Assembly: GCF_000022085.1 (NCBI RefSeq)
Contig: NC_011894.1
Location: 7,177,001 to 7,241,000 of the forward strand
Length of the DNA: 64,000 nt
Direction: 5' to 3'
DNA from: Methylobacterium nodulans ORS 2060
GTDB taxonomy: Bacteria > Pseudomonadota > Alphaproteobacteria > Rhizobiales > Beijerinckiaceae
The first letter of the stretch is position 1. Each line of letters begins with the position of its first letter. Of the stretch, positions 1 through 64,000 are shown in pieces. A program made the translations under genes and the position numbers. The notes beneath the pieces are model-generated. The model searched no databases. It saw nothing but the letters and a program-made list of their open reading frames with translations, and had not been told where the DNA came from.

Positions 1-943
1 TCGCCGCATCGATGAGCAGGCTGCCGCCGGCACCCTGGCGGGCGGGCGGGCTCAGCGGCACCCTGGCGCCGAGCTGCGTGCGGGCGATGTAGTGCAGGAC
101 GGTCCCGGCCGCCGCGATCTCCGTGCGGCTGAAGGCGCCGAACCCGTCGAGGGTGGCGACGCCGAACTGCTCCTTCAGCGCCCGCTCGGCCGAGGCCGGG
201 TCGGCCTCGCCGCGCCCGAGCGGCGTCACCGCGGCACTCGTGTCGCGCCATAGCCGGGCGAGGTCCGGATCGGCGTGAATCGCCTCGGCCATGACGATCT
301 CGCGCGGCTCCAGCCGGGCGATCTCGGCCGGGAGCCCCTGCCCATCGATCTCGCTCAGGGTGAAGCGCCCGGTCGAGATGTCGACCGCGGCGAGCCCGTA
401 GGTCCAGCCGGACTCCGAGGCGCGGCGGCGCGCCAGGGCGAGGAGGAGGTTGGCGCGGGCCGGATCGAGGAGCCGCTCCTCCGTGATCGTGCCGGGGGTG
501 ACGAGGCGCACCACCTCCCGGCGCACCACCGATTTCGAGCCGCGCTTGCGGGCCTCGGCCGGATCCTCGGTCTGCTCGCAGACGGCGACCCGGTGCCCCA
601 GCGCGATCAGGCGCTGGAGGTAGTCGTCCGCCCGCTCGACCGGCACGCCGCACATCGGGATGTCGGCGCCGCCATGCTTGCCGCGCTTCGTCAGCACGAT
701 GCCGAGCGCCCGCGAGGCGACCTCCGCATCCTCGAAGAACAGCTCGTAGAAATCCCCCATCCGGTAGAACAGCAGCAAGCCCGGATTGGCGGCCTTGATC
801 TCGATGTACTGCGCCATCATGGGCGAGGCGGCGGGCTCGGCCGCGGCGGCGCGCCGTCCGCGTGGCGGAGGCGGAGCGTCGTCCGCCGGCTCGTGAGGCT
901 CGTCGCGCAGCAGGCGCCGGCCGAGGTCGCTGTCCATCGTCAT
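1..943 (-). CDS. mutS: DNA mismatch repair protein MutS, N-terminal part (cut by window edge)
   Basis: This is the N-terminal 314 codons of MutS; the rest lies outside the window. MutS recognises mispaired and looped bases and recruits MutL with ATP. The mismatch-reading motif GDFYELF is visible, with the expected Phe65 and Glu67 that contact the mispair, followed by [17 protein letters not shown] and VCEQTEDP typical of domain I. About 40 residues rich in Pro, Ala and acidic residues precede domain I, a little longer than in E. coli. The start is ATG at 943, or ATG two codons later at 937. It is read away from maeB, with a repeat-filled gap between them. The family is certain. Whether the gene is intact cannot be judged here. 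Confidence 0.95.
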
Positions 944-1145
944 CGGGGCTGACACTAGCAGAGGAAGGCGGCCGTTCCAGGCGGCCGCCGCGTTCTCCCC
1001 CGGGGTTCTCCCCCGGGATGATGGGGATGACGGACGGGCTGCGGGAGAGCGCCCGAATGGCGCGGCTCCGTTCCCGTCACCGGCGTCCGATCAGCTTACC
1101 ACCGGCTCGCCGACCCTGACTGAGAACCCAGCCGCAAGGCGCCCC

Positions 1146-1376
1146 CGATGGCAGCCCCACCGGTCTTCATGCTGAGGTGCTCCTGGCGATCGAAGATCGC
1201 ACGGAGCCTCTGGCCGGCATCAGCCGGCACGCACGCCTGACCGCTGGTCCGAGGCTCTGGCGGGATGGGATCATCGGTCCGGGGTGCGTGCCGGCTGATG
1301 CCGGCCAGAGGCTCGCTGACGCTCGCACCTCAGCATGAGGAGTGCGGCGGCTTCCACGCAGGTCAGGTTCTATTTG
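1146..1376. repeat. Intergenic mosaic repeat, copy 1 (mutS/maeB gap)
   Basis: The 571-base gap between mutS and maeB holds no gene. It carries one copy of a repeat bounded by TCATGCTGAGG on the left and CCTCAGCATGAGG plus CGGCTTCCACGCAGG on the right. Inside are two perfect 31-base inverted arms (1204-1234 and 1284-1314) separated by 49 bases. The same arm sequence recurs at 56680-56712. Confidence 0.75.
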
Positions 1377-1514
1377 GGGACGATGCGCCCGGCCGAGGCA
1401 TAGGCGGACCGGACGAGGTCGCCGAGGCAAACACTTTGCTTGAGCCCCGCCTCGGGCGGCCCTATGGGACGTCTCCCATGGTCAGATCAGACTAAAGGCG
1501 AAGAAGGTCCCGGC

Positions 1515-3806
<2,292 letters not shown>

Positions 3807-3942
3807 GCGTCCCGCTACGAGCGCCGCAGAACCTCTCCGGCCTTGCAGGCGGGACAGGACTATCGAAAGTGAGACACCGCGCAGGCAGCAATGGTGCTTC
3901 TGGTCCGTGTTGATCCGTTGGAAAATGGATGCGCACGACACA

Positions 3943-4280
3943 CCCCTCTCCCACTTGGGAGAGGGGTTCCCCGCGCTCGATCATCCCCGAACAGATCAGC
4001 CGGAAGCCGGCTAGATAGAAACTGACCTGCCTGGAAGCCGCCCTGCACCTCAGCATGAAGGCCGGCGGGGCTGCCATCGAGGGGGCCTTGCGGCCGGTTT
4101 CATCTCTCAGGGGCGGCCCGGCCGGTGGCAACTTATACCAACGGCCCAGGCTGCCGAGGCAGCAGGTGCTGCCGCACACGCTCACGCATCGGGCCGTCGA
4201 CCCATCTCGAATTGTCGATGCCAAGCCAAAGGCTTTGTGACGAGGCTTGGCGAAAATCCGAGAACGGAACCAATGGTCAT
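3943..4280. repeat. Intergenic mosaic repeat, copy 2 (after maeB)
   Basis: The 492-base gap between maeB and the convergent transporter gene has no convincing gene. It starts with a hairpin, CCCCTCTCCC (3943-3952) with GGGAGAGGGG (3957-3966), followed by ACAGATCAGCCGGAAGCC, the GACCTGC-TGGAAGCCGCC module, the GGTTTCATC module and the module with GGCCGTCGACCCATCTCGAA. The same modules, in other combinations, occur at the other gaps listed as copies of this repeat. Confidence 0.75.
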
Positions 4281-4298
4281 GTCCAAGGCCCGTCGGTA

Positions 4299-5675
4299 TT
4301 ACCGGCTCGTCGCGAGGCTGTTCGCCGGGCTCGGCAGCCCCACCTCCGTTCGATCCTCCCGCCCCGCGGCCCGCACCCAGGCGAGGCTCAGCGCCGCGAC
4401 CAGCATCGGGGCGGCGAGCGCCGCGCAATAGCCCGACCGGTCCCAGCCCGCCGCCATCAGCAGGCCGGCGAGCGAGGGCCCAGCGACGGCGCCGAGGCGG
4501 CCGACGCTCATGGCGAGGCCGGTGCCGGTGGTCCGCACGCTCGCCGGAAACACCGCTGGCACCACCGCGTACATCGCGTTGATCGACGCGTAGAGGAAGA
4601 ACCCGATCGCCAGCGTGGCAGCGAGAAGGAATGCCGGCGTCGGCGGGACAAGGCCGAGGATCGCGCCCGCGAGACAAAGCCCGACCATCATCGCGGCGGC
4701 GAGCCGGCGCGTCCCGATCCCGCGGGCGCCGAAGCCGAACAGCAGGCAGCCGACCACCCCGCCGGCGTTCATCAGCATCGCCCCCGAGATGCCCCCGCTG
4801 ATGCTGAGGCCGTGCTCGGTCAGCACCTTCGGCGTCCAGCTGAGGAAGAAGTAGGAGGTCATCATCACGCAGAAATATGCGAGGCAGGTCGCCGCGGTCC
4901 GTGCGGCGTAGGGCGGTCGCAGGAGAACGAGCGGGCCCACTCCCGCCAGGATCTCCGTCCGGGAGACGGCGGGCAGCGCGGCGAGGGTCGGGCGCCCCAT
5001 CCGCGTCAGCACCCGGTTGATCTTCGCGAGGGCGCCGGCCGGCCGTCGGGCCATGAGATAGTCGATCGATTCCGGCATGAAGGCCAGCACCGCTGGGACC
5101 AGGACCAGGGCGACGAGGCCGCCGAACACGTAGACCGACCGCCAGCCATAGGCCTCGATCAGGACGACCGAGAAGGCGCCCCCGAGCGTCGCCCCGATCG
5201 GATATCCAAGTGACATCAAAGAGATAGCCAGATTGCGCCAGCGGTCCGAGGCGTATTCCGCCACCACGATGTTCACGTTGGCGAGCCCGCCGCCGATGCC
5301 GAGGCCGGTGAACAGCCGCACCAGCGCGAGTTCGCCCAGGCTCCGGCTGAAAGCCGCCGCGAGCATGCCGGTGCACAGGATCCCGAGGCACAGGAGCAGG
5401 GTGGTGCGCCGCCCGAGCCGGTCGCCGAGGGGACCGATCAGCAGGGCGCCGAGCCCCATCCCGGCGAGCCCGGCGCTGAACAGCAGCCCGAGATCGGTGG
5501 GCGAGAGGGCGAAGTCGCGGGCGATGGCCGCCGCCGTGAAGGCCACCACCAGCACGTCGAAGCCGTCGAGGGCGCAGATCAGGATGCAGATCGCGACGAC
5601 GACGACCTGGAAGGCGGTCATGTCGCCTTCCCGGATCGCCGCCCGGGGATCGGCGTCGGGGCTCGTATCGGGCAT
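4299..5675 (-). CDS. MFS transporter, aromatic acid:H+ symporter (AAHS) type
   Basis: This 458-residue inner-membrane protein has about 12 hydrophobic segments. The first helix ends in the motif DGFD (37-40), which is typical of the AAHS family (PcaK, BenK and VanK relatives), and the loop after helix 2 has GDRLGRR (84-90), the classic MFS signature. AAHS proteins take up aromatic acids with protons. The gene is the last of three minus-strand genes, directly after the oxygenase reductase, so it probably imports the substrate of that oxygenase. The exact substrate (vanillate, another methoxybenzoate or a related acid) cannot be read from sequence. The gap to the reductase gene is about 64 bases. 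Confidence 0.88.
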   Translation of the reverse strand: MPDTSPDADPRAAIREGDMTAFQVVVVAICILICALDGFDVLVVAFTAAAIARDFALSPTDLGLLFSAGLAGMGLGALLIGPLGDRLGRRTTLLLCLGILCTGMLAAAFSRSLGELALVRLFTGLGIGGGLANVNIVVAEYASDRWRNLAISLMSLGYPIGATLGGAFSVVLIEAYGWRSVYVFGGLVALVLVPAVLAFMPESIDYLMARRPAGALAKINRVLTRMGRPTLAALPAVSRTEILAGVGPLVLLRPPYAARTAATCLAYFCVMMTSYFFLSWTPKVLTEHGLSISGGISGAMLMNAGGVVGCLLFGFGARGIGTRRLAAAMMVGLCLAGAILGLVPPTPAFLLAATLAIGFFLYASINAMYAVVPAVFPASVRTTGTGLAMSVGRLGAVAGPSLAGLLMAAGWDRSGYCAALAAPMLVAALSLAWVRAAGREDRTEVGLPSPANSLATSR

Positions 5676-5739
5676 TGTTTCCTCCTGTTTCGTGTCTTTT
5701 GGTCCGGCTCCGGCGATCTCGTGCCGCCGCGGGTCGCCG

Positions 5740-6714
5740 TCAGGCGGTCCGGTCCGCGGTATCGATGGTGAGGCAGCCGCCGGCCGTCCGCGACACGCAG
5801 GTGCACAGATGCGTGTTCGCCGCCTTCTGGGCGTCGCTGAAGAAGACGTCGCGGTGGTCGACGGGACCCTCGGCGGCGAGGATCCGCACGGTGCACAGGC
5901 CGCACTCGCCGCGCCGGCAGTCGAAGATCATCCCGACGCCGGCGGCTTCGAGGGCCTCCAGCATCGTCTGGTTGCGGGCGACCATGATCTCCCGGCCGAG
6001 CCGGGGGATCCGGACCGTGAACGGCTCCGTCGCGTAGCGGCCGCTGTTGCCGAAGGTCTCGAAGCGCAGCCCCTCCACCGGCCGGCCGCTCTCCTGCCAC
6101 GCGCGCTTGGACGCCTCGAGAAGACCGATCGGCCCGCAGACATAGAGTTCGCCGCCCGGCCTGAGGCGCGCGAGCGCCGCCGCCAGGTCGATCCGGCCGC
6201 CCTCCTCGTCGACGAAGAGTTCGAGCCGGTCGCCGAGCCGCTCGCGCAGTTCCTCCGCGAAGGCGAGATCCTGGCGTTGCCGCACGGCATAGAGCAGGCG
6301 GAACGGGGCGCCCGCCTCGGCGAGGGCGAGCGCCATGCCGATGATCGGCGTGATCCCGATGCCGCCGGCGACGAGCAGGTAGTCCGGCCGGCCGTGCGCG
6401 AGGGGAAAGTGGTTGCGCGGCCCGGCGATCGTCAGCCGGGCGCCGGGCGCGAGACCGTGCATGGAGACCGAGCCGCCGCGGCTGTCGGGCAGCCGCTTCA
6501 CGGCGATGCGGTAGAGGCCCTCCGGGCAGGGGCCGATGACGGAGTAGGACCGCGCGTCGGGCCGGCCGCCGATCGTCACCGCGACGCTGATGTGGCTGCC
6601 GGGAGCCGGCGGGATGAAGCCGCCGGCAGGTTCGATCTCGAACAGGCGGATGTCGGGCGTCAGGTCCCGGATGCCTCGCAGCCGGGCCGGCCGCCACTCG
6701 GTGATGCTGTGCAT
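5740..6714 (-). CDS. VanB-like oxygenase reductase (flavin plus 2Fe-2S)
   Basis: This is the electron-transfer partner of the neighbouring Rieske oxygenase; it passes electrons from NAD(P)H through flavin and a plant-type 2Fe-2S cluster. The order is VanB-like: flavin-binding barrel first (ARSYSVIGP), nucleotide-binding domain (VAGGIGITPIIGMA) and a C-terminal ferredoxin domain with the cysteine pattern CRRGECGLC and a fourth Cys in HLCTC. I placed the start at ATG 6714, 7 bases beyond the oxygenase stop, with GGAG about 9 bases upstream. A longer frame from 6738 would overlap the oxygenase and begins at a TTG. The product is 324 residues, near the usual size for VanB. It is co-transcribed with the oxygenase. 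Confidence 0.9.
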   Translation of the reverse strand: MHSITEWRPARLRGIRDLTPDIRLFEIEPAGGFIPPAPGSHISVAVTIGGRPDARSYSVIGPCPEGLYRIAVKRLPDSRGGSVSMHGLAPGARLTIAGPRNHFPLAHGRPDYLLVAGGIGITPIIGMALALAEAGAPFRLLYAVRQRQDLAFAEELRERLGDRLELFVDEEGGRIDLAAALARLRPGGELYVCGPIGLLEASKRAWQESGRPVEGLRFETFGNSGRYATEPFTVRIPRLGREIMVARNQTMLEALEAAGVGMIFDCRRGECGLCTVRILAAEGPVDHRDVFFSDAQKAANTHLCTCVSRTAGGCLTIDTADRTA

Positions 6715-6721
6715 GGCCGGG

Positions 6722-7807
6722 TCACTCCGCCGCCGCAAGGTCGGACGAGGTGCCCGCTTGCGTCCTGCCCTCGGCTGCGCACATCCCGTCGATCAGGCGG
6801 TGGGCCCACAGGGCGCCGGCATCGATGTTCAGGTTGTAGAACGGCTGGCGCGGATTCTTGCTGATCGCCCGTTGCTGCGCCTCCAGCACGTCGTGGTCCT
6901 GGTCGTAGACGCCGCGGCCCTGATTGACGTGGGCGAGGTTGAGCGATCGCGTCAGCTCGGCGTCGTCGGTGCGGAAGTTACGCACGAAGTTCCAGAAGTA
7001 ATGGCAGCTTGTCCCGGTCTCCGGCGTGATCGCGGCGAGGAAGAAGCCGTTCACCCCCTGCGAGCGGTCGCCCTGCCGGGCGCCGGTTCCGGTCAGCGCC
7101 ACGCCGACATCGCCCGCGACCACGCAGGGCGCCTCGAAATGGATGATCTGCCAGCGGTCGACATGGCCGGGCCGGCCGAGGAGGCGCGCCCAGAACGGCG
7201 GCGGCTCGATGTTCTCCATCCAGCGCTCGACGGTGACCTTGCGGTCGGTGTGGGTCACCTCGAACGGATTGCGGGTGATCGCCTCGTCCCCGATGCTGCC
7301 CGCATGGACGTAGGTCTCGTGGGTGAGGTCCATCAGGTTGTCGATCACCAGCCGGTAATCGCATTGCAGGCTGTAGAAGGTGCCGCCCTCGCCGACCCAG
7401 GGCGCGTCGCTGTTCCAGTGGAAATCCGGCACAGTGTCCGGGTCCGCGAGCGCCGGATCGCCCATCCAGACCCAGATGAGGCGGTAGCGCTCCACCACGG
7501 GGAAGGCCCGCACGCAGGCGGAGGGGTTGATCGTCTCCTGCGCCGGCATGAAGGTGCAGCGGCCGGCCGGGTTGAAGATGAGCCCATGATAGCCGCAGAC
7601 CACCTCGTCGCCGTGGAGGTGGCCGAGGGAGAGCGGCAGCAGCCGGTGCCAGCACGCATCCTCCAGGGCGGCGACTTGTCCGTCCGTCCGGCGGTAGAGC
7701 ACGATGCCGGTGTCGCAGATCGTCCGCGCGGTCAGCTCGCGCTTGATCTCATGGTCCCAGGCCACGGCGTACCAAGCGTTCAGCGGATAGGGTTTCGCTC
7801 CGGCCAT
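6722..7807 (-). CDS. VanA-like Rieske non-heme iron oxygenase, alpha subunit
   Basis: The 361-residue product is the catalytic subunit of a two-component aromatic oxygenase, most like vanillate O-demethylase VanA, which removes a methyl group as formaldehyde. The Rieske 2Fe-2S ligands are Cys52, His54 (CWH), Cys71 and His74 (CGYHG). The mononuclear iron site is in DNLMDLTHETYVH, with His163 and His168. The segment between the Rieske ligands reads CWHRLLPLSLG where classic VanA has CPHRGAPLSLG, so a related methoxy- or methyl-aromatic substrate is possible. It is the first gene of the oxygenase-reductase-transporter unit and diverges from an AraC regulator. In a methylotroph the released formaldehyde could itself enter C1 metabolism. 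Confidence 0.88.
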   Translation of the reverse strand: MAGAKPYPLNAWYAVAWDHEIKRELTARTICDTGIVLYRRTDGQVAALEDACWHRLLPLSLGHLHGDEVVCGYHGLIFNPAGRCTFMPAQETINPSACVRAFPVVERYRLIWVWMGDPALADPDTVPDFHWNSDAPWVGEGGTFYSLQCDYRLVIDNLMDLTHETYVHAGSIGDEAITRNPFEVTHTDRKVTVERWMENIEPPPFWARLLGRPGHVDRWQIIHFEAPCVVAGDVGVALTGTGARQGDRSQGVNGFFLAAITPETGTSCHYFWNFVRNFRTDDAELTRSLNLAHVNQGRGVYDQDHDVLEAQQRAISKNPRQPFYNLNIDAGALWAHRLIDGMCAAEGRTQAGTSSDLAAAE

Positions 7808-7979
7808 CGGTTTCCTCCTGATCGTGTTTCATTGGTGCGCGCGGCCGCGCCCTGACGCAGCGGCGGCGGGGTTTCGACACGGACAATCTGTGCAAGAAAG
7901 CGTCTCGGCCGCTGTGCAGGGCCGTACGGTTTCCTCCCGGTGCTCTTCACGGCCGTCTTCAGGCGGCTCGATCGAACTG

Positions 7980-7994
7980 GTTTAATTCTTAAAC
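7980..7994. promoter_or_regulatory. Inverted repeat in the oxygenase/regulator divergent gap
   Basis: GTTTAA, TTC, TTAAAC is a perfect 6-base inverted repeat and the most AT-rich spot between the two divergent genes. It is a plausible operator or promoter element for the oxygenase unit and the AraC regulator. That role is inferred only from position and symmetry. Confidence 0.35.
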
Positions 7995-8080
7995 TGGGAG
8001 AAATCCCGGTGCCATGGACGGGGACCGGAAACACTTGGACGGATCTGGCACGGCTCCCGCCGGTCCCAGGTCCGGGGGAG

Positions 8081-9001
8081 ATGGCGATGCGCGCAGCCGA
8101 ACCGCGGACGATCCCGGTCTTCGGCCTCTACGGTGAGGTCGCCGAGACCACGATCCCGGGCTTCGTCCACGCGGAGCGGATCGGGTCGAGCGCCTCCCTG
8201 CACGGGTGGGAGATCGGCGTTCACCGACATGTCAACCTGTCCCAGGCCCTCGTGGTGACCGAGGGCGGCGGCATCTCGCGGATCGACGGACGGCAGGACG
8301 TCATCGTCGCTCCCTGGCTGATCTGGGTGCCGGCGAGCGTGGTGCATGCCTTCTCGTTCCGGCCGGGGACGGACGGCATCGTCCTGTCCGTTGCCGACGA
8401 CTTCCTGGGGTCGGTCATCGAGCACGACCACGAGGCGGCGCGGCTGCGCGAAGCCGCGGACGCGATGTTCAGCGGCCGGCTCGGCGCGCCGGACGAGATC
8501 GACCTCGACCTCAGGCTCATCCTGGACGCCCTCGCGCACGAGGTGTTCGGCCATCTGCCTGGGTCCATCAGCGTCGTCGCGGCGCTCGCCAAGCTCGTCC
8601 TGGTGGGGGTTCTGCGCACGCGGGCGGCCCGGGCCATCGTCGAACCCGCGGCCGTGGCGCGGGCCGACCTCCACCGCCGGTTCCGCCGGCTGGTCGAGGC
8701 GCATCTGCGCGAGAACTGGCCTGTGGCGCGCTTCGCGGCCGAGCTCGGCGTCAGCACCGACCGCCTGCACGCCGCCTGCACCGAGGCCGTCGGCCGGGCG
8801 CCCCAGGTGATCATCCACGACCGCCTGATGCTCGAGGCCAAGCGCAGCCTGATCTACACCACCCTGTCGGTTGCGAAGATCGCCTTCGATCTGGGATTCA
8901 ACGATCCTGCGTATTTCTCGCGCTTCTTCTCTAGCCGCGCGGGAATGAGTCCGGCCGCCTACCGGAAGCGCGGGCATGCGGAGCCTGCGCCGCAGGCCTG
9001 A
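8081..9001 (+). CDS. AraC-family regulator, PobR/PobC-like
   Basis: This 306-residue regulator has an N-terminal cupin-like effector domain (roughly 20-150; HGWEIGVHRHVNLSQAL then VPASVVHAFSF) and a C-terminal AraC/XylS DNA-binding domain with two helix-turn-helix units (VARFAAELGVSTDRLH and SVAKIAFDLGFNDPAYFSRFF) ending GMSPAAYRKR. The N-terminal domain resembles regulators of hydroxybenzoate catabolism. It is divergent from the VanAB-like unit, so it probably activates that unit when the aromatic substrate is present. I chose ATG 8081 because it begins the conserved region; the frame is open upstream to 7940. Effector identity is unknown. Confidence 0.82.
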   Translation: MAMRAAEPRTIPVFGLYGEVAETTIPGFVHAERIGSSASLHGWEIGVHRHVNLSQALVVTEGGGISRIDGRQDVIVAPWLIWVPASVVHAFSFRPGTDGIVLSVADDFLGSVIEHDHEAARLREAADAMFSGRLGAPDEIDLDLRLILDALAHEVFGHLPGSISVVAALAKLVLVGVLRTRAARAIVEPAAVARADLHRRFRRLVEAHLRENWPVARFAAELGVSTDRLHAACTEAVGRAPQVIIHDRLMLEAKRSLIYTTLSVAKIAFDLGFNDPAYFSRFFSSRAGMSPAAYRKRGHAEPAPQA

Positions 9002-9227
9002 ACGGCAACCCGCGCGAGGCACGGGCCGCCGGACGGCGGAGACGATCTCCGCCGGGATGCGGCGTCAGCAGGCCGGGCCGTTGGTATCATGCGGTGACGG
9101 CGCATCTGGCGGTGGGACATCCGCGCCTGCCCGATCAGCGCGCCGGATGGGGCGGCGGCGCCGGCAACCCGCGGCCGAGCCCGGCGCGGGCTTGCATCGC
9201 GGGCCGGGCCCGGCCATGCGGGCCTGC

Positions 9228-11699
9228 ATGTCCGCCGCCCCTGCCCTGCCGATCGACGCCGTCCTGGGCGATCTCCAGGCCGCCCTCGCCACCCGCCCGA
9301 ACGCCGTGCTGGTCGCCCCGCCCGGCGCCGGCAAGACCACCCGCGTGCCCCTCGCCCTCCTCGACGCGCCCTGGCGCGGGGACCGGCGCATCATCGTGCT
9401 GGAGCCGCGGCGGCTGGCCGCGCGCGCGGCAGCCGAGCGCATGGCCGAGACGCTCTCCGAGCGGGTCGGCGAGACCGTCGGCCTCAGGGTCCGGCTCGGC
9501 TCGAAGCTCTCGGCCCGCACGCGGATCGAGATCATCACCGAGGGCGTCTTCGCCCGCATGATCCTCGACGATCCGGAATTGTCGGACGTCGCCGCGGTGC
9601 TGTTCGACGAGTTCCACGAGCGCTCCCTCGACGCCGATCTCGGGCTCGCGCTCGCGCTCGACGCGCAAGCGGGGCTGCGGGAGGATCTGCGGCTTCTCGC
9701 GATGTCGGCGACCCTCGACGGGGCGCGGGTGGCGCGGCTGATGGGGGATGCGCCGGTCATCGCCTCGGAGGGCCGCGCCTATCCGGTCGAGACCCGCTAT
9801 CTCGACCGCGACCCCAGCCGGCGCATTGAGGAGGCGATGGCCGAGGCGATCGAGCGGGCGTTGCGCGCCGAGCCCGGCTCGGTGCTGGCCTTCCTGCCGG
9901 GCCAGGGCGAGATCCGCCGCGTCGCGACCCTGCTGGAAGAGCGCCTCGGCGCCTATCCGGACGTCGATCTCGCGCCCCTCTACGGCGCCCTCGACCGGGC
10001 GGAGCAGGACCGGGCCGTGCGCCCGAGCAAGCCTGGCCGCCGCAAGGTGGTGCTCGCCACCTCCATCGCCGAGACCTCGCTCACCATCGAGGGCGTCCGG
10101 GTGGTGGTGGATTCGGGGCTCGCCCGGGTGCCGGTCTACGAGCCGGATCTCGGCCTCACCCGCCTCGTCACGGTCCGGGCCTCGCGTGCCTCCGTCGACC
10201 AGCGGCGGGGCCGCGCCGGGCGCACGCAGCCCGGGATCTGCTACCGGCTCTGGGCCGAGGCGGCGACGGGGGCGCTCGAACCCTTCGCCAAGCCCGAGAT
10301 CCTCTCGGCCGACCTCGCGGGCCTGGTGCTCGACGGCGCGGCCTGGGGCGTGACCGATCCCGCCACCCTGCCCTTCCTCGATCCGCCCCCCGCCCCGGCG
10401 CTCGCCGAGGCGAAGGCGCTCCTGTCCGGCCTCGGCGCCCTCGATGCGGACGGCCGCCTGACGCCGGAGGGGCGGCGCCTGCGGGCGCTCCCCCTGCCGC
10501 CGCGCCTCGCCCGCATGGTGGTGGCGGCGGGAGCAAGCGGCCGGGCGGCCTGCCGCGACGCGGCCGATCTCGCGGCGGTGCTGGTCGAGCGCGGGCTCGG
10601 GGGCGAGGCGGTCGATCTCACCGAGCGGGTCGAGCGCTTCCGCCGCGACCGCTCCGGCCGCGCGGAGGACATGCGCCGCCTCGCCGCCGGCTGGGCGCGC
10701 GCCGCCGAGCCCGCGGCGGGCGAGGATGAGACCCCGGCCCCCGGCGCGCTCCTGGCGCTGGCCTATCCGGACCGGATCGCCCGCGCACGGGGGCGGCCGG
10801 GCGAGTTCGTGCTGGCCAATGGCCGCGGGGCCGCCCTGGAGCCCGGCCTCGCGCTCGCCCGCGAGCCCTTCCTCGCCGTGGCGGAGATCGTCGGCAAGGC
10901 GTCGGCGTCCCGCATCCTCGCGGCGGCGCCGATCACGCTCGAGGCCATCGAGGCGCTGTTTCCCGACCGGATCGAGGCCCGCACCAGCGTCGCCTTCGAT
11001 GCGGGCGCCCGCGCCCTGAGAGCGAGGGCCCAGCGCCGGCTCGGCGCGCTGACGCTCGGCGAGCGCGTGCTGCCGGTCCCGGCCGACGAGGACAGCGCGC
11101 GGCTTTTGGCCCGCGGGATCGCCGATCTCGGGCTTGCCGCCCTGCCCTGGTCGAAGGCGGCGGCGCAGTGGCGCGAGCGGGTGCGTTTCCTGCGCCGGGC
11201 CGAGGGGGAGCCCTGGCCCGACCTGTCGGACGAGGCCCTCGGCGCCACGATCGAGGAGTGGCTCGCCCCCCATCTCGTCGGCCTCACCCGCCTCGACGAG
11301 ATCGGCCCGGACCGCCTCAGCGAGGCGCTCCAGGCGCTGCTGCCCTGGAACCTCCGCGCGCGCCTGGAAGCGGAGGCCCCGACCCATATCGAGGTGCCGA
11401 CCGGCTCGCGCATCCCGGTCGATTACGGGTCCGAGGAGCCGGTGCTGGCGGTGCGGGTGCAGGAACTCTTCGGGCTCCCGATCCACCCGAGCATCGGCGG
11501 CGGGCGGGTGCCCCTCGTGCTGCACCTGCTCTCGCCGGCCCAGCGCCCGATCCAGATCACCCGCGACCTGCCGGGCTTCTGGCGCGGCTCCTGGGCGGCG
11601 GTGCGCGCCGACATGCGCGGCCAGTACCCGAAGCACCCCTGGCCGGAGGACCCGCTCACCGCCCCGCCGACCCGGCGGGCGAAGCCGCGGGGGACGTGA
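9228..11699 (+). CDS. hrpB: ATP-dependent helicase HrpB
   Basis: This is a DEAH/RHA-type superfamily 2 helicase of 823 residues, the normal HrpB length. Walker A is PPGAGKTT (31-38), motif II is DEFH (127-130), motif III is SATL, and motif VI is DQRRGRAGRTQPG. A helicase-associated domain and the HrpB-specific C-terminus (PVDYGSEEPVLAVRVQELFG) follow. Its precise cellular role is not well defined in bacteria. The start is ATG 9228 (MSAAPALPID) or ATG 9216; the frame is open further upstream into the region after the AraC gene, but that part looks non-coding. It converges on cmk with 3 bases between stop codons. Confidence 0.92.
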   Translation: MSAAPALPIDAVLGDLQAALATRPNAVLVAPPGAGKTTRVPLALLDAPWRGDRRIIVLEPRRLAARAAAERMAETLSERVGETVGLRVRLGSKLSARTRIEIITEGVFARMILDDPELSDVAAVLFDEFHERSLDADLGLALALDAQAGLREDLRLLAMSATLDGARVARLMGDAPVIASEGRAYPVETRYLDRDPSRRIEEAMAEAIERALRAEPGSVLAFLPGQGEIRRVATLLEERLGAYPDVDLAPLYGALDRAEQDRAVRPSKPGRRKVVLATSIAETSLTIEGVRVVVDSGLARVPVYEPDLGLTRLVTVRASRASVDQRRGRAGRTQPGICYRLWAEAATGALEPFAKPEILSADLAGLVLDGAAWGVTDPATLPFLDPPPAPALAEAKALLSGLGALDADGRLTPEGRRLRALPLPPRLARMVVAAGASGRAACRDAADLAAVLVERGLGGEAVDLTERVERFRRDRSGRAEDMRRLAAGWARAAEPAAGEDETPAPGALLALAYPDRIARARGRPGEFVLANGRGAALEPGLALAREPFLAVAEIVGKASASRILAAAPITLEAIEALFPDRIEARTSVAFDAGARALRARAQRRLGALTLGERVLPVPADEDSARLLARGIADLGLAALPWSKAAAQWRERVRFLRRAEGEPWPDLSDEALGATIEEWLAPHLVGLTRLDEIGPDRLSEALQALLPWNLRARLEAEAPTHIEVPTGSRIPVDYGSEEPVLAVRVQELFGLPIHPSIGGGRVPLVLHLLSPAQRPIQITRDLPGFWRGSWAAVRADMRGQYPKHPWPEDPLTAPPTRRAKPRGT

Positions 11700-11702
11700 C
11701 GA

Positions 11703-12362
11703 TCAATTCCCCACCCGCCGGCGCGTATCCACCACCGCCGTCGCCGCCCGGAAGGCGCCGTCCGCGTCGAGATCGGTGGTGTCGATCACCACGGCATCGT
11801 CGGCGATGCGCAGAGGCGCCGCGGCCCTGTCAGCATCGCGGGCGTCGCGGCGGACGATGTCGGCGAGCACCGCCTCGAAGGTCACCGGCTCGCCGCGCCC
11901 GCCGAGCTCCCGGTAGCGCCGCTGGGCGCGTTCCTCCGGCGAGGCCGTGATGAACAGCTTCACGGGCGCGTCGGGGCAGACCACCGTGCCGATGTCGCGC
12001 CCGTCCAGCACCGCGCCGCCGGGCGCGGCGGCGAAGCGGCGCTGCCAGTCGAGGAGGGCCGCACGCACCGCCGGGATCGCCGAGACGACCGAGGCCGCCT
12101 CCCCCATGGCGCGCTCGCGCAGCCGCGTGTCGCCCAGGGACTCCGCCCGCAGGGAGCGCGCGGCATCCTCCGCGGCGGCAGCGTCCGCGAGGTCCCGGTC
12201 CGCGTCGATGAGCGCCAGAGCCACCGCCCGGTACAGGAGCCCCGTGTCGAGATGCGGCAGGCCGTAATGCAGGGCGAGCCGCCGGGCCAGGGTCCCCTTG
12301 CCCGAGGCGGCCGGGCCATCGATCGCGATCACCATCTCGACGTCCACGCGCGTCACGCTCAC
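11703..12362 (-). CDS. cmk: Cytidylate kinase
   Basis: Cytidylate kinase phosphorylates CMP and dCMP with ATP in pyrimidine nucleotide supply. The 219-residue product has the P-loop GPAASGKGT (16-24), [11 protein letters not shown], and [12 protein letters not shown] for nucleotide binding, with a C-terminal [15 protein letters not shown] used the GTG start at 12362 because AGGA lies just upstream; ATG at 12335 gives a shorter form starting MVIAIDGP. It follows aroA on the same strand by 16 bases, so aroA-cmk is an operon. In many alphaproteobacteria rpsA comes next; here hrpB faces it instead. Confidence 0.95.
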
Positions 12363-12378
12363 CCCGTCCTGACTGTTC

Positions 12379-13794
<1,416 letters not shown>

Positions 13795-13896
13795 TCATCC
13801 GTCTGCGAGGCTAAGCGCGGCCATCGGCGATTTGACACCGGGAACGCCCCCGACTAACGGGCCCTTTCCCGACGATATCTCAAGGGCTTTCGAACC

Positions 13897-14280
13897 GTGG
13901 CCAGACCGGAACTCGGCTTGAAGCGCCAGTGCATGAGCTGCGGCGCCAAGTTCTACGACCTCAACAGAGACCCCGCCACCTGCCCGAAATGCGGCACGGT
14001 CTATCAGATCGCGGCCCTCACCTCGACCCGCGTGCCGGCGCCCGCCATCGCGAGCCGCGCGGCGGACGAGGAGGCCGACGACGAGACCGGCGGGCCCGAG
14101 ATGATCTCCCTCGACGAGGTCGAGGCCGGCGAGGAGGGCGCCGACGCGACCGTCGAGGACGATGCCGATGTGGGCGATGCCGGCGGCGAAGACGACACCT
14201 TCCTGGAGGAGGACGAGGAGGGCGGCGACGACGTCTCCGACCTCATCGACGGCGACATCGAGACCGACGAGGAATCCTGA
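13897..14280 (+). CDS. TIGR02300/FYDLN-acid family protein
   Basis: This 127-residue protein has an N-terminal zinc-ribbon-like segment, CMSCGAKFYDLNRDPATCPKCG, with two CxxC pairs around the family-defining FYDLN. The rest is an acidic, low-complexity tail dominated by Asp and Glu. The family is conserved in alphaproteobacteria, next to aroA, and has no established function. The divergent arrangement with aroA and the tRNA-Ala downstream match that synteny. The acidic tail suggests a soluble, possibly nucleic-acid or ribosome-associated protein; that is a guess. Confidence 0.88.
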   Translation: MARPELGLKRQCMSCGAKFYDLNRDPATCPKCGTVYQIAALTSTRVPAPAIASRAADEEADDETGGPEMISLDEVEAGEEGADATVEDDADVGDAGGEDDTFLEEDEEGGDDVSDLIDGDIETDEES

Positions 14281-14463
14281 GGCTCGGCTAACCGTCCGCC
14301 GGACCACGCGAATCCGGCCCGGTCACGAAAACTTCGCACAAGGCCGCCGCGGGGGCTTGTCTCCGCCGCGGCGCCCTCATATACAGCCGCCACCGAACGC
14401 GACCGCCCCACTCCGGGGCGTCCGGCGGCACCGCGGACGACCCAGCCGCCGCGGATCTTCAGT

Positions 14464-14539
<76 letters not shown>

Positions 14540-14569
14540 GATTTCCTCCGGTCGAACCCGGATTGACGA

Positions 14570-14591
14570 GGCCGCCGCAGGCGGCCTTTTT
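14570..14591 (+). terminator. Rho-independent terminator after tRNA-Ala copy 1
   Basis: Stem GGCCGCC (14570-14576) pairs with GGCGGCC (14580-14586) around a GCA loop and is followed by five T residues. It should end the first tRNA transcript before the second copy. Confidence 0.85.
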
Positions 14592-14636
14592 GAGTGCGTG
14601 ATAGCCGCGGCGACCCCAAGCGTCGCGGTCCGGTGC

Positions 14637-14712
<76 letters not shown>

Positions 14713-14724
14713 GCACCCGCTTCA

Positions 14725-14912
14725 CCGTCTAAATAGAACCTGACCTGCGTGGAAGCCGCCGCACCTCAGCATGAGGGCCGGGGTTGGCTGCCATGGAAGG
14801 AAGGGCTCGTTCAGCCGATTTCATCCCTCAGGGTCGGCAAAGGCCGGTGGCGAACTGATACGGTCTGAGGAAGGAATCGTCCGGAGACCGTATCATCCGA
14901 CCGGGGCCGTGC
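14725..14912. repeat. Intergenic mosaic repeat, copy 3 (after tRNA-Ala)
   Basis: This copy has the modules TAGAACCTGACCTGCGTGG, CCTCAGCATGAGGGCC, GGTTGGCTGCCATGG and TTTCATCCCTCAGGGTCGGC, but lacks the long core found in copies 1 and 6. It ends with an inverted pair, GATACGGTCT and AGACCGTATC, also seen as ATACGGT/ACCGTAT around the giant palindrome at 56415-56534. Confidence 0.7.
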
Positions 14913-14940
14913 CGATCGGCAGTACGTGGTCTCGGCACGA

Positions 14941-14970
14941 AAAAATCCTCCCCCGCGGGGGAGGATTTTT
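14941..14970. terminator. Perfect 30-base palindrome, bidirectional terminator
   Basis: AAAAATCCTCCCCCG is followed directly by its exact reverse complement. A GC-rich stem flanked by A and T tracts works as a terminator on both strands. It lies 20 bases beyond the stop of the minus-strand exported protein gene and also blocks read-through from the tRNA side. Confidence 0.85.
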
Positions 14971-14989
14971 CTCGGATCGTGCGCCCATC

Positions 14990-15280
14990 CTACTTGGTGA
15001 CCGTGCCGGTCGCGATCTCCGCATTCGGGTCGAGTGCGGCGGGCACCGTCCGGCCGAAGGCGACGAGGCCACTCGTCCCGACGTCGCGCAGATCGACCTC
15101 CGCCCCCGGCGCCATCCGGGGAAGGGCCACGAACAGCGGCATGCCCTGCGGCACGCTGTCGGAGAAGCCCACCACCTCCATCGGCTGAAGGCCGGAAGCG
15201 GCCAGACTCGCATCCTCCGCCCGGGCAGCCCCCGCCCCGGCAACCAGAACCCCGGCGATCATCAGAGATTTCATCAGCAT
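14990..15280 (-). CDS. Small exported protein, unknown function
   Basis: The 96-residue product has a clear signal peptide (MLMKSLMIAGVLVAGAGAARA, cleavage before EDA). A mature domain of about 75 residues follows, with no cysteines and no motif that I recognise. ATG 15280 is well supported by GGAGG about 8 bases upstream; the frame runs open to 15610 but that part is not codon-like. It is a lone gene with its own terminator, divergent from the serine-cycle operon. The mature protein is likely periplasmic. Confidence 0.7.
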   Translation of the reverse strand: MLMKSLMIAGVLVAGAGAARAEDASLAASGLQPMEVVGFSDSVPQGMPLFVALPRMAPGAEVDLRDVGTSGLVAFGRTVPAALDPNAEIATGTVTK

Positions 15281-15762
15281 GTCCCGTCCTCCGCCTGAAG
15301 CATGCCTGCGCACATCAACGCAGAGGGCGCGATTTGGTTCTCCACCTGTGCTGGCTCTCATCTGAGAGATGCTGGCCGGACGCTGCGGCGCGCGGCCGGA
15401 CCCGGGCCGGAGGGAGCCACGAGGCGGCCGCAGACTCCGGTCGAAAGTACAAATTCGAATATTTTGAACGACATGGAAAGATTTTTCAGTTTTCCTTCTG
15501 ATCCGGCCCGACCCATAGTCCGCCGCGACACGGAAGGCGGTCCCTCGGCCGAATGCGCCGCGAGCCTGCCCACCGTGAAGCAGAACGAACCGGACGGGAA
15601 GGCGCTCCATGGCAATCGGGTTCCGATCCTCGGCCCGCAGGGCGCTCCAGCACCGACATGATGCCCGTCCGGGGCGGCGCGCGGCGCGCGCGTGAGGCTT
15701 TTCCCCGGCGAGCCCGTCCCGGGTCTCGACGCTGACGACGGTGAAGGAAATTGGAGGACAAC
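15281..15762. promoter_or_regulatory. Upstream region of the serine-cycle operon
   Basis: These 482 bases separate the small exported protein from sga and contain no convincing gene. An AT-rich patch at about 15447-15500 (including CAAATTCGAATATTTTG) stands out against the GC-rich background and is the best candidate for the operon promoter. In M. extorquens the LysR-type regulator QscR binds upstream of sga; I cannot place a QscR site here with confidence. Confidence 0.4.
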
Positions 15763-17016
15763 ATGGCAGGATCGAGACGGCCGGGTCGCAACTTCCTCTT
15801 CGTGCCGGGTCCGACCAACGTGCCGGAGCGCGTGCAGCGCGCGATGATCGTGCCGATGGAGGACCATCGCTCGTCGTCGTTCCCGGACCTGACGCTGCCC
15901 CTGTTCGAGAACATGAAGAAGGTCTTCAAGTCGAAGGACGGGCAGGTCTTCATCTTCCCGTCGAGCGGCACCGGCGCCTGGGAGGCGGCCCTCACCAACA
16001 CCCTCTCGCCGGGCGACCGCGTGCTCGCCTCGCGCTTCGGCCAGTTCAGCACCCTGTGGATCGACCTCGCCCAGCGCGTCGGCCTCGACGTGGTGATCCA
16101 GGACGAGGAATGGGGCACGGGTGCCAATCCGGACCGGATCGAGGAGGCCCTGCGCGCCGACCGCGATCACCGCATCAAGGCCGTCCTCATCGTCCACAAT
16201 GAGACCGCCACCGGCGTCACCAGCGACATCGGGGCCGTGCGCCGGGCGATCGACGCGGCGAACCACCCGGCGATGCTCTATGTCGACGGCGTGTCCTCGA
16301 TCGGCAGCATCGACTTCCGTGCCTCGGAATGGGGCGTCGACTGTGCCATCACCGGCTCGCAGAAGGGCCTGATGCTGCCGGCCGGCCTCGGCATCGTCTG
16401 CGTCAGCCCCAAGGCGCTCGCCGCCTACAAGACTGCCGAGTGCCGCCGCGTCTATTTCGACTTCGGCGACATGTCGAAGGCGAACGCCACCGGCTACTTC
16501 CCCTACACGCCGGCCCTGCCGCTGCTCTACGGCCTGCGCGAGTCGATGGCCTGCCTGTTCGAGGAGGGGCTGGAGCGGGTCTTCGAGCGCCACCGCGTCC
16601 TCGCCGACGGCTGCCGCGCCGCCGTGAAGGCCTGGGGCCTGACCCTCTGCGCCAAGGAGCCCAAGTGGTACTCCGACACGGTGAGCGCCATCATGGTGCC
16701 GGAGGGCATCAACGGCGCCGACGTGATCGACATCGCCTTCCGCCGCTACAACCTCGCCCTCGGGGCGGGCCTGTCCAAGGTCGCCGGCAAGCTGTTCCGC
16801 ATCGGCCATCTCGGCGACCTCAACGACCTGATGCTGCTGGGCGCGCTCGCGGGCGCCGAGATGTCGATGCTGGATGCCGGCATCAAGATCGAGCCGGGCA
16901 GCGGCGTCGCGGCGGCGCAGCAGCACTTCCGCGAGACCATCCTCGCCAAGGACAAGCGCCCGAGCGAGGCCGGCAAATTCGACCGCAACCACTCCGACGG
17001 CGTCGTCCGGGTGTGA
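15763..17016 (+). CDS. sgaA: Serine-glyoxylate aminotransferase
   Basis: This PLP enzyme of the serine cycle converts serine and glyoxylate to hydroxypyruvate and glycine, regenerating the C1 acceptor glycine. The product is 417 residues. The N-terminus GRNFLFVPGPTNVP is diagnostic, SSGTGAWEAAL binds the cofactor phosphate, and the PLP lysine is Lys201 in GSQKGLMLPAG. ATG 15763 follows a strong GGAGG; an in-frame ATG at 15751 overlaps that site and is unlikely. It is the first gene of the eight-gene cluster, with hprA 76 bases downstream. Confidence 0.96.
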   Translation: MAGSRRPGRNFLFVPGPTNVPERVQRAMIVPMEDHRSSSFPDLTLPLFENMKKVFKSKDGQVFIFPSSGTGAWEAALTNTLSPGDRVLASRFGQFSTLWIDLAQRVGLDVVIQDEEWGTGANPDRIEEALRADRDHRIKAVLIVHNETATGVTSDIGAVRRAIDAANHPAMLYVDGVSSIGSIDFRASEWGVDCAITGSQKGLMLPAGLGIVCVSPKALAAYKTAECRRVYFDFGDMSKANATGYFPYTPALPLLYGLRESMACLFEEGLERVFERHRVLADGCRAAVKAWGLTLCAKEPKWYSDTVSAIMVPEGINGADVIDIAFRRYNLALGAGLSKVAGKLFRIGHLGDLNDLMLLGALAGAEMSMLDAGIKIEPGSGVAAAQQHFRETILAKDKRPSEAGKFDRNHSDGVVRV

Positions 17017-17092
17017 GGAGAAAGCCGCGGGTCTGGTATTCCAGGCCCGCGGCCCCGCTTCCCCGCGCAAGGCCAGCCCGGAGATCAGAACG

Positions 17093-18031
17093 ATGCCTCA
17101 CACGATCGTCTTCCTCGACCGCGAGACGCTCGACGCTCACGTGCGCGAATTCAGCTTTCCGCACACGTACAAGGAATATGACGTCACCGCGCCGGACCAG
17201 ATCGTCGAGCGCCTGAGGGACGCCGAGATCGCGATCGTCAACAAGGTGCCGCTGCGGGCCGACTCCCTGCGCCAGCTGCCCAAGCTGAAGCTGATCGCAG
17301 TGGCGGCGACCGGCACCGACATCGTCGACAAGGCCGTGGCCAAACAGCAGGGCATTACGGTCGTCAACATCCGCAACTACGCCTTCAACACCGTGCCGGA
17401 GCACGTCATCGCGCTGATCTTCGCGTTGCGGCGAGCGATCGTGCCCTACGCCAACTCGACCCGGCGGGGCGATTGGAACAAGTCGCGGCAGTTCTGCTAC
17501 TTCGACTACCCGATCCGCGACATCGCCGGCTCGACGCTCGGCATCGTCGGCTACGGGGCGCTCGGCAAGTCGATCGCCAAGCGGGCCGAGGCGCTCGGCA
17601 TGACGGTGATCGCCTACGACGTCTTCCCGCAGGAGGGGCTCGTCGATTTCGAGACGATCCTGCGCGAGAGCGACGTCATCACGCTGCACGCGCCGCTCAC
17701 CCCTGAGACCCGCAACATGATCGGGCGGGCCGAACTCGCCAAGATGAAGCGCGACGCGATCCTCATCAACACCGCCCGCGGCGGGCTGGTGGACGAGGCG
17801 GCGCTGGCCGAGGCGCTCCAGAACGGCACCATCGCGGGCGCGGGCTTCGACGTGCTCACCACCGAGCCGCCGGTGAACGGCAACATCCTGCTCGACCTCG
17901 ACCTGCCGAACCTGATCGTCACGCCCCATGTGGCCTGGGCGAGCAAGGAGGCGATGCAGATCCTCTCCGACCAACTCGTCGACAACATCGAGGCCTTCGT
18001 GGCCGGCAAGCCGCAGAACGTGGTCGAATAG
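17093..18031 (+). CDS. hprA: Hydroxypyruvate reductase (D-isomer 2-hydroxyacid dehydrogenase family)
   Basis: HprA reduces hydroxypyruvate to glycerate with NAD(P)H in the serine cycle. The 312-residue protein has the D-2-hydroxyacid dehydrogenase layout, with nucleotide motif GYGALG (153-158) and catalytic Arg229 (NTARGG), Glu258 (TTEPP) and His279 (TPHVAW). Its length matches the M. extorquens enzyme. ATG 17093 begins the conserved MPHTIVFLDRE. Its position between sga and mtdA confirms the assignment over a general phosphoglycerate dehydrogenase. Confidence 0.95.
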   Translation: MPHTIVFLDRETLDAHVREFSFPHTYKEYDVTAPDQIVERLRDAEIAIVNKVPLRADSLRQLPKLKLIAVAATGTDIVDKAVAKQQGITVVNIRNYAFNTVPEHVIALIFALRRAIVPYANSTRRGDWNKSRQFCYFDYPIRDIAGSTLGIVGYGALGKSIAKRAEALGMTVIAYDVFPQEGLVDFETILRESDVITLHAPLTPETRNMIGRAELAKMKRDAILINTARGGLVDEAALAEALQNGTIAGAGFDVLTTEPPVNGNILLDLDLPNLIVTPHVAWASKEAMQILSDQLVDNIEAFVAGKPQNVVE

Positions 18032-18140
18032 GCCGAGCGCGCCGCGCTAGAAGACCAAGGGGCCGGGGCGGGCCGGGCACATGGGCGGCCCGGCGACGTC
18101 TCGGAGGAAACGCGAAGCCGCAGCCGCGGCCAGAGGGTGG

Positions 18141-19004
18141 ATGATGAAGAAGCTTCTGTTCCAGTTCGACACCGATCCGATGCCGAGCGTGTTCGACACG
18201 GTCGTCGGCTACGACGGCGGCGCCGACAACATCACGGGCTACGGCAACGTGACCCCCGAGAACGTGGGCGCGCTCGTCGACGGGACGATCTATACCCGCG
18301 GCGGTTCGGAGAAGAAGTCGACCGCGATCTTCGTCGGCGGCGGCAGCATGGCGGCCGGCGAGGCGGTGTTCGAGGCGGTGAAGAAGCGCTTCTTCGGCCC
18401 CTTCCGCGTCTCCTCGATGCTGGACTCGAACGGCTCCAACACCACTGCGGCGGCGGGCGTCGCCCTCGTCGCCAAGGCGGCGGGATCGCTGAAAGGAAGC
18501 CGCGCCGTGGTGCTCGCCGGCACCGGCCCGGTCGGCATGCGCTCGGCGGCTCTGCTCGCCCGCGAGGGCGCCGAGGTGGTGCTGACCGGCCGCTCCAAGG
18601 CCAAGACCGAGGAATCGGCGCGCGCCATCGAGAGCCGCTTCGGCGTTGCCATCCAGGCGCTCGAGACCCCGGACGCCGCCGCCCGCGCGGCGGCCGTGAA
18701 GGGCGCGAACGTCGTCTTCTCGGCCGGCGCCATCGGCCTCGAACTCCTCCCCGAGGCGGCTTGGCGGGACGAGGCGAGCATCGCGTTCCTCGCCGACTAC
18801 AACGCCCAGCCCCCGCTCGGCTTCGGCAGCATCGACGCCATGGACAAGGGCAAGGAGCGGCACGGCAAGAAGGTCTTCGGCGCCCTCGGCATCGGCGGCC
18901 TGAAGCTCAAGCTGCACCGCGCCTGCGTGGGCAAGCTGTTCGAGAGCACCGAGGCGCTCCTCGACGCGGAAGAGATCTACGCCCTGGCGAAAGAGATGGC
19001 GTGA
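18141..19004 (+). CDS. mtdA: NADP-dependent methylene-H4F/methylene-H4MPT dehydrogenase
   Basis: MtdA interconverts methylene- and methenyl-tetrahydrofolate with NADP and also acts on the methanopterin forms. It feeds C1 units from formate into the serine cycle. The 287-residue protein begins [19 protein letters not shown], has [16 protein letters not shown] and the nucleotide-binding loop GTGPVGMR (127-134), and ends [18 protein letters not shown], all close to the M. extorquens protein. ATG 18141 is used; the next codon is also ATG. Its stop overlaps the fchA start by one base, so the two are translationally coupled. Confidence 0.96.
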
Positions 19005-19627
19005 TGGCCGAGAACGAGACGATCGCCCGCTTCCTGGACGGGCTCGCGAGCGAGCAGCCGACGCCCGGCGGCGGCGGGGCGGCGGCGATCTCCGGCGCCA
19101 TGGGGGCGGCCCTCGTCTCCATGGTCTGCAACCTCACCATCGGCAAGAAGAAATACGCCGAGGTCGAGGAGGAGCTCAAAGGGATCCGCCAGAGGGCGGA
19201 AGCCCTGCGCGCCACCCTCACCGGCATGATCGCCGAGGACGTCGCCGCCTTCGATGCCGTGATGGGCGCCTACGGCCTGCCCAAGGCGACCGAGGAGGAG
19301 AAGACCGCGCGCACGGAGGCGATCCAGGTCGCGCTCCGCCAGGCGACGGACGTTCCCCTCGCCTGCTGCCGCGCCTGCCGCGCGGTCATCGACCTCGCGG
19401 CGGTGACCGCCGACAAGGGCAACCTCAACGTGATCAGCGACGCGGGCGTCGCGGTCCTGTCGGCCTATGCGGGCCTGCGCAGCGCCGCCCTGAACGTCTA
19501 CGTCAACGCCAAGGCCATCGCCGACCGCGATTTCGCGGGGTCGCGCCTGAGCGAACTCGAAGCTCTTCTCTCCGGGGCCGAAGCCCTGACCGAGAAGACA
19601 TACGACGTCGTCAAGACGAAGCTTTAG
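19004..19627 (+). CDS. fchA: Methenyltetrahydrofolate cyclohydrolase
   Basis: FchA interconverts methenyl-H4F and formyl-H4F, working between formate-H4F ligase and MtdA. The 207-residue product belongs to the cyclodeaminase/cyclohydrolase family. It carries [28 protein letters not shown] near the N-terminus and [29 protein letters not shown] near the C-terminus, nearly identical in pattern to M. extorquens Fch. The ATG shares its first base with the mtdA TGA. Confidence 0.96.
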
Positions 19628-19635
19628 CTGAGGGG

Positions 19636-19714
19636 CCGCTCCCGGGCCGACCGGGAGCGGTTTCCCGAACGGCAAGGCGGGACACCACCGACCGGGAGCG
19701 GGCCGCGCTCCCGG
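19636..19714 (+). promoter_or_regulatory. Tandem hairpins between fchA and mtkA
   Basis: Two related hairpins occupy the 128-base gap. The first has CCGCTCCCGG pairing with CCGGGAGCGG (19636-19660). The second has CCGGGAGCG pairing with CGCTCCCGG (19692-19714). Neither has a good T tract. The two halves of each hairpin could also pair with the other one, so alternative folds are possible. They may stabilise or partly end the upstream message, setting mtdA-fchA and mtk expression apart. Confidence 0.5.
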
Positions 19715-19755
19715 AACGGGAAATCATGCCCGAACACCGACCCGAGGAGGCAACC

Positions 19756-20934
19756 ATGGACGTCCACGAGTACCAAGCCAAGGAATTGCTGGCGAGCTTC
19801 GGCGTGCCGATCCCGAAGGGTGCCGTCGCCTTCAGCCCCGACCAGGCGGTCTACGCCGCCACCGAACTCGGCGGCTGGCACTGGGCCGTGAAGGCCCAGA
19901 TCCATGCGGGCGCCCGCGGCAAGGCCGGCGGCATCCGCCTCTGCAAGACCTACAACGAGGTGCGCGACGCGGCCAAGGACCTGCTCGGCAAGCGGCTCGT
20001 CACCCACCAGACCGGCCCCGAGGGCAAGCCGGTCCAGCGCGTCTACATCGAGACCGCCGACCCGTTCGAGCGCGAGCTCTATCTCGGCTTCGTCCTCGAC
20101 CGGAAGGCCGAGCGCGTGCGCGTCATCGCCTCGCAGCGCGGCGGCATGGACATTGAGGAGATCGCCGCCACCGATCCGGAGGCGCTGCTCCAGGTCGTGG
20201 TCGAGCCGGCGGTGGGCCTGCAGCAATTCGAGGCGCGGGAACTCGCCTTCCAGCTCGGCCTCAACATCAAGCAGGTCGGCGGCGCGGTGAAGACCATCAT
20301 GAGCGCCTATCGCGCCTTCCGCGACTGCGACGCCACCATGCTGGAGATCAACCCGCTCGTCGTCACCAAGGACGACCGGATTCTGGCCCTCGACGCCAAG
20401 ATGTCGTTCGACGACAACGCGCTGTTCCGGCGCCGCAACATCGCCGACATGTACGACCCCTCGCAGAGCGATCCGCGCGAGGCCCAGGCCTCCGAGCACA
20501 ACCTCAACTACATTGGCCTCGAGGGCGAGATCGGCTGCATCGTCAACGGCGCCGGCCTCGCCATGGCGACGATGGACATGATCAAGCACGCGGGCGGCGA
20601 GCCGGCGAACTTCCTCGATGTCGGCGGCGGCGCCTCGCCCCAGCGCGTCGCCACCGCCTTCCGGCTCGTCCTCTCGGACCCGAACGTGAAGGCGATCCTC
20701 GTCAACATCTTCGCCGGCATCAACCGCTGCGACTGGATCGCGCAAGGCGTCATCCAGGCCGCCCAGGAGGTGCAGATCACCGTGCCGCTCGTGGTGCGGC
20801 TCGCCGGCACCAACGTCGAGGCCGGCAAGGCGATCCTGGAGAAGAGCGGGCTCAACCTCATCACCGCCGACACCCTGACGGAAGCCGCCGAGAAGGCCGT
20901 GCAGGCCGTCAAGGGCGCCCGCGCGGCGGCCTGA
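19756..20934 (+). CDS. mtkA: Malate-CoA ligase (malate thiokinase), beta subunit
   Basis: MtkAB activates malate to malyl-CoA with ATP, the step before cleavage to acetyl-CoA and glyoxylate. MtkA is the 392-residue ATP-grasp subunit, related to succinyl-CoA synthetase beta. It has the start [18 protein letters not shown], the ATP-grasp segment [16 protein letters not shown], metal-binding EINPLVV, and FLDVGGGAS and [13 protein letters not shown] in the ligase domain. ATG 19756 follows GAGGAGG; the frame is open from 19726. The serine-cycle context separates it from SucC. Confidence 0.95.
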
Positions 20935-20957
20935 CCCCGAGTTTCGGAGACACGTCA

Positions 20958-21851
20958 ATGAGCATCCTAATCGACGAGAAGACCCCGATCCTCATCCAGG
21001 GCATCACCGGGGACAAGGGCAGCTTCCACGCCAAGGAGATGATCGAGTACGGCTCGAACGTCGTCGGCGGCGTGACGCCCGGCAAGGGCGGCCGCAGCCA
21101 TCTCGGCATCCCGGTCTTCGACACCGTCAAGGACGCGGTGAAGCAGACCGGCGCCACTGCCAGCATCACCTTCGTGGCCCCGCCCTTCGCGGCGGACGCC
21201 ATCATGGAGGCGGCGGATGCGGGCATCCGGCTGATCTGCTCGATCACCGACGGCATCCCGGCCCAGGACATGATGCGGGTGAAGCGCTACCTGAAGCGCT
21301 ACCCCAAGGAGCGCCGCTCCATGGTGGTGGGCCCGAACTGCGCCGGCATCATCTCGCCCGGCAAGTCGATGCTCGGCATCATGCCCGGCCACATCTACCT
21401 CAAGGGCAATGTCGGGGTGATCTCGCGCTCGGGCACCCTCGGCTACGAGGCCGCCTCGCAGATGAAGGCCGTGGGCCTCGGCATCTCGACCTCGGTCGGC
21501 ATCGGCGGCGACCCGATCAACGGCTCGTCCTTCCTCGACCACCTCGCCCTGTTCGAGCAGGATCCGGAGACCGATGCGGTGCTGATGATCGGCGAGATCG
21601 GCGGCCCGCAGGAGGCCGAGGCCGCGGCCTGGATCAAGGAGAACATGTCCAAGCCCGTGGTGGGCTTCGTCGCGGGCCTCACCGCCCCGAAGGGCCGCCG
21701 CATGGGGCATGCGGGCGCGATCATCTCGGCAGCCGGCGACAGCGCGGCCGAGAAGGCCGAGATCATGCGCTCCTACGGCCTCACCGTCGCCCCGAGCCCC
21801 GGCGAGTTCGGCGCCACCATGGCGCGCGTCATGGAGAGCCGCGCGGCCTGA
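20958..21851 (+). CDS. mtkB: Malate-CoA ligase (malate thiokinase), alpha subunit
   Basis: This 297-residue CoA-binding subunit of malate thiokinase is a SucD relative. The CoA-binding segment is QGITGDKGSFH near the N-terminus, SRSGTLGYE is at 157-164, and the phosphorylated active-site histidine is His251 in MGHAGAI. It follows mtkA by 23 bases and forms the heteromeric enzyme with it. The segment TPGKGG shows the usual CoA-ligase pattern. Confidence 0.95.
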   Translation: MSILIDEKTPILIQGITGDKGSFHAKEMIEYGSNVVGGVTPGKGGRSHLGIPVFDTVKDAVKQTGATASITFVAPPFAADAIMEAADAGIRLICSITDGIPAQDMMRVKRYLKRYPKERRSMVVGPNCAGIISPGKSMLGIMPGHIYLKGNVGVISRSGTLGYEAASQMKAVGLGISTSVGIGGDPINGSSFLDHLALFEQDPETDAVLMIGEIGGPQEAEAAAWIKENMSKPVVGFVAGLTAPKGRRMGHAGAIISAAGDSAAEKAEIMRSYGLTVAPSPGEFGATMARVMESRAA

Positions 21852-21852
21852 T

Positions 21853-21912
21853 CGGGCTTTGCCCGAACCCATCAGGGCTCCGCCCTGAACCCGCCGGGGC
21901 CGCAGGCCCCGG
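21853..21912 (+). repeat. Triple hairpin array between mtkB and ppc
   Basis: Three short stems follow the mtkB stop in series: CGGGC/GCCCG (21853-21865), CAGGGC/GCCCTG (21873-21887) and CCGGGGCC/GGCCCCGG with a GCA loop (21894-21912). They are linked by GAACCC spacers. There is no T tract, so this looks like an REP-type array that protects or processes the message rather than a terminator. Confidence 0.6.
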
Positions 21913-21936
21913 ACCCCCGACTGGATGAGGCCGACG

Positions 21937-24699
<2,763 letters not shown>

Positions 24700-24734
24700 C
24701 CGCTGCACCCTTGACCCTTTGAGGAGGAAACCGA

Positions 24735-25709
24735 ATGAGCTTCACCCTGATCCCGCAGGCCAAGGCCCGTCTCCACCGCTCCGAACTCGCGGTGCCGGGC
24801 TCGAACCCGACCTTCATGGAGAAGTCGGCCCAGTCGGCGGCGGACGTCATCTTCCTCGACCTCGAGGATGCGGTCGCGCCGGACGACAAGGAGCAGGCCC
24901 GCAAGAACATCATCCAGGCGCTCAACGAGATCGACTGGGGCAACAAGACCATGATGATCCGCATCAATGGTCTCGACACCCACTACATGTACCGGGACGT
25001 GGTCGACATCGTGGAGGCTTGCCCGCGCCTCGACATGATCCTGATCCCCAAGGTCGGCGTGCCGGCGGACGTCTACGCGATCGACGTGCTGGTGACGCAG
25101 ATCGAGCAGGCCAAGAAGCGTGAGAAGAAGATCGGCTTCGAGGTGCTGATCGAGACGGCCCTCGGCATGGCGAACGTGGAGGCGATCGCGCAATCGTCGA
25201 AGCGCCTGGAGGCGATGTCCTTCGGGGTGGCCGACTACGCGGCCTCGACCCGGGCCCGCTCCACCGTGATCGGCGGCGTCAACCCGGATTACGCGGTGCT
25301 GACCGACAAGGATGCGGAGGGCCGGCGCGAGACCCACTGGGCCGATCCGTGGCTCTTCGCCCAGAACCGCATGCTGGTCGCCTGCCGCGCCTACGGCCTT
25401 CGCCCGATCGACGGCCCCTTCGGCGACTTCAGCGACCCGGATGGCTTCCGGGCGGCGGCCAAGCGCTGCGCGGTTCTGGGCTTCGAGGGCAAGTGGGCGA
25501 TCCACCCCTCGCAGATTGAGCTCGCCAACGAGGTCTTCACGCCGACCGAGGCCGAGGTGACCAAGGCCCGCCGCATCCTGCAGGCCATGGAGGAGGCCGC
25601 CAAGGCCGGCCGCGGCGCCGTCTCCCTCGACGGCCGCCTCATCGACATCGCCTCGATCCGCATGGCCGAGGCGCTGATCGAGAAGGCCGACGCCATGGCG
25701 AAGGTCTGA
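24735..25709 (+). CDS. mclA: L-malyl-CoA lyase
   Basis: MclA cleaves malyl-CoA to acetyl-CoA and glyoxylate, closing the serine cycle; enzymes of this type can also act on beta-methylmalyl-CoA. The 324-residue protein is of the HpcH/HpaI-citrate lyase beta family. It has LDLEDAVAPDDKEQAR, RINGLDT, IPKVGVPADVYA and the glutamate-containing FEVLIETALGMANVE that binds magnesium. The end, GKWAIHPSQIELANEVF, is typical. A good GAGGAGG precedes ATG 24735. It is the last gene of the cluster; a 16-base inverted repeat lies about 80 bases downstream. Confidence 0.95.
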   Translation: MSFTLIPQAKARLHRSELAVPGSNPTFMEKSAQSAADVIFLDLEDAVAPDDKEQARKNIIQALNEIDWGNKTMMIRINGLDTHYMYRDVVDIVEACPRLDMILIPKVGVPADVYAIDVLVTQIEQAKKREKKIGFEVLIETALGMANVEAIAQSSKRLEAMSFGVADYAASTRARSTVIGGVNPDYAVLTDKDAEGRRETHWADPWLFAQNRMLVACRAYGLRPIDGPFGDFSDPDGFRAAAKRCAVLGFEGKWAIHPSQIELANEVFTPTEAEVTKARRILQAMEEAAKAGRGAVSLDGRLIDIASIRMAEALIEKADAMAKV

Positions 25710-25789
25710 GCCGCCATCCGGCTGCTTGCCGCACCATGCGGATCGAGGCTTCGCTTAAGGGGGCGCGGAGCCGAGGTCCGCACGGGCTT

Positions 25790-25832
25790 GATGATCCGGT
25801 GTCCGAACCGACCGTCCGGACACCGGATCATC
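25790..25832. repeat. Inverted repeat after mclA
   Basis: GATGATCCGGTGTCCG (25790-25805) is matched exactly by its reverse complement (25817-25832) around an 11-base loop. There is no T tract. Related half-sites sit at 26468-26496 and near 14864-14905. It could mark the end of the serine-cycle message. Confidence 0.55.
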
Positions 25833-26200
25833 CCAACGGCCCCGGCTGCTGCCGCAGCGGGTGCTGACGCGCATGCTCACGCATCGGGCCGTTGACCCAT
25901 CTCGAATTGCCGATGCCAAGCCAAAAGGCTTGGCGACAATTCGAGAGCGGAACCAACGGTCATTGCCGACCCTGGGGGGATGAAACCGGCTGACCGAGCG
26001 CTCCCTCCCGTGGCAGCCAACCCCGGCCCTCATGCTGAGGTGGCCGGCGGAGCCGGCCCTCGAAGCACCCCTGAACGATGGTCCGAGGCTCCGGTGGATG
26101 GGATGAGCGGTCAGGCGTGCTTCGAGGCAGCCTGCGCGGTCTTCGATCGCCAGCGCCTCAGCATGGAGGAGCGGGGCGGCTTCCACGCACTCAGGCTCAT
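25833..26200. repeat. Intergenic mosaic repeat, copy 4 (after mclA)
   Basis: The 784-base gap between mclA and the ATP12 gene has no gene. This copy begins with the ACGGCCC module and a long hairpin: CTCGAATTG (25901-25909) pairs with CAATTCGAG (25937-25945) around an inner stem GCCAAGCC/GGCTTGGC. The GGATGAAACCGGCTGA module, CTCATGCTGAGG, the long core and CTCAGCATGGAGG plus GCGGCTTCCACGCA follow. Confidence 0.75.
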
Positions 26201-26259
26201 GTCAGCCCACGCGACGATGTCCGCCTGACGCGTCCGGCGACGATCGAGGATCGGCTCAC

Positions 26260-26446
26260 CCGCTCTCCCTTTCCCGGGCGCATGCAGCGTCAGCGGAATG
26301 CGACCCGGGACCCAGCACGAAAAGTCGCGCAGCGACTACTTGTCAGCCACGGTGGAGGAAAACGGAGCCGCTGCGCGGCAACTCACTGTGCTGGGTCCCG
26401 GATCTCCGTCCTCTGGCGCTCCAGTCGTCCGGGAAAGAGAGAGCGG
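26260..26446. repeat. Nested inverted-repeat element
   Basis: The outer arms (26260-26277 and 26429-26446) are 18 bases with one mismatch, reading CCGCTCTCCCTTTCCCGG and its partner. The inner arms (26305-26318 and 26388-26401) are 14 perfect bases, CCGGGACCCAGCAC and its reverse complement. A third, imperfect pair (GTCGCGCAGCG with CGCTGCGCGGC) lies inside. No open frame fills it. Size and symmetry resemble a small non-autonomous mobile element. Confidence 0.55.
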
Positions 26447-26493
26447 GGAAAGGGCGGAGAACCTGTGATCCGGTCTCCGAACCGACCGTCCGG

Positions 26494-27282
26494 TCAAACG
26501 GTGAGCGCCACCAGGCGTGCCGCCGCCGCGAATTCCTCCCAGCGGAGCGCGCGGCGCGCCTCCGCCTCCTCGTCGCGGCCCCAGACGCTCGCCTGGAAGA
26601 TCTCGTCGACATGCGCCGCCGCCCAGGCCTCCTCGGCCGTGAGGCGCCCGTGCAGCACCGCGAGGGCGAGGAGCACCGAGCCGGTGAGCGTCGTCATGAC
26701 GTGGAGGCCCGTGAGCGCGAGCGGGCTCTCCACCGCCTCGACCGCCCGGCGCACCGCCTGAAGCGACTCCTCCGGCTGCGGGACGTGCATCACCCCCTCG
26801 GCCAGCATGAAGCGGGCGCCGAGTTCGCTGCGCGCCCAGTCCAGCACCGGGTCCCAGGCCGCCGACTGGCTCGCCACCAGCCGGGCCGGGTCGCCCGCCC
26901 GGTAGGCCAGGAGGTCGGAGCCCGCGTAAGCCGCGATGTCCTCGGCCACCGCCGCGCGTCGGTCCGCCACCCCGTCGAGGGCGGTGTTGACGAGGCGCGT
27001 CAGCGGCATGCGGGCGGGATCGATCTCCTCGCCTTGCGCCCCCCACTCCTCCGCGAGCGCCTGCGCCACGGCGGCCTGTGGCACCGCGAGCATCCGGCGG
27101 CCGGGGGTGCGGGCCGGGCGCCCGTCGAGAACGAGCCGGTGCCCGTCCTCCGCCGCCGCAACGCCGGCCTCGGCGTAGAACCGCTTGGGCAGGGCGGGCC
27201 GGCTCGCCTGCCGGGCGGCGCGGAGGGGATCGGGGTTCTGCTCGGTCTGGCCCAGCCAGTCGCGGAGGGGGTCGTCGCTCAT
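26494..27282 (-). CDS. ATP12-family F1-ATPase assembly chaperone
   Basis: The 262-residue protein belongs to the ATP12 family, known in mitochondria and conserved in alphaproteobacteria; it helps fold the F1 alpha subunit. Recognisable stretches are PKRFYAEAGVAAAEDGHRLVLDGRPARTPG near the start, AEEWGAQGEEIDPARMPLTRLVNTALDGV, DLLAYRAGDPARLVASQ and LTGSVLLALAVLHGRLTAEEAWAAAHVDE. It is the last gene of a minus-strand run with a HAD hydrolase (gap 49 bases) and an RluA pseudouridine synthase, a common alphaproteobacterial order. Confidence 0.88.
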   Translation of the reverse strand: MSDDPLRDWLGQTEQNPDPLRAARQASRPALPKRFYAEAGVAAAEDGHRLVLDGRPARTPGRRMLAVPQAAVAQALAEEWGAQGEEIDPARMPLTRLVNTALDGVADRRAAVAEDIAAYAGSDLLAYRAGDPARLVASQSAAWDPVLDWARSELGARFMLAEGVMHVPQPEESLQAVRRAVEAVESPLALTGLHVMTTLTGSVLLALAVLHGRLTAEEAWAAAHVDEIFQASVWGRDEEAEARRALRWEEFAAAARLVALTV

Positions 27283-27331
27283 GGATGCCAGATAGGGTGT
27301 CGCGGGACGCGATGCGAGGCGTGCGACCGCA

Positions 27332-27991
27332 TCACGTCCTCAGCCGCTCCTCCAGCACGGCGCCGAGTTCCGCATAGGTGTCGACGACCTGCTGGGCGCC
27401 GGCCGCGGTGAGCGCCTCGGCGGTGTGGTAGCCCCAGGCGACGCCGATCGGCAGCACCTGTGCGCCGCGGGCCATCACCATGTCGTAGGTGGTGTCGCCG
27501 ATCATCAGCGTGTCGGCGGGTCCGAGGCCGACCTCGTCCATTGCCTGATGCAGCATCGCCGGATGCGGTTTCGAGGGCGCGTCGTCGGCGGTCTGGACCG
27601 TGGAGAACCAGCCCTCCCAGCCATAGGCCTGCACGAGGTGCTCGACGCCGCGGCGCGATTTGCCGGTGGCGATGCCGAGCAGCACCTCCGGCGACCGGTG
27701 CAGCCGCGCGATGAGGTCGGCGGCGCCCGGGAACAGCGGCTCGCGCAGGGCCGCCTCGGCGCGCAGGCGGCCGAAGGCCTCCTTGTAATGGGCCGCGAGC
27801 GCCGTCACCGGGCCGTCCGAGCCGACGAGCGCCGTGAAGGCCTGGGGCAGCGACAGGCCCACCACCGAGAGCGACCGCTCGCGGCTCGGCGCAGGCAGGC
27901 CGACGGCCGCGAAGGCCGCGCGCTGCGCGGCGACGATCAGGTGCTGGCTGTCGACGAGGGTGCCGTCGACATCGAAGACGATGAGGATCAC
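27332..27991 (-). CDS. HAD-superfamily phosphatase, phosphoglycolate phosphatase-like
   Basis: This 219-residue HAD subfamily IA hydrolase starts MILIVFDVDGTLVDS; Asp8 is the nucleophile and Asp10 the acid/base. Motif II is ATGKS, and motif III/IV are KPHPAM and MIGDTTYDM. The cap domain lies between about residues 18 and 85. Family members hydrolyse small phosphate esters such as phosphoglycolate; the substrate is not shown by sequence. It sits in the conserved order pseudouridine synthase, HAD, ATP12. Confidence 0.85.
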   Translation of the reverse strand: MILIVFDVDGTLVDSQHLIVAAQRAAFAAVGLPAPSRERSLSVVGLSLPQAFTALVGSDGPVTALAAHYKEAFGRLRAEAALREPLFPGAADLIARLHRSPEVLLGIATGKSRRGVEHLVQAYGWEGWFSTVQTADDAPSKPHPAMLHQAMDEVGLGPADTLMIGDTTYDMVMARGAQVLPIGVAWGYHTAEALTAAGAQQVVDTYAELGAVLEERLRT

Positions 27992-28023
27992 GCGCGCCGG
28001 TCCGTTCGGCCGGGCCTCCCCGT

Positions 28024-28392
28024 TCAGGGCCGCGTGCGGGCGGGGCTCCCCGGCTGGTGGATCCGCTCATAGCCCAGGCGGCAGCGGATCAGGAAGCGGC
28101 GCCGTGCCCCACCCTTCAGATTGCGCCGCAGGGCGGCACGGTTGCAGGCGGCGTAGGTGATGCGGCGCTTCGCCCGCCCTGCGCCGCGTCCGTCGGGCTT
28201 CGCGGCGGGACCGGTGCCCGGCTGCGGGGCGGCCTGGGTCGTCTCGGCCTGGGGCGGCGTGGCGGGAGCCGCGGCCGGGGGCGCCGGAGGCGGCGCCTGA
28301 GCCAGGGAGACGGCCGGCGGCAGCGCCGCCGCGGCGAACCCGAGAAGGCCAAGGCAGGCGAGCGCGACGGATCTCATCGGGCCGGGTCGCAT
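28024..28392 (-). CDS. Exported protein with a PsiF-like C-terminal motif
   Basis: The 122-residue product has a signal peptide (about residues 6-31, ending SLAQA), a Pro/Ala-rich linker to about residue 70, and a basic C-terminal part: CNRAALRRNLKGGARRRF then C about 5 residues later. That spacing (CN..A....LKG..R..F...C) resembles the repeat unit of phosphate-starvation-inducible PsiF proteins, here in a single copy and unusually Arg-rich. The role is unknown. ATG 28392 or 28377 may be used. It lies 32 bases upstream of the HAD gene, probably in one transcript. Confidence 0.6.
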   Translation of the reverse strand: MRPGPMRSVALACLGLLGFAAAALPPAVSLAQAPPPAPPAAAPATPPQAETTQAAPQPGTGPAAKPDGRGAGRAKRRITYAACNRAALRRNLKGGARRRFLIRCRLGYERIHQPGSPARTRP

Positions 28393-28555
28393 GGGCGTGA
28401 GGCTCTCTTTCCGGACAAGATCGACAGGCCGCGGAACCGCGCGACGGCACCGCTTGAGAAGATAAGGCGCCGCGGGATCCTGCCAAGGCCCGGCCTCCCG
28501 CCCTGCGGCATCGCCTCGTCGGGCGCTGACGGATGTCCACGTCTCCGGACGGACT

Positions 28556-29929
28556 CTAACTCTCGGGCGCCTCGACGATCGGGTCGTAGCGGCTGGCGTC
28601 GAAGCCGAGCAGGTTCCAGCTCTGAGCCATGTGCGGCGGCAGCGGCGCGGTCACGTCCACGGGCTTGTTGGTGCGCGGATGCGGGATGACGATGCGGCGG
28701 GCGAGCAGGTGCAGGCGGTTCTGCAGGCCCCCCGGCAGCTCCCAGTTCTCGATGTCGAAATATTTCGGGTCGCCGACGAGCGGGTGCCCGATATGGGCGG
28801 CGTGCGCGCGCAGCTGGTGCGTGCGCCCGGTGACCGGCTTCAGCGACAGCCAGGAGAGCTTCTGGCCTGCCTGATCGACGACCGCGTAGTAGGTGAGCGC
28901 GTGGCTCGCCCCCTCGTCCCCGTGCTGGGCGACCCGCATCCGGGCATCCGCATCGCCCATCTCCTCCTTGGCGAGATAGGTGGAGATCCGCCCCTGGCGC
29001 ACCCGCGGCACGCCCGCGGCGAGCGCCCAGTAGATCTTGCGCGCCGCGCGCGACCGGAAGGTCTTGGCCAAAGTCGCGGCGGCGAGGCGGGACTTGGCGA
29101 CGACGAGGCAGCCCGCCGTGTCCTTGTCGAGGCGGTGGACGAGCCGTGGCTTCTGGCCGTCCGGCGTGCGCAGAGCCTCAAGCAGCCCGTCCACATGCCG
29201 CTTCGTGCCCGAGCCGCCCTGGACCGCGAGGCCGAAGGGCTTGTTGAGCACCATCATGTCCTGGTCCTCGTAGAGCACCAGGGAGCGCAGGAAGGCGAGG
29301 TCGCTCTCCGCCCTGGCGGGGCTGGGGCTAGACGGCGGCGCATCGAGCTTGAGCGGCGGTACGCGCACGCTCGCGCCGGGCTCGACCCGGTCGGCGGCCT
29401 TGGCCCGCTTGCCGTTGACCCGCAATTCCCCCTTGCGCACCAGGCTCTGGATGCGGGTGAAGGGCAGCTGCGGGAAGCGTGCGGACAGGAAGCGGTCGAT
29501 GCGCATCCCGGCCTCGTCGGGCGTCACCTCCAGCATCTGCACGCCGGTTGCAAGCGCTGCCGCAGTCGCCTCCCGCATCTCCCGGCGCGTCGGTCCGGTT
29601 GCGGGGGCCGGCCGCGGCGGCCGGGCCGGGGCGGCCCGGGAGGCGGCCGGCTGGCGGGCGGGCTTGTCAGGGCTGGGCTTGCCGCGATTCGGCTTGGCCG
29701 GGTTTGGCTTGGCCGGGTTCTGCTTGGCGGCGGGGCCGGGTGCCCTGCCCTCCTCGTCCCGTGCCCAGGGCGCGGCGTCGCTCAGATCGCGGCCGCCGGC
29801 GGCGCGCTGGGCGGCATCCCGTGCGGTGTTGCGCGGCCCCGTGCGCGCCCGCGCCGGCGGCCGGGCGGGCCGGCGCCCGGCCGGGCCGGATTGCGAGCGG
29901 CCGCCGCGGGAGGGAGGTTTTGCGGTCAT
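28556..29929 (-). CDS. RluA-family 23S rRNA pseudouridine synthase, RluC-like
   Basis: This isomerises specific uridines of 23S rRNA to pseudouridine. The 457-residue protein has a Pro/Lys/Arg-rich extension of about 120 residues, then an S4 RNA-binding domain (MRIDRFLSARFPQLPFTRIQSLVRKGELRVNGK) and the catalytic domain. The active aspartate is in RLVHRLDKDTAG and the late motif is PVTGRTHQLRAHA. The extension contains a short tandem repeat, KPNPAKPNRGKPSPDKP, from 15-base units at 29686-29728; such extensions are far longer here than in E. coli RluC. ATG 29929 begins MTAKPPSRGG; the frame is open to 29974. Confidence 0.88.
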   Translation of the reverse strand: MTAKPPSRGGRSQSGPAGRRPARPPARARTGPRNTARDAAQRAAGGRDLSDAAPWARDEEGRAPGPAAKQNPAKPNPAKPNRGKPSPDKPARQPAASRAAPARPPRPAPATGPTRREMREATAAALATGVQMLEVTPDEAGMRIDRFLSARFPQLPFTRIQSLVRKGELRVNGKRAKAADRVEPGASVRVPPLKLDAPPSSPSPARAESDLAFLRSLVLYEDQDMMVLNKPFGLAVQGGSGTKRHVDGLLEALRTPDGQKPRLVHRLDKDTAGCLVVAKSRLAAATLAKTFRSRAARKIYWALAAGVPRVRQGRISTYLAKEEMGDADARMRVAQHGDEGASHALTYYAVVDQAGQKLSWLSLKPVTGRTHQLRAHAAHIGHPLVGDPKYFDIENWELPGGLQNRLHLLARRIVIPHPRTNKPVDVTAPLPPHMAQSWNLLGFDASRYDPIVEAPES

Positions 29930-29946
29930 GCGGCGCTTCCCAAAGC

Positions 29947-30042
29947 CTGTGCGGGCGGAACGGATGCCGGTCACCGCAGAAAATGCGGCAAACTCAAGGG
30001 CCTAGAGCGGCACCCGGTCACCCGGAACGGATGCTGCTCTAG
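29947..30042. repeat. CTAGAGCGGCA palindromic repeat, copy 1
   Basis: CTAGAGCGGCACCCG (from 30002) and CGGATGCTGCTCTAG (to 30042) form an imperfect 15-base inverted repeat. The flank GCCGGTCACCGCAGAAAATG and TGCGGCAAA is the inverse of the sequence beside the copy at 35966-36056, so the whole element is present in opposite orientation. Confidence 0.7.
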
Positions 30043-30066
30043 CATCGGGCCTTGGCCTCCGCAAAC

Positions 30067-30890
30067 TCACAGCCAGGGCGTGCGCACGAAGCCCTCGATC
30101 CGGCCCCGGGCGACGGGCCGCGCCTCCTGCGCCTCGACGCCGAAGCGGCGGACGATGTCGGCCGCGACGCCCCGGAAATCCTCCACCGCCCGGGCGCGGG
30201 CGCGGTGGCGCCGCACCGGTCGGCGGCGGGCGAAGGCCTCGCTCACCGCCACGTCGGTGCGCACGCCGCGGATCATCTGCCCCGGGCCGAAGCTCGTGCG
30301 CAGCTGGCCGAGCACCTCCTTCTCGACGTTCGAGCGCAGGTCGATGCGCATCGGCGCGATGGCGAAGCCCTGCTCCGCCGCCCCGTGCTGGAGCATCAGG
30401 CCGTGATAGGAGCGGGCGAATTGCCGGACGCCCTCCAGGCCGAGCGGATCAGGGTGGTGGGGATGATGACGCCGTCGCTCGCCATCAGGGCGCAGATCGT
30501 GAGCGCCGCGGCGGCGGGCGGCACGTCGAGGAGCATCAGGTCGTAGTCGGGCCGCAGCGGCTCCAGCGCCTCCGCGAGGCAGCGGATGCCCGCGCCCGAG
30601 ATCTGCCCGTCGAAGCTGCGGTCGGCGGGCAGCAGGTCGACCCCGTCCTCCGGGCTGCGCAGCACCGCCTCCCGGAGATCCCCCCGCCGGCCGCGAAGCG
30701 GCGCATGGGCGTTGGCCGAGCCGAGCCGGGCCGCCAGCCCGAAGCCGAGGCCCGCATGGCCCTGCGGATCGAGATCCACCACCAGCACCCGGAAGTGCTC
30801 GGCCGCGAGATCGGCCGCGACATTCACCGCAGTGGTCGATTTCCCGGTGCCGCCCTTGCAGTTAGCGATCGAGAGGACGCAGGCGGTCAT
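30067..30890 (-). pseudogene. ParA/MinD-like ATPase with a frameshift
   Basis: The first 150 codons encode a Walker-type partition ATPase: deviant Walker A CKGGTGKST (10-18), VDLDPQGHAGLGFG and DLMLLDVPP. After IPTT the frame changes: it runs LIRSAW to a stop, while the neighbouring frame continues DPLGLEGVRQFARSYHGLM and then about 100 more sensible codons (MRIDLRSNVEKEVLGQLRTSFG). One missing base near 30449-30456 explains this. It is either a real pseudogene or a sequencing error. A palindrome 100 bases upstream (30993-31011) may be its operator. It sits between the pseudouridine synthase and rarA, where this synteny block usually has other genes. No parB is nearby. Confidence 0.75.
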
Positions 30891-30992
30891 GACACGGGGA
30901 CCATGCGCGCCGCGCAGTGGCGCGCCTGTTCTTCTCTGGATTCGACCATCGTGACGCCATCCTGACGCTGCGGAGGCCCGAAGGTCGACTTC

Positions 30993-31011
30993 GTAAACCA
31001 GAATGGTTTAC
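30993..31011. promoter_or_regulatory. Inverted repeat upstream of the ParA-like gene
   Basis: GTAAACC, AGAAT, GGTTTAC is a perfect 7-base inverted repeat in an AT-rich pocket, 103 bases before the ParA-like start. Partition ATPases often bind their own promoters, so an operator or a ParB-type site is possible. Confidence 0.35.
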
Positions 31012-31047
31012 AAATTCGTCACATTTGCAGGTTCGTCGGATGGGCCT

Positions 31048-32361
31048 TCAGCCCTCCTCCCGCCGCCGTGCGCGCTCGGCCTCCCACCAGTCGAGCCGCT
31101 CCGCGATCCGGCGCTCGAAGCCCCGCTCGGTCGGCGTGTAGAAGCGCTGGCGGCCGAGCCGCTCGGGCCAGTAATCCTGGCCCGAGAAGGCCTCGGGCTC
31201 GTCGTGGTCGTAGCGGTAGCCCTCGCCGTAGCCGAGCTTGCGCATCAGCTTCGTCGGCGCGTTCAGGATGGTGCGAGGCGGCGGGAGCGAGCCGTGCTCC
31301 TTGGCGGCGCGGGTCGCAGCCTTCCAGGCCGTGTAGACGGCGTTCGATTTCGGCGCGGTGGCGAGGTAGACCGTGGCCTGCGCCAGGGCGAGCTCGCCCT
31401 CCGGCGAGCCCAGGAAGTCGAAGGCCTCCTTGGCGGCGTTGGCGACCGCAAGCGCCTGCGGGTCGGCAAGGCCCACATCCTCGACCGCAGCGCGCACCAG
31501 CCGGCGGGCGATGAACAGCCGGTCCTCCCCGGCATCGAGCATCCGGCAGAGATAGTAGAGGGCCGCGTCCGGGTCCGAGCCGCGGATCGTCTTGTGCAGG
31601 GCGCTGATCAGGTTGTAGTGGCCCTCCTGCGCCTTGTCGTAGACGGGGGCGCGGCGCTGGATCAGCTCCTGGAGCGCCTCGGGGCTCAGCACCTCGTCTG
31701 CATCCGTCGAGCGCCAGATCTCCTCGGCGAGAGTCAGCGCGGCGCGCCCGTCGCCGTCCGCCATGCGCAGCAGCGCGGCCCGCGCCGCCTCGTCGAGGGG
31801 GAGCGGCCGGCCGGTGGCGGCCTCCGCGCGGGCCAGGAGTTTTTCGATCGCCGCCTCGTCGAGGGCGCGGAAGACCAGCACCCGGGCGCGCGACAGGAGC
31901 GCGGCGTTGAGCTCGAAGGACGGGTTCTCCGTCGTGGCGCCGACGAGGGTCACGGTCCCGTCCTCGGTCACCGGCAGGAAGGCGTCGAGCTGGGCGCGGT
32001 TGAAGCGGTGGATCTCGTCCACGAAGAGCAGCGTGCCCTGCCCCGCGGCCCGACGGGCGCGGGCGGCGTCGAACACCTTGCGCAGCTCCGCCACGCCCGA
32101 GAAGATCGCCGAGATCTGCTCGAAATGCAGTGCGGTCTCGCGGGCGAGCAGCCGCGCCACCGTGGTCTTGCCGGTGCCGGGCGGTCCCCAGAGGATCAGC
32201 GAGCCGAGATTTCGTCCCCGCAGGAGGCGGGTGAGCGCCCCGCCCTCCCCGGTCAGGTGCTCCTGGCCCACCACCTCGGCGAGGCTGGTCGGGCGCAGGC
32301 GGTCGGCGAGCGGCCGGGGCGCGTCGGCGGAAAGCCCGGCGGAGGCGAAGAGGTCGGACAT
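31048..32361 (-). CDS. rarA: Replication-associated recombination protein A (AAA+ ATPase)
   Basis: RarA (MgsA) acts at stalled replication forks. The 437-residue protein has the AAA+ core: PLADRLRPTSLAEVVGQEHL, Walker A WGPPGTGKTT (about 58-67), Walker B FVDEIHRFN, and sensor 1 GATTENPSFELN. The C-terminal oligomerisation region contains AALYYLCRMLDAGEDRLFIARRL and the family-typical FYTPTERGFERRI. ATG 32361 is well supported by homologue-like MSDLFASAG. rarA near an RluC-like gene is frequent in alphaproteobacteria. Confidence 0.95.
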   Translation of the reverse strand: MSDLFASAGLSADAPRPLADRLRPTSLAEVVGQEHLTGEGGALTRLLRGRNLGSLILWGPPGTGKTTVARLLARETALHFEQISAIFSGVAELRKVFDAARARRAAGQGTLLFVDEIHRFNRAQLDAFLPVTEDGTVTLVGATTENPSFELNAALLSRARVLVFRALDEAAIEKLLARAEAATGRPLPLDEAARAALLRMADGDGRAALTLAEEIWRSTDADEVLSPEALQELIQRRAPVYDKAQEGHYNLISALHKTIRGSDPDAALYYLCRMLDAGEDRLFIARRLVRAAVEDVGLADPQALAVANAAKEAFDFLGSPEGELALAQATVYLATAPKSNAVYTAWKAATRAAKEHGSLPPPRTILNAPTKLMRKLGYGEGYRYDHDEPEAFSGQDYWPERLGRQRFYTPTERGFERRIAERLDWWEAERARRREEG

Positions 32362-32404
32362 GCCCGCATCAACACCGGCGGGCCGCCTCGCCGCAAGGGT
32401 CGTG

Positions 32405-33040
32405 TTAGGATCCGAGGCCGACCGGGTCTGGGGTGGGCGCGGGCCGCATCTCGCGCCACGCCGCCCACAGCACGCTCGCGGCCGCCTGGAACGAGAAGAT
32501 CACCCCCGCAAGGTCGAGCAGCGCACCCGGCCAGCGGGCCGGCGCCAGGGTGGCGAGGAGCCCGAGCCCCGCGGTGGTGACGGTGGCGACGGCGTCGTTG
32601 CGGGCGTTGAGCCAGGTCGCGCGGATCAGCGGGTTGTCGTCGGCGCGGAAGCGCAGGAGGGTGATGGCGGCAAGGCAGGCCACCAGGGTCGCCATCAGGT
32701 TTGCGGTGACGATCTCGCTCACGCCCTCGCCGGCCGGCTCGTGCAGGTCCGCGAGGAAATCCGTCAGCCCGTCGATACCCGTCGCCGCCAGAATGCCCGC
32801 AATGACCAGGGCCGAGAGCCGCTCGATCCGCGCGCCGCGGCCGAAGGCCAGGGCCGCCACCACGTTGAGCGCGATGTCGTAGCCGAAGGAGCCCGCCTCC
32901 GCGAGGAGCGACCGCGACCCGCTCTGGCGGGCGATCAGCGCCTCGCCGAGCGCCGCGACGAGCGTCATGGCGGCAATGGCCCAGATGCGCCGCGTGTAGT
33001 CCGACCGGCCTTCGCCCGCCGGCGCTTCGGTCCGATCCAT
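32405..33040 (-). CDS. Cation diffusion facilitator-like membrane protein
   Basis: This 211-residue protein has five to six hydrophobic segments and resembles the membrane domain of CDF metal transporters: AEAGSFGYDIALNVVAALAFGRGARIERL is the helix 2-3 region, followed by NLMATLVACLAAI and WLNARNDAVATVTTAGLGLLATL. CDF helix 5 normally reads HxxxD; here it is N-A-R-N-D, and the helix 2 site also lacks the usual second Asp, so metal transport is uncertain. The C-terminal cytoplasmic domain is missing, as in short CDF-like proteins. It is a single gene upstream of rarA. Confidence 0.7.
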   Translation of the reverse strand: MDRTEAPAGEGRSDYTRRIWAIAAMTLVAALGEALIARQSGSRSLLAEAGSFGYDIALNVVAALAFGRGARIERLSALVIAGILAATGIDGLTDFLADLHEPAGEGVSEIVTANLMATLVACLAAITLLRFRADDNPLIRATWLNARNDAVATVTTAGLGLLATLAPARWPGALLDLAGVIFSFQAAASVLWAAWREMRPAPTPDPVGLGS

Positions 33041-33286
33041 TCCTACAGTCCCGGTGCTGCCACGATGTCGCGAGCAAACCCGGCCGGATTGACTGAATTG
33101 AGGCGGCTTGGCCGGCGCCGGAGCGCTGATGGTCGCGGTCGAACTGGCTAAAGGCCGTCCGGCCGACCCTGTTCGGCATCGGTGTCTCGGTGCCGAGATC
33201 CGGCCGGATCGGTCGCGGGCCGGCGGATTAGCGTTTCCTTAACCATCGCCACCCATCGTCGTCAGCGATCGAGAGAGGAGGTGAGC

Positions 33287-33544
33287 ATGGATCACTTCGA
33301 GCACAGCATTCGTGAGCGGGCCTATGCGCTCTGGGAGCGCGACGGCTGCGCCCTGGGCCGGGACGAGTATTACTGGACGCTCGCCGAGCAGGAGCTGCGC
33401 CAGGCGGCCCCTGCGGCGGAGCCGGCGCCGGTCCGGACGCCGCGCGCCAAGGCCCCCGCGAAGGCGTCCAGCAAGGCAGCCGCCGCCGCGAAGGCCGCTC
33501 CGCGTCGCCGCCGCACGGCCGCCGAGGGTGCCGCCGCCCCGTGA
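33287..33544 (+). CDS. DUF2934 domain protein
   Basis: This 85-residue protein has an N-terminal DUF2934 motif: IRERAYALWERDGCALGRDEYYWTLAEQEL. A basic Ala/Lys/Arg tail (KAPAKASSKAAAAAKAAPRRRR) resembles histone H1-like C-termini and may bind nucleic acid. ATG 33287 follows a strong GAGGAGG. DUF2934 has no known function and is common in rhizobia and methylobacteria. It is a single gene. Confidence 0.8.
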   Translation: MDHFEHSIRERAYALWERDGCALGRDEYYWTLAEQELRQAAPAAEPAPVRTPRAKAPAKASSKAAAAAKAAPRRRRTAAEGAAAP

Positions 33545-33659
33545 GGCGGCGGGCTCAACCCTCCGCGGCGCAGAGCGCTTCGACGCCGCGCAGATAGGCT
33601 CCCGCGTCGACTGTCCCCGACGGTGCCGAAAATCGGCCGCCGGCCCCAGGGCCAGTCGT

Positions 33660-33905
33660 ATCGGTTCACCATCGGCCTTCGCCGACCCTGAGAGATGAAG
33701 CCGGCTGACTGAGCGCTCCCGCCTGGGGCAGCCTCACCGACCCTCATGCTGAGGGGCTGGCGATCGAAGATCGCTCAGCCTCGAAGCACGCCTGACCGCC
33801 CGTCCCATTCGCCCGCGTCTCGGACCAGCGGTCCAGGGTGCGCGCCGGCTGCCGATGCGATCTTCGATCGCTGCCTCAGCATGAGGAGCGGGCGGCTTCC
33901 ACGCA
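33660..33905. repeat. Intergenic mosaic repeat, copy 5
   Basis: Modules in order are CGGCCTTCGCCGACCCTGAG, GATGAAGCCGGCTGACTGAG, CTCATGCTGAGG, the core with GCGATCGAAGATCGC, and CTCAGCATGAGG with GCGGCTTCCACGCAGG. It has the same orientation as copy 4. It occupies the first part of the 927-base gap after the DUF2934 gene. Confidence 0.7.
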
Positions 33906-34240
33906 GGACCAAGCAGTGGCGCCGAGCGCCCGGCGGTCGCGGCCGGCTGTGCGGCGCAACACCAAGGCGATGCTGCGGCGCTCCAGCCCGCCCTGAGCGA
34001 GCCCCTGGAGCTGGAAGGCGTCGCGGCAGGCTTTGACCTCCGGAAAGGGGCGGCCTCGTCAGGACCATCAAACCCCACCATTCGCAGCGCGAGCCGGTCC
34101 GCCTCCTCGATGGCGGCCGCTCGGCGCCGGTGAGCGCCCGGATCCGCGCCGCCCGGATCGCCAGCCACCCTTCCCTTCGGGCAGATGTCCGCCGATCCGG
34201 CGCCTCGGCCACCCATGCGACAAAAATCGGCAGCGTTGCC
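33905..34240 (-). pseudogene. Decayed coding remnant, unknown protein
   Basis: On the minus strand, protein-like sequence continues through three frames: WLAIRAARIRALTGAE, then AAAIEEADRLALRMVGFDGP, then PFPEVKACRDAFQLQGLAQG and RRSIALVLRRTAGRD. Two frame changes, near 34114 and 34049, would join them into one product of about 110 residues. Codon use in each piece is GC3-rich like a real gene. I do not recognise the family. It may be a broken gene, or a chance run in GC-rich DNA. Confidence 0.35.
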
Positions 34241-34252
34241 AATAATCGCGGC

Positions 34253-34280
34253 TTGCGTTCCGGGCTCGGCATCCTATCTT
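34253..34280 (+). promoter_or_regulatory. Promoter of the small RNA
   Basis: TTGCGT (34253-34258) and TATCTT (34275-34280) are separated by 16 bases, a fair sigma-70-type promoter. Transcription would start near A34286. Confidence 0.5.
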
Positions 34281-34285
34281 GTTGC

Positions 34286-34376
34286 AGTGCGGGATCGCGA
34301 TGGCGTCGCGGTCCCGCTGCCCTCCTTGGGCGTTTCCTCCCTAGACTTGGGCCGCACCGCGTGTGCGGCCTTTTTT
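34286..34376 (+). ncRNA. Trans-acting small RNA, probable MmgR/suhB (alpha-r8) family
   Basis: A transcript of about 91 bases is bounded by a promoter and a strong terminator. It folds as a 12-bp hairpin (34289-34300 with 34306-34317, GCGGGATCGCGA side), a single-stranded stretch containing TTTCCTCCCT (34333-34342), and a terminator stem GGCCGCAC/GTGCGGCC (34350-34370) followed by six T. A hairpin, an exposed anti-Shine-Dalgarno-like TTTCCTCCCT and CCTAGACTTGGGCC leading into the terminator are, as I recall, the hallmarks of the MmgR (Rfam suhB) family. MmgR controls polyhydroxybutyrate accumulation in Sinorhizobium through Hfq. The family call rests on memory of the conserved motif and needs a covariance-model search. 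Confidence 0.72.
34350..34376 (+). terminator. Terminator of the small RNA
   Basis: The 8-bp perfect stem GGCCGCAC/GTGCGGCC has a 5-base loop and is followed by TTTTTT. It ends the small RNA about 95 bases before the next coding start. Confidence 0.88.
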
Positions 34377-34471
34377 CTGCGCGCTGTCCGATCCGGCGGG
34401 CGACTGCCGCGTTTCCGCTCCGCCCTGGCCCGCCGCGTGCATTGGTGGGGCGGGACATGGACGGAGGCGAG

Positions 34472-34663
34472 ATGCAGCCCTTCACCCTGCGGATCGAGCA
34501 GACCGGGACCGGCCTCGTCTGCATCACCAGCCCGGAGATCAAGAGCCTGTTCGTCGCCGACGAGACCCTCGACGGTGCCCTGCAGGCGGTGCCGAGCCTG
34601 ATCGAGGCCCTGACCCGCGAGGAAAGCCGCGGCGCCCGGCCCGGCGAGGAGGCGGCGGAATAG
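34472..34663 (+). CDS. Small DUF1902/HicB-like domain protein
   Basis: This 63-residue protein starts MQPFTLRIEQTGTGLVCITSPEIKSLFVADETLDGALQAVPSLIEAL. The pattern (short beta strands, a TLDGAL..VPSLIEAL helix) resembles the partial RNase H-like fold of DUF1902 and HicB antitoxins. No HicA-like toxin is adjacent, so a toxin-antitoxin role is not supported. ATG 34472 has GGAGG close by; an in-frame ATG at 34457 is the alternative. It converges on the TRAP binding protein with 2 bases between the stops. Confidence 0.6.
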   Translation: MQPFTLRIEQTGTGLVCITSPEIKSLFVADETLDGALQAVPSLIEALTREESRGARPGEEAAE

Positions 34664-34665
34664 CC

Positions 34666-35745
<1,080 letters not shown>

Positions 35746-35965
35746 GCTCTCTCCCCGGAACCGCTCCGCCCCCGCGGGCCGCCGTGACACCTAGGGCGCT
35801 CTCCCGCCGAAGTGGACGCCGGTTTGGCGTTAAAAGAGCGCGGTACGACAAGGGCTCTAAAGTCCCTCGGGCGCTGATGGAAGCGCCCGAGGGACCCGCG
35901 GCGCCGATCTCCGCGGGGCGCATCGCCCCCGTGCCGAGAACGCGCTCCCCCGGAGCGCCCGCCTG

Positions 35966-36072
35966 TGCTAGAGCGGCATCCGTTCCAACGTGACCGGATG
36001 CCGCTCTAGCTTTTTGATTTTGCCGCATTTTCTCCGACGAACCGGCATCCACTTCGTCGGAAAATGCTCTAG
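35966..36072. repeat. CTAGAGCGGCATCCG palindromic repeat, copy 2
   Basis: CTAGAGCGGCATCCG (35966-35980) and its exact reverse complement (35993-36007) flank a 12-base loop, followed by TTTTT and GATTTTGCCGCATTTTC. The T run makes it terminator-like on the plus strand. It lies between two divergent genes, so termination of neither is needed; it is more likely a dispersed element. A shorter CTCTAG half-site ends it. Confidence 0.75.
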
Positions 36073-36081
36073 CCCGGGGCC

Positions 36082-36660
36082 ATGAAACCCGAACCGATCT
36101 CCCTCCACACCGTCTGCGGCCTGGAAGAGCTGGGGCACCACTCGACCCGGGGCGTGACGCATGTCCTTTCGATTCTCGATCCCGGCTGGCCGGAGCCCGA
36201 CGCGTTCGGGTCCTACGACGCGCATCGCCGCACGACCCTGCGTTTCCACGACATCATCGACCCGATCCCCGGCCAGATTCTGCCGGAGCCGGAGGATGTG
36301 GCGGCGATCCTGACCTTCGGGCGCGATCTCTCGGGCGAGCGGCGGGACAAGATCCATCTGCTGATTCACTGCCATGCCGGCATCTCGCGCTCGACCGCCG
36401 CGATGACGATGCTGCTCGCCCAGGCGCATCCCGACCTCGACGAGGCGGTGGTGGTCGCCCGGGTGCACGACCTGCGCGAGAAGGCTTGGCCCAACGCCCG
36501 CATGATCGCCTTCGCGGACGAGGCGCTCGGCCGCAAGGGCCGCCTCTCCGAGGCCGTGCGCCGGCTGCATGCCCTGCAGCTGCGGGTGCGCCCGCATCTC
36601 GACGGGCTGATGCGCGAGCTCGGGCGCGGGCGGGAAGTGGACGCGGCGCTGGCGGGCTGA
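36082..36660 (+). CDS. Protein tyrosine/dual-specificity phosphatase-like protein
   Basis: This 192-residue soluble protein has the phosphatase loop HCHAGISRS: nucleophile Cys97, Arg103 and Ser104. A general-acid Asp is likely in DIIDP (57-61). The family is the small bacterial tyrosine phosphatase group, often annotated as tyrosine phosphatase family protein in rhizobia. Its target is unknown; it may act on proteins or on phosphoinositide-like metabolites. It converges on a HAD-IIB phosphatase with one base between the genes. Confidence 0.82.
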   Translation: MKPEPISLHTVCGLEELGHHSTRGVTHVLSILDPGWPEPDAFGSYDAHRRTTLRFHDIIDPIPGQILPEPEDVAAILTFGRDLSGERRDKIHLLIHCHAGISRSTAAMTMLLAQAHPDLDEAVVVARVHDLREKAWPNARMIAFADEALGRKGRLSEAVRRLHALQLRVRPHLDGLMRELGRGREVDAALAG

Positions 36661-36661
36661 G

Positions 36662-37462
36662 TCAGCCCGCCAGAACGTAGCGCTCGATCGCCTGCGCGAA
36701 CCCGTCGGCATCGTTCGCCGCGGTCACCATTGTCGCGGCCCGCTTCACCCCGTCCGCCGCGTTGCCCATCGCGATGCCGAGCCCGCTTTCGGCGAACATC
36801 GCCACGTCGTTCGCCATGTCGCCGAGCGTCGCGACCTCCTCGCGGGCGATGCCAAGTTCCCGCCGGATCCGCCCCACGAAGCGGCCCTTGTCGGCGCCGG
36901 GCGGGGTCACGTCGAGGTAGTAGGGCTGCGAGCGGTGGACCGCGGCCCGGTCCCCGAGTTCCGCCGCCAGGGCCGCCTCGCAGGCGGCGAGCCCGGCTTC
37001 GTCCCGGCTCACGCCGACAAGCTTGGCGGCCCGGCCGAGGAAGGGCGCGAGGTCCGGCACCACCCGCGGCCCGGCCTGAATCGTGCGGCGCTCCAGGTCC
37101 GTGTAGGGCGCCTCCGGGTCGCGCAGGAGCCACGCCCCGTCGGCGAAGACCCAGAGGTCGATGCCCCGCTCCGCGAAGCGCGCGGCGGCAATCCGGGCCG
37201 CCGCTTCCGGCACCTGCGCCTCGGCGAGCACCGCGAGGTCCGGCGTCGCCACGGTCGAGCCGTTGAAGGCGCCCATCGGCAGGGTGAGCCCGAGCGCCGC
37301 GACGAGGGGGCGCAGCCCGATCGGCGGGCGGCTCGATGCCACCGTGAAGGCGATGCCCCGCTCCCGCAGCCGCCCGACCGCTGCGATCGTGGCCGGCGTC
37401 AGCCTCTTGTCCGGCGTCACCAGCGTGCCGTCGACGTCCGAGACCACGAGGCGGACGGGCAT
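36662..37462 (-). CDS. Cof-type HAD-IIB phosphatase
   Basis: This 266-residue sugar-phosphatase-like HAD has motif I VSDVDGTLVTPDKRLTP (nucleophile Asp8), motif II ASSRPP, a IIB cap domain in the middle, KGRFVGRI for motif III and GDMANDVAMF for motif IV. Family members dephosphorylate sugar phosphates and related small molecules; the substrate cannot be predicted. It is followed on the same strand by no close partner, and preceded by the membrane hydrolase gene with a one-base gap. Confidence 0.85.
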   Translation of the reverse strand: MPVRLVVSDVDGTLVTPDKRLTPATIAAVGRLRERGIAFTVASSRPPIGLRPLVAALGLTLPMGAFNGSTVATPDLAVLAEAQVPEAAARIAAARFAERGIDLWVFADGAWLLRDPEAPYTDLERRTIQAGPRVVPDLAPFLGRAAKLVGVSRDEAGLAACEAALAAELGDRAAVHRSQPYYLDVTPPGADKGRFVGRIRRELGIAREEVATLGDMANDVAMFAESGLGIAMGNAADGVKRAATMVTAANDADGFAQAIERYVLAG

Positions 37463-37463
37463 G

Positions 37464-38753
37464 TCAGATCTCCCGGTGGGCCGAGACCGGCTCGGCGGGG
37501 GCGTCGGCGCGCGGCGGCACGATCTGCGGCGCCAGCACCCGGTCGCGCAGGCGCTGGGGGCCGAGCGTGAGGGCGAAGTAGTCGTACTCGCCCGGCAGAT
37601 CGTTCGACATCAGGAACTGGAAATGCATCCGGAACGGCCGGCTGCTGATCCTCGGGTAGACCGCCGGGTCGATCAGCTCGCGGAACTTCGCCGAGCGGAT
37701 CAGCGGGTTGGCGATGCGGGCTCCGGGCGGCAGGGCGAGGTCGCGCGCCGGATTGAAGCCCGGGAAGTTCATCCAGTCCTGCGGCGCCTGATAATCGGCC
37801 CACACCACCCGCTCGCTCGCCACCAGGGCGGCGATCTCGGCCCGCACCCGCACCGCCCGCGGGTTGATCGCGACCAGGGGCAGGCCCGCGCCGAGGGTGA
37901 GCAGGGAAAGCTCCCGCTCCGGCCTCCGCGCCAGCACCCGGGCCGTGAGCTCGACGGCGGTGAGCGCCCCGGACGAATGCCCGACGAACATCACCTCGTC
38001 GGCCTCGCTCGCCGCCAGACGCCCCGCCACATGGTCGGCGAAGGAGGCGAGTCGCGCCTCGTAATCGGGCCGCCAGCCGTTGCTGTGCTGCCAGTTGAAG
38101 ACCCAGTCGTTGATGAGCTGGCGCAGAAAGATGCGGTCGAGGAGCGGGGTTGCGGCGATCACCGCCCCGAGCCCGCCCGCGAGGCCGAGCCCCGCGCTCA
38201 CCCATCCCGGAAGCGACCCGGCGGCGCGGCCGAGGCCGGCGCCCAGGCCGAGGCCGGCGCCTAAGCCGAGGGCCACGAGCAGGAGCGTCATCACGAACGG
38301 GTACAGGATGACGTTTCCGTACTTCCAGTTGAGGCCGTAGAGGCGGAACAGCTTGCCGGTCACGATCCCGTGCAGGATGCCCAGGGTCAGGAGCAGCATC
38401 GACAGCGGCAGTGGGCGGCGGAAGTCGCGGCGCACGAGGTCGTCCCAGAGCAGCACCTCGTAGGTGGTGTGCGTCTCCCAAGAATCCTGGCCTGCATCCT
38501 GGCCTGCATCCCGGCCCGCTTCGACCGTCCAGCTCTGCACCAGCCCGTCCGGGCTGGTGCGCGCGGGTGTGACGCGTCGGCGCGGCAGATCGAAGCGTCG
38601 CCCGTAGCGCGACAGCTCGCGCACGAACAACGCCCGGTAGCGCTTTTTCGCCTCCGGGTCGTAGCCCGGGAGATAGAAGACGAGCCGCCGCCGCACCGCA
38701 CCGCCCGCCCGCGCCGGAAGGTCGGGGGGCGTGAAGCCGATCTGTCCTGCCAT
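37464..38753 (-). CDS. Membrane protein with alpha/beta-hydrolase (lipase-like) domain
   Basis: The 429-residue protein begins with a soluble segment (FYLPGYDPEAKKRYR), has hydrophobic stretches at about 115-135, 148-180 and 185-205, and then a lipase-like domain with nucleophile motif GHSSG (258-262). An esterase or lipase acting at the membrane is likely; the exact function is unknown. Residues 82-90 (DAGQDAGQD) come from a 12-base tandem duplication at 38488-38518, possibly variable between strains. The gene abuts the HAD-IIB gene downstream and is probably co-transcribed with it. Confidence 0.7.
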   Translation of the reverse strand: MAGQIGFTPPDLPARAGGAVRRRLVFYLPGYDPEAKKRYRALFVRELSRYGRRFDLPRRRVTPARTSPDGLVQSWTVEAGRDAGQDAGQDSWETHTTYEVLLWDDLVRRDFRRPLPLSMLLLTLGILHGIVTGKLFRLYGLNWKYGNVILYPFVMTLLLVALGLGAGLGLGAGLGRAAGSLPGWVSAGLGLAGGLGAVIAATPLLDRIFLRQLINDWVFNWQHSNGWRPDYEARLASFADHVAGRLAASEADEVMFVGHSSGALTAVELTARVLARRPERELSLLTLGAGLPLVAINPRAVRVRAEIAALVASERVVWADYQAPQDWMNFPGFNPARDLALPPGARIANPLIRSAKFRELIDPAVYPRISSRPFRMHFQFLMSNDLPGEYDYFALTLGPQRLRDRVLAPQIVPPRADAPAEPVSAHREI

Positions 38754-38988
38754 GCGCTCCCCAACCTCCGCGAGGCCGGGTCTTACCCTGCCGGGGCGGG
38801 CGGGTCCAATCGCCGCGCTGCGCGCAGAGGTTAAGGTCCGGTTTCCGCTGCGTCATCGCGCCTGTGAGCAGCGGGAAGTATGGGGAGCCGTCCGGCTCCC
38901 CTCGGCACTGTGACACCTTGGCCACGGACAGCCCGTCCGGACTGGGATAGGAGCCAAGCTCACGCGGATAAGGACGAGCCAGGAACGG

Positions 38989-40158
38989 ATGCGCCCCCTG
39001 CCGATCGCTCTCTGCGCCGCGCTCGCGGTGTCCGGCTGCAGCGCGATTCTGCCCGCAGCCGGGCCGTCCACCAGCGCCGTGACCGAGGGCGCGGACGTCG
39101 CCACCGACCAGGGCCTGCTGGCCCGCTACGAGATCATCGACGTCAACCCCGCCGTGGTCGAGGCCCTGCGCGGCCGCCCCCTCGACAGCCTGCTCGCCTC
39201 CTTCGGCGACCGCCGGCCCTCGGTCGAGCCGGTGATCGGCGTCGGCGATGTGATCACGGTGACGATCTGGGAGGCGAGCACCGGCGGCCTGTTCTCCGGC
39301 TCCCTCCTCCCCGACCGCTTCTCGGCTGGCTCGAAATCCGCGACCATCCCGCCGCAGGTCGTCACTCGCGACGGGGCGATCACGATGCCCTATGCGGGCC
39401 GGATCCAGGTTGCGGGCAAGCGCGTGCAGGAGGTGCAGGCGCAGATCGAGCAGGAACTCGCCGGCAAGGCCATCGAGCCGCAGGTCATCGTCACGGTGAC
39501 CCAGCCCGCCAGCACCGTCGTGACGGTGACGGGCGAGGTGACGGCGGGGGCTCGCATCCCGCTCTCCACCAAGGGCGACCGTCTCCTCGACGTGATCGCG
39601 TCGGCCGGCGGCGTGCGCGCCCCGGTGAGCGAGACCTTCGTGCGCCTCTCCCGCGGCCGGACCACCGCCACCGTGCCGCTCACCGCCGTGGTGTCGAACC
39701 CGCGCGAGAACATCTATCTGCGCCCGGGCGACACGCTCACCCTGGTGCGCGACCCGCAGACCTTCCTGGCAACGGGCGCGACGGGGGCGAATTTCGAGAT
39801 CCCGTTCCAGGCGGAGGGCATCACCCTCGCCCAGGCGCTCGCCAAGGCCGGCGGCCTGCGCGATTTCCAGGCCGATCCGGCGGGCGTGTTCCTGTTCCGG
39901 TTCGAGCCGGCCTCCGTGGTGCGCCGCCTGCGCCCCAACAGCCCGCTTCTCGGCGCGCCCCAGGTTCCGGTGGTCTACCGCGTCAACATGCGCGACCCGA
40001 ACAGCCTGTTCATCACCCAGGCCTTCCGGATGCGCAACCGCGATCTCGTCTACGTCTCGAACGCGCCCTTCACCGAAGTCCAGAAGGTGCTCAGCGTCTT
40101 CTCGGCGATCACCGCCCCTGTCACCGCCGGCGCCTCGCTCTACCAGTCGACCCGCTAG
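38989..40158 (+). CDS. Polysaccharide export outer-membrane lipoprotein, Wza-like
   Basis: The 389-residue product starts with a lipoprotein signal (MRPLPIALCAALAVSGCSA, lipid on Cys17). The poly-export domain follows (VIGVGDVITVTIWEAS, then GAITMPYAGRIQVAGKRVQEVQAQIEQEL), then SLBB-type repeats (TVTGEVTAGARIPLSTKGDRLLDVIASAGG and FQAEGITLAQALAKAGGLRD). Such proteins form the outer-membrane channel for capsule or exopolysaccharide. No tyrosine kinase, flippase or glycosyltransferase genes adjoin it; an IS110 element follows. The export locus may have been split by the insertion, or its partners are encoded elsewhere. Confidence 0.88.
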   Translation: MRPLPIALCAALAVSGCSAILPAAGPSTSAVTEGADVATDQGLLARYEIIDVNPAVVEALRGRPLDSLLASFGDRRPSVEPVIGVGDVITVTIWEASTGGLFSGSLLPDRFSAGSKSATIPPQVVTRDGAITMPYAGRIQVAGKRVQEVQAQIEQELAGKAIEPQVIVTVTQPASTVVTVTGEVTAGARIPLSTKGDRLLDVIASAGGVRAPVSETFVRLSRGRTTATVPLTAVVSNPRENIYLRPGDTLTLVRDPQTFLATGATGANFEIPFQAEGITLAQALAKAGGLRDFQADPAGVFLFRFEPASVVRRLRPNSPLLGAPQVPVVYRVNMRDPNSLFITQAFRMRNRDLVYVSNAPFTEVQKVLSVFSAITAPVTAGASLYQSTR

Positions 40159-40262
40159 AGCGCTCCCCGCCGAAGTGGAGGCCGGTTCGGCGCAAGGGAG
40201 CGCGTCATATCAAGAGCTTGAGAGCCGTGGCCGTCTCAACCGAAACGGGCACGGCTCTAGAG
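40156..40262. repeat. CTAGAGCG intergenic repeat, copy 3
   Basis: CTAGAGCGCTCCCCGCCGAA and GGAGGCCGGTTCGGCG lie directly after the Wza-like stop, overlapping its last bases, and the stretch ends GGCACGGCTCTAGAGCG. The same CCGCCGAAGTGGA-GCCGGTT string occurs at 35800-35825, so the two gaps share a repeat. Confidence 0.6.
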
Positions 40263-40280
40263 CGATCGGTTCGGCCAATC

Positions 40281-40307
40281 GAAAAAGGGGTCCCGTCCGG
40301 GACCCCT
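40281..40307 (-). terminator. Minus-strand terminator downstream of the IS110 transposase
   Basis: AGGGGTCCCG (40286-40295) pairs with CGGGACCCCT (40298-40307). Read on the minus strand it is followed by TTTTTC. It would end transcription coming from the transposase. It has no T tract on the plus strand. Confidence 0.7.
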
Positions 40308-40489
40308 CACATGGGGTGGTTCAGGTCAAGGGTGCCTCCCTCGTGATTTACCCAGTTCTCGACGATCGCGGTCCGAGCCTGTCTCTCATGCAGCCGCAAC
40401 GACCGCATCACCTCACATCCGGTCGGCGCGCACTGGCGCCTGCACCCTGATCCCTCCTGCTTGAGGGCGTCGGCTCGGAAGAGCGGGAC

Positions 40490-41825
40490 CATCCTTTTTC
40501 ACGGCGTTGATGGACGCCAGGGGGCATGCGCGGTCGCCGCTCGCCCGCATCCCGCGCCCGGTCGCGAGCCAGGCCGCGGGATCCGTGTGATCCCTCAGGC
40601 CTTGAAGACCGCGCCCTGCGGGACAATGCCGTCAGTCACGTAGCGCCAGAGAGCGACAAGCAGCTTGCGCGCGAGCGCCACGATGGCGATGCGCCGCACC
40701 CGGCCACGCGCCGCACCGACCCGCTCGGCAAACCAGCGGCTCAAGGCCGAGCCGGGCTGATGGCGGGTCCAGAACCACGCCAGCTCGATCATGGCGTGCC
40801 GCAGCCGCGGGTTGCCGGATTTGGCGATGCCTTGCTCGCGCTCCAGGCCGCCACTCTGCCACGGGCTCGGCGCCAGACCCGCATACGCCGCCAGCTGCCG
40901 ACGATTGCCGAAGCGGCGGAAGAGCCCTTCGAGCCAGAGAAGCGAGGCCAGCTCCGGTCCGATCCCCCGCAGGCGCAGCAAGGCAGCAGGCACGGCATCC
41001 CGATCGGCTGCAGCCGCCTCGGCCAGGAGCGCATCGCGCTCGCGCTCGACGGCCGCAATCTGCGAGAGAACGAGTTCGAGCCGCTCGATCTCTCGCACGA
41101 TCTCGGCTCTGAGGCGCTCGGGGATGGGACGGCCGTCGCCGGTCGTAAGCGCATCCAGCCGCGCCCGTCTGTCCTGGCGCAGAGGTTCGTACGCGCTCAC
41201 GCCCTGGCTGGCCAGCAAACCCTTAATCCGGTTTGAGTGCTGAATGCGCTCCTTGATGAGCCGGCCGCGCTCGCGCGCCAGCCGGCGACGATCTTCCGCT
41301 TCAGGGGTGGGCGGCTGCACCATCGAGCAGACCTGACGCTCGCCGCGCGACCACGCCATGAGTGTGCGCAGCAGCGTCTCGCCGTCGAGGGCATCGGTCT
41401 TGGCCCGCCGATGCCGCCGGTTCACCGCGATCGAGGCCGGATCAACAACGTGGCTCGTGATCCCGCGGCCCGTGAGCAGACGATGGATCCAGAACCCGTC
41501 GAGCCCTGCCTCCTGGATCACCACCACGGGGACAGCGGCGCTGCGACGCTTGGCAGCCGATGCCTGTAATCGCGCGATCACCTCCAGCAGCGCCTCTGCG
41601 TTTCCACCGCTCACGGAGTGCCGCGAGATCTTCTCGGCTCCCGGCGCGCTCACGGTCAGCATCCAGCGCGCCTTACTGAGTTCGAGCGAGATGAAGAGCG
41701 TGTTAGCCTGATCTCGGACGGCAGCCCCGGTCGAAGGTTGGTCGATCATCGGTCGATCTCATGCTGATGCCTGGCAGCCTCAGCCTACCAAGACCAGCTG
41801 CCGTCCACCCGCATGGGATCTTTTT
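40490..41825 (-). mobile_element. IS110-family insertion sequence (approximate ends)
   Basis: IS110 elements lack clear terminal inverted repeats, so the ends are tentative. Similar strings occur on both sides: GGGACCATCCTTTTTCAC (40485-40502) and GGGATCTTTTTCGTTCAC (41815-41832), which could be the two ends around a shared core. That would make an element of about 1.33 kb, a normal IS110 size. IS110 elements encode a structured bridge RNA in a non-coding end; 40310-40594 is unexplained non-coding DNA on the transposase 3' side and could extend the element. Confidence 0.4.
40595..41749 (-). CDS. IS110-family transposase (DEDD recombinase)
   Basis: The 384-residue product has the N-terminal DEDD catalytic domain (starting LFISLELSKARWML, with VVIQEAGLDGFWIHRLL and RRAKTDALDGETLLRTLMAW) and the C-terminal IS116/IS110/IS902 domain (LLRLRGIGPELASLLWLEGLFRRFGNRRQLAAYAGLAPSPWQSG). 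The catalytic serine region is in SGNPRLRHAMIELAWFW. It appears intact, so the element may still be active. It lies between a Wza-like gene and ettA. The first acidic residue of the family motif is E (LELS) rather than the usual D (LDVS), worth checking. Confidence 0.9.
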   Translation of the reverse strand: MIDQPSTGAAVRDQANTLFISLELSKARWMLTVSAPGAEKISRHSVSGGNAEALLEVIARLQASAAKRRSAAVPVVVIQEAGLDGFWIHRLLTGRGITSHVVDPASIAVNRRHRRAKTDALDGETLLRTLMAWSRGERQVCSMVQPPTPEAEDRRRLARERGRLIKERIQHSNRIKGLLASQGVSAYEPLRQDRRARLDALTTGDGRPIPERLRAEIVREIERLELVLSQIAAVERERDALLAEAAAADRDAVPAALLRLRGIGPELASLLWLEGLFRRFGNRRQLAAYAGLAPSPWQSGGLEREQGIAKSGNPRLRHAMIELAWFWTRHQPGSALSRWFAERVGAARGRVRRIAIVALARKLLVALWRYVTDGIVPQGAVFKA

Positions 41826-41899
41826 CGTTCACCACACACCCCGTTGGCCGGATCCGTTCCGGCCGAGGGGCCCGCCGGCGCGGGCCCCGGCAGGACCCT

Positions 41900-43552
<1,653 letters not shown>

Positions 43553-43769
43553 GAGGCGATCCTTGATGAGGCGATTCTTGGGTCGAGCGGCGCGGTCCCG
43601 CAGTGCCGATGCGCCGGGCCGACCGTGACGGGCGCCGGCGCGGGCGTCCGCGCGATGAAATGGGGTGCCCTCCGCGATACCAGGGCGGCCGGGGGGGTGC
43701 AAGGCGGGCCGGGCGGGCGGAGCGGGGGGACCACGCTCCTCCGGGCCGGACCGCACGGCGCCGGCTCCA

Positions 43770-44036
43770 CTACCCGAACGGGTTCTTCACGCTCTGCGTC
43801 CGCCCCTCTGGCCTCGGCGCCTCCTCGGGCAGGTCCTGCCCTTCGAGCGCCGTCACCACCGCGTCGAGGATCCGCCTGAGCGCCCGCGCCCGCTCCAGGC
43901 TCAGCCGGTCGCGGGCGAGTTCGAGGGAGCCGTGCAGGACCACGCGCTCGGTGCCGTTCTCGACCGTGAGCGGGCCGAGGGTCTGCACGGTTGCGTCGTC
44001 GGCGAAGGGGATCAGCGTGCGGGGCGAAGCGGACAT
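43770..44036 (-). CDS. Small conserved protein, unknown function
   Basis: This 88-residue soluble protein starts [44 protein letters not shown]. It has no signal peptide, membrane segment or cysteine. The [17 protein letters not shown] segment looks like two strands and a helix. ATG 44036 has GGAGG upstream; 44054 is an alternative. It lies 22 bases after the nuclease gene on the same strand. I do not recognise a function. Confidence 0.6.
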
Positions 44037-44058
44037 GGTCGGTCCTCCCGACAATCCT

Positions 44059-44931
44059 TTAGAACAGCGAGCGGATCGCCTCGCGCAGCGCGCGCTTGGC
44101 CATCCGGGTCAACTCGGCGGCGAGCCAGTCGAGGAACGAGGGTTCCGGCCTGCGCGGGCGGTGGCCGCCGGCGAACTCGTCGCGGCGGGGCTCCGGCAGG
44201 GGCATCACGCGGCTGCGGGCCGCCTCGGGCAGGCTCGGAAACACCACGATCCCGGCGATCTCGGCGAGCCGGGCCGGCGAGACCGCCTCCCAGCCGGCAT
44301 TCTCGGCATTGCGCGCCAGGTAGACGCCCGCCTCACCCCGGCGTGGATCGTAGACCGCCTTGAACAGCCGCGTCGGGACGAGAACGCGGCCCTTCAGCGC
44401 CTGGACGTTGCCGCCCTCGAAGGTCGGGCCGGTGACGACGAAGAGCTCGCCCCGCTCGGCCGCGAGTGCCCGCACGGCGCTCTCGATCCCGGCCCAGAGG
44501 TGCCGGTTCAGGTCCGGATTCTGCGGCACGATATTGGCGAGGCTGAAGGATTCCGCCTGCGAATCCGGGTCCGGCATGTCGCCCGAGGGCGCCAGATGGC
44601 CCCGGTCGTAGCCGCTGCCCACGTAGTCCGACAGGTCGGCCCGCTCGGATACGGGCAGGCGCGCCTCATCGTGGAAAGCGTCGACGCGGTCGACCCGGCG
44701 GGCGGCCTCGACCCGGGCGCGGTCGAGCCGCTCGGCGGCGTAGAGCGGCGTGCGCGACAGGCCCGAATGCAGCACCGCGAAGGCCTGGTAGCAGAGGAGC
44801 GTCGCGTCGGCGGCGAGCCGCGGATTGGCGAGCACCGGCGGCTTTCCGCCCGCGAACTGCTCCGGGCAGGAATCGGCCAGCGCCGGGCTCGCGGCGAGCA
44901 GCAGCAGGACGGGAAGCAGACGCGCGGCCAT
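44059..44931 (-). CDS. Exported DNA/RNA non-specific endonuclease
   Basis: This 290-residue secreted nuclease of the NucA/EndoG type has a signal peptide (MAARLLPVLLLLAASPALA). The catalytic motif is DRGHLAPSGD (His112), and the metal-binding Asn is in SFSLANIVPQNPDLNRHLWAGIE. It would degrade nucleic acids in the periplasm or outside the cell. ATG 44931 starts the signal peptide, 2 bases after the stop of the small cysteine-containing exported protein, so the two are coupled. The C-terminus is basic and extended. Confidence 0.87.
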   Translation of the reverse strand: MAARLLPVLLLLAASPALADSCPEQFAGGKPPVLANPRLAADATLLCYQAFAVLHSGLSRTPLYAAERLDRARVEAARRVDRVDAFHDEARLPVSERADLSDYVGSGYDRGHLAPSGDMPDPDSQAESFSLANIVPQNPDLNRHLWAGIESAVRALAAERGELFVVTGPTFEGGNVQALKGRVLVPTRLFKAVYDPRRGEAGVYLARNAENAGWEAVSPARLAEIAGIVVFPSLPEAARSRVMPLPEPRRDEFAGGHRPRRPEPSFLDWLAAELTRMAKRALREAIRSLF

Positions 44932-44933
44932 GC

Positions 44934-45176
44934 TCAGAAGCAGACCCGCACCTTGCGCGGCCCCTCCGGCGTCGGGCGCCAGCGCCATGCGCAGGGTGGC
45001 CGGTAGAGCGGGTTCCAGACGCAGTGCAGGAAAAGGTCGCAGGTGGTTCCGCCGGGGGCCGAGGCGGGAGCGTTCGGCGGCGGCACGGCCGGCCGGGGCG
45101 CATCCGCGGCCTGCCCGGCGGCGGCCCCCATCAGGAAGCCGCCCGCCGCAAGCCAGGCTCTCATCCGCGCTCGCAT
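44934..45176 (-). CDS. Small exported cysteine-containing protein
   Basis: The 80-residue product has a signal peptide (MRARMRAWLAAGGFLMGAAAGQA) and a Pro/Ala-rich linker. A short tail has four cysteines (TTCDLFLHCVWNPLYRPPC and VCF), enough for two disulfides in the periplasm. The gene precedes the exported nuclease by 2 bases, so it may be a partner, such as an inhibitor or a folding aid. That is inference from position. No known family is recognised. Confidence 0.6.
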   Translation of the reverse strand: MRARMRAWLAAGGFLMGAAAGQAADAPRPAVPPPNAPASAPGGTTCDLFLHCVWNPLYRPPCAWRWRPTPEGPRKVRVCF

Positions 45177-45600
45177 CCGCACTTCACCCTGGGGACAGGC
45201 CCTCACGCCGGATCGTCCGGCGTGATCGCGTTCTAGAGTCCGTCGGACCCTTTTTGAAGCGCCCGATGGACTCCAAGGCATTGATGGATCGGATGTCCGG
45301 ACGGCGAAATGGTGTCCCTGCCCCTGGACAGATTCTAACCCACGCCAGGAAAGCCGTCCCAGGCGTCGGCGCCGGATCCGATTCAGCAGGGGTTCAGAAT
45401 GTTATTAAGACTTGTTACACACCGCACCGCCGCGGCCACGATGATCATGACATCAGAATGGCAACCCAGCCCTGATCGGCTATAAAGGGCGTTCGATGCG
45501 AGGCTGTCCGCCCTGCGCCGGATGATATTGAAATTCCTCGCTGAATCCCTCAGCACGCCGAGCAGGGCTGTCGCAACGCTTCAACCACGGGTGTACGATC
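45177..45600. other. Gap upstream of dxs
   Basis: The 424 bases contain no gene. At about 45213-45345 there is repeat-like sequence with GTTCTAGAGTCCGTCGGACC and GGATGTCCGGACGG, related to the CTAGAG repeats elsewhere. The stretch AGAATGTTATTAAGACTTG (45397-45415) is the most AT-rich part and the likeliest dxs promoter region. No Shine-Dalgarno precedes the dxs start. Confidence 0.4.
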
Positions 45601-47565
45601 TTGTCAGCACTGGTTCTCCCCCTCCTCGATCGCGTCCGTGATCCGGCGGATCTCCGCGCCCTGCCGGAGAGCGACCTGCGCCAGCTCGCGGACGAGTTGC
45701 GCGCCGAGACCATCGACGCGGTGTCGGTCACCGGCGGCCATCTCGGGGCCGGCCTGGGGGTGGTCGAACTCACGGTGGCGCTGCACTACGTCTTCACCAC
45801 CCCCGACGACCGCCTGATCTGGGATGTCGGCCACCAGGCCTATCCGCACAAGATCCTGACCGGCCGGCGCGACCGCATCCGCACCCTGCGCCAGGGCGGC
45901 GGGTTGTCCGGCTTCACCAAGCGGGCCGAGAGCCCCTACGATCCGTTCGGGGCGGCCCATTCCTCCACCTCGATCTCGGCCGGGCTCGGCATGGCGATCG
46001 CCCGCGATCTGGCCGAGGCGGCGGCGCGCGCCCGCGGCGAGACGCCGGCGCGGCGCAACGTGGTGGCGGTGATCGGCGACGGCTCGATCTCGGCCGGCAT
46101 GGCCTACGAGGCGATGAACAATGCCGGGGCGCTGCGCTCGCGCCTGATCGTGATCCTCAACGACAACGACATGTCGATCGCCCCCCCGGTCGGGGCGATG
46201 TCGGCCTATCTGGCCCGGCTGGTCTCGGGCGACACCTACCGCTCCTTGCGCGACACCGCCAAGCAGTTCGGCCGGCTGCTGCCCAAGGCCCTCTACGACA
46301 CCGCGGCGCGGGCCGAGGAATACGCCCGCGGCATCCTGGCGGGCGGCGGCACCATGTTCGAGGAGCTCGGCTTCCACTATGTCGGGCCGATCGACGGGCA
46401 CAATCTCGACCATCTGCTGCCGGTGCTCAAGAACGTGCGCGACGCGCCCGAGGGCCCGGTGCTGGTGCATGTGGTGACCCAGAAGGGCAAGGGCTACGCC
46501 CCGGCGGAAGCCGCCGCCGACCGCGGCCACGCGGTGGTGAAGTTCGACGTGCTCTCGGGCCAGCAGGTGAAGGCCAAGCCGAATGCGCCGAGCTACACCC
46601 GGGTGTTCGGGGAGAGCCTGGTCAAGGCGGCGGCTGCGGACGAGACGGTGGTGGCGATCACCGCGGCGATGCCGTCGGGCACCGGGGTGGATATTTTCGC
46701 CAAGGCGCATCCGGAGCGCACCTTCGATGTGGGGATCGCCGAGCAGCACGCGGTGACGTTTGCGGCCGGTCTGGCGGCGGAGGGGTTCCGGCCGTTCTGC
46801 GCGATCTACTCGACCTTCCTGCAGCGGGCCTACGACCAGGTGGTGCACGACGTGGCGATCCAGAACCTGCCGGTGCGGTTTGCGCTCGACCGGGCGGGGC
46901 TGGTGGGGGCGGACGGGGCGACGCATGCGGGGGCGTTCGACCTGGCCTATCTGTGCTGCCTGCCGAACCTGACGGTGATGGCGGCGGCGGACGAGGCGGA
47001 GCTGGTGCACATGGTGGCGACCGCGCATGCGCATGATGCCGGCCCGATCGCGTTGCGCTATCCGCGCGGCGAAGGCGTGGGGGTGGACCTGCCGGAGCGG
47101 GGCGAGGTGCTGGCGATCGGCAAGGGCCGGGTGCTGCGGCGGCCGCCAGGGGCGCGGGTGGCGCTTCTGAGCCTGGGCACGCGGCTGGCGGAGGCGCTGA
47201 AGGCGGCGGACCGCCTGGAGGAGAGCGGGATCGGGGTGACGGTGGCGGATGCGCGCTTTGCCAAGCCGCTGGACGAGGCGCTGATCCTGGATCTGGCGGG
47301 GAGCCATGAGGTGCTGGTGACGCTGGAGGAGGGCTCGACCGGGGGCTTTGGGGCGATGGTGCTGCATCTGCTCGCGGCGCGGGGGGCGCTGGATGCGGGC
47401 ACGGTGCGGGTGCGCACCCTGACGCTGCCGGACGTGTACCAGGACCACGACAGCCCCGAGCGCATGTACGCCCAGGCCGGCCTCGACGCGCCTGCCATCG
47501 TCCGCACCGTCACCGACCTGCTGCCCGAAGAGCGCAAGGAGCGGACGCGCCTGCGGCGCGTCTGA
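45601..47565 (+). CDS. dxs: 1-deoxy-D-xylulose-5-phosphate synthase
   Basis: Dxs condenses pyruvate and glyceraldehyde-3-phosphate, the entry step of the MEP isoprenoid pathway. The 654-residue protein has all landmarks: [34 protein letters not shown], the thiamine-diphosphate motif [24 protein letters not shown], and the transketolase C-domain. The start appears to be TTG 45601 ([11 protein letters not shown]); there is no ATG or GTG in frame between it and the upstream stops, and no clear ribosome site. Codon use shifts toward G-ending codons from about 46560 to 47430. It heads the hopanoid region, so it probably supplies C5 units for squalene. Confidence 0.94.
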
Positions 47566-47741
47566 CCGGTGGTGCCGGAACGCCACGCTGTCCGCGGAAC
47601 CGCACGCGTTCCGCGCCGCGACGCCTTCGCGGGCCTCGTCGCCTTGTCGGCCGGGCCCCGAAATGGCAGAAGCGGCGGGCCTTTGGCCCCGCCGCCTGCC
47701 GCCGTCGCCGCGGGCGCGGCGGTGATCCCTGAACCCACGGC

Positions 47742-48785
47742 ATGAGCATGATCGAGGCCTCGGACCGCCCCCCGTCTGATGCCCGGCCGGAGGTCGGCCC
47801 GGTGCTGATCACCGGCGCGAGCGGCTTTCTCGGCTCGGCGCTGGTCGACGTCTTCCGGGGCGCCGGCTTCCCGGTGCGCATCCTGGTGCGGGCGACGAGC
47901 CCGCGCACCAACCTGACCTGGCCCGACGTCGCCGTGGCGGAGGGCGACATGCGCGATCCCGCCGCGGTCGCCTCGGCCATGGCGGGCATGCGCTACCTCG
48001 TGCATGCCGCCGCCGATTACCGCCTCTGGGCGCCCGACCCGGAGGAGATCGTGCGCACCAACCGCGACGGCACCCGGGTGCTGATGCGCGCCGCCCTCGA
48101 TGCGGGCGTGGAGCGGATCGTCTACACGTCGAGCGTCGCGACGATCAAACCGCATGACGACGGCACGCCCGCCGACGAGACCCGTCCGCTCACCCCCGAG
48201 ACCGCGATCGGCGCCTACAAGCGCAGCAAGGTCGTGGCCGAGCGCGTGGTCGAGGAGATGGTGGCCCGCGACCGGCTGCCCGCTGTCATCGTCAACCCCT
48301 CGACGCCGATCGGCCCGCGCGACGTCAAGCCGACGCCCACCGGCCGCATCATCGTGGAGGCGGCGAACGGCAGGTTGCCGGCCTTCGTCGATACCGGCCT
48401 CAACCTCGCCCATGTGGACGATGTGGCGGCCGGCCACCTGCTGGCGTTGCGCCGCGGGCGCATCGGCGAGCGCTACATCCTGGGCGGCGAGAATGTGCTC
48501 CTGTCGCGGATGCTCGCGGACATCGCCGGGATCGTGGGGCGCAAAGCCCCGACCCTCCGCCTGCCCCGCGCGGCGGTCTATCCGGTCGCCTTCGTCTCCG
48601 AACTCGCCGCCCGCGTCACGGGCCGGGCGCCGCTGGCCACCCTCGACGGCATCCGGATGTCCCGCTACCGGATGTTCTTCTCCGACGCCAAGGCACGGGC
48701 CGAACTCGGCTACTCCGCGCGGCCCTATCGCCAGGGCCTCGAGGATGCCGTCGCATGGTTCCGTCAGGCAGGATACATCCGATGA
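47742..48785 (+). CDS. hpnA: Hopanoid-associated sugar epimerase HpnA
   Basis: This 347-residue extended short-chain dehydrogenase/reductase has the NAD-binding motif TGASGFLGSALVDVF near residues 27-41 and the catalytic pair in GAYKRSK. HpnA is a marker of hopanoid clusters and is annotated as a nucleoside-sugar epimerase; its exact reaction is not established. Its TGA overlaps the hpnC ATG (ATGA), so the two are translationally coupled. It lies 176 bases downstream of dxs. Confidence 0.9.
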   Translation: MSMIEASDRPPSDARPEVGPVLITGASGFLGSALVDVFRGAGFPVRILVRATSPRTNLTWPDVAVAEGDMRDPAAVASAMAGMRYLVHAAADYRLWAPDPEEIVRTNRDGTRVLMRAALDAGVERIVYTSSVATIKPHDDGTPADETRPLTPETAIGAYKRSKVVAERVVEEMVARDRLPAVIVNPSTPIGPRDVKPTPTGRIIVEAANGRLPAFVDTGLNLAHVDDVAAGHLLALRRGRIGERYILGGENVLLSRMLADIAGIVGRKAPTLRLPRAAVYPVAFVSELAARVTGRAPLATLDGIRMSRYRMFFSDAKARAELGYSARPYRQGLEDAVAWFRQAGYIR

Positions 48786-49666
48786 CCACCGCGACCGAGG
48801 CGCGCTCCGGCAAGTCGCATCGCGACGAGAACTTCCCGGTCGCGTCGCACCTGGTCCATCCGCGGCACCGGGGGCCGATCCTGGCCTTCTACAATTTCGT
48901 GCGCGCGGGGGACGATGTCGCCGACCATTCGGACTTAAGCCCCGAGCGCAAGATCGCGCTCCTCGACGGGCTCGCGGACGCGCTCACCGGCGCCGGTCCG
49001 GCCGATCCGGAGGCGGCCGCCCTGAAGGCGGCGCTGGCCGGGCGGGGCCTGCCCCCGTGCCACGCCCTCGAACTCCTCGACGCCTTCCGGATGGATGCGA
49101 GGAAGTCGCGCTACGCCACCTTCGACGAGCTGATGCACTATTGCCGCTACTCGGCGATGCCGGTCGGGCGCTTCGTCCTCGACGTGCACGGCGAGGATCC
49201 GGCCGCGACCTGGGCGGCCTCGGACGCGATCTGCGCGGCGCTCCAGATCATCAATCACCTGCAGGATTGCGGGAAGGATTTCCGCCAGCTCGACCGGGTC
49301 TACCTGCCGCAGGATCTCCTCGCCACGCACGGCGTCGATGTGGCCGCGCTCGGCGCCGAGCGCGCCTCGCCGGCCTTGCGCGCGGTGATCGGCACCCTCG
49401 CCCATCGCTGCCTCGACCTGCTGCACGAGGGAAGGGCGCTCCCCGACCTGATCGAGGACACGCGGCTCTCCCTGGAGATCGCGGCGATCCACCGTCTCGC
49501 GGTGGCGCTGGCCCGCGGGCTCACGGCGCGCGACCCGCTGAGCGAGCCCGTGCACCACGGCAAGGCCGCCTTCGCGCTCATCGCGCTCTCGGCCGCGGGC
49601 GCCTGCCTGGCGCGGCGGCCCTTCCGGCGGCGCCTGCTGCCCAATGTGCGGGGAGCCCGCCCGTGA
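48782..49666 (+). CDS. hpnC: Hydroxysqualene synthase HpnC
   Basis: HpnC converts presqualene diphosphate to hydroxysqualene in the three-step squalene route HpnD-HpnC-HpnE. The 294-residue protein is of the trans-isoprenyl diphosphate synthase fold with DDVADHSD as first aspartate-rich motif and IINHLQDCGKDF as second, where HpnD has the standard NILRDIDED. Start MTTATEARSGKSHRDENFPVAS; the ENFPVAS stretch is typical of HpnC. It overlaps both neighbours by 4 bases. Confidence 0.92.
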   Translation: MTTATEARSGKSHRDENFPVASHLVHPRHRGPILAFYNFVRAGDDVADHSDLSPERKIALLDGLADALTGAGPADPEAAALKAALAGRGLPPCHALELLDAFRMDARKSRYATFDELMHYCRYSAMPVGRFVLDVHGEDPAATWAASDAICAALQIINHLQDCGKDFRQLDRVYLPQDLLATHGVDVAALGAERASPALRAVIGTLAHRCLDLLHEGRALPDLIEDTRLSLEIAAIHRLAVALARGLTARDPLSEPVHHGKAAFALIALSAAGACLARRPFRRRLLPNVRGARP

Positions 49667-50514
49667 CCGCCCTCGCCTCGCCCGCCCCTTCCTCCGTCCC
49701 CGAATCCCCGGCCTTGCCGGCCGCGGGCTCGTCCTTCTACGCGGCGATGCGCCTGCTGCCGGCCGCGCAGCGCGACGCCATGTATGCGGTCTACGCCTTC
49801 TGCCGGGCGGTGGACGACGTCGCCGATGATGGCGGGGCGCGCGACCAGCGCGCCGCCGAGCTCGACCGCTGGCGGGCCGACATCGACGCCCTCTATGCCG
49901 GGCGCCCTGCGCCCCGCCTCGCCCCGCTCGCCGGTCCGGTCCGGGATTTCGGCCTGAAGCGCGAGGATTTTCTCGCGGTCATCGACGGCATGGCGATGGA
50001 TGCCGAGGCCGATATCGTGGCGCCCGACGCTGCCACCCTCGACCTCTACTGCGACCGGGTCGCGAGCGCGGTGGGGCGGCTCTCGGTGCGGATCTTCGGG
50101 CTCGCCGAGGAGCCGGGCCGCGCCCTCGCCCACCATCTCGGCCGGGCGCTGCAGCTCACCAACATCCTGCGCGACATCGACGAGGATGCCGAGCGCGGGC
50201 GCCTCTACCTGCCGCGCGAGCGCCTCGCGGCGATCGGCCTGTCGCACCCGACGCCCGAGGCGGCCTTGCGCCACCCGCGTCTCGCCGAGGTCTGCACGGC
50301 GCTCGCCGCCGAGGCCGAGGCGCATTACCAAGCTTCCTGGCGGATCATCGCCGCCGCGCCGCGGCGCGCCACCAAGGCGCCCCGGATCATGGCGGCGGCC
50401 TATCACCTGATCCTCGATGGGCTCCTCGCGCGCGGCTGGGCGGCGCCCCGCACCCGGGTGAAGCCCGGCAAGCTCGCGCTGATCGGCGTCCTCCTGCGGC
50501 ACGGGATCCTGTGA
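49663..50514 (+). CDS. hpnD: Presqualene diphosphate synthase HpnD
   Basis: HpnD joins two farnesyl diphosphates to presqualene diphosphate. With the GTG start overlapping the hpnC stop (GTGA) the protein is 283 residues. It has a short Pro/Ser/Ala-rich N-terminus, then SSFYAAMRLLPAAQRDAMYAVYAFCRAVDDVADD and LTNILRDIDEDAERGRLYLP, the two magnesium-binding motifs of squalene/phytoene synthases. The stop overlaps the hpnE start. Confidence 0.93.
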   Translation: MTALASPAPSSVPESPALPAAGSSFYAAMRLLPAAQRDAMYAVYAFCRAVDDVADDGGARDQRAAELDRWRADIDALYAGRPAPRLAPLAGPVRDFGLKREDFLAVIDGMAMDAEADIVAPDAATLDLYCDRVASAVGRLSVRIFGLAEEPGRALAHHLGRALQLTNILRDIDEDAERGRLYLPRERLAAIGLSHPTPEAALRHPRLAEVCTALAAEAEAHYQASWRIIAAAPRRATKAPRIMAAAYHLILDGLLARGWAAPRTRVKPGKLALIGVLLRHGIL

Positions 50515-51830
50515 TGGCGGGGACTATCCACGTTCTCGGCGCGGGGCTCGCGGGGCTCTCGGCGGCGGTGCAGCTGACGCGCGGCGGCCGGCGCGTCGTC
50601 GTGCACGAGGCCGCCAAGCAGGCGGGCGGTCGCTGCCGCTCCTATTTCGACCCGGCGCTTGGCCTCACCATCGACAACGGCAACCACCTGCTCCTGTCGG
50701 GCAACCGCGACGCCCTCGATTTCCTGAAGGCGGTCGGCGCGCCGGCCGATGCGCTCACCGGACCGGCCGAGGCCGCCTTCCCGTTCGCTGATCTGCGGAC
50801 GGGCGAGCGCTGGACCCTGCGCCCCAATGCCGGGCGCCTGCCCTGGTGGGTGCTCGACGCGAGCCGCCGGGTGCCTGGAAGCCGCGCCCGCGACTACCTC
50901 GCGCCGCTCGGCATCCTGCGGGCGACCGCCCGCCCCCCGGGCCGGAAGGCGGCCTCGGCCGCGACCATCGGCGAGAGCATGGCCTGCGAGGGGCTGCTCT
51001 GGGACCGGCTCTGGCGCCCGGTGCTGCTCGCCGCCCTCAACACCGAGCCGCGCGAGAGCGATGCGGGCCTCGCCGCCGCCATCCTGCGCGAGACGCTCGG
51101 TGCGGGCGGGCGGGCCTGCCGTCCGCTCGTGGCGGTGGCGGGCCTCTCCGCGGCCTTCGTGGAGCCGGCTCTCGCCTTCCTCGCGCGGGCCGGGGCGGAG
51201 ATCCGCTTCGGCCGGCGCCTGCGGGCGCTGAGCCTCGCTGGCGAGCGCGTCGCGGCCCTGGATTTCAGCGATGGGACCGAGGCGCTGGGGCCGGAGGATG
51301 CCGTCGTGATGGCGCTGCCCGCCTGGGTTGCCGCCGATCTGATCCCGGGGCTCGCGGCCCCGCAGGCGCACCGCTCGATCGTCAACGCGCATTTCGCGGT
51401 GCCGCCGCCGCCGGGCTCGCCCCTGCTGCTCGGCGTCGTCGGCGGCCTCACCGAGTGGCTGTTCTCCTATCCGGACCGGCTCTCGGTGACGATCAGCGGA
51501 GCCGACCGGCTGCTGGAGACGCCCCGAGAGGAACTCGCGGACCGAATCTGGGACGAGGTTGCGCGTCTCACCGGCCAGGCCGGAGCCCCGCTGCCCCGTT
51601 GGCAGATCGTCAAGGAGAAGCGCGCAACCTTCGCGGCGACGCCGCTGGAAGCGGCGCGGCGCCCAGGTGCGCGAACGCACCTCGCAAACTTGGCGCTTGC
51701 GGGAGATTGGACGGCGACGGGGTTGCCGGCGACCATCGAGGGCGCCATCCGGTCCGGCGCGGTGGCGGCGGCGCTCTTCACCCAGGCAAGAGAGACCCAG
51801 GCAAGAGAGGCGCAGCGCGGGGCCGCTTGA
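50514..51830 (+). CDS. hpnE: Squalene-forming flavoprotein HpnE
   Basis: HpnE reduces hydroxysqualene to squalene. The 438-residue product is a phytoene-desaturase-like amine oxidase with the FAD-binding motif IHVLGAGLAGLSAAVQLTRGG at the N-terminus, GGRCRSYFDPALGLTIDNGNHLLLSG, and the C-terminal NLALAGDWTATGLPATIEGAIRSG. ATG 50514 shares its A with the hpnD stop; the codon before it is GTG. A tandem TQARE repeat (residues about 424-433) ends the protein. Confidence 0.92.
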   Translation: MAGTIHVLGAGLAGLSAAVQLTRGGRRVVVHEAAKQAGGRCRSYFDPALGLTIDNGNHLLLSGNRDALDFLKAVGAPADALTGPAEAAFPFADLRTGERWTLRPNAGRLPWWVLDASRRVPGSRARDYLAPLGILRATARPPGRKAASAATIGESMACEGLLWDRLWRPVLLAALNTEPRESDAGLAAAILRETLGAGGRACRPLVAVAGLSAAFVEPALAFLARAGAEIRFGRRLRALSLAGERVAALDFSDGTEALGPEDAVVMALPAWVAADLIPGLAAPQAHRSIVNAHFAVPPPPGSPLLLGVVGGLTEWLFSYPDRLSVTISGADRLLETPREELADRIWDEVARLTGQAGAPLPRWQIVKEKRATFAATPLEAARRPGARTHLANLALAGDWTATGLPATIEGAIRSGAVAAALFTQARETQAREAQRGAA

Positions 51831-51947
51831 CGCGGCGCTGCGCCAATCGGAACAGCTTGAGCATATGCGGCGTTTTTTGCATCGCCGCGAATCGGGGCGA
51901 AAGCGGCGGCAGGGCGGGCCGCCCGAACAGGAGAAGGCGAGAGAATC

Positions 51948-53939
51948 GTGGGAAAGGTCGAGACGCTGCACCGCATGAGCACGCAGGACATCACGCTGGA
52001 CGATGTCGAGCGGCGCGTGTCGCTCGCGTCCAAGGCTCTGATGCGGCTCGCCGGCCCCGACGGGCATTGGTGCTTCGAGCTGGAGGCCGACGCCACCATC
52101 CCGTCCGAGTACATTCTCTATCATCATTTCCGCGGCTCGATCCCCTCCGCGGAGCTCGAGGGCAAGATCGCCAATTACCTGCGCCGCACGCAGAGCGCGC
52201 AGCACGACGGCTGGTCCCTCGTCCATGACGGCCCGTTCGACATGAGCGCGACCGTCAAGGCGTATTTCGCCCTCAAGATGATCGGCGATTCGATCGAGGC
52301 GCCGCATATGCGCCGCGCCCGCGAGGCGATCCTGCGCCGGGGCGGCGCCGCGCACGCCAACGTCTTCACCCGGACCCTTCTGGCCCTCTACGGCGAGGTG
52401 CCGTGGAGCGCCGTGCCGGTAATGCCCGTCGAGGTGATGCTGCTGCCGCGGTGGTTCCCCTTCCACCTCGACAAGGTGTCCTACTGGGCCCGCACCGTGA
52501 TGGTGCCGCTCTTCGTGCTGCAGGCCAAGAAGCCGCGGGCCAGGAATCCGCGGGGCATCGGCATCCAGGAGCTGTTCGTCGAGCCGCCGGAGCGGGTGAA
52601 ACGCTGGCCGGCCGGCCCGCAGGAATCCTCGCCGTGGCGCCCGGTCTTCGCCGCCATCGACAAGGTGCTGCAGAAGGTCGAGGGCTCGTTCCCGGCGGGC
52701 TCCCGTGCCCGGGCGATCGACAAGGCGGTGGCCTTCGTCAGCGAGCGCCTGAACGGCGAGGACGGGCTCGGCGCGATCTTCCCCGCGATGGTCAACGCGG
52801 TGCTGATGTACGAGGCGCTCGGCTACCCCGAAGATCACCCCCTGGTCGCGACCGCCCGCTCCTCGGTGGAGAAGCTCGTCACCGTCAAGGAGCACGAGGC
52901 CTACGTGCAGCCCTGCCTGTCGCCGGTCTGGGACACGGCGCTCTCGGCCCATGCGCTCATGGAGGCGGGCGGCGTCGAGGCGGAGCGGCACGCCAAGCGC
53001 GCCCTCGACTGGCTCAAGCCCCTGCAGGTGCTCGACATCAAGGGCGACTGGGCCGCCTCCAAGCCGAATGTGCGGCCGGGCGGCTGGGCCTTCCAGTACG
53101 CCAACCCGCATTATCCGGACCTCGACGACACCGCCGTGGTGGTGATGGCGATGGACCGGGCGCAGGTGCGCCGCAGCCCCGGCCCGGACGCGGCCGATTA
53201 CGGTCAGTCGATCGCGCGGGCGCGCGAATGGGTCGAGGGCCTGCAGAGCCGCGACGGCGGCTGGGCGGCCTTCGACGCGGACAACACCTACCATTACCTC
53301 AACTACATCCCGTTCTCCGATCACGGGGCGCTGCTCGACCCGCCGACCGCCGACGTGACGGCGCGCTGCGTCTCGATGCTGGCGCAGCTCGGTGAGACGC
53401 GCGAGAGCTGCCCGCCCCTCGACCGGGGCGTCGCCTACCTGCTGGCCGACCAGGAGGCGGATGGCAGCTGGTATGGCCGCTGGGGCATGAACTACATCTA
53501 CGGCACCTGGTCGGTGCTCTGCGCGCTGAACGCCGCTGGGGTCGACCCGGCCTCGGAGCCGGTGCGGCGGGCGGTGAACTGGCTCACCACCATCCAGAAC
53601 CCGGATGGCGGCTGGGGCGAGGACGCGGCGAGCTACAAGCTCGAATATCGCGGCTACGAGCGGGCGCCGAGCACCGCCTCGCAGACCGCCTGGGCGCTCC
53701 TCGGGCTCATGGCCGCGGGCGAGGCGGACAGCCCGGCAGTGGCGCGAGGCATCAACTACCTGACCCGCAGCCAGGGGGCGGACGGGCTCTGGACCGAGGA
53801 CCGCTATACGGCGACCGGGTTCCCGCGCGTCTTCTACCTGCGCTATCACGGCTACGCGAAGTTCTTCCCGCTCTGGGCGCTTGCCCGCTACCGCAACCTC
53901 CAGCAGAGCAACAGCCGTCGGGTCGCCGTCGGGATGTGA
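51948..53939 (+). CDS. shc: Squalene-hopene cyclase
   Basis: Shc cyclises squalene to hopene and hopanol in the inner membrane. The 663-residue protein has the catalytic DLDDTA with Asp391, Asp393 and Asp394, and several QW repeats (for example QSRDGGWAAFDADN and QNPDGGWGED). The membrane-inserting segment lies around LPRWFPFHLDKVSYWARTVMVPLFVLQAKKP. The start is GTG 51948; ATG 51975 (MSTQDITLDD) is a reasonable alternative. It is 117 bases after hpnE and ends in a large palindrome. Confidence 0.95.
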   Translation: MGKVETLHRMSTQDITLDDVERRVSLASKALMRLAGPDGHWCFELEADATIPSEYILYHHFRGSIPSAELEGKIANYLRRTQSAQHDGWSLVHDGPFDMSATVKAYFALKMIGDSIEAPHMRRAREAILRRGGAAHANVFTRTLLALYGEVPWSAVPVMPVEVMLLPRWFPFHLDKVSYWARTVMVPLFVLQAKKPRARNPRGIGIQELFVEPPERVKRWPAGPQESSPWRPVFAAIDKVLQKVEGSFPAGSRARAIDKAVAFVSERLNGEDGLGAIFPAMVNAVLMYEALGYPEDHPLVATARSSVEKLVTVKEHEAYVQPCLSPVWDTALSAHALMEAGGVEAERHAKRALDWLKPLQVLDIKGDWAASKPNVRPGGWAFQYANPHYPDLDDTAVVVMAMDRAQVRRSPGPDAADYGQSIARAREWVEGLQSRDGGWAAFDADNTYHYLNYIPFSDHGALLDPPTADVTARCVSMLAQLGETRESCPPLDRGVAYLLADQEADGSWYGRWGMNYIYGTWSVLCALNAAGVDPASEPVRRAVNWLTTIQNPDGGWGEDAASYKLEYRGYERAPSTASQTAWALLGLMAAGEADSPAVARGINYLTRSQGADGLWTEDRYTATGFPRVFYLRYHGYAKFFPLWALARYRNLQQSNSRRVAVGM

Positions 53940-53969
53940 TGCCAACGGCATTTTCAATGCCGTTGGCAT
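53939..53969. repeat. Perfect 14-base inverted repeat at the shc stop
   Basis: ATGCCAACGGCATT, TTC, AATGCCGTTGGCAT is a perfect hairpin starting at the last base of the shc stop codon. There is no T tract, so it may stabilise the 3' end of the hopanoid message or act as a weak terminator. Confidence 0.6.
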
Positions 53970-54042
53970 GAGACGGACATCCTGACGCAGGCAGGTCCGG
54001 CCGGCCTTGTGCATTGGGAGGATGCCGGCGCGGGAGTCCTCG

Positions 54043-55074
54043 ATGACGCTCTACAGCTATCACGCCTCGCACGAGCAGGTCGCCCCGCGCGACCTCATCG
54101 GCCTCGTGCAGCGGGCCGAGCAGGCGGGCTTCGACGCGGCCTTCTCCTCCGACCATCTCCAGCCCTGGTCGCCTGCGCAGGGGCAGTCCGGCTTCGCCTG
54201 GGCCTGGCTCGGTGCGGCGCTGCAGGCGACGCAGCGCCTGACCTTCGGGGTGATCACGGTGCCGGGCGGCTGGCGCTACCACCCGGCGGTGCTGGCCCAG
54301 GCGGTGGCGACGCTCGGCCAGATGTATCCGGGCCGCCTGCCCTGGGTCGCGCTCGGCAGCGGGCAGGCCCTGAACGAATCCGTCACCGGCGCGCCCTGGC
54401 CCGACCGGGCCGAGCGCAATGCCCGCCTGCGCGAGGGCGCCGAGATCATGCGGGCTCTGCTCGCCGGCGAGACCGTGACGCATCGCGGCCGCGTCTCGGC
54501 GCTCGACGCGAAGATCTGGTCGCGCCCCGAGACGCCGACCCGCCTCGTCGGCGCCGCAACCACCCAGGAGACCGCCGCCTGGCTCGGCACCTGGGCGGAC
54601 GGGCTCCTGACCGTGGGCTGCCGGCCGGACGCGCTCGCGCGCATCGTCGATGCCTTCCGGGAGAATGGCGGCGCCGACAAGCCGATCTTTCTCAAGCTCG
54701 ACCTCAGCTTCGCCCGCGACCCGGCCGAGGCGCTGCACCAGGCGCATGCGGCGTGGCGCTTCAACCAGCTCGGCAGCCCGGTCGCCTGGGAGCTGCGCAG
54801 CCCCGCGGAATTCGATGCCGCCGCCCGCTTCGTGCGGCCCGAGGACATGCACGCACAGGTTCTCGTCTCGTCGGACCTCGCGGCCATCACCGACCGCATC
54901 GCGGCCTGCGCGGGCTTGGGCTTCGACAGCATCGACCTGCATCAGGTCGGCGGAAGCCAAGCCGCCTTCATCGAGGTCTTCGGCGAGCGGGTGCTGCCGG
55001 CCCTGCGCGCGCGCAGGGCCCCAGCGGCGGATTTCGATCCGATGGCGATGATGCCGACGGCACGGGGGGCCTAG
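54043..55074 (+). CDS. LLM-class flavin-dependent oxidoreductase (TIGR03885-like)
   Basis: This 343-residue protein of the luciferase-like monooxygenase superfamily starts MTLYSYHASHEQVAPRDLIGLVQRAEQAGFDAAFSSDHLQPWSP. YHASHEQ and SSDH are typical of the TIGR03885 group, described as probable non-F420 flavinoid oxidoreductases. Members often look like F420-dependent glucose-6-phosphate dehydrogenase but occur in organisms that lack F420. Its substrate is unknown. It follows shc by 103 bases, inside the hopanoid region, but I see no proof of a hopanoid role. ATG 54043 has GGGAG about 6 bases upstream. Confidence 0.82.
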   Translation: MTLYSYHASHEQVAPRDLIGLVQRAEQAGFDAAFSSDHLQPWSPAQGQSGFAWAWLGAALQATQRLTFGVITVPGGWRYHPAVLAQAVATLGQMYPGRLPWVALGSGQALNESVTGAPWPDRAERNARLREGAEIMRALLAGETVTHRGRVSALDAKIWSRPETPTRLVGAATTQETAAWLGTWADGLLTVGCRPDALARIVDAFRENGGADKPIFLKLDLSFARDPAEALHQAHAAWRFNQLGSPVAWELRSPAEFDAAARFVRPEDMHAQVLVSSDLAAITDRIAACAGLGFDSIDLHQVGGSQAAFIEVFGERVLPALRARRAPAADFDPMAMMPTARGA

Positions 55075-55403
55075 AATCCGCTCCAGGAGCGGCGGGATCC
55101 GATTCTCTGTCGGGGCCACGGCGAATCGCGCCCCGCGACTGCGCGCGCAGGTTGCGGCCTGCACTGTGAGCGTAGCATGGCGATGCGGATCGGGGCCGTC
55201 CTCCGGGAGCCGCACCGGCCGAATGTGGCCCAATCGTTACAGCTCGTGCGGAAGCAGCCGGCCCGGATGCGAGCGACTTCTCGGCCCGAGGCGGAACGGC
55301 TAGGCTTGCGCAATCACTGCCGCGTCCGGCTTTGGGCCGATGGCGCGTGCCCGGATGGAGCGGTCCCGCGGACGCTCATCCTCCTGACGCGGGAAGCGAG
55401 TGA
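55075..55403. other. Gap before the DUF3313-like gene
   Basis: I see no gene or strong signal in these 329 bases. A tight palindrome CCGCTCC/GGAGCGG (55079-55093) follows the oxidoreductase stop. A short plus-strand open frame (55177-55431) overlaps the next gene and has no protein-like features. Confidence 0.4.
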
Positions 55404-56294
55404 ATGCGGAAGCTGCTCAAGGCTGTCGTGAAGGCACGGGCCGTCCGTTTCGGTGCCGTAGCGACCCTCATGGTCTCGGCGGCAGGCTGCGGCACGCCGT
55501 TGCTGACCGAGGCAGGCCTCATCTCCCGGTACGATCGCCTGGCGCCGACCGAGGCGACCGCCACGAAGGCTCGGCTCTTCGTCGACAAGGCGGCCCTGGC
55601 GGGCATGCGGACGGTGCGCATCATCCCGACCTCCTTCCCGGAGGCGGTGTCGGGATCCGCCCTCACCCCGCGCGAGCGGCGGCTGATCGCCAACGCGGCT
55701 GACCGCGCCCTCTGCTACGAATTGTCCCTGCGCTACGACGTGGTCTCGTCCGGCAAGGCCGACCTGACAGTCCGCTCGGCCATCACGCATGTCGGCCTGA
55801 CCGACGTGCCGGCTGCAGGCGCCACGATCGGCGCCTCCGCAGCCATCACGATCGCTGCCCAGGTGGGAGCCGGCTTCGCCGAAACCATCGGCAGGATCCC
55901 GGTCCCGCGCGTGCCGATCGGGCTCGGGGACCTGACCGTCGAGGCCGAGGCCGTCGATGCCCGCCGCCAGCAGCGGGCCGCCATGATCTGGGCCGGCGCC
56001 GCCAATTCCTTCACCAACCCGGCCCGCTTCTCCGCCGGCAGCGACGCCTACGACCTCGCCGGCGATTTCGGCCAGGATTTCGGCTATCTCCTCGCGACCG
56101 GCGAGGACCCCCTCCAGGCGGGACCCACCATTCCGACCTACGACCGGATCCGCGTCACCATGCTGGGCGAGGCCCCGCTCGATCCCGACTGCCAGGTGTT
56201 CGGCCGTGCCCCCGGCGTCGACGGCATCATCGGCGACGTCATCGGCCTGCCGCCGGACTGGACCGACAAGGGACCGCTCGACGCGCAGCGCTGA
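55404..56294 (+). CDS. DUF3313-like lipoprotein
   Basis: This 296-residue protein has a long basic N-terminus, a hydrophobic stretch and a lipobox-like VSAAGCGTP with Cys29. The mature part (LISRYDRLAP, then TVRIIPTSFPE, RERRLIANAADRALCYELSLRYDVV, TVRSAITHVG) matches the DUF3313 pattern of outer-membrane-linked lipoproteins of unknown function. It lies within the hopanoid region on the plus strand, but hopanoid involvement is only positional. A giant palindrome follows it. Confidence 0.65.
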   Translation: MRKLLKAVVKARAVRFGAVATLMVSAAGCGTPLLTEAGLISRYDRLAPTEATATKARLFVDKAALAGMRTVRIIPTSFPEAVSGSALTPRERRLIANAADRALCYELSLRYDVVSSGKADLTVRSAITHVGLTDVPAAGATIGASAAITIAAQVGAGFAETIGRIPVPRVPIGLGDLTVEAEAVDARRQQRAAMIWAGAANSFTNPARFSAGSDAYDLAGDFGQDFGYLLATGEDPLQAGPTIPTYDRIRVTMLGEAPLDPDCQVFGRAPGVDGIIGDVIGLPPDWTDKGPLDAQR

Positions 56295-56414
56295 CCCTGC
56301 GCGCTGCCCGACCGCCGGGCGGCGCCTGGTTCCCTGCGGCCTCCGGGCGCCCCCGGCCTCAAGCCCTCACCCGGGAGCGCCGGACGCGCATTCCCCCACT
56401 CGAAATTGAGACTG

Positions 56415-56534
56415 ATACGGTCTCCGGTTGATCTGTTCGGAGACAAGAGGGCGGCGCGGGATCCCCTCTCCCGTGCGGGAGAGGGGATCCCGCGCCGCCC
56501 TCTTGTCTCCGAACAGATCAACCGGAAACCGTAT
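56415..56534. repeat. Giant inverted repeat (50-base perfect arms)
   Basis: Arms 56424-56473 and 56476-56525 are exact reverse complements over 50 bases with only TG between them. Outer bases ATACGGTCT and AAACCGTAT extend the pairing to 59 bases with one mismatch. The centre is the CCCCTCTCCC/GGGAGAGGGG hairpin also found at 3943-3966 and 62864-62887. It begins 120 bases after the lipoprotein stop. Confidence 0.9.
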
Positions 56535-56820
56535 GACCTGCGTGGCAGCCGCCCCGCTCCTCCTGCTGAGGCGCGGGCGATCGCAGATCGCACAGGCGAT
56601 CGAAGATCGCGCAGGCTGCCTCGAAGCACCCCTGAGCGGTGATCCCGTCCCACCAGAGGCTCGGACCAGCGGTCAGGCGTGCGTGCCGGCTGATGCCGGC
56701 CAGAGGCTCCGTGCGATCTTCGATCGCCAGCATCTCAGCATGAGGGCCGGAGTTGGCTGCCATGGGGCGCCCTTGCGGCCGGTTTCATCCGTCAGATCGG
56801 CCCGGCCGCTGGTGGACTGA
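56535..56820. repeat. Intergenic mosaic repeat, copy 6 (full length)
   Basis: This is the longest copy: GACCTGCGTGGCAGCCGCC, CTGCTGAGG, a core with duplicated GCGATC-AGATCGC units, GTGCGTGCCGGCTGATGCCG, CTCAGCATGAGGGCCGG, GTTGGCTGCCATGG and CGGTTTCATCCGTCAG. The stretch 56641-56740 is close to the reverse complement of 1170-1270 in copy 1. It ends at the stop of the amidinotransferase gene. Confidence 0.78.
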
Positions 56821-58008
56821 TCAGAAGTAGGACTTCAGCGTCCCGCGCCGGCGCACGTCGAGCGTGGCGCAGTGGAAGGAGCCGCCGAACGGACCATAGG
56901 ACAGGAAGGGGGCCGGGATCGGATCGAAGTCCCAGTCCTTCAGCGCCTTGATCAGGGTGGGCTGGCTCGCGTCGACCACCACCTTCTTCTCGTCGAGCAT
57001 CAGCACGTTGATCGAGGTCCAGGGCGAGCACATGGAGATCTTGCTCATGAAGCCCTCGACGGGGTCGGGGCGCGGGGCGATCAGCACGTCCCACTTCTTG
57101 AGGATCGGGGGCAGGCGCTCGACGTCGATGTAGTCGGGGTTGACCAGCACCTTGCCGGGCGCGAGCGGCATGAACGACGAGTCGATGTGCATCGGCTGCG
57201 GGCAGCGGCTCTCGATCTCGTGGATGCGGAAGCCCGGGCCGAGGTGACGGCGCAGCCACTCGATGCCCATCAGGTTGGTGACATTGGAGCGGGTGACGAA
57301 GATATCGCGGCCGCAGCGCACGAAATCGGCCGCGTCGAAGACCGGCTCGAACTCGTTGACCGTGTAGCGCATCGGCTCGCCGGCCTTCAGGTTCGGCACC
57401 CGGTAGTCGTAGTTGTAGAGGTCGTCGGTGAGCTGGGGCCGCGGGGCCGAGGTCCAGCGGGCGCCGGCCCGGAAATACTCCTTGAACAGCGACCGATAGG
57501 CATCGCCCTCGAAGTAGCGCGAGCGCCAGCACATCGGCGATTCGATGATCTCGTCGCCGATGACGAGGTAGGGGTCGCGCGGGCAGGCGACGCAGAAGCC
57601 CCGGGAGGACCAGCGCGGCGCCTTGTACTTCTTCGAGAAGTCGACCGCGTCGGGCCGGCGCACCGTGACGCCCTCGCCCGCCAGGATGGCGATGAAGTTG
57701 TCGAGCTCGGCCTGGGCGAGCTTCTTCATGAACTTCGGGTACTTCCAGCCCGACGCGAAGCGGTAGAAGGGCTGGGCGGCACGCGGCAGGTTGAAGATCA
57801 CCGTCAGGTGGTGGGTCGGGATGGTCGCGCCCTCAAGGCTGCCGACGATCACCTCCTCGAGGGGATCCCACTCGTTCCAGGCCATCACCGGAGAATGGGG
57901 AGAGACGGCCCGGTTCGGGGCCGACGCGGCGTTGAATGCGAGCAGGTCCTGGCTGGCGGCCTCGTCGAGCACGTCGTGCCCCGTATCGATGGTCGTCTCC
58001 CGGTCCAT
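56821..58008 (-). CDS. Glycine/inosamine-type amidinotransferase
   Basis: This 395-residue enzyme is of the family of arginine:glycine and arginine:inosamine amidinotransferases, which move an amidino group from arginine to an amine to make a guanidino compound. The active cysteine is Cys380 in GGSFHCATLDVRRRG, with His274 in PMHIDSSF and Asp228 in FDAADFVRCGRDIF, close to the spacing in vertebrate GATM. NVLMLDEKKVVVDA and NVTNLMGIEWLRRHLGP also match. ATG 58008 is preceded by GGGGAG. It is divergent from hpnL within the hopanoid region. Methylobacterium is reported to make a guanidine-substituted hopanoid cyclitol ether, so that head group is the suggested substrate. Glycine or another amine remains possible. 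Confidence 0.88.
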   Translation of the reverse strand: MDRETTIDTGHDVLDEAASQDLLAFNAASAPNRAVSPHSPVMAWNEWDPLEEVIVGSLEGATIPTHHLTVIFNLPRAAQPFYRFASGWKYPKFMKKLAQAELDNFIAILAGEGVTVRRPDAVDFSKKYKAPRWSSRGFCVACPRDPYLVIGDEIIESPMCWRSRYFEGDAYRSLFKEYFRAGARWTSAPRPQLTDDLYNYDYRVPNLKAGEPMRYTVNEFEPVFDAADFVRCGRDIFVTRSNVTNLMGIEWLRRHLGPGFRIHEIESRCPQPMHIDSSFMPLAPGKVLVNPDYIDVERLPPILKKWDVLIAPRPDPVEGFMSKISMCSPWTSINVLMLDEKKVVVDASQPTLIKALKDWDFDPIPAPFLSYGPFGGSFHCATLDVRRRGTLKSYF

Positions 58009-58311
58009 AGCCTGTGTGTCTCCCCTTTGGCCGTTGCAAATCGGCCTCATCCGGGGCGCATCCGCATCGGGGCGGTTTCGACGCCCGGACCGGAAAAAGC
58101 GCCCAGCGCCAAACACTTGCGAGGGCTTCCGAAGAATCGGGTCGAGATGACCGCAATTCCGGTTTGCCCGGCAGTGTGTCCGGGCGGTGATAGACAAGGC
58201 GTGGTGAAGCTGCAACGTCGCGGGCGGCACGCTGATGTTTTGCGCCGCACCCGTTGCACGAATGGCGCGCATTCCGGGGCCGAAGGCGGCCGCGGCAACA
58301 GAAAGAGGACC
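58009..58311. promoter_or_regulatory. Divergent promoter region, amidinotransferase/hpnL
   Basis: The 303 bases separate two divergent starts and should hold promoters for both the amidinotransferase and hpnLMIJK. I see no terminator and no certain promoter boxes. The shared region would allow joint control of the two transcripts. Confidence 0.45.
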
Positions 58312-59397
58312 ATGAAGCGTCTCACCACCCTGGCCCTGGCGGCAGGCCTGTGCACCGCGATCGGCCTGTTCGTTTCCTCCGGGCCCGAGGCCGTGATGGA
58401 GGCGGCCTGGGCTGCGGGCTGGGGCGCTGCGCTCGTGGTGCTCGCCCGCGTGATCGCGGTGGCCTGGGCGGGCCTCGCCTGGTGGGTGGTCTTCCCCGCC
58501 GAAGGGCGGCCGCCCCTGCGGGCCTGCGTGTCGATCCGCTTCGTGCGCGAGGGCATCAACACGCTGCTGCCCGTGGCGCAGGTGGGCGGCGACCTGATCG
58601 GCGCGCGTCTCCTGACGCTGCAGAAGGTGGCGGGCGGGCTTGCGGGCGCGAGCATGTTCGTCGACCTGATGCTCCAGGCGCTGACCCAGTTCCTGTTCAC
58701 GGTGATCGGGCTCGGCATCCTGGTCGCGCTCGGGGGCGACGGGCCGATCGTGCGCTACGTGGCGGTCGGCCTCGCGGTCGCGGCGCCGGCGCTCGGCGCC
58801 TTCTACCTCGTGCAGCGGCGCTCCGGGCACCGACTCCTCCAGGCCGCCATGCGGCGCTTCGCCAGCGGGCGCGAGTGGCGGGCGCTCGGCGCCGTCGACG
58901 TGCTCTACGCCCATCTGCGCGGGCTCTACGGGGCGCCCCGCCGCGTCGCCTCGGCCGTCGGGCTGCACCTCGTCGGCTGGGTGATCGGTGCCCTCGAAGT
59001 GTGGGTGGCCTTACGCTTCATGGGATACGGGACGGCTTTCCTGGAGGCCCTGGTCATCGAGAGCCTCGCGCAGGCCGTGCGCGGCGCGGCCTTCGCGGTG
59101 CCGGGCGCCCTCGGCGCCCAGGAGGGCGGGCTGATCGCGCTGTGCGCCGTCTTCGGCATCCCGGCGGAGGCGGCGCTCGCGCTCTCGCTCGTCAAGCGGG
59201 TGGCCGATCTGCTGGTCGGGGTGCCGAGCCTCGGCCTCTGGCACGCTCTGGAGAATCGCGCGCGCGGAGAGGCGACCGGAATCCGCTCGTCTCTGCGCAG
59301 CGTGTTCGGGGCGGCGCCGATGCCGGCGCCCCTCGATCCGGCCTACGGCTATGCGGCGTCCGTCGCGGCGGCTGCCGACGCGAAAAGGGGGGAGTGA
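58312..59397 (+). CDS. hpnL: Hopanoid-associated membrane protein HpnL
   Basis: This 361-residue inner-membrane protein has about seven to eight hydrophobic segments and is related to the flippase-like domain of lysylphosphatidylglycerol synthases. HpnL is found with hopanoid genes; its exact job is not settled. RFVREGINTLLPVAQVGGDLIGARLL and IESLAQAVRGAAFAVPGALGAQEGGLIALC are typical. ATG 58312 has AGAGGA upstream. It starts hpnLMIJK and overlaps or closely precedes hpnM. Confidence 0.88.
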   Translation: MKRLTTLALAAGLCTAIGLFVSSGPEAVMEAAWAAGWGAALVVLARVIAVAWAGLAWWVVFPAEGRPPLRACVSIRFVREGINTLLPVAQVGGDLIGARLLTLQKVAGGLAGASMFVDLMLQALTQFLFTVIGLGILVALGGDGPIVRYVAVGLAVAAPALGAFYLVQRRSGHRLLQAAMRRFASGREWRALGAVDVLYAHLRGLYGAPRRVASAVGLHLVGWVIGALEVWVALRFMGYGTAFLEALVIESLAQAVRGAAFAVPGALGAQEGGLIALCAVFGIPAEAALALSLVKRVADLLVGVPSLGLWHALENRARGEATGIRSSLRSVFGAAPMPAPLDPAYGYAASVAAAADAKRGE

Positions 59398-59402
59398 CGC
59401 AC

Positions 59403-60092
59403 GTGCGGAATCGACGCGAGATCCTGCGCGCCGGCCTCGTCACGGCCGGCCTGGCGGCCGTCGGCTTCGGACTCCAGCCGGCCCGGGCCGCCGACGACCC
59501 GGCGGTCGCGACCGTGCGGCGGATGACCGAGGCGTTCCAGGAGGCCCTCAAGAGCCCGGACGTGCGCGGCCGCGTGGCCGTGCTCACGGCCCCCATGGCC
59601 GAGTCCTTCGACCTGCCCGCCATGCTCCGCCTGGCGATCGGCTCGCGCTGGAAGAACATTCCGGCCGACAAGCAGGCCGCCCTGATCGAGGCCTTCGGTC
59701 CCTATCTCACCGCCACCTACGCGACCCGCCTCTCCGCGGCGGCGGGCGGACGCTTCCGCGTGCCGCCGAAGAGCGAGCCGCGCGGCAGCGGCCGCATCGT
59801 GCGCAGCACCGCCATCGACGCGAGCGGGGACGAATCGCCCGTCGACTACATCACCAACGCCGAGGGCAAGATCACCGACGTCTATCTGCAGGGCACGATC
59901 AGCGAGGCCGGCACCCTGCGGACCAACTTCAGCGATCCGCTCAAGAGCGGCGGGGCCGACGCGCTCCTCGAATACATGCGCAAGACCACCGCCACGATGC
60001 TGGCGGCGCCCTCCCCGGCGCCGAATCCGGGTTCGGCGCCGAACGCCGCGGTCGGCGGCGCCTCGGACCAGCCCGGCGCCGCGAAGCCCTGA
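59403..60092 (+). CDS. hpnM: Periplasmic hopanoid-associated protein HpnM (Ttg2D/MlaC-like)
   Basis: This 229-residue protein has a twin-arginine-like N-terminus (RNRREILRAGLVTAGLAAVG, cleavage after RAA) and the toluene-tolerance Ttg2D/MlaC domain (PMAESFDLPAMLRLAIGSRWKNIPADKQAALIEAFGPYLTATYATRL). Such proteins carry lipids across the periplasm. HpnM is the hopanoid-cluster version and probably works with HpnN, which is not in the window. The start is GTG 59403 with GGAG 8 bases upstream; GTG 59394 overlapping the hpnL stop is the alternative. A Pro/Ala tail ends the protein. Confidence 0.87.
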   Translation: MRNRREILRAGLVTAGLAAVGFGLQPARAADDPAVATVRRMTEAFQEALKSPDVRGRVAVLTAPMAESFDLPAMLRLAIGSRWKNIPADKQAALIEAFGPYLTATYATRLSAAAGGRFRVPPKSEPRGSGRIVRSTAIDASGDESPVDYITNAEGKITDVYLQGTISEAGTLRTNFSDPLKSGGADALLEYMRKTTATMLAAPSPAPNPGSAPNAAVGGASDQPGAAKP

Positions 60093-60157
60093 CCCCGCGG
60101 GGTCGAGAGGCCCCGATTCGCCGCCCCCGCGGCCCGCCAGCGTCCTCGGAACCGCTC

Positions 60158-61345
60158 ATGGACTCCACCTGGATCTCGACCCTGTTCCTCAGCCTCGCGG
60201 TGGCCGGCTGCGTCTATGCCCTCGTGGCGGCGTGGCTCGCGGGCCGCGCGGCGCGCAGGCGCGCGCCGGCGCTGGCGGCGAATGCGCCGCGTCCTTCCGT
60301 GACGCTGATGAAGCCGCTCTGCGGGGCGGAGCCGAACCTCTACGAGAACCTGACGACCTTCTGCCGCCAGGATTACGCAGGCGCGATCCAGCTGATCTTC
60401 GGTGTCCAGACCGCCGCCGATCCGGCCATCGCGGTGGTGAACCGCCTGCGGGCGGAGCACCCGGCCCTGCGCATCGATCTCGTGATCGATCCCCGCCAGC
60501 ACGGCTCGAACCGCAAGGTCTCGAACCTCATCAACATGGCGGGGCTGATCGCCCACGAGATCGTGGTGCTGGCCGACAGCGACATGGTGGTGGCGCCCGA
60601 TTACCTGGAGCGGATCGTCGCGGAGCTGGTGCAGCCCGGCGTGGCCGGCGTGACCTGCCTCTATCACGGGGTGCCGGCCTACCGGACGGTCTGGGCGCAG
60701 CTCTCGACGCTGGCCATCGACACGCAATTCCTGCCGAACGTGCTGGTCGGCACCGGATTTCGCCTTGCCGAGCCCTGTTTCGGCTCGACCATCGCGTTCC
60801 GGGCCGAGGCGCTCGCGGCGATCGGCGGGTTCGAGCGCGTGAAGGACGACCTCGCGGACGATTATGCGCTCGGCGCGGCGCTGCGCGGCGCCGGCGGCGG
60901 AATCATCGCCATCCCGAACTTCACGATCGGCCATACCTGCGTCGACACCTCGCTCTCCGACCTGTGGCGGCACGAGACGCGCTGGAACCGCACCATCCGC
61001 AACGTCGATCCGGCGGGCTATGCGGGCAGCCTCGTCACGCATGCCTTCCCGCTCGCCCTCATCGGCGCCCTGATGCCGGACACGAGCCCGCAGGGGCTGG
61101 CGATCGCCGCGCTCGCCCTCACCTGCCGCATCGTCCTGTGCCTGTGCGTGGAGCGCGCCTTCGGCCTCGCGCCCCATCCCTATTGGCTGCTGCCGATTCG
61201 CGACTTGGTCTCCTTTGCCGGCTTCGCGTGGTGCTTCGTCTCCGGCGCGGTGACTTGGAAAGGTCACGATTATCGCGTTGTGGCTGACGGCACGCTCATC
61301 CCCGAGCCGGGCCTCGCGCAGGAATCCGGCGCCCGCTCGACCTGA
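60158..61345 (+). CDS. hpnI: Hopanoid glycosyltransferase HpnI
   Basis: HpnI attaches an N-acetylglucosamine unit to bacteriohopanetetrol, the first head-group step of the cyclitol ether route. The 395-residue protein is a ceramide-glucosyltransferase-like GT2 enzyme with an N-terminal anchor helix, metal-binding VVLADSDMVVAPDY, DDLADDYALG, the RHETRWNRTIR motif (QxxRW type, here HETRW) and C-terminal hydrophobic segments. ATG 60158 starts MDSTWISTLF. It lies between hpnM and hpnJ, spacings 65 and 47 bases. Confidence 0.92.
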   Translation: MDSTWISTLFLSLAVAGCVYALVAAWLAGRAARRRAPALAANAPRPSVTLMKPLCGAEPNLYENLTTFCRQDYAGAIQLIFGVQTAADPAIAVVNRLRAEHPALRIDLVIDPRQHGSNRKVSNLINMAGLIAHEIVVLADSDMVVAPDYLERIVAELVQPGVAGVTCLYHGVPAYRTVWAQLSTLAIDTQFLPNVLVGTGFRLAEPCFGSTIAFRAEALAAIGGFERVKDDLADDYALGAALRGAGGGIIAIPNFTIGHTCVDTSLSDLWRHETRWNRTIRNVDPAGYAGSLVTHAFPLALIGALMPDTSPQGLAIAALALTCRIVLCLCVERAFGLAPHPYWLLPIRDLVSFAGFAWCFVSGAVTWKGHDYRVVADGTLIPEPGLAQESGARST

Positions 61346-61392
61346 TCCGGCCGCCCTCCCGCGGCCCCGAACCCCATCGCGAGACGAACCCG

Positions 61393-62832
61393 ATGCGCAC
61401 CCTCTTCCTTCAGGCCCCCACCTTCGACGGTTTCGACGGCGGCGCCGGCTCCCGCTATCAGGCCAAGCGCGAGATCAAGTCGTTCTGGTACCCGACCTGG
61501 CTCGCCCAGCCGGCGGCCCTCGTCGAGAACTCCAAGCTCATCGACGCGCCGCCGCACAACCTCAAGCTCGCGGACGTGACGGCGCAGGCCAAGGACTTCG
61601 ACCTCGTCGTCCTCCACACCTCGGTGCCGTCCTTCAAGCAGGACGTCGCCACCGTCGCGGCACTGAAGGCGGCCAATCCCAACCTCAAGGCCGGCCTCAT
61701 CGGCGCCAAGGTGGCGGTGGATGCGCAGGGGTCGCTCGAGAAGGCGCCGGTCATCGACTTCGTGGCCCGCAACGAGTTCGACTTCACCTGCAAGGAGGTC
61801 GCCGAGGGCCGCGACCTGTCGCAGATCAAGGGCCTGTCCTACCGCAACGCTTCCGGCGTCATCGTGCACAACGAGGACCGGCCGGTGATGATGGACATGG
61901 ACCAGCTGCCCTTCGTCACCAGCGTCTACAAGCGCGATCTGGTGATGGAGAACTACTTCATCGGCTACCTCAAGCACCCCTACATCTCGTTCTATTCGGG
62001 CCGGGGCTGCAAGTCGCGCTGCACCTTCTGCCTCTGGCCGCAGACGGTCGGCGGCCACACCTACCGGACGCGGTCGGTCGGGCACGTGATCGAGGAGATC
62101 AAGTACTGCCTGAAGGCGTTCCCGCAGACGAAGGAATTCTTCTTCGACGACGACACCTTCACGGACAACCTGCCCCGCGCGGAAGAAATCGCCCGCGAGC
62201 TCGGCAAGCTCGGCGTGACCTGGTCGTGCAACGCCAAGGCGAATGTGCCGCGCGAGACCCTGAAGGTGCTGCGCGACAACGGCCTGCGGCTGCTCCTGGT
62301 CGGCTACGAATCCGGCAACCAGCAGATTCTGCACAACATCAAGAAGGGCATGCGGGTCGAGGTGGCCGAGCGCTTCACCAAGGATTGCCACGATCTCGGC
62401 ATCGCCATCCACGGCACCTTCATCCTCGGCCTGCCGGGCGAGACCAAGGAGACGATCCAGGAGACGATCAAGTTCGCCACCCGGATCAACCCGCACACCA
62501 TCCAGGTCTCGCTCGCCGCGCCCTATCCGGGCACCTTCCTGTACAAGCAGGCGGTGGAGAACGGCTGGCTCGACGAGGCGAATGCCGAGCTCGTGGACGA
62601 GAACGGTGTGCAGATCGCGCCGCTGCACTATCCGCACCTGTCCCACACCGAGATCTTCAACTCGGTCGAGGATTTCTACCGGAAGTTCTACTTCCGCGCT
62701 CCGAAGATCGCCTCGATCGTCGGCGAGATGGTGCGCTCGCCCGAGATGATGAAGCGCCGTCTGCGCGAGGGCGTCGAGTTCTACCGCTTCCTCAAGGAGC
62801 GGCAGGCGGGCGGCACCGCCAAGGCCGCGTAA
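61393..62832 (+). CDS. hpnJ: Hopanoid radical-SAM protein HpnJ
   Basis: HpnJ is proposed to contract the glucosamine ring to the cyclitol ether of bacteriohopanetetrol. The 479-residue protein has an N-terminal B12-binding-like domain (to about 170) and a radical-SAM domain with the cluster motif CKSRCTFC (C-x3-C-x2-C) in YSGRGCKSRCTFCLWPQT, plus FFFDDDTFTDN. It is highly conserved in hopanoid producers with cyclitol ethers. A 14-base-arm hairpin and a mosaic repeat follow before hpnK. Confidence 0.93.
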   Translation: MRTLFLQAPTFDGFDGGAGSRYQAKREIKSFWYPTWLAQPAALVENSKLIDAPPHNLKLADVTAQAKDFDLVVLHTSVPSFKQDVATVAALKAANPNLKAGLIGAKVAVDAQGSLEKAPVIDFVARNEFDFTCKEVAEGRDLSQIKGLSYRNASGVIVHNEDRPVMMDMDQLPFVTSVYKRDLVMENYFIGYLKHPYISFYSGRGCKSRCTFCLWPQTVGGHTYRTRSVGHVIEEIKYCLKAFPQTKEFFFDDDTFTDNLPRAEEIARELGKLGVTWSCNAKANVPRETLKVLRDNGLRLLLVGYESGNQQILHNIKKGMRVEVAERFTKDCHDLGIAIHGTFILGLPGETKETIQETIKFATRINPHTIQVSLAAPYPGTFLYKQAVENGWLDEANAELVDENGVQIAPLHYPHLSHTEIFNSVEDFYRKFYFRAPKIASIVGEMVRSPEMMKRRLREGVEFYRFLKERQAGGTAKAA

Positions 62833-62860
62833 CGCTTGGCCCTCGGGACCGTTGCACACG

Positions 62861-63045
62861 GAACCCCTCTCCCGTCCGGGAGAGGGGTTCTGATCCCAAC
62901 GGTCATTGAGAATGACCGGTGGTTCCGTTCTCGGATTTTCGCCGAGCCAAAGGCTTGGCATCGACAATTCGAGGTGGGTCAACGGCCCGCTGCGGCAGCA
63001 CTTGGCTTACGTCAGCAGCCCAGGCCGTTGGTATGATTTGTCGCC
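62861..63045. repeat. Intergenic mosaic repeat, copy 7 (hpnJ/hpnK gap)
   Basis: It begins with a perfect hairpin (GAACCCCTCTCCCG 62861-62874, partner 62877-62890), then CGGTCATT/AATGACCG (62900-62918), then the TTCTCGGATTTTCGCC, GCCAAAGGCTTGGC and GACAATTCGAGGTGGG modules in the orientation opposite to copies 2 and 4. It separates hpnJ and hpnK by 226 bases in an otherwise tight operon. Confidence 0.75.
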
Positions 63046-63058
63046 GGCCCTTTCCTCC

Positions 63059-63913
63059 ATGACCGCATCCCCCAAGCGCCTCGTCGTCACCTCGGACGAT
63101 TTCGGCCTGTCGCCGCAGGTGAACGAGGCCGTCGAGGCGGCGCACCGGACCGGGATCCTCTCGGCCGCGAGCCTGATGGTGGCCGCCCCCGCCGCGTCCG
63201 ACGCGGTGGCGCGGGCGAAGCGGATGCCGTCGCTGCGCACCGGGCTGCATCTCGTCATGGTGGAGGCATGGCCGCTGCGGCCGGCCTCGGAGCTGCCCGA
63301 CCTCGTGGATGCCGACGGTCTCCTGCGCCGCGACATGGGGCGGCTCGGCCTCGACCTCGCCGTGAAGCCCCGCGCCCGCCGCCAGCTCGCGGCGGAGATC
63401 CGGGCCCAGTTCGAGGCCTATCGGGCCACCGGGCTCCCCCTCGACCACGTCAACGCGCACAAGCACTTCCATGTGCATCCGGTGATCGCGGGCCTCGTTC
63501 TGGCGATCGGCCGGGATTACGGCATGCGGGCCCTGCGCGTGCCGCGCGAGGACCGGGCGGTGCTGCGCCGGGCGGAGCCCGCTGTCTCGCCGGGACTCGC
63601 CCTCGATACGGCGCCCTGGGCCGCATGGCTCGGGCACCGCGCGCGACGCGCCGGGCTCCTCGTGCCGGACGGCGTCCTCGGCCTCGCCTGGTCCGGCCGG
63701 ATGACGCCGGCCCGGGTTGCCGGCCTGTTGCGGCACCTGCCGGATGGCTTGACCGAGCTCTATGCGCATCCGGCGACGGCGGGCGGGTTCCCGGGCGAGG
63801 CGCCGGGCTACGCCTATGCGGAGGAGCTGGCAGCGCTCACGGCGCCGGAGAGCCGGGCCGCCTTCGCCGCCTCGGGCGCGGTGCTCGGCGGCTTCTCGGA
63901 CTTCCTCATATAG
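63059..63913 (+). CDS. hpnK: Hopanoid deacetylase HpnK (YdjC/ChbG-like)
   Basis: HpnK removes the acetyl group from the N-acetylglucosaminyl hopanoid, giving glucosaminyl bacteriohopanetetrol for HpnJ. The 284-residue protein has the YdjC/ChbG fold motifs: VVTSDDFGLSPQVNEAV (metal-binding Asp), TGLHLVM, and LDHVNAHKHFHVHP with metal-ligand histidines. ATG 63059 starts MTASPKRL; the frame is open back through the repeat to 62906. The sequence after its stop (63914-64000) has no complete gene; an ATG at 63997 may begin the next one. Confidence 0.92.
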   Translation: MTASPKRLVVTSDDFGLSPQVNEAVEAAHRTGILSAASLMVAAPAASDAVARAKRMPSLRTGLHLVMVEAWPLRPASELPDLVDADGLLRRDMGRLGLDLAVKPRARRQLAAEIRAQFEAYRATGLPLDHVNAHKHFHVHPVIAGLVLAIGRDYGMRALRVPREDRAVLRRAEPAVSPGLALDTAPWAAWLGHRARRAGLLVPDGVLGLAWSGRMTPARVAGLLRHLPDGLTELYAHPATAGGFPGEAPGYAYAEELAALTAPESRAAFAASGAVLGGFSDFLI

Positions 63914-64000
63914 TCAGTCCGGGTAGAGCAGGCGGCATCCGAAGCGGGACCGCTGGCCCGCTGGTCCCGGCAGCCGCTCCCAAGTCGAAACCGGAGATGG

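Follow-up and report, generated by a model that had tools for sequence, protein, structure and literature searches.

Amidinotransferases of the family considered here use a common chemistry, in which arginine forms an amidino-cysteine and the group then passes to an amine. L-arginine:glycine amidinotransferase (AGAT) acts on soluble glycine. Inosamine-phosphate amidinotransferase, an enzyme of streptomycin synthesis, uses an aminocyclitol in the form of a soluble phosphate ester and offers the closest chemical parallel to the present case. To our knowledge, the known pathway of a further member, SxtG, includes no hopanoid genes.

In hopanoid synthesis, bacteriohopanetetrol (BHT) N-acetylglucosamine, BHT glucosamine and BHT cyclitol ether are made in turn by HpnI, HpnK and HpnJ; this branch is published without an amidinotransferase, and neither "amidin" nor "guanid" occurs in the main text of the article (PMC12583986). 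Guanidine-substituted cyclitol-ether hopanoids were reported in 1985 from Methylobacterium organophilum (Renoux and Rohmer, 1985, as cited in PMC5642901), a report on which the initial annotation of the present locus drew. Methylobacterium extorquens AM1 converts adenosylhopane to the BHT cyclitol ether and its guanidine-substituted form, and the structure list for strain DM4 contains the latter (PMC5358736). PMC5642901 attributes the guanidine-substituted cyclitol ether to methylotrophs, Zymomonas mobilis, Geobacter sulfurreducens, a Gloeocapsa enrichment, Dolichospermum and Aphanizomenon, and BHT glucosamine in guanidine-substituted form to Dolichospermum BIR53 and a cultured Nostoc. A search mostly confined to sources other than subscription journals and preprints returned no paper joining "hopanoid" with "amidinotransferase", and among the matches listed no enzyme was named for the guanidine step, in agreement with the annotation, whose author knew of none assigned to it.

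The window analyzed here, 64,000 nucleotides of Methylobacterium nodulans ORS 2060 (contig NC_011894.1, positions 7,177,001 to 7,241,000), contains a gene, core in Methylobacterium, that from its sequence and surroundings looks like a candidate for the missing enzyme that puts guanidine on the hopanoid head group. The relevant features of the window are the following.

47742..48785, plus strand: HpnA, over the NCBIfam cut-off; same cluster
48755..49666, plus strand: HpnC, over the NCBIfam cut-off; same cluster
49663..50514, plus strand: HpnD, 346 bits vs 278.6 (NCBIfam); same cluster
50511..51830, plus strand: HpnE, over the NCBIfam cut-off; same cluster
51948..53939, plus strand: squalene-hopene cyclase (Shc), 742 bits vs 431.1
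54007-55074: LLM oxidoreductase
56821..58008, minus strand: candidate hopanoid guanidinyl (amidino) transferase, 395 aa; catalytic Asp225/His274/Cys380
58009..58311, no strand: gap of 303 bp between the divergent starts of the amidinotransferase and hpnL
58312..59397, plus strand: HpnL, TIGR03476, 331 bits vs cut-off 195.65
59394..60092, plus strand: HpnM-like, TIGR03481, 93.5 bits, below the cut-off of 160.1
60158..61345, plus strand: HpnI, bacteriohopanetetrol glucosamine biosynthesis glycosyltransferase, 433 bits vs 310
61393..62832, plus strand: HpnJ, radical SAM enzyme of the cyclitol-ether step, 813.5 bits vs 577.6
63059..63913, plus strand: HpnK, deacetylase exposing the head-group amine, 348 bits vs 232.6

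Elsewhere in the window lie two ordinary tRNA genes with equal scores (14464-14536 and 14637-14709, plus strand) and an equally ordinary suhB/mmgR small RNA (34312-34385, plus strand). Between the LLM oxidoreductase and the amidinotransferase, a 296-aa protein without an NCBIfam match is encoded at 55404-56294 (plus strand); it is conserved near the amidinotransferase in some Methylobacterium (L002, L003, L008, L009, L127, L130, L132).

The amidinotransferase frame (58008..56821, minus strand) translates into 395 amino acids without internal stops, and one match to the protein was found in the whole genome (8,839,022 bases in 8 contigs). A search against PDB sequences shows similarity over the full length to seven distinct amidinotransferases of the AGAT/StrB type (E 8e-132 to 4e-73), so that the description of the gene as a complete arginine-type amidinotransferase stands. 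The top solved relative is SxtG (6u1r, 443 bits), which aligns over residues 39-395 with conservation of the catalytic residues, followed by AGAT (1jdw/1jdx, 359 bits; residues 25-394 aligned to 1jdw, with the same Asp, His and Cys) and HsvA (5wpi, 319 bits). The streptomycin enzyme, to which the family comparison had initially been drawn, is related along residues 41-394 but is the lowest-scoring of the solved relatives listed (1bwd, 250 bits), and the comparison is better made with SxtG and AGAT. From both of these the window gene nevertheless differs in context: unlike SxtG, it is tied to hpn genes, and this genomic link predicts a lipid-bound amine as the acceptor, unlike that of AGAT. In the 1jdw chain, the counterparts of Asp225, His274 and Cys380 are positions 254, 303 and 407, which we take to be the AGAT catalytic residues; the three residues of the window protein are invariant in an alignment of 30 chosen relatives. 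The initial assignment of His274 and Cys380 thus holds, whereas the catalytic Asp is, by the 1jdw alignment, Asp225 and not Asp228, the second Asp of the shared FDAAD motif, which is likewise invariant in the 30 sequences. No Pfam family matches the protein at 1e-3 and the sole NCBIfam match, to dimethylargininase, reaches 24.7 bits against a cut-off of 340; this absence of a curated match may say more about the libraries than about the protein. The predicted structure is of moderate confidence (mean pLDDT 71.7). Relatives are labelled "glycine amidinotransferase" in JGI, where the label is a name only.

The gene is linked in the window to hpnI, hpnJ and hpnK, each above its NCBIfam cut-off. 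Its annotated position beside an hpnL-hpnM-hpnI-hpnJ-hpnK array is accordingly correct for HpnL, HpnI, HpnJ and HpnK, with HpnM falling below its cut-off (93.5 vs 160.1 bits). As for the divergent promoter region that the gene was said to share with hpnL, the two starts do diverge, 303 bp apart if HpnL starts at 58312, but a scan restricted to sigma-70-like promoters detected no such site in 57950-58450. Intact catalytic residues, the genomic link to hpn genes and the product class known from Methylobacterium together argue that the acceptor is very probably a hopanoid head group of the HpnI/HpnK/HpnJ branch, a judgment that embraces both possible orders of the steps. The amidino group of L-arginine, the presumed donor, would pass to the active-site Cys380 with release of ornithine, and then to the amine placed on BHT by HpnI and HpnK, the predicted acceptor. 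The molecule modified could be either glucosaminyl-BHT, before the action of HpnJ, or the finished cyclitol ether, after it, the latter being the likelier acceptor in Methylobacterium. The product would be the guanidine-substituted BHT cyclitol ether, with a head group that would keep its positive charge at physiological pH. HpnL, a possible flippase and, in the non-cyanobacterial loci examined, the hpn gene that most often immediately adjoins the amidinotransferase, may carry this product across the membrane.

A match to the amidinotransferase is present in all 111 Methylobacterium genomes examined, a few of the matches being fragmented, and in 33 of the 199 genomes of a family-level sample: 10 Methylobacterium, 7 from two other genera at 75-78% identity, 14 at 58-63%, one at 41%, and one fragment. 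HpnJ is over the cut-off in 43 of the 199, comprising all 17 genomes with a close homologue and 26 of the 182 others (Fisher 2.5e-13; 7/7 vs 26/182 with the genus left out, 2.8e-6; common descent is ignored in both values). The co-occurrence with hpnI, hpnJ and hpnK that the initial annotation had proposed to look for is thus found in every close-homologue genome as far as HpnJ is concerned, and the 26 genomes with hpnJ and no close copy are expected if the plain cyclitol ether is the default product. Among the 14 genomes at 58-63% identity none has HpnJ over the cut-off, and no hpn genes occur in the flanks of the 12 loci examined from them; one of these genomes, G209, contains a broken-up HpnJ match (540 bits) with sub-threshold fragments.

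The physical linkage follows the same pattern. In 16 Methylobacterium loci besides that of the window, each about 4 kb long, hpnL adjoins the amidinotransferase; hpnL is present in all seven loci from the sister genera, along with hpnI, hpnJ and hpnK in five, the other two loci ending at contig ends. The distance to hpnL is 3.7 kb in L014, and in L018 the gene abuts hpnK, not hpnL. The scan of named genomes used the best 80 of 485 relatives, 42 of which are Methylobacteriaceae; HpnL, HpnI and HpnJ were detected in 41 of 41 of these loci and HpnK in 40 of 41, and the forty-second, that of Enterovirga aerilata (L115), contains all four. In a search of plasmids, the only record above 80% identity came from Methylobacterium bullatum, where the gene and hpnJ are 3.4 kb apart. 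A phylum-level sample yielded 18 of 398 genomes with any match, the members of the window's group among them being six Methylobacterium only, the window's own genome included; no additional gene contexts came from this sample.

These data also bear on the order of the steps. Amidination of glucosaminyl-BHT, the product of HpnK, followed by contraction of the guanidinylated sugar by HpnJ, would assign the enzyme the same role and is a possibility of some weight, though the less favored of the two orders, its share being counted within the hopanoid reading and not beside it. It is suggested by the guanidine-substituted BHT glucosamine reported from Dolichospermum BIR53 and a Nostoc culture (PMC5642901), by the gene orders in M. 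oxalidis (L087) and G013 (L177), where hpnK lies downstream of the amidinotransferase on the same strand, and in G183, where the two genes abut, and by four genomes of the window's group (G704, G705, G710, G773) with HpnK over the cut-off and no whole HpnJ. The presence in Methylobacterium of both the plain and the guanidine-substituted cyclitol ether (PMC5358736), on the other hand, fits amidination of a pool of cyclitol ether already completed, and amidination of the cyclitol ether is the order that we consider likelier for this genus.

The linkage to hpn genes extends beyond the genus, though not to every locus. The gene caller missed some genes in GC-rich loci (e.g., the amidinotransferase copy of L063 and HpnL of L071), and for this reason the contexts described here rest mainly on tblastn and family searches. 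In cyanobacteria, the gene calls at a Scytonema locus (L053) give the order squalene-synthase-like gene, HpnJ, HpnK, a 291-aa protein, HpnK on the opposite strand, an HpnI-like gene and two amidinotransferases; HpnJ and both HpnK are over the cut-off, as is a second HpnI 7 kb farther on, and the HpnI-like gene, 2 bp upstream of the amidinotransferase, scores 296 bits against a cut-off of 310. Two Rhizonema loci (L054, L055) resemble that of Scytonema, L055 with a single amidinotransferase, and Iningainema (L056) retains HpnK and HpnI. The amidinotransferases form tandem pairs in Scytonema (L053:9977-12271) and Rhizonema (L054:7224-9493); the two members of a pair perhaps divide the glucosamine and cyclitol acceptors between them. 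The 291-aa protein, which has no Pfam match, lies beside hpnK in Scytonema (L053:6737-7612, plus strand) and immediately follows the amidinotransferase in a Gloeocapsa metagenome-assembled genome (MAG; L059:2055-2876, plus strand) and another cyanobacterium (L161:7539-8324, plus strand). In a Cyanobacteriales sample, 5 of 195 genomes contain a close copy (at least 72% identity to P0161) and 24 have HpnJ over the cut-off; HpnJ is present in three of the five, with 21 HpnJ genomes lacking the gene (Fisher 0.014). A sixth genome, G748, holds a 66% fragment with three stops.

Outside cyanobacteria, a desulfuromonad locus (L066) repeats the Methylobacterium layout, with the gene followed by hpnL, hpnK, hpnJ and hpnI in a different internal order; HpnI, HpnK and HpnL are over their cut-offs, as is HpnJ on the same contig. 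In an order-level sample around desulfuromonad G697, a close homologue was detected in one of 136 genomes, G697 itself. A planctomycete locus (L068) has, on one strand, hpnI, hpnJ, a radical SAM gene, hpnK, an hpnL-like gene and the amidinotransferase, with only HpnJ over the cut-off. HpnL over the cut-off lies immediately upstream on the same strand in Burkholderia sp. H160, Paramagnetospirillum and two Acetobacteraceae (L063, L071, L072, L073). Homologous radical SAM proteins are encoded near the amidinotransferase in a cyanobacterium (L056:12262-13389, minus strand), the Burkholderia (L063:7487-8740, plus strand) and the planctomycete (L068:6731-8056, plus strand); they match no NCBIfam model over its cut-off and possibly catalyze a further step of head-group tailoring. 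None of hpnI, hpnJ, hpnK and hpnL was detected in the examined flanks of 12 loci, namely L057 (Calothrix), L058 (Acaryochloridaceae), L059, L060, L061, L064, L067, L069, L081, L160, L161 and L162; in the Gloeocapsa MAG of L059, HpnJ and HpnK were not found in 1.8 Mb.

A quick tree of 95 selected sequences, built by maximum likelihood, places the window gene in a group of 48 together with cyanobacterial and other sequences. The node that unites the group is weak (support 21), its cyanobacterial and alpha/beta-proteobacterial parts being better supported (96 and 94, respectively). A sister clade of 25 sequences (support 99) consists of Streptomyces, the Beijerinckiaceae at 58-63% identity and a Methylothermaceae MAG, with 56-65% identity by tblastn; L116 falls outside both. 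For the whole-genome comparison, 28 genomes of the window's group were counted, taken either through loci among the best 80 of 485 relatives or from the cyanobacterial sample; L115 belongs to one of them, G716, in which the HpnJ coordinates equal those of G185 of the family sample. HpnJ or HpnK is over the cut-off in 25 of the 28 and in none of the 25 sister-clade genomes, the three exceptions (G691, G698, G708) all being MAGs; neither protein is over the cut-off in G717, a MAG branching outside both groups. Among the 39 carrier genomes drawn from the best 80 of 485 relatives, with L063 left out, HpnJ is present in 19, i.e., 19 of the 27 non-Streptomyces genomes vs 0 of the 12 Streptomyces.

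The surroundings of the gene in the sister clade are of a different kind. All 13 of the 13 non-Streptomyces loci (12/12 Beijerinckiaceae, L020-L031, and Methylothermaceae L070) contain, at 8-113 bp from the amidinotransferase, a gene for a small multidrug-resistance protein resembling SugE, tail to tail in 11; the protein of L030 scores 98 bits against the SugE cut-off of 126 and is therefore SugE-like and not a curated SugE. SugE-type proteins are guanidinium exporters. With this query no match was obtained at E 1e-5 in the loci examined from Streptomyces and from the window's group. No Rfam family, including a guanidine riboswitch, was found at the gathering threshold near the sister-clade genes in any of the seven loci searched out of the 12 from Beijerinckiaceae. 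The Streptomyces carriers (L078, L096, L097, L101, L107, L111, L117, L118, L121, L122, L126, L131), with HpnJ or HpnK over the cut-off in 0 of 12, have no neighbor gene family common to more than four of the 12 loci. On the simplest reading, these observations suggest that the sister clade makes a soluble guanidino product with its own exporter, in which case the hopanoid link is a property of the window's group and not of the family. From the comparison of sequences and gene contexts, this link is clade-specific; the proposition that the whole family is one hopanoid enzyme was not adopted as the main interpretation, given the sister clade without HpnJ or HpnK over the cut-off and its SugE-like neighbor outside Streptomyces. 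Could the enzyme of the window's group act instead on glycine, lysine or an unknown metabolite, all soluble amines, and owe its position near hpn genes to history? The presence of AGAT, which uses glycine, among the nearest solved relatives and the soluble product suggested for the sister clade lend this some plausibility, but it is very unlikely in view of the linkage to hpnI, hpnJ, hpnK and hpnL in varied gene orders across several phyla, the division of HpnJ/HpnK between the two groups, and the lack of a SugE-like match in the examined loci of the window's group. An incidental location of the gene was rejected, as several phyla show the linkage, each time in another gene arrangement, and as it sets the group apart from the sister clade.

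The entry enzyme to extended hopanoids, HpnH, is distributed differently. Its gene was found in 48 of the 54 carriers tested from both groups, including 24 of 25 in the sister clade (12/12 Streptomyces and 11/12 other Beijerinckiaceae), and hence does not distinguish the window's group from the sister clade. The initial annotation would have counted many carriers without hopanoid genes against a hopanoid role, and such carriers were not observed in number: the sister clade lacks hpnJ and hpnK over the cut-off, but 24 of its 25 genomes contain hpnH. This distribution, in genomes that have neither HpnJ nor HpnK over the cut-off, might fit an acceptor other than the cyclitol ether, such as a different glucosaminyl lipid or 35-aminobacteriohopanetriol. 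The product known from Methylobacterium, however, is the guanidine-substituted cyclitol ether (PMC5358736), and the linkage to hpnI, hpnJ and hpnK points to that branch, so that such an acceptor appears highly improbable for the window gene. A broader scenario, to which we give a low but appreciable probability, is that of a widely transferred guanidinium-hopanoid branch, present in at least six phyla, with the amidinotransferase as its dedicated signature gene and, except in cyanobacteria, HpnL as the flippase. In this scenario the sister clade would guanidinylate another amino-hopanoid, e.g., 35-aminobacteriohopanetriol, and the small exporter would serve as the flippase.

The interpretation of the window gene as a hopanoid-head-group amidinotransferase, proposed in the initial annotation, thus gains support from genomic co-occurrence and from recurrence in other phyla. 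The gene is found in Methylobacterium genomes and in the Gloeocapsa MAG, which belong to groups reported with guanidine hopanoids. Counting against the hopanoid reading are the members of the window's group, and G717, without HpnJ or HpnK over the cut-off, the incomplete overlap with HpnJ in Cyanobacteriales, the weak support for the window's group as one branch and the 12 loci with no hpnI, hpnJ, hpnK or hpnL in the examined flanks. So does a 2025 UHPLC-HRMS survey in which Methylobacterium soli, M. oxalidis, M. aquaticum and Methylorubrum rhodesianum were cultivated and whose main text does not contain "guanid" (PMC12583986); the amidinotransferase is present in the genomes of M. oxalidis (L087), M. 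rhodesianum (L106) and M. soli (L114).

If the hopanoid reading is correct, the enzyme would be, as far as we know, the first of this amidinotransferase family to act on a membrane lipid. With a signature gene, geochemists could predict which organisms produce a biomarker whose sources are at present assigned case by case to methylotrophs, Geobacter and cyanobacteria, and the gene would give access to the effect on the membrane of a hopanoid head group whose positive charge is permanent. Should the broader scenario prove true as well, one protein family would be the mark of a whole class of sterol-like lipids with a permanent charge.
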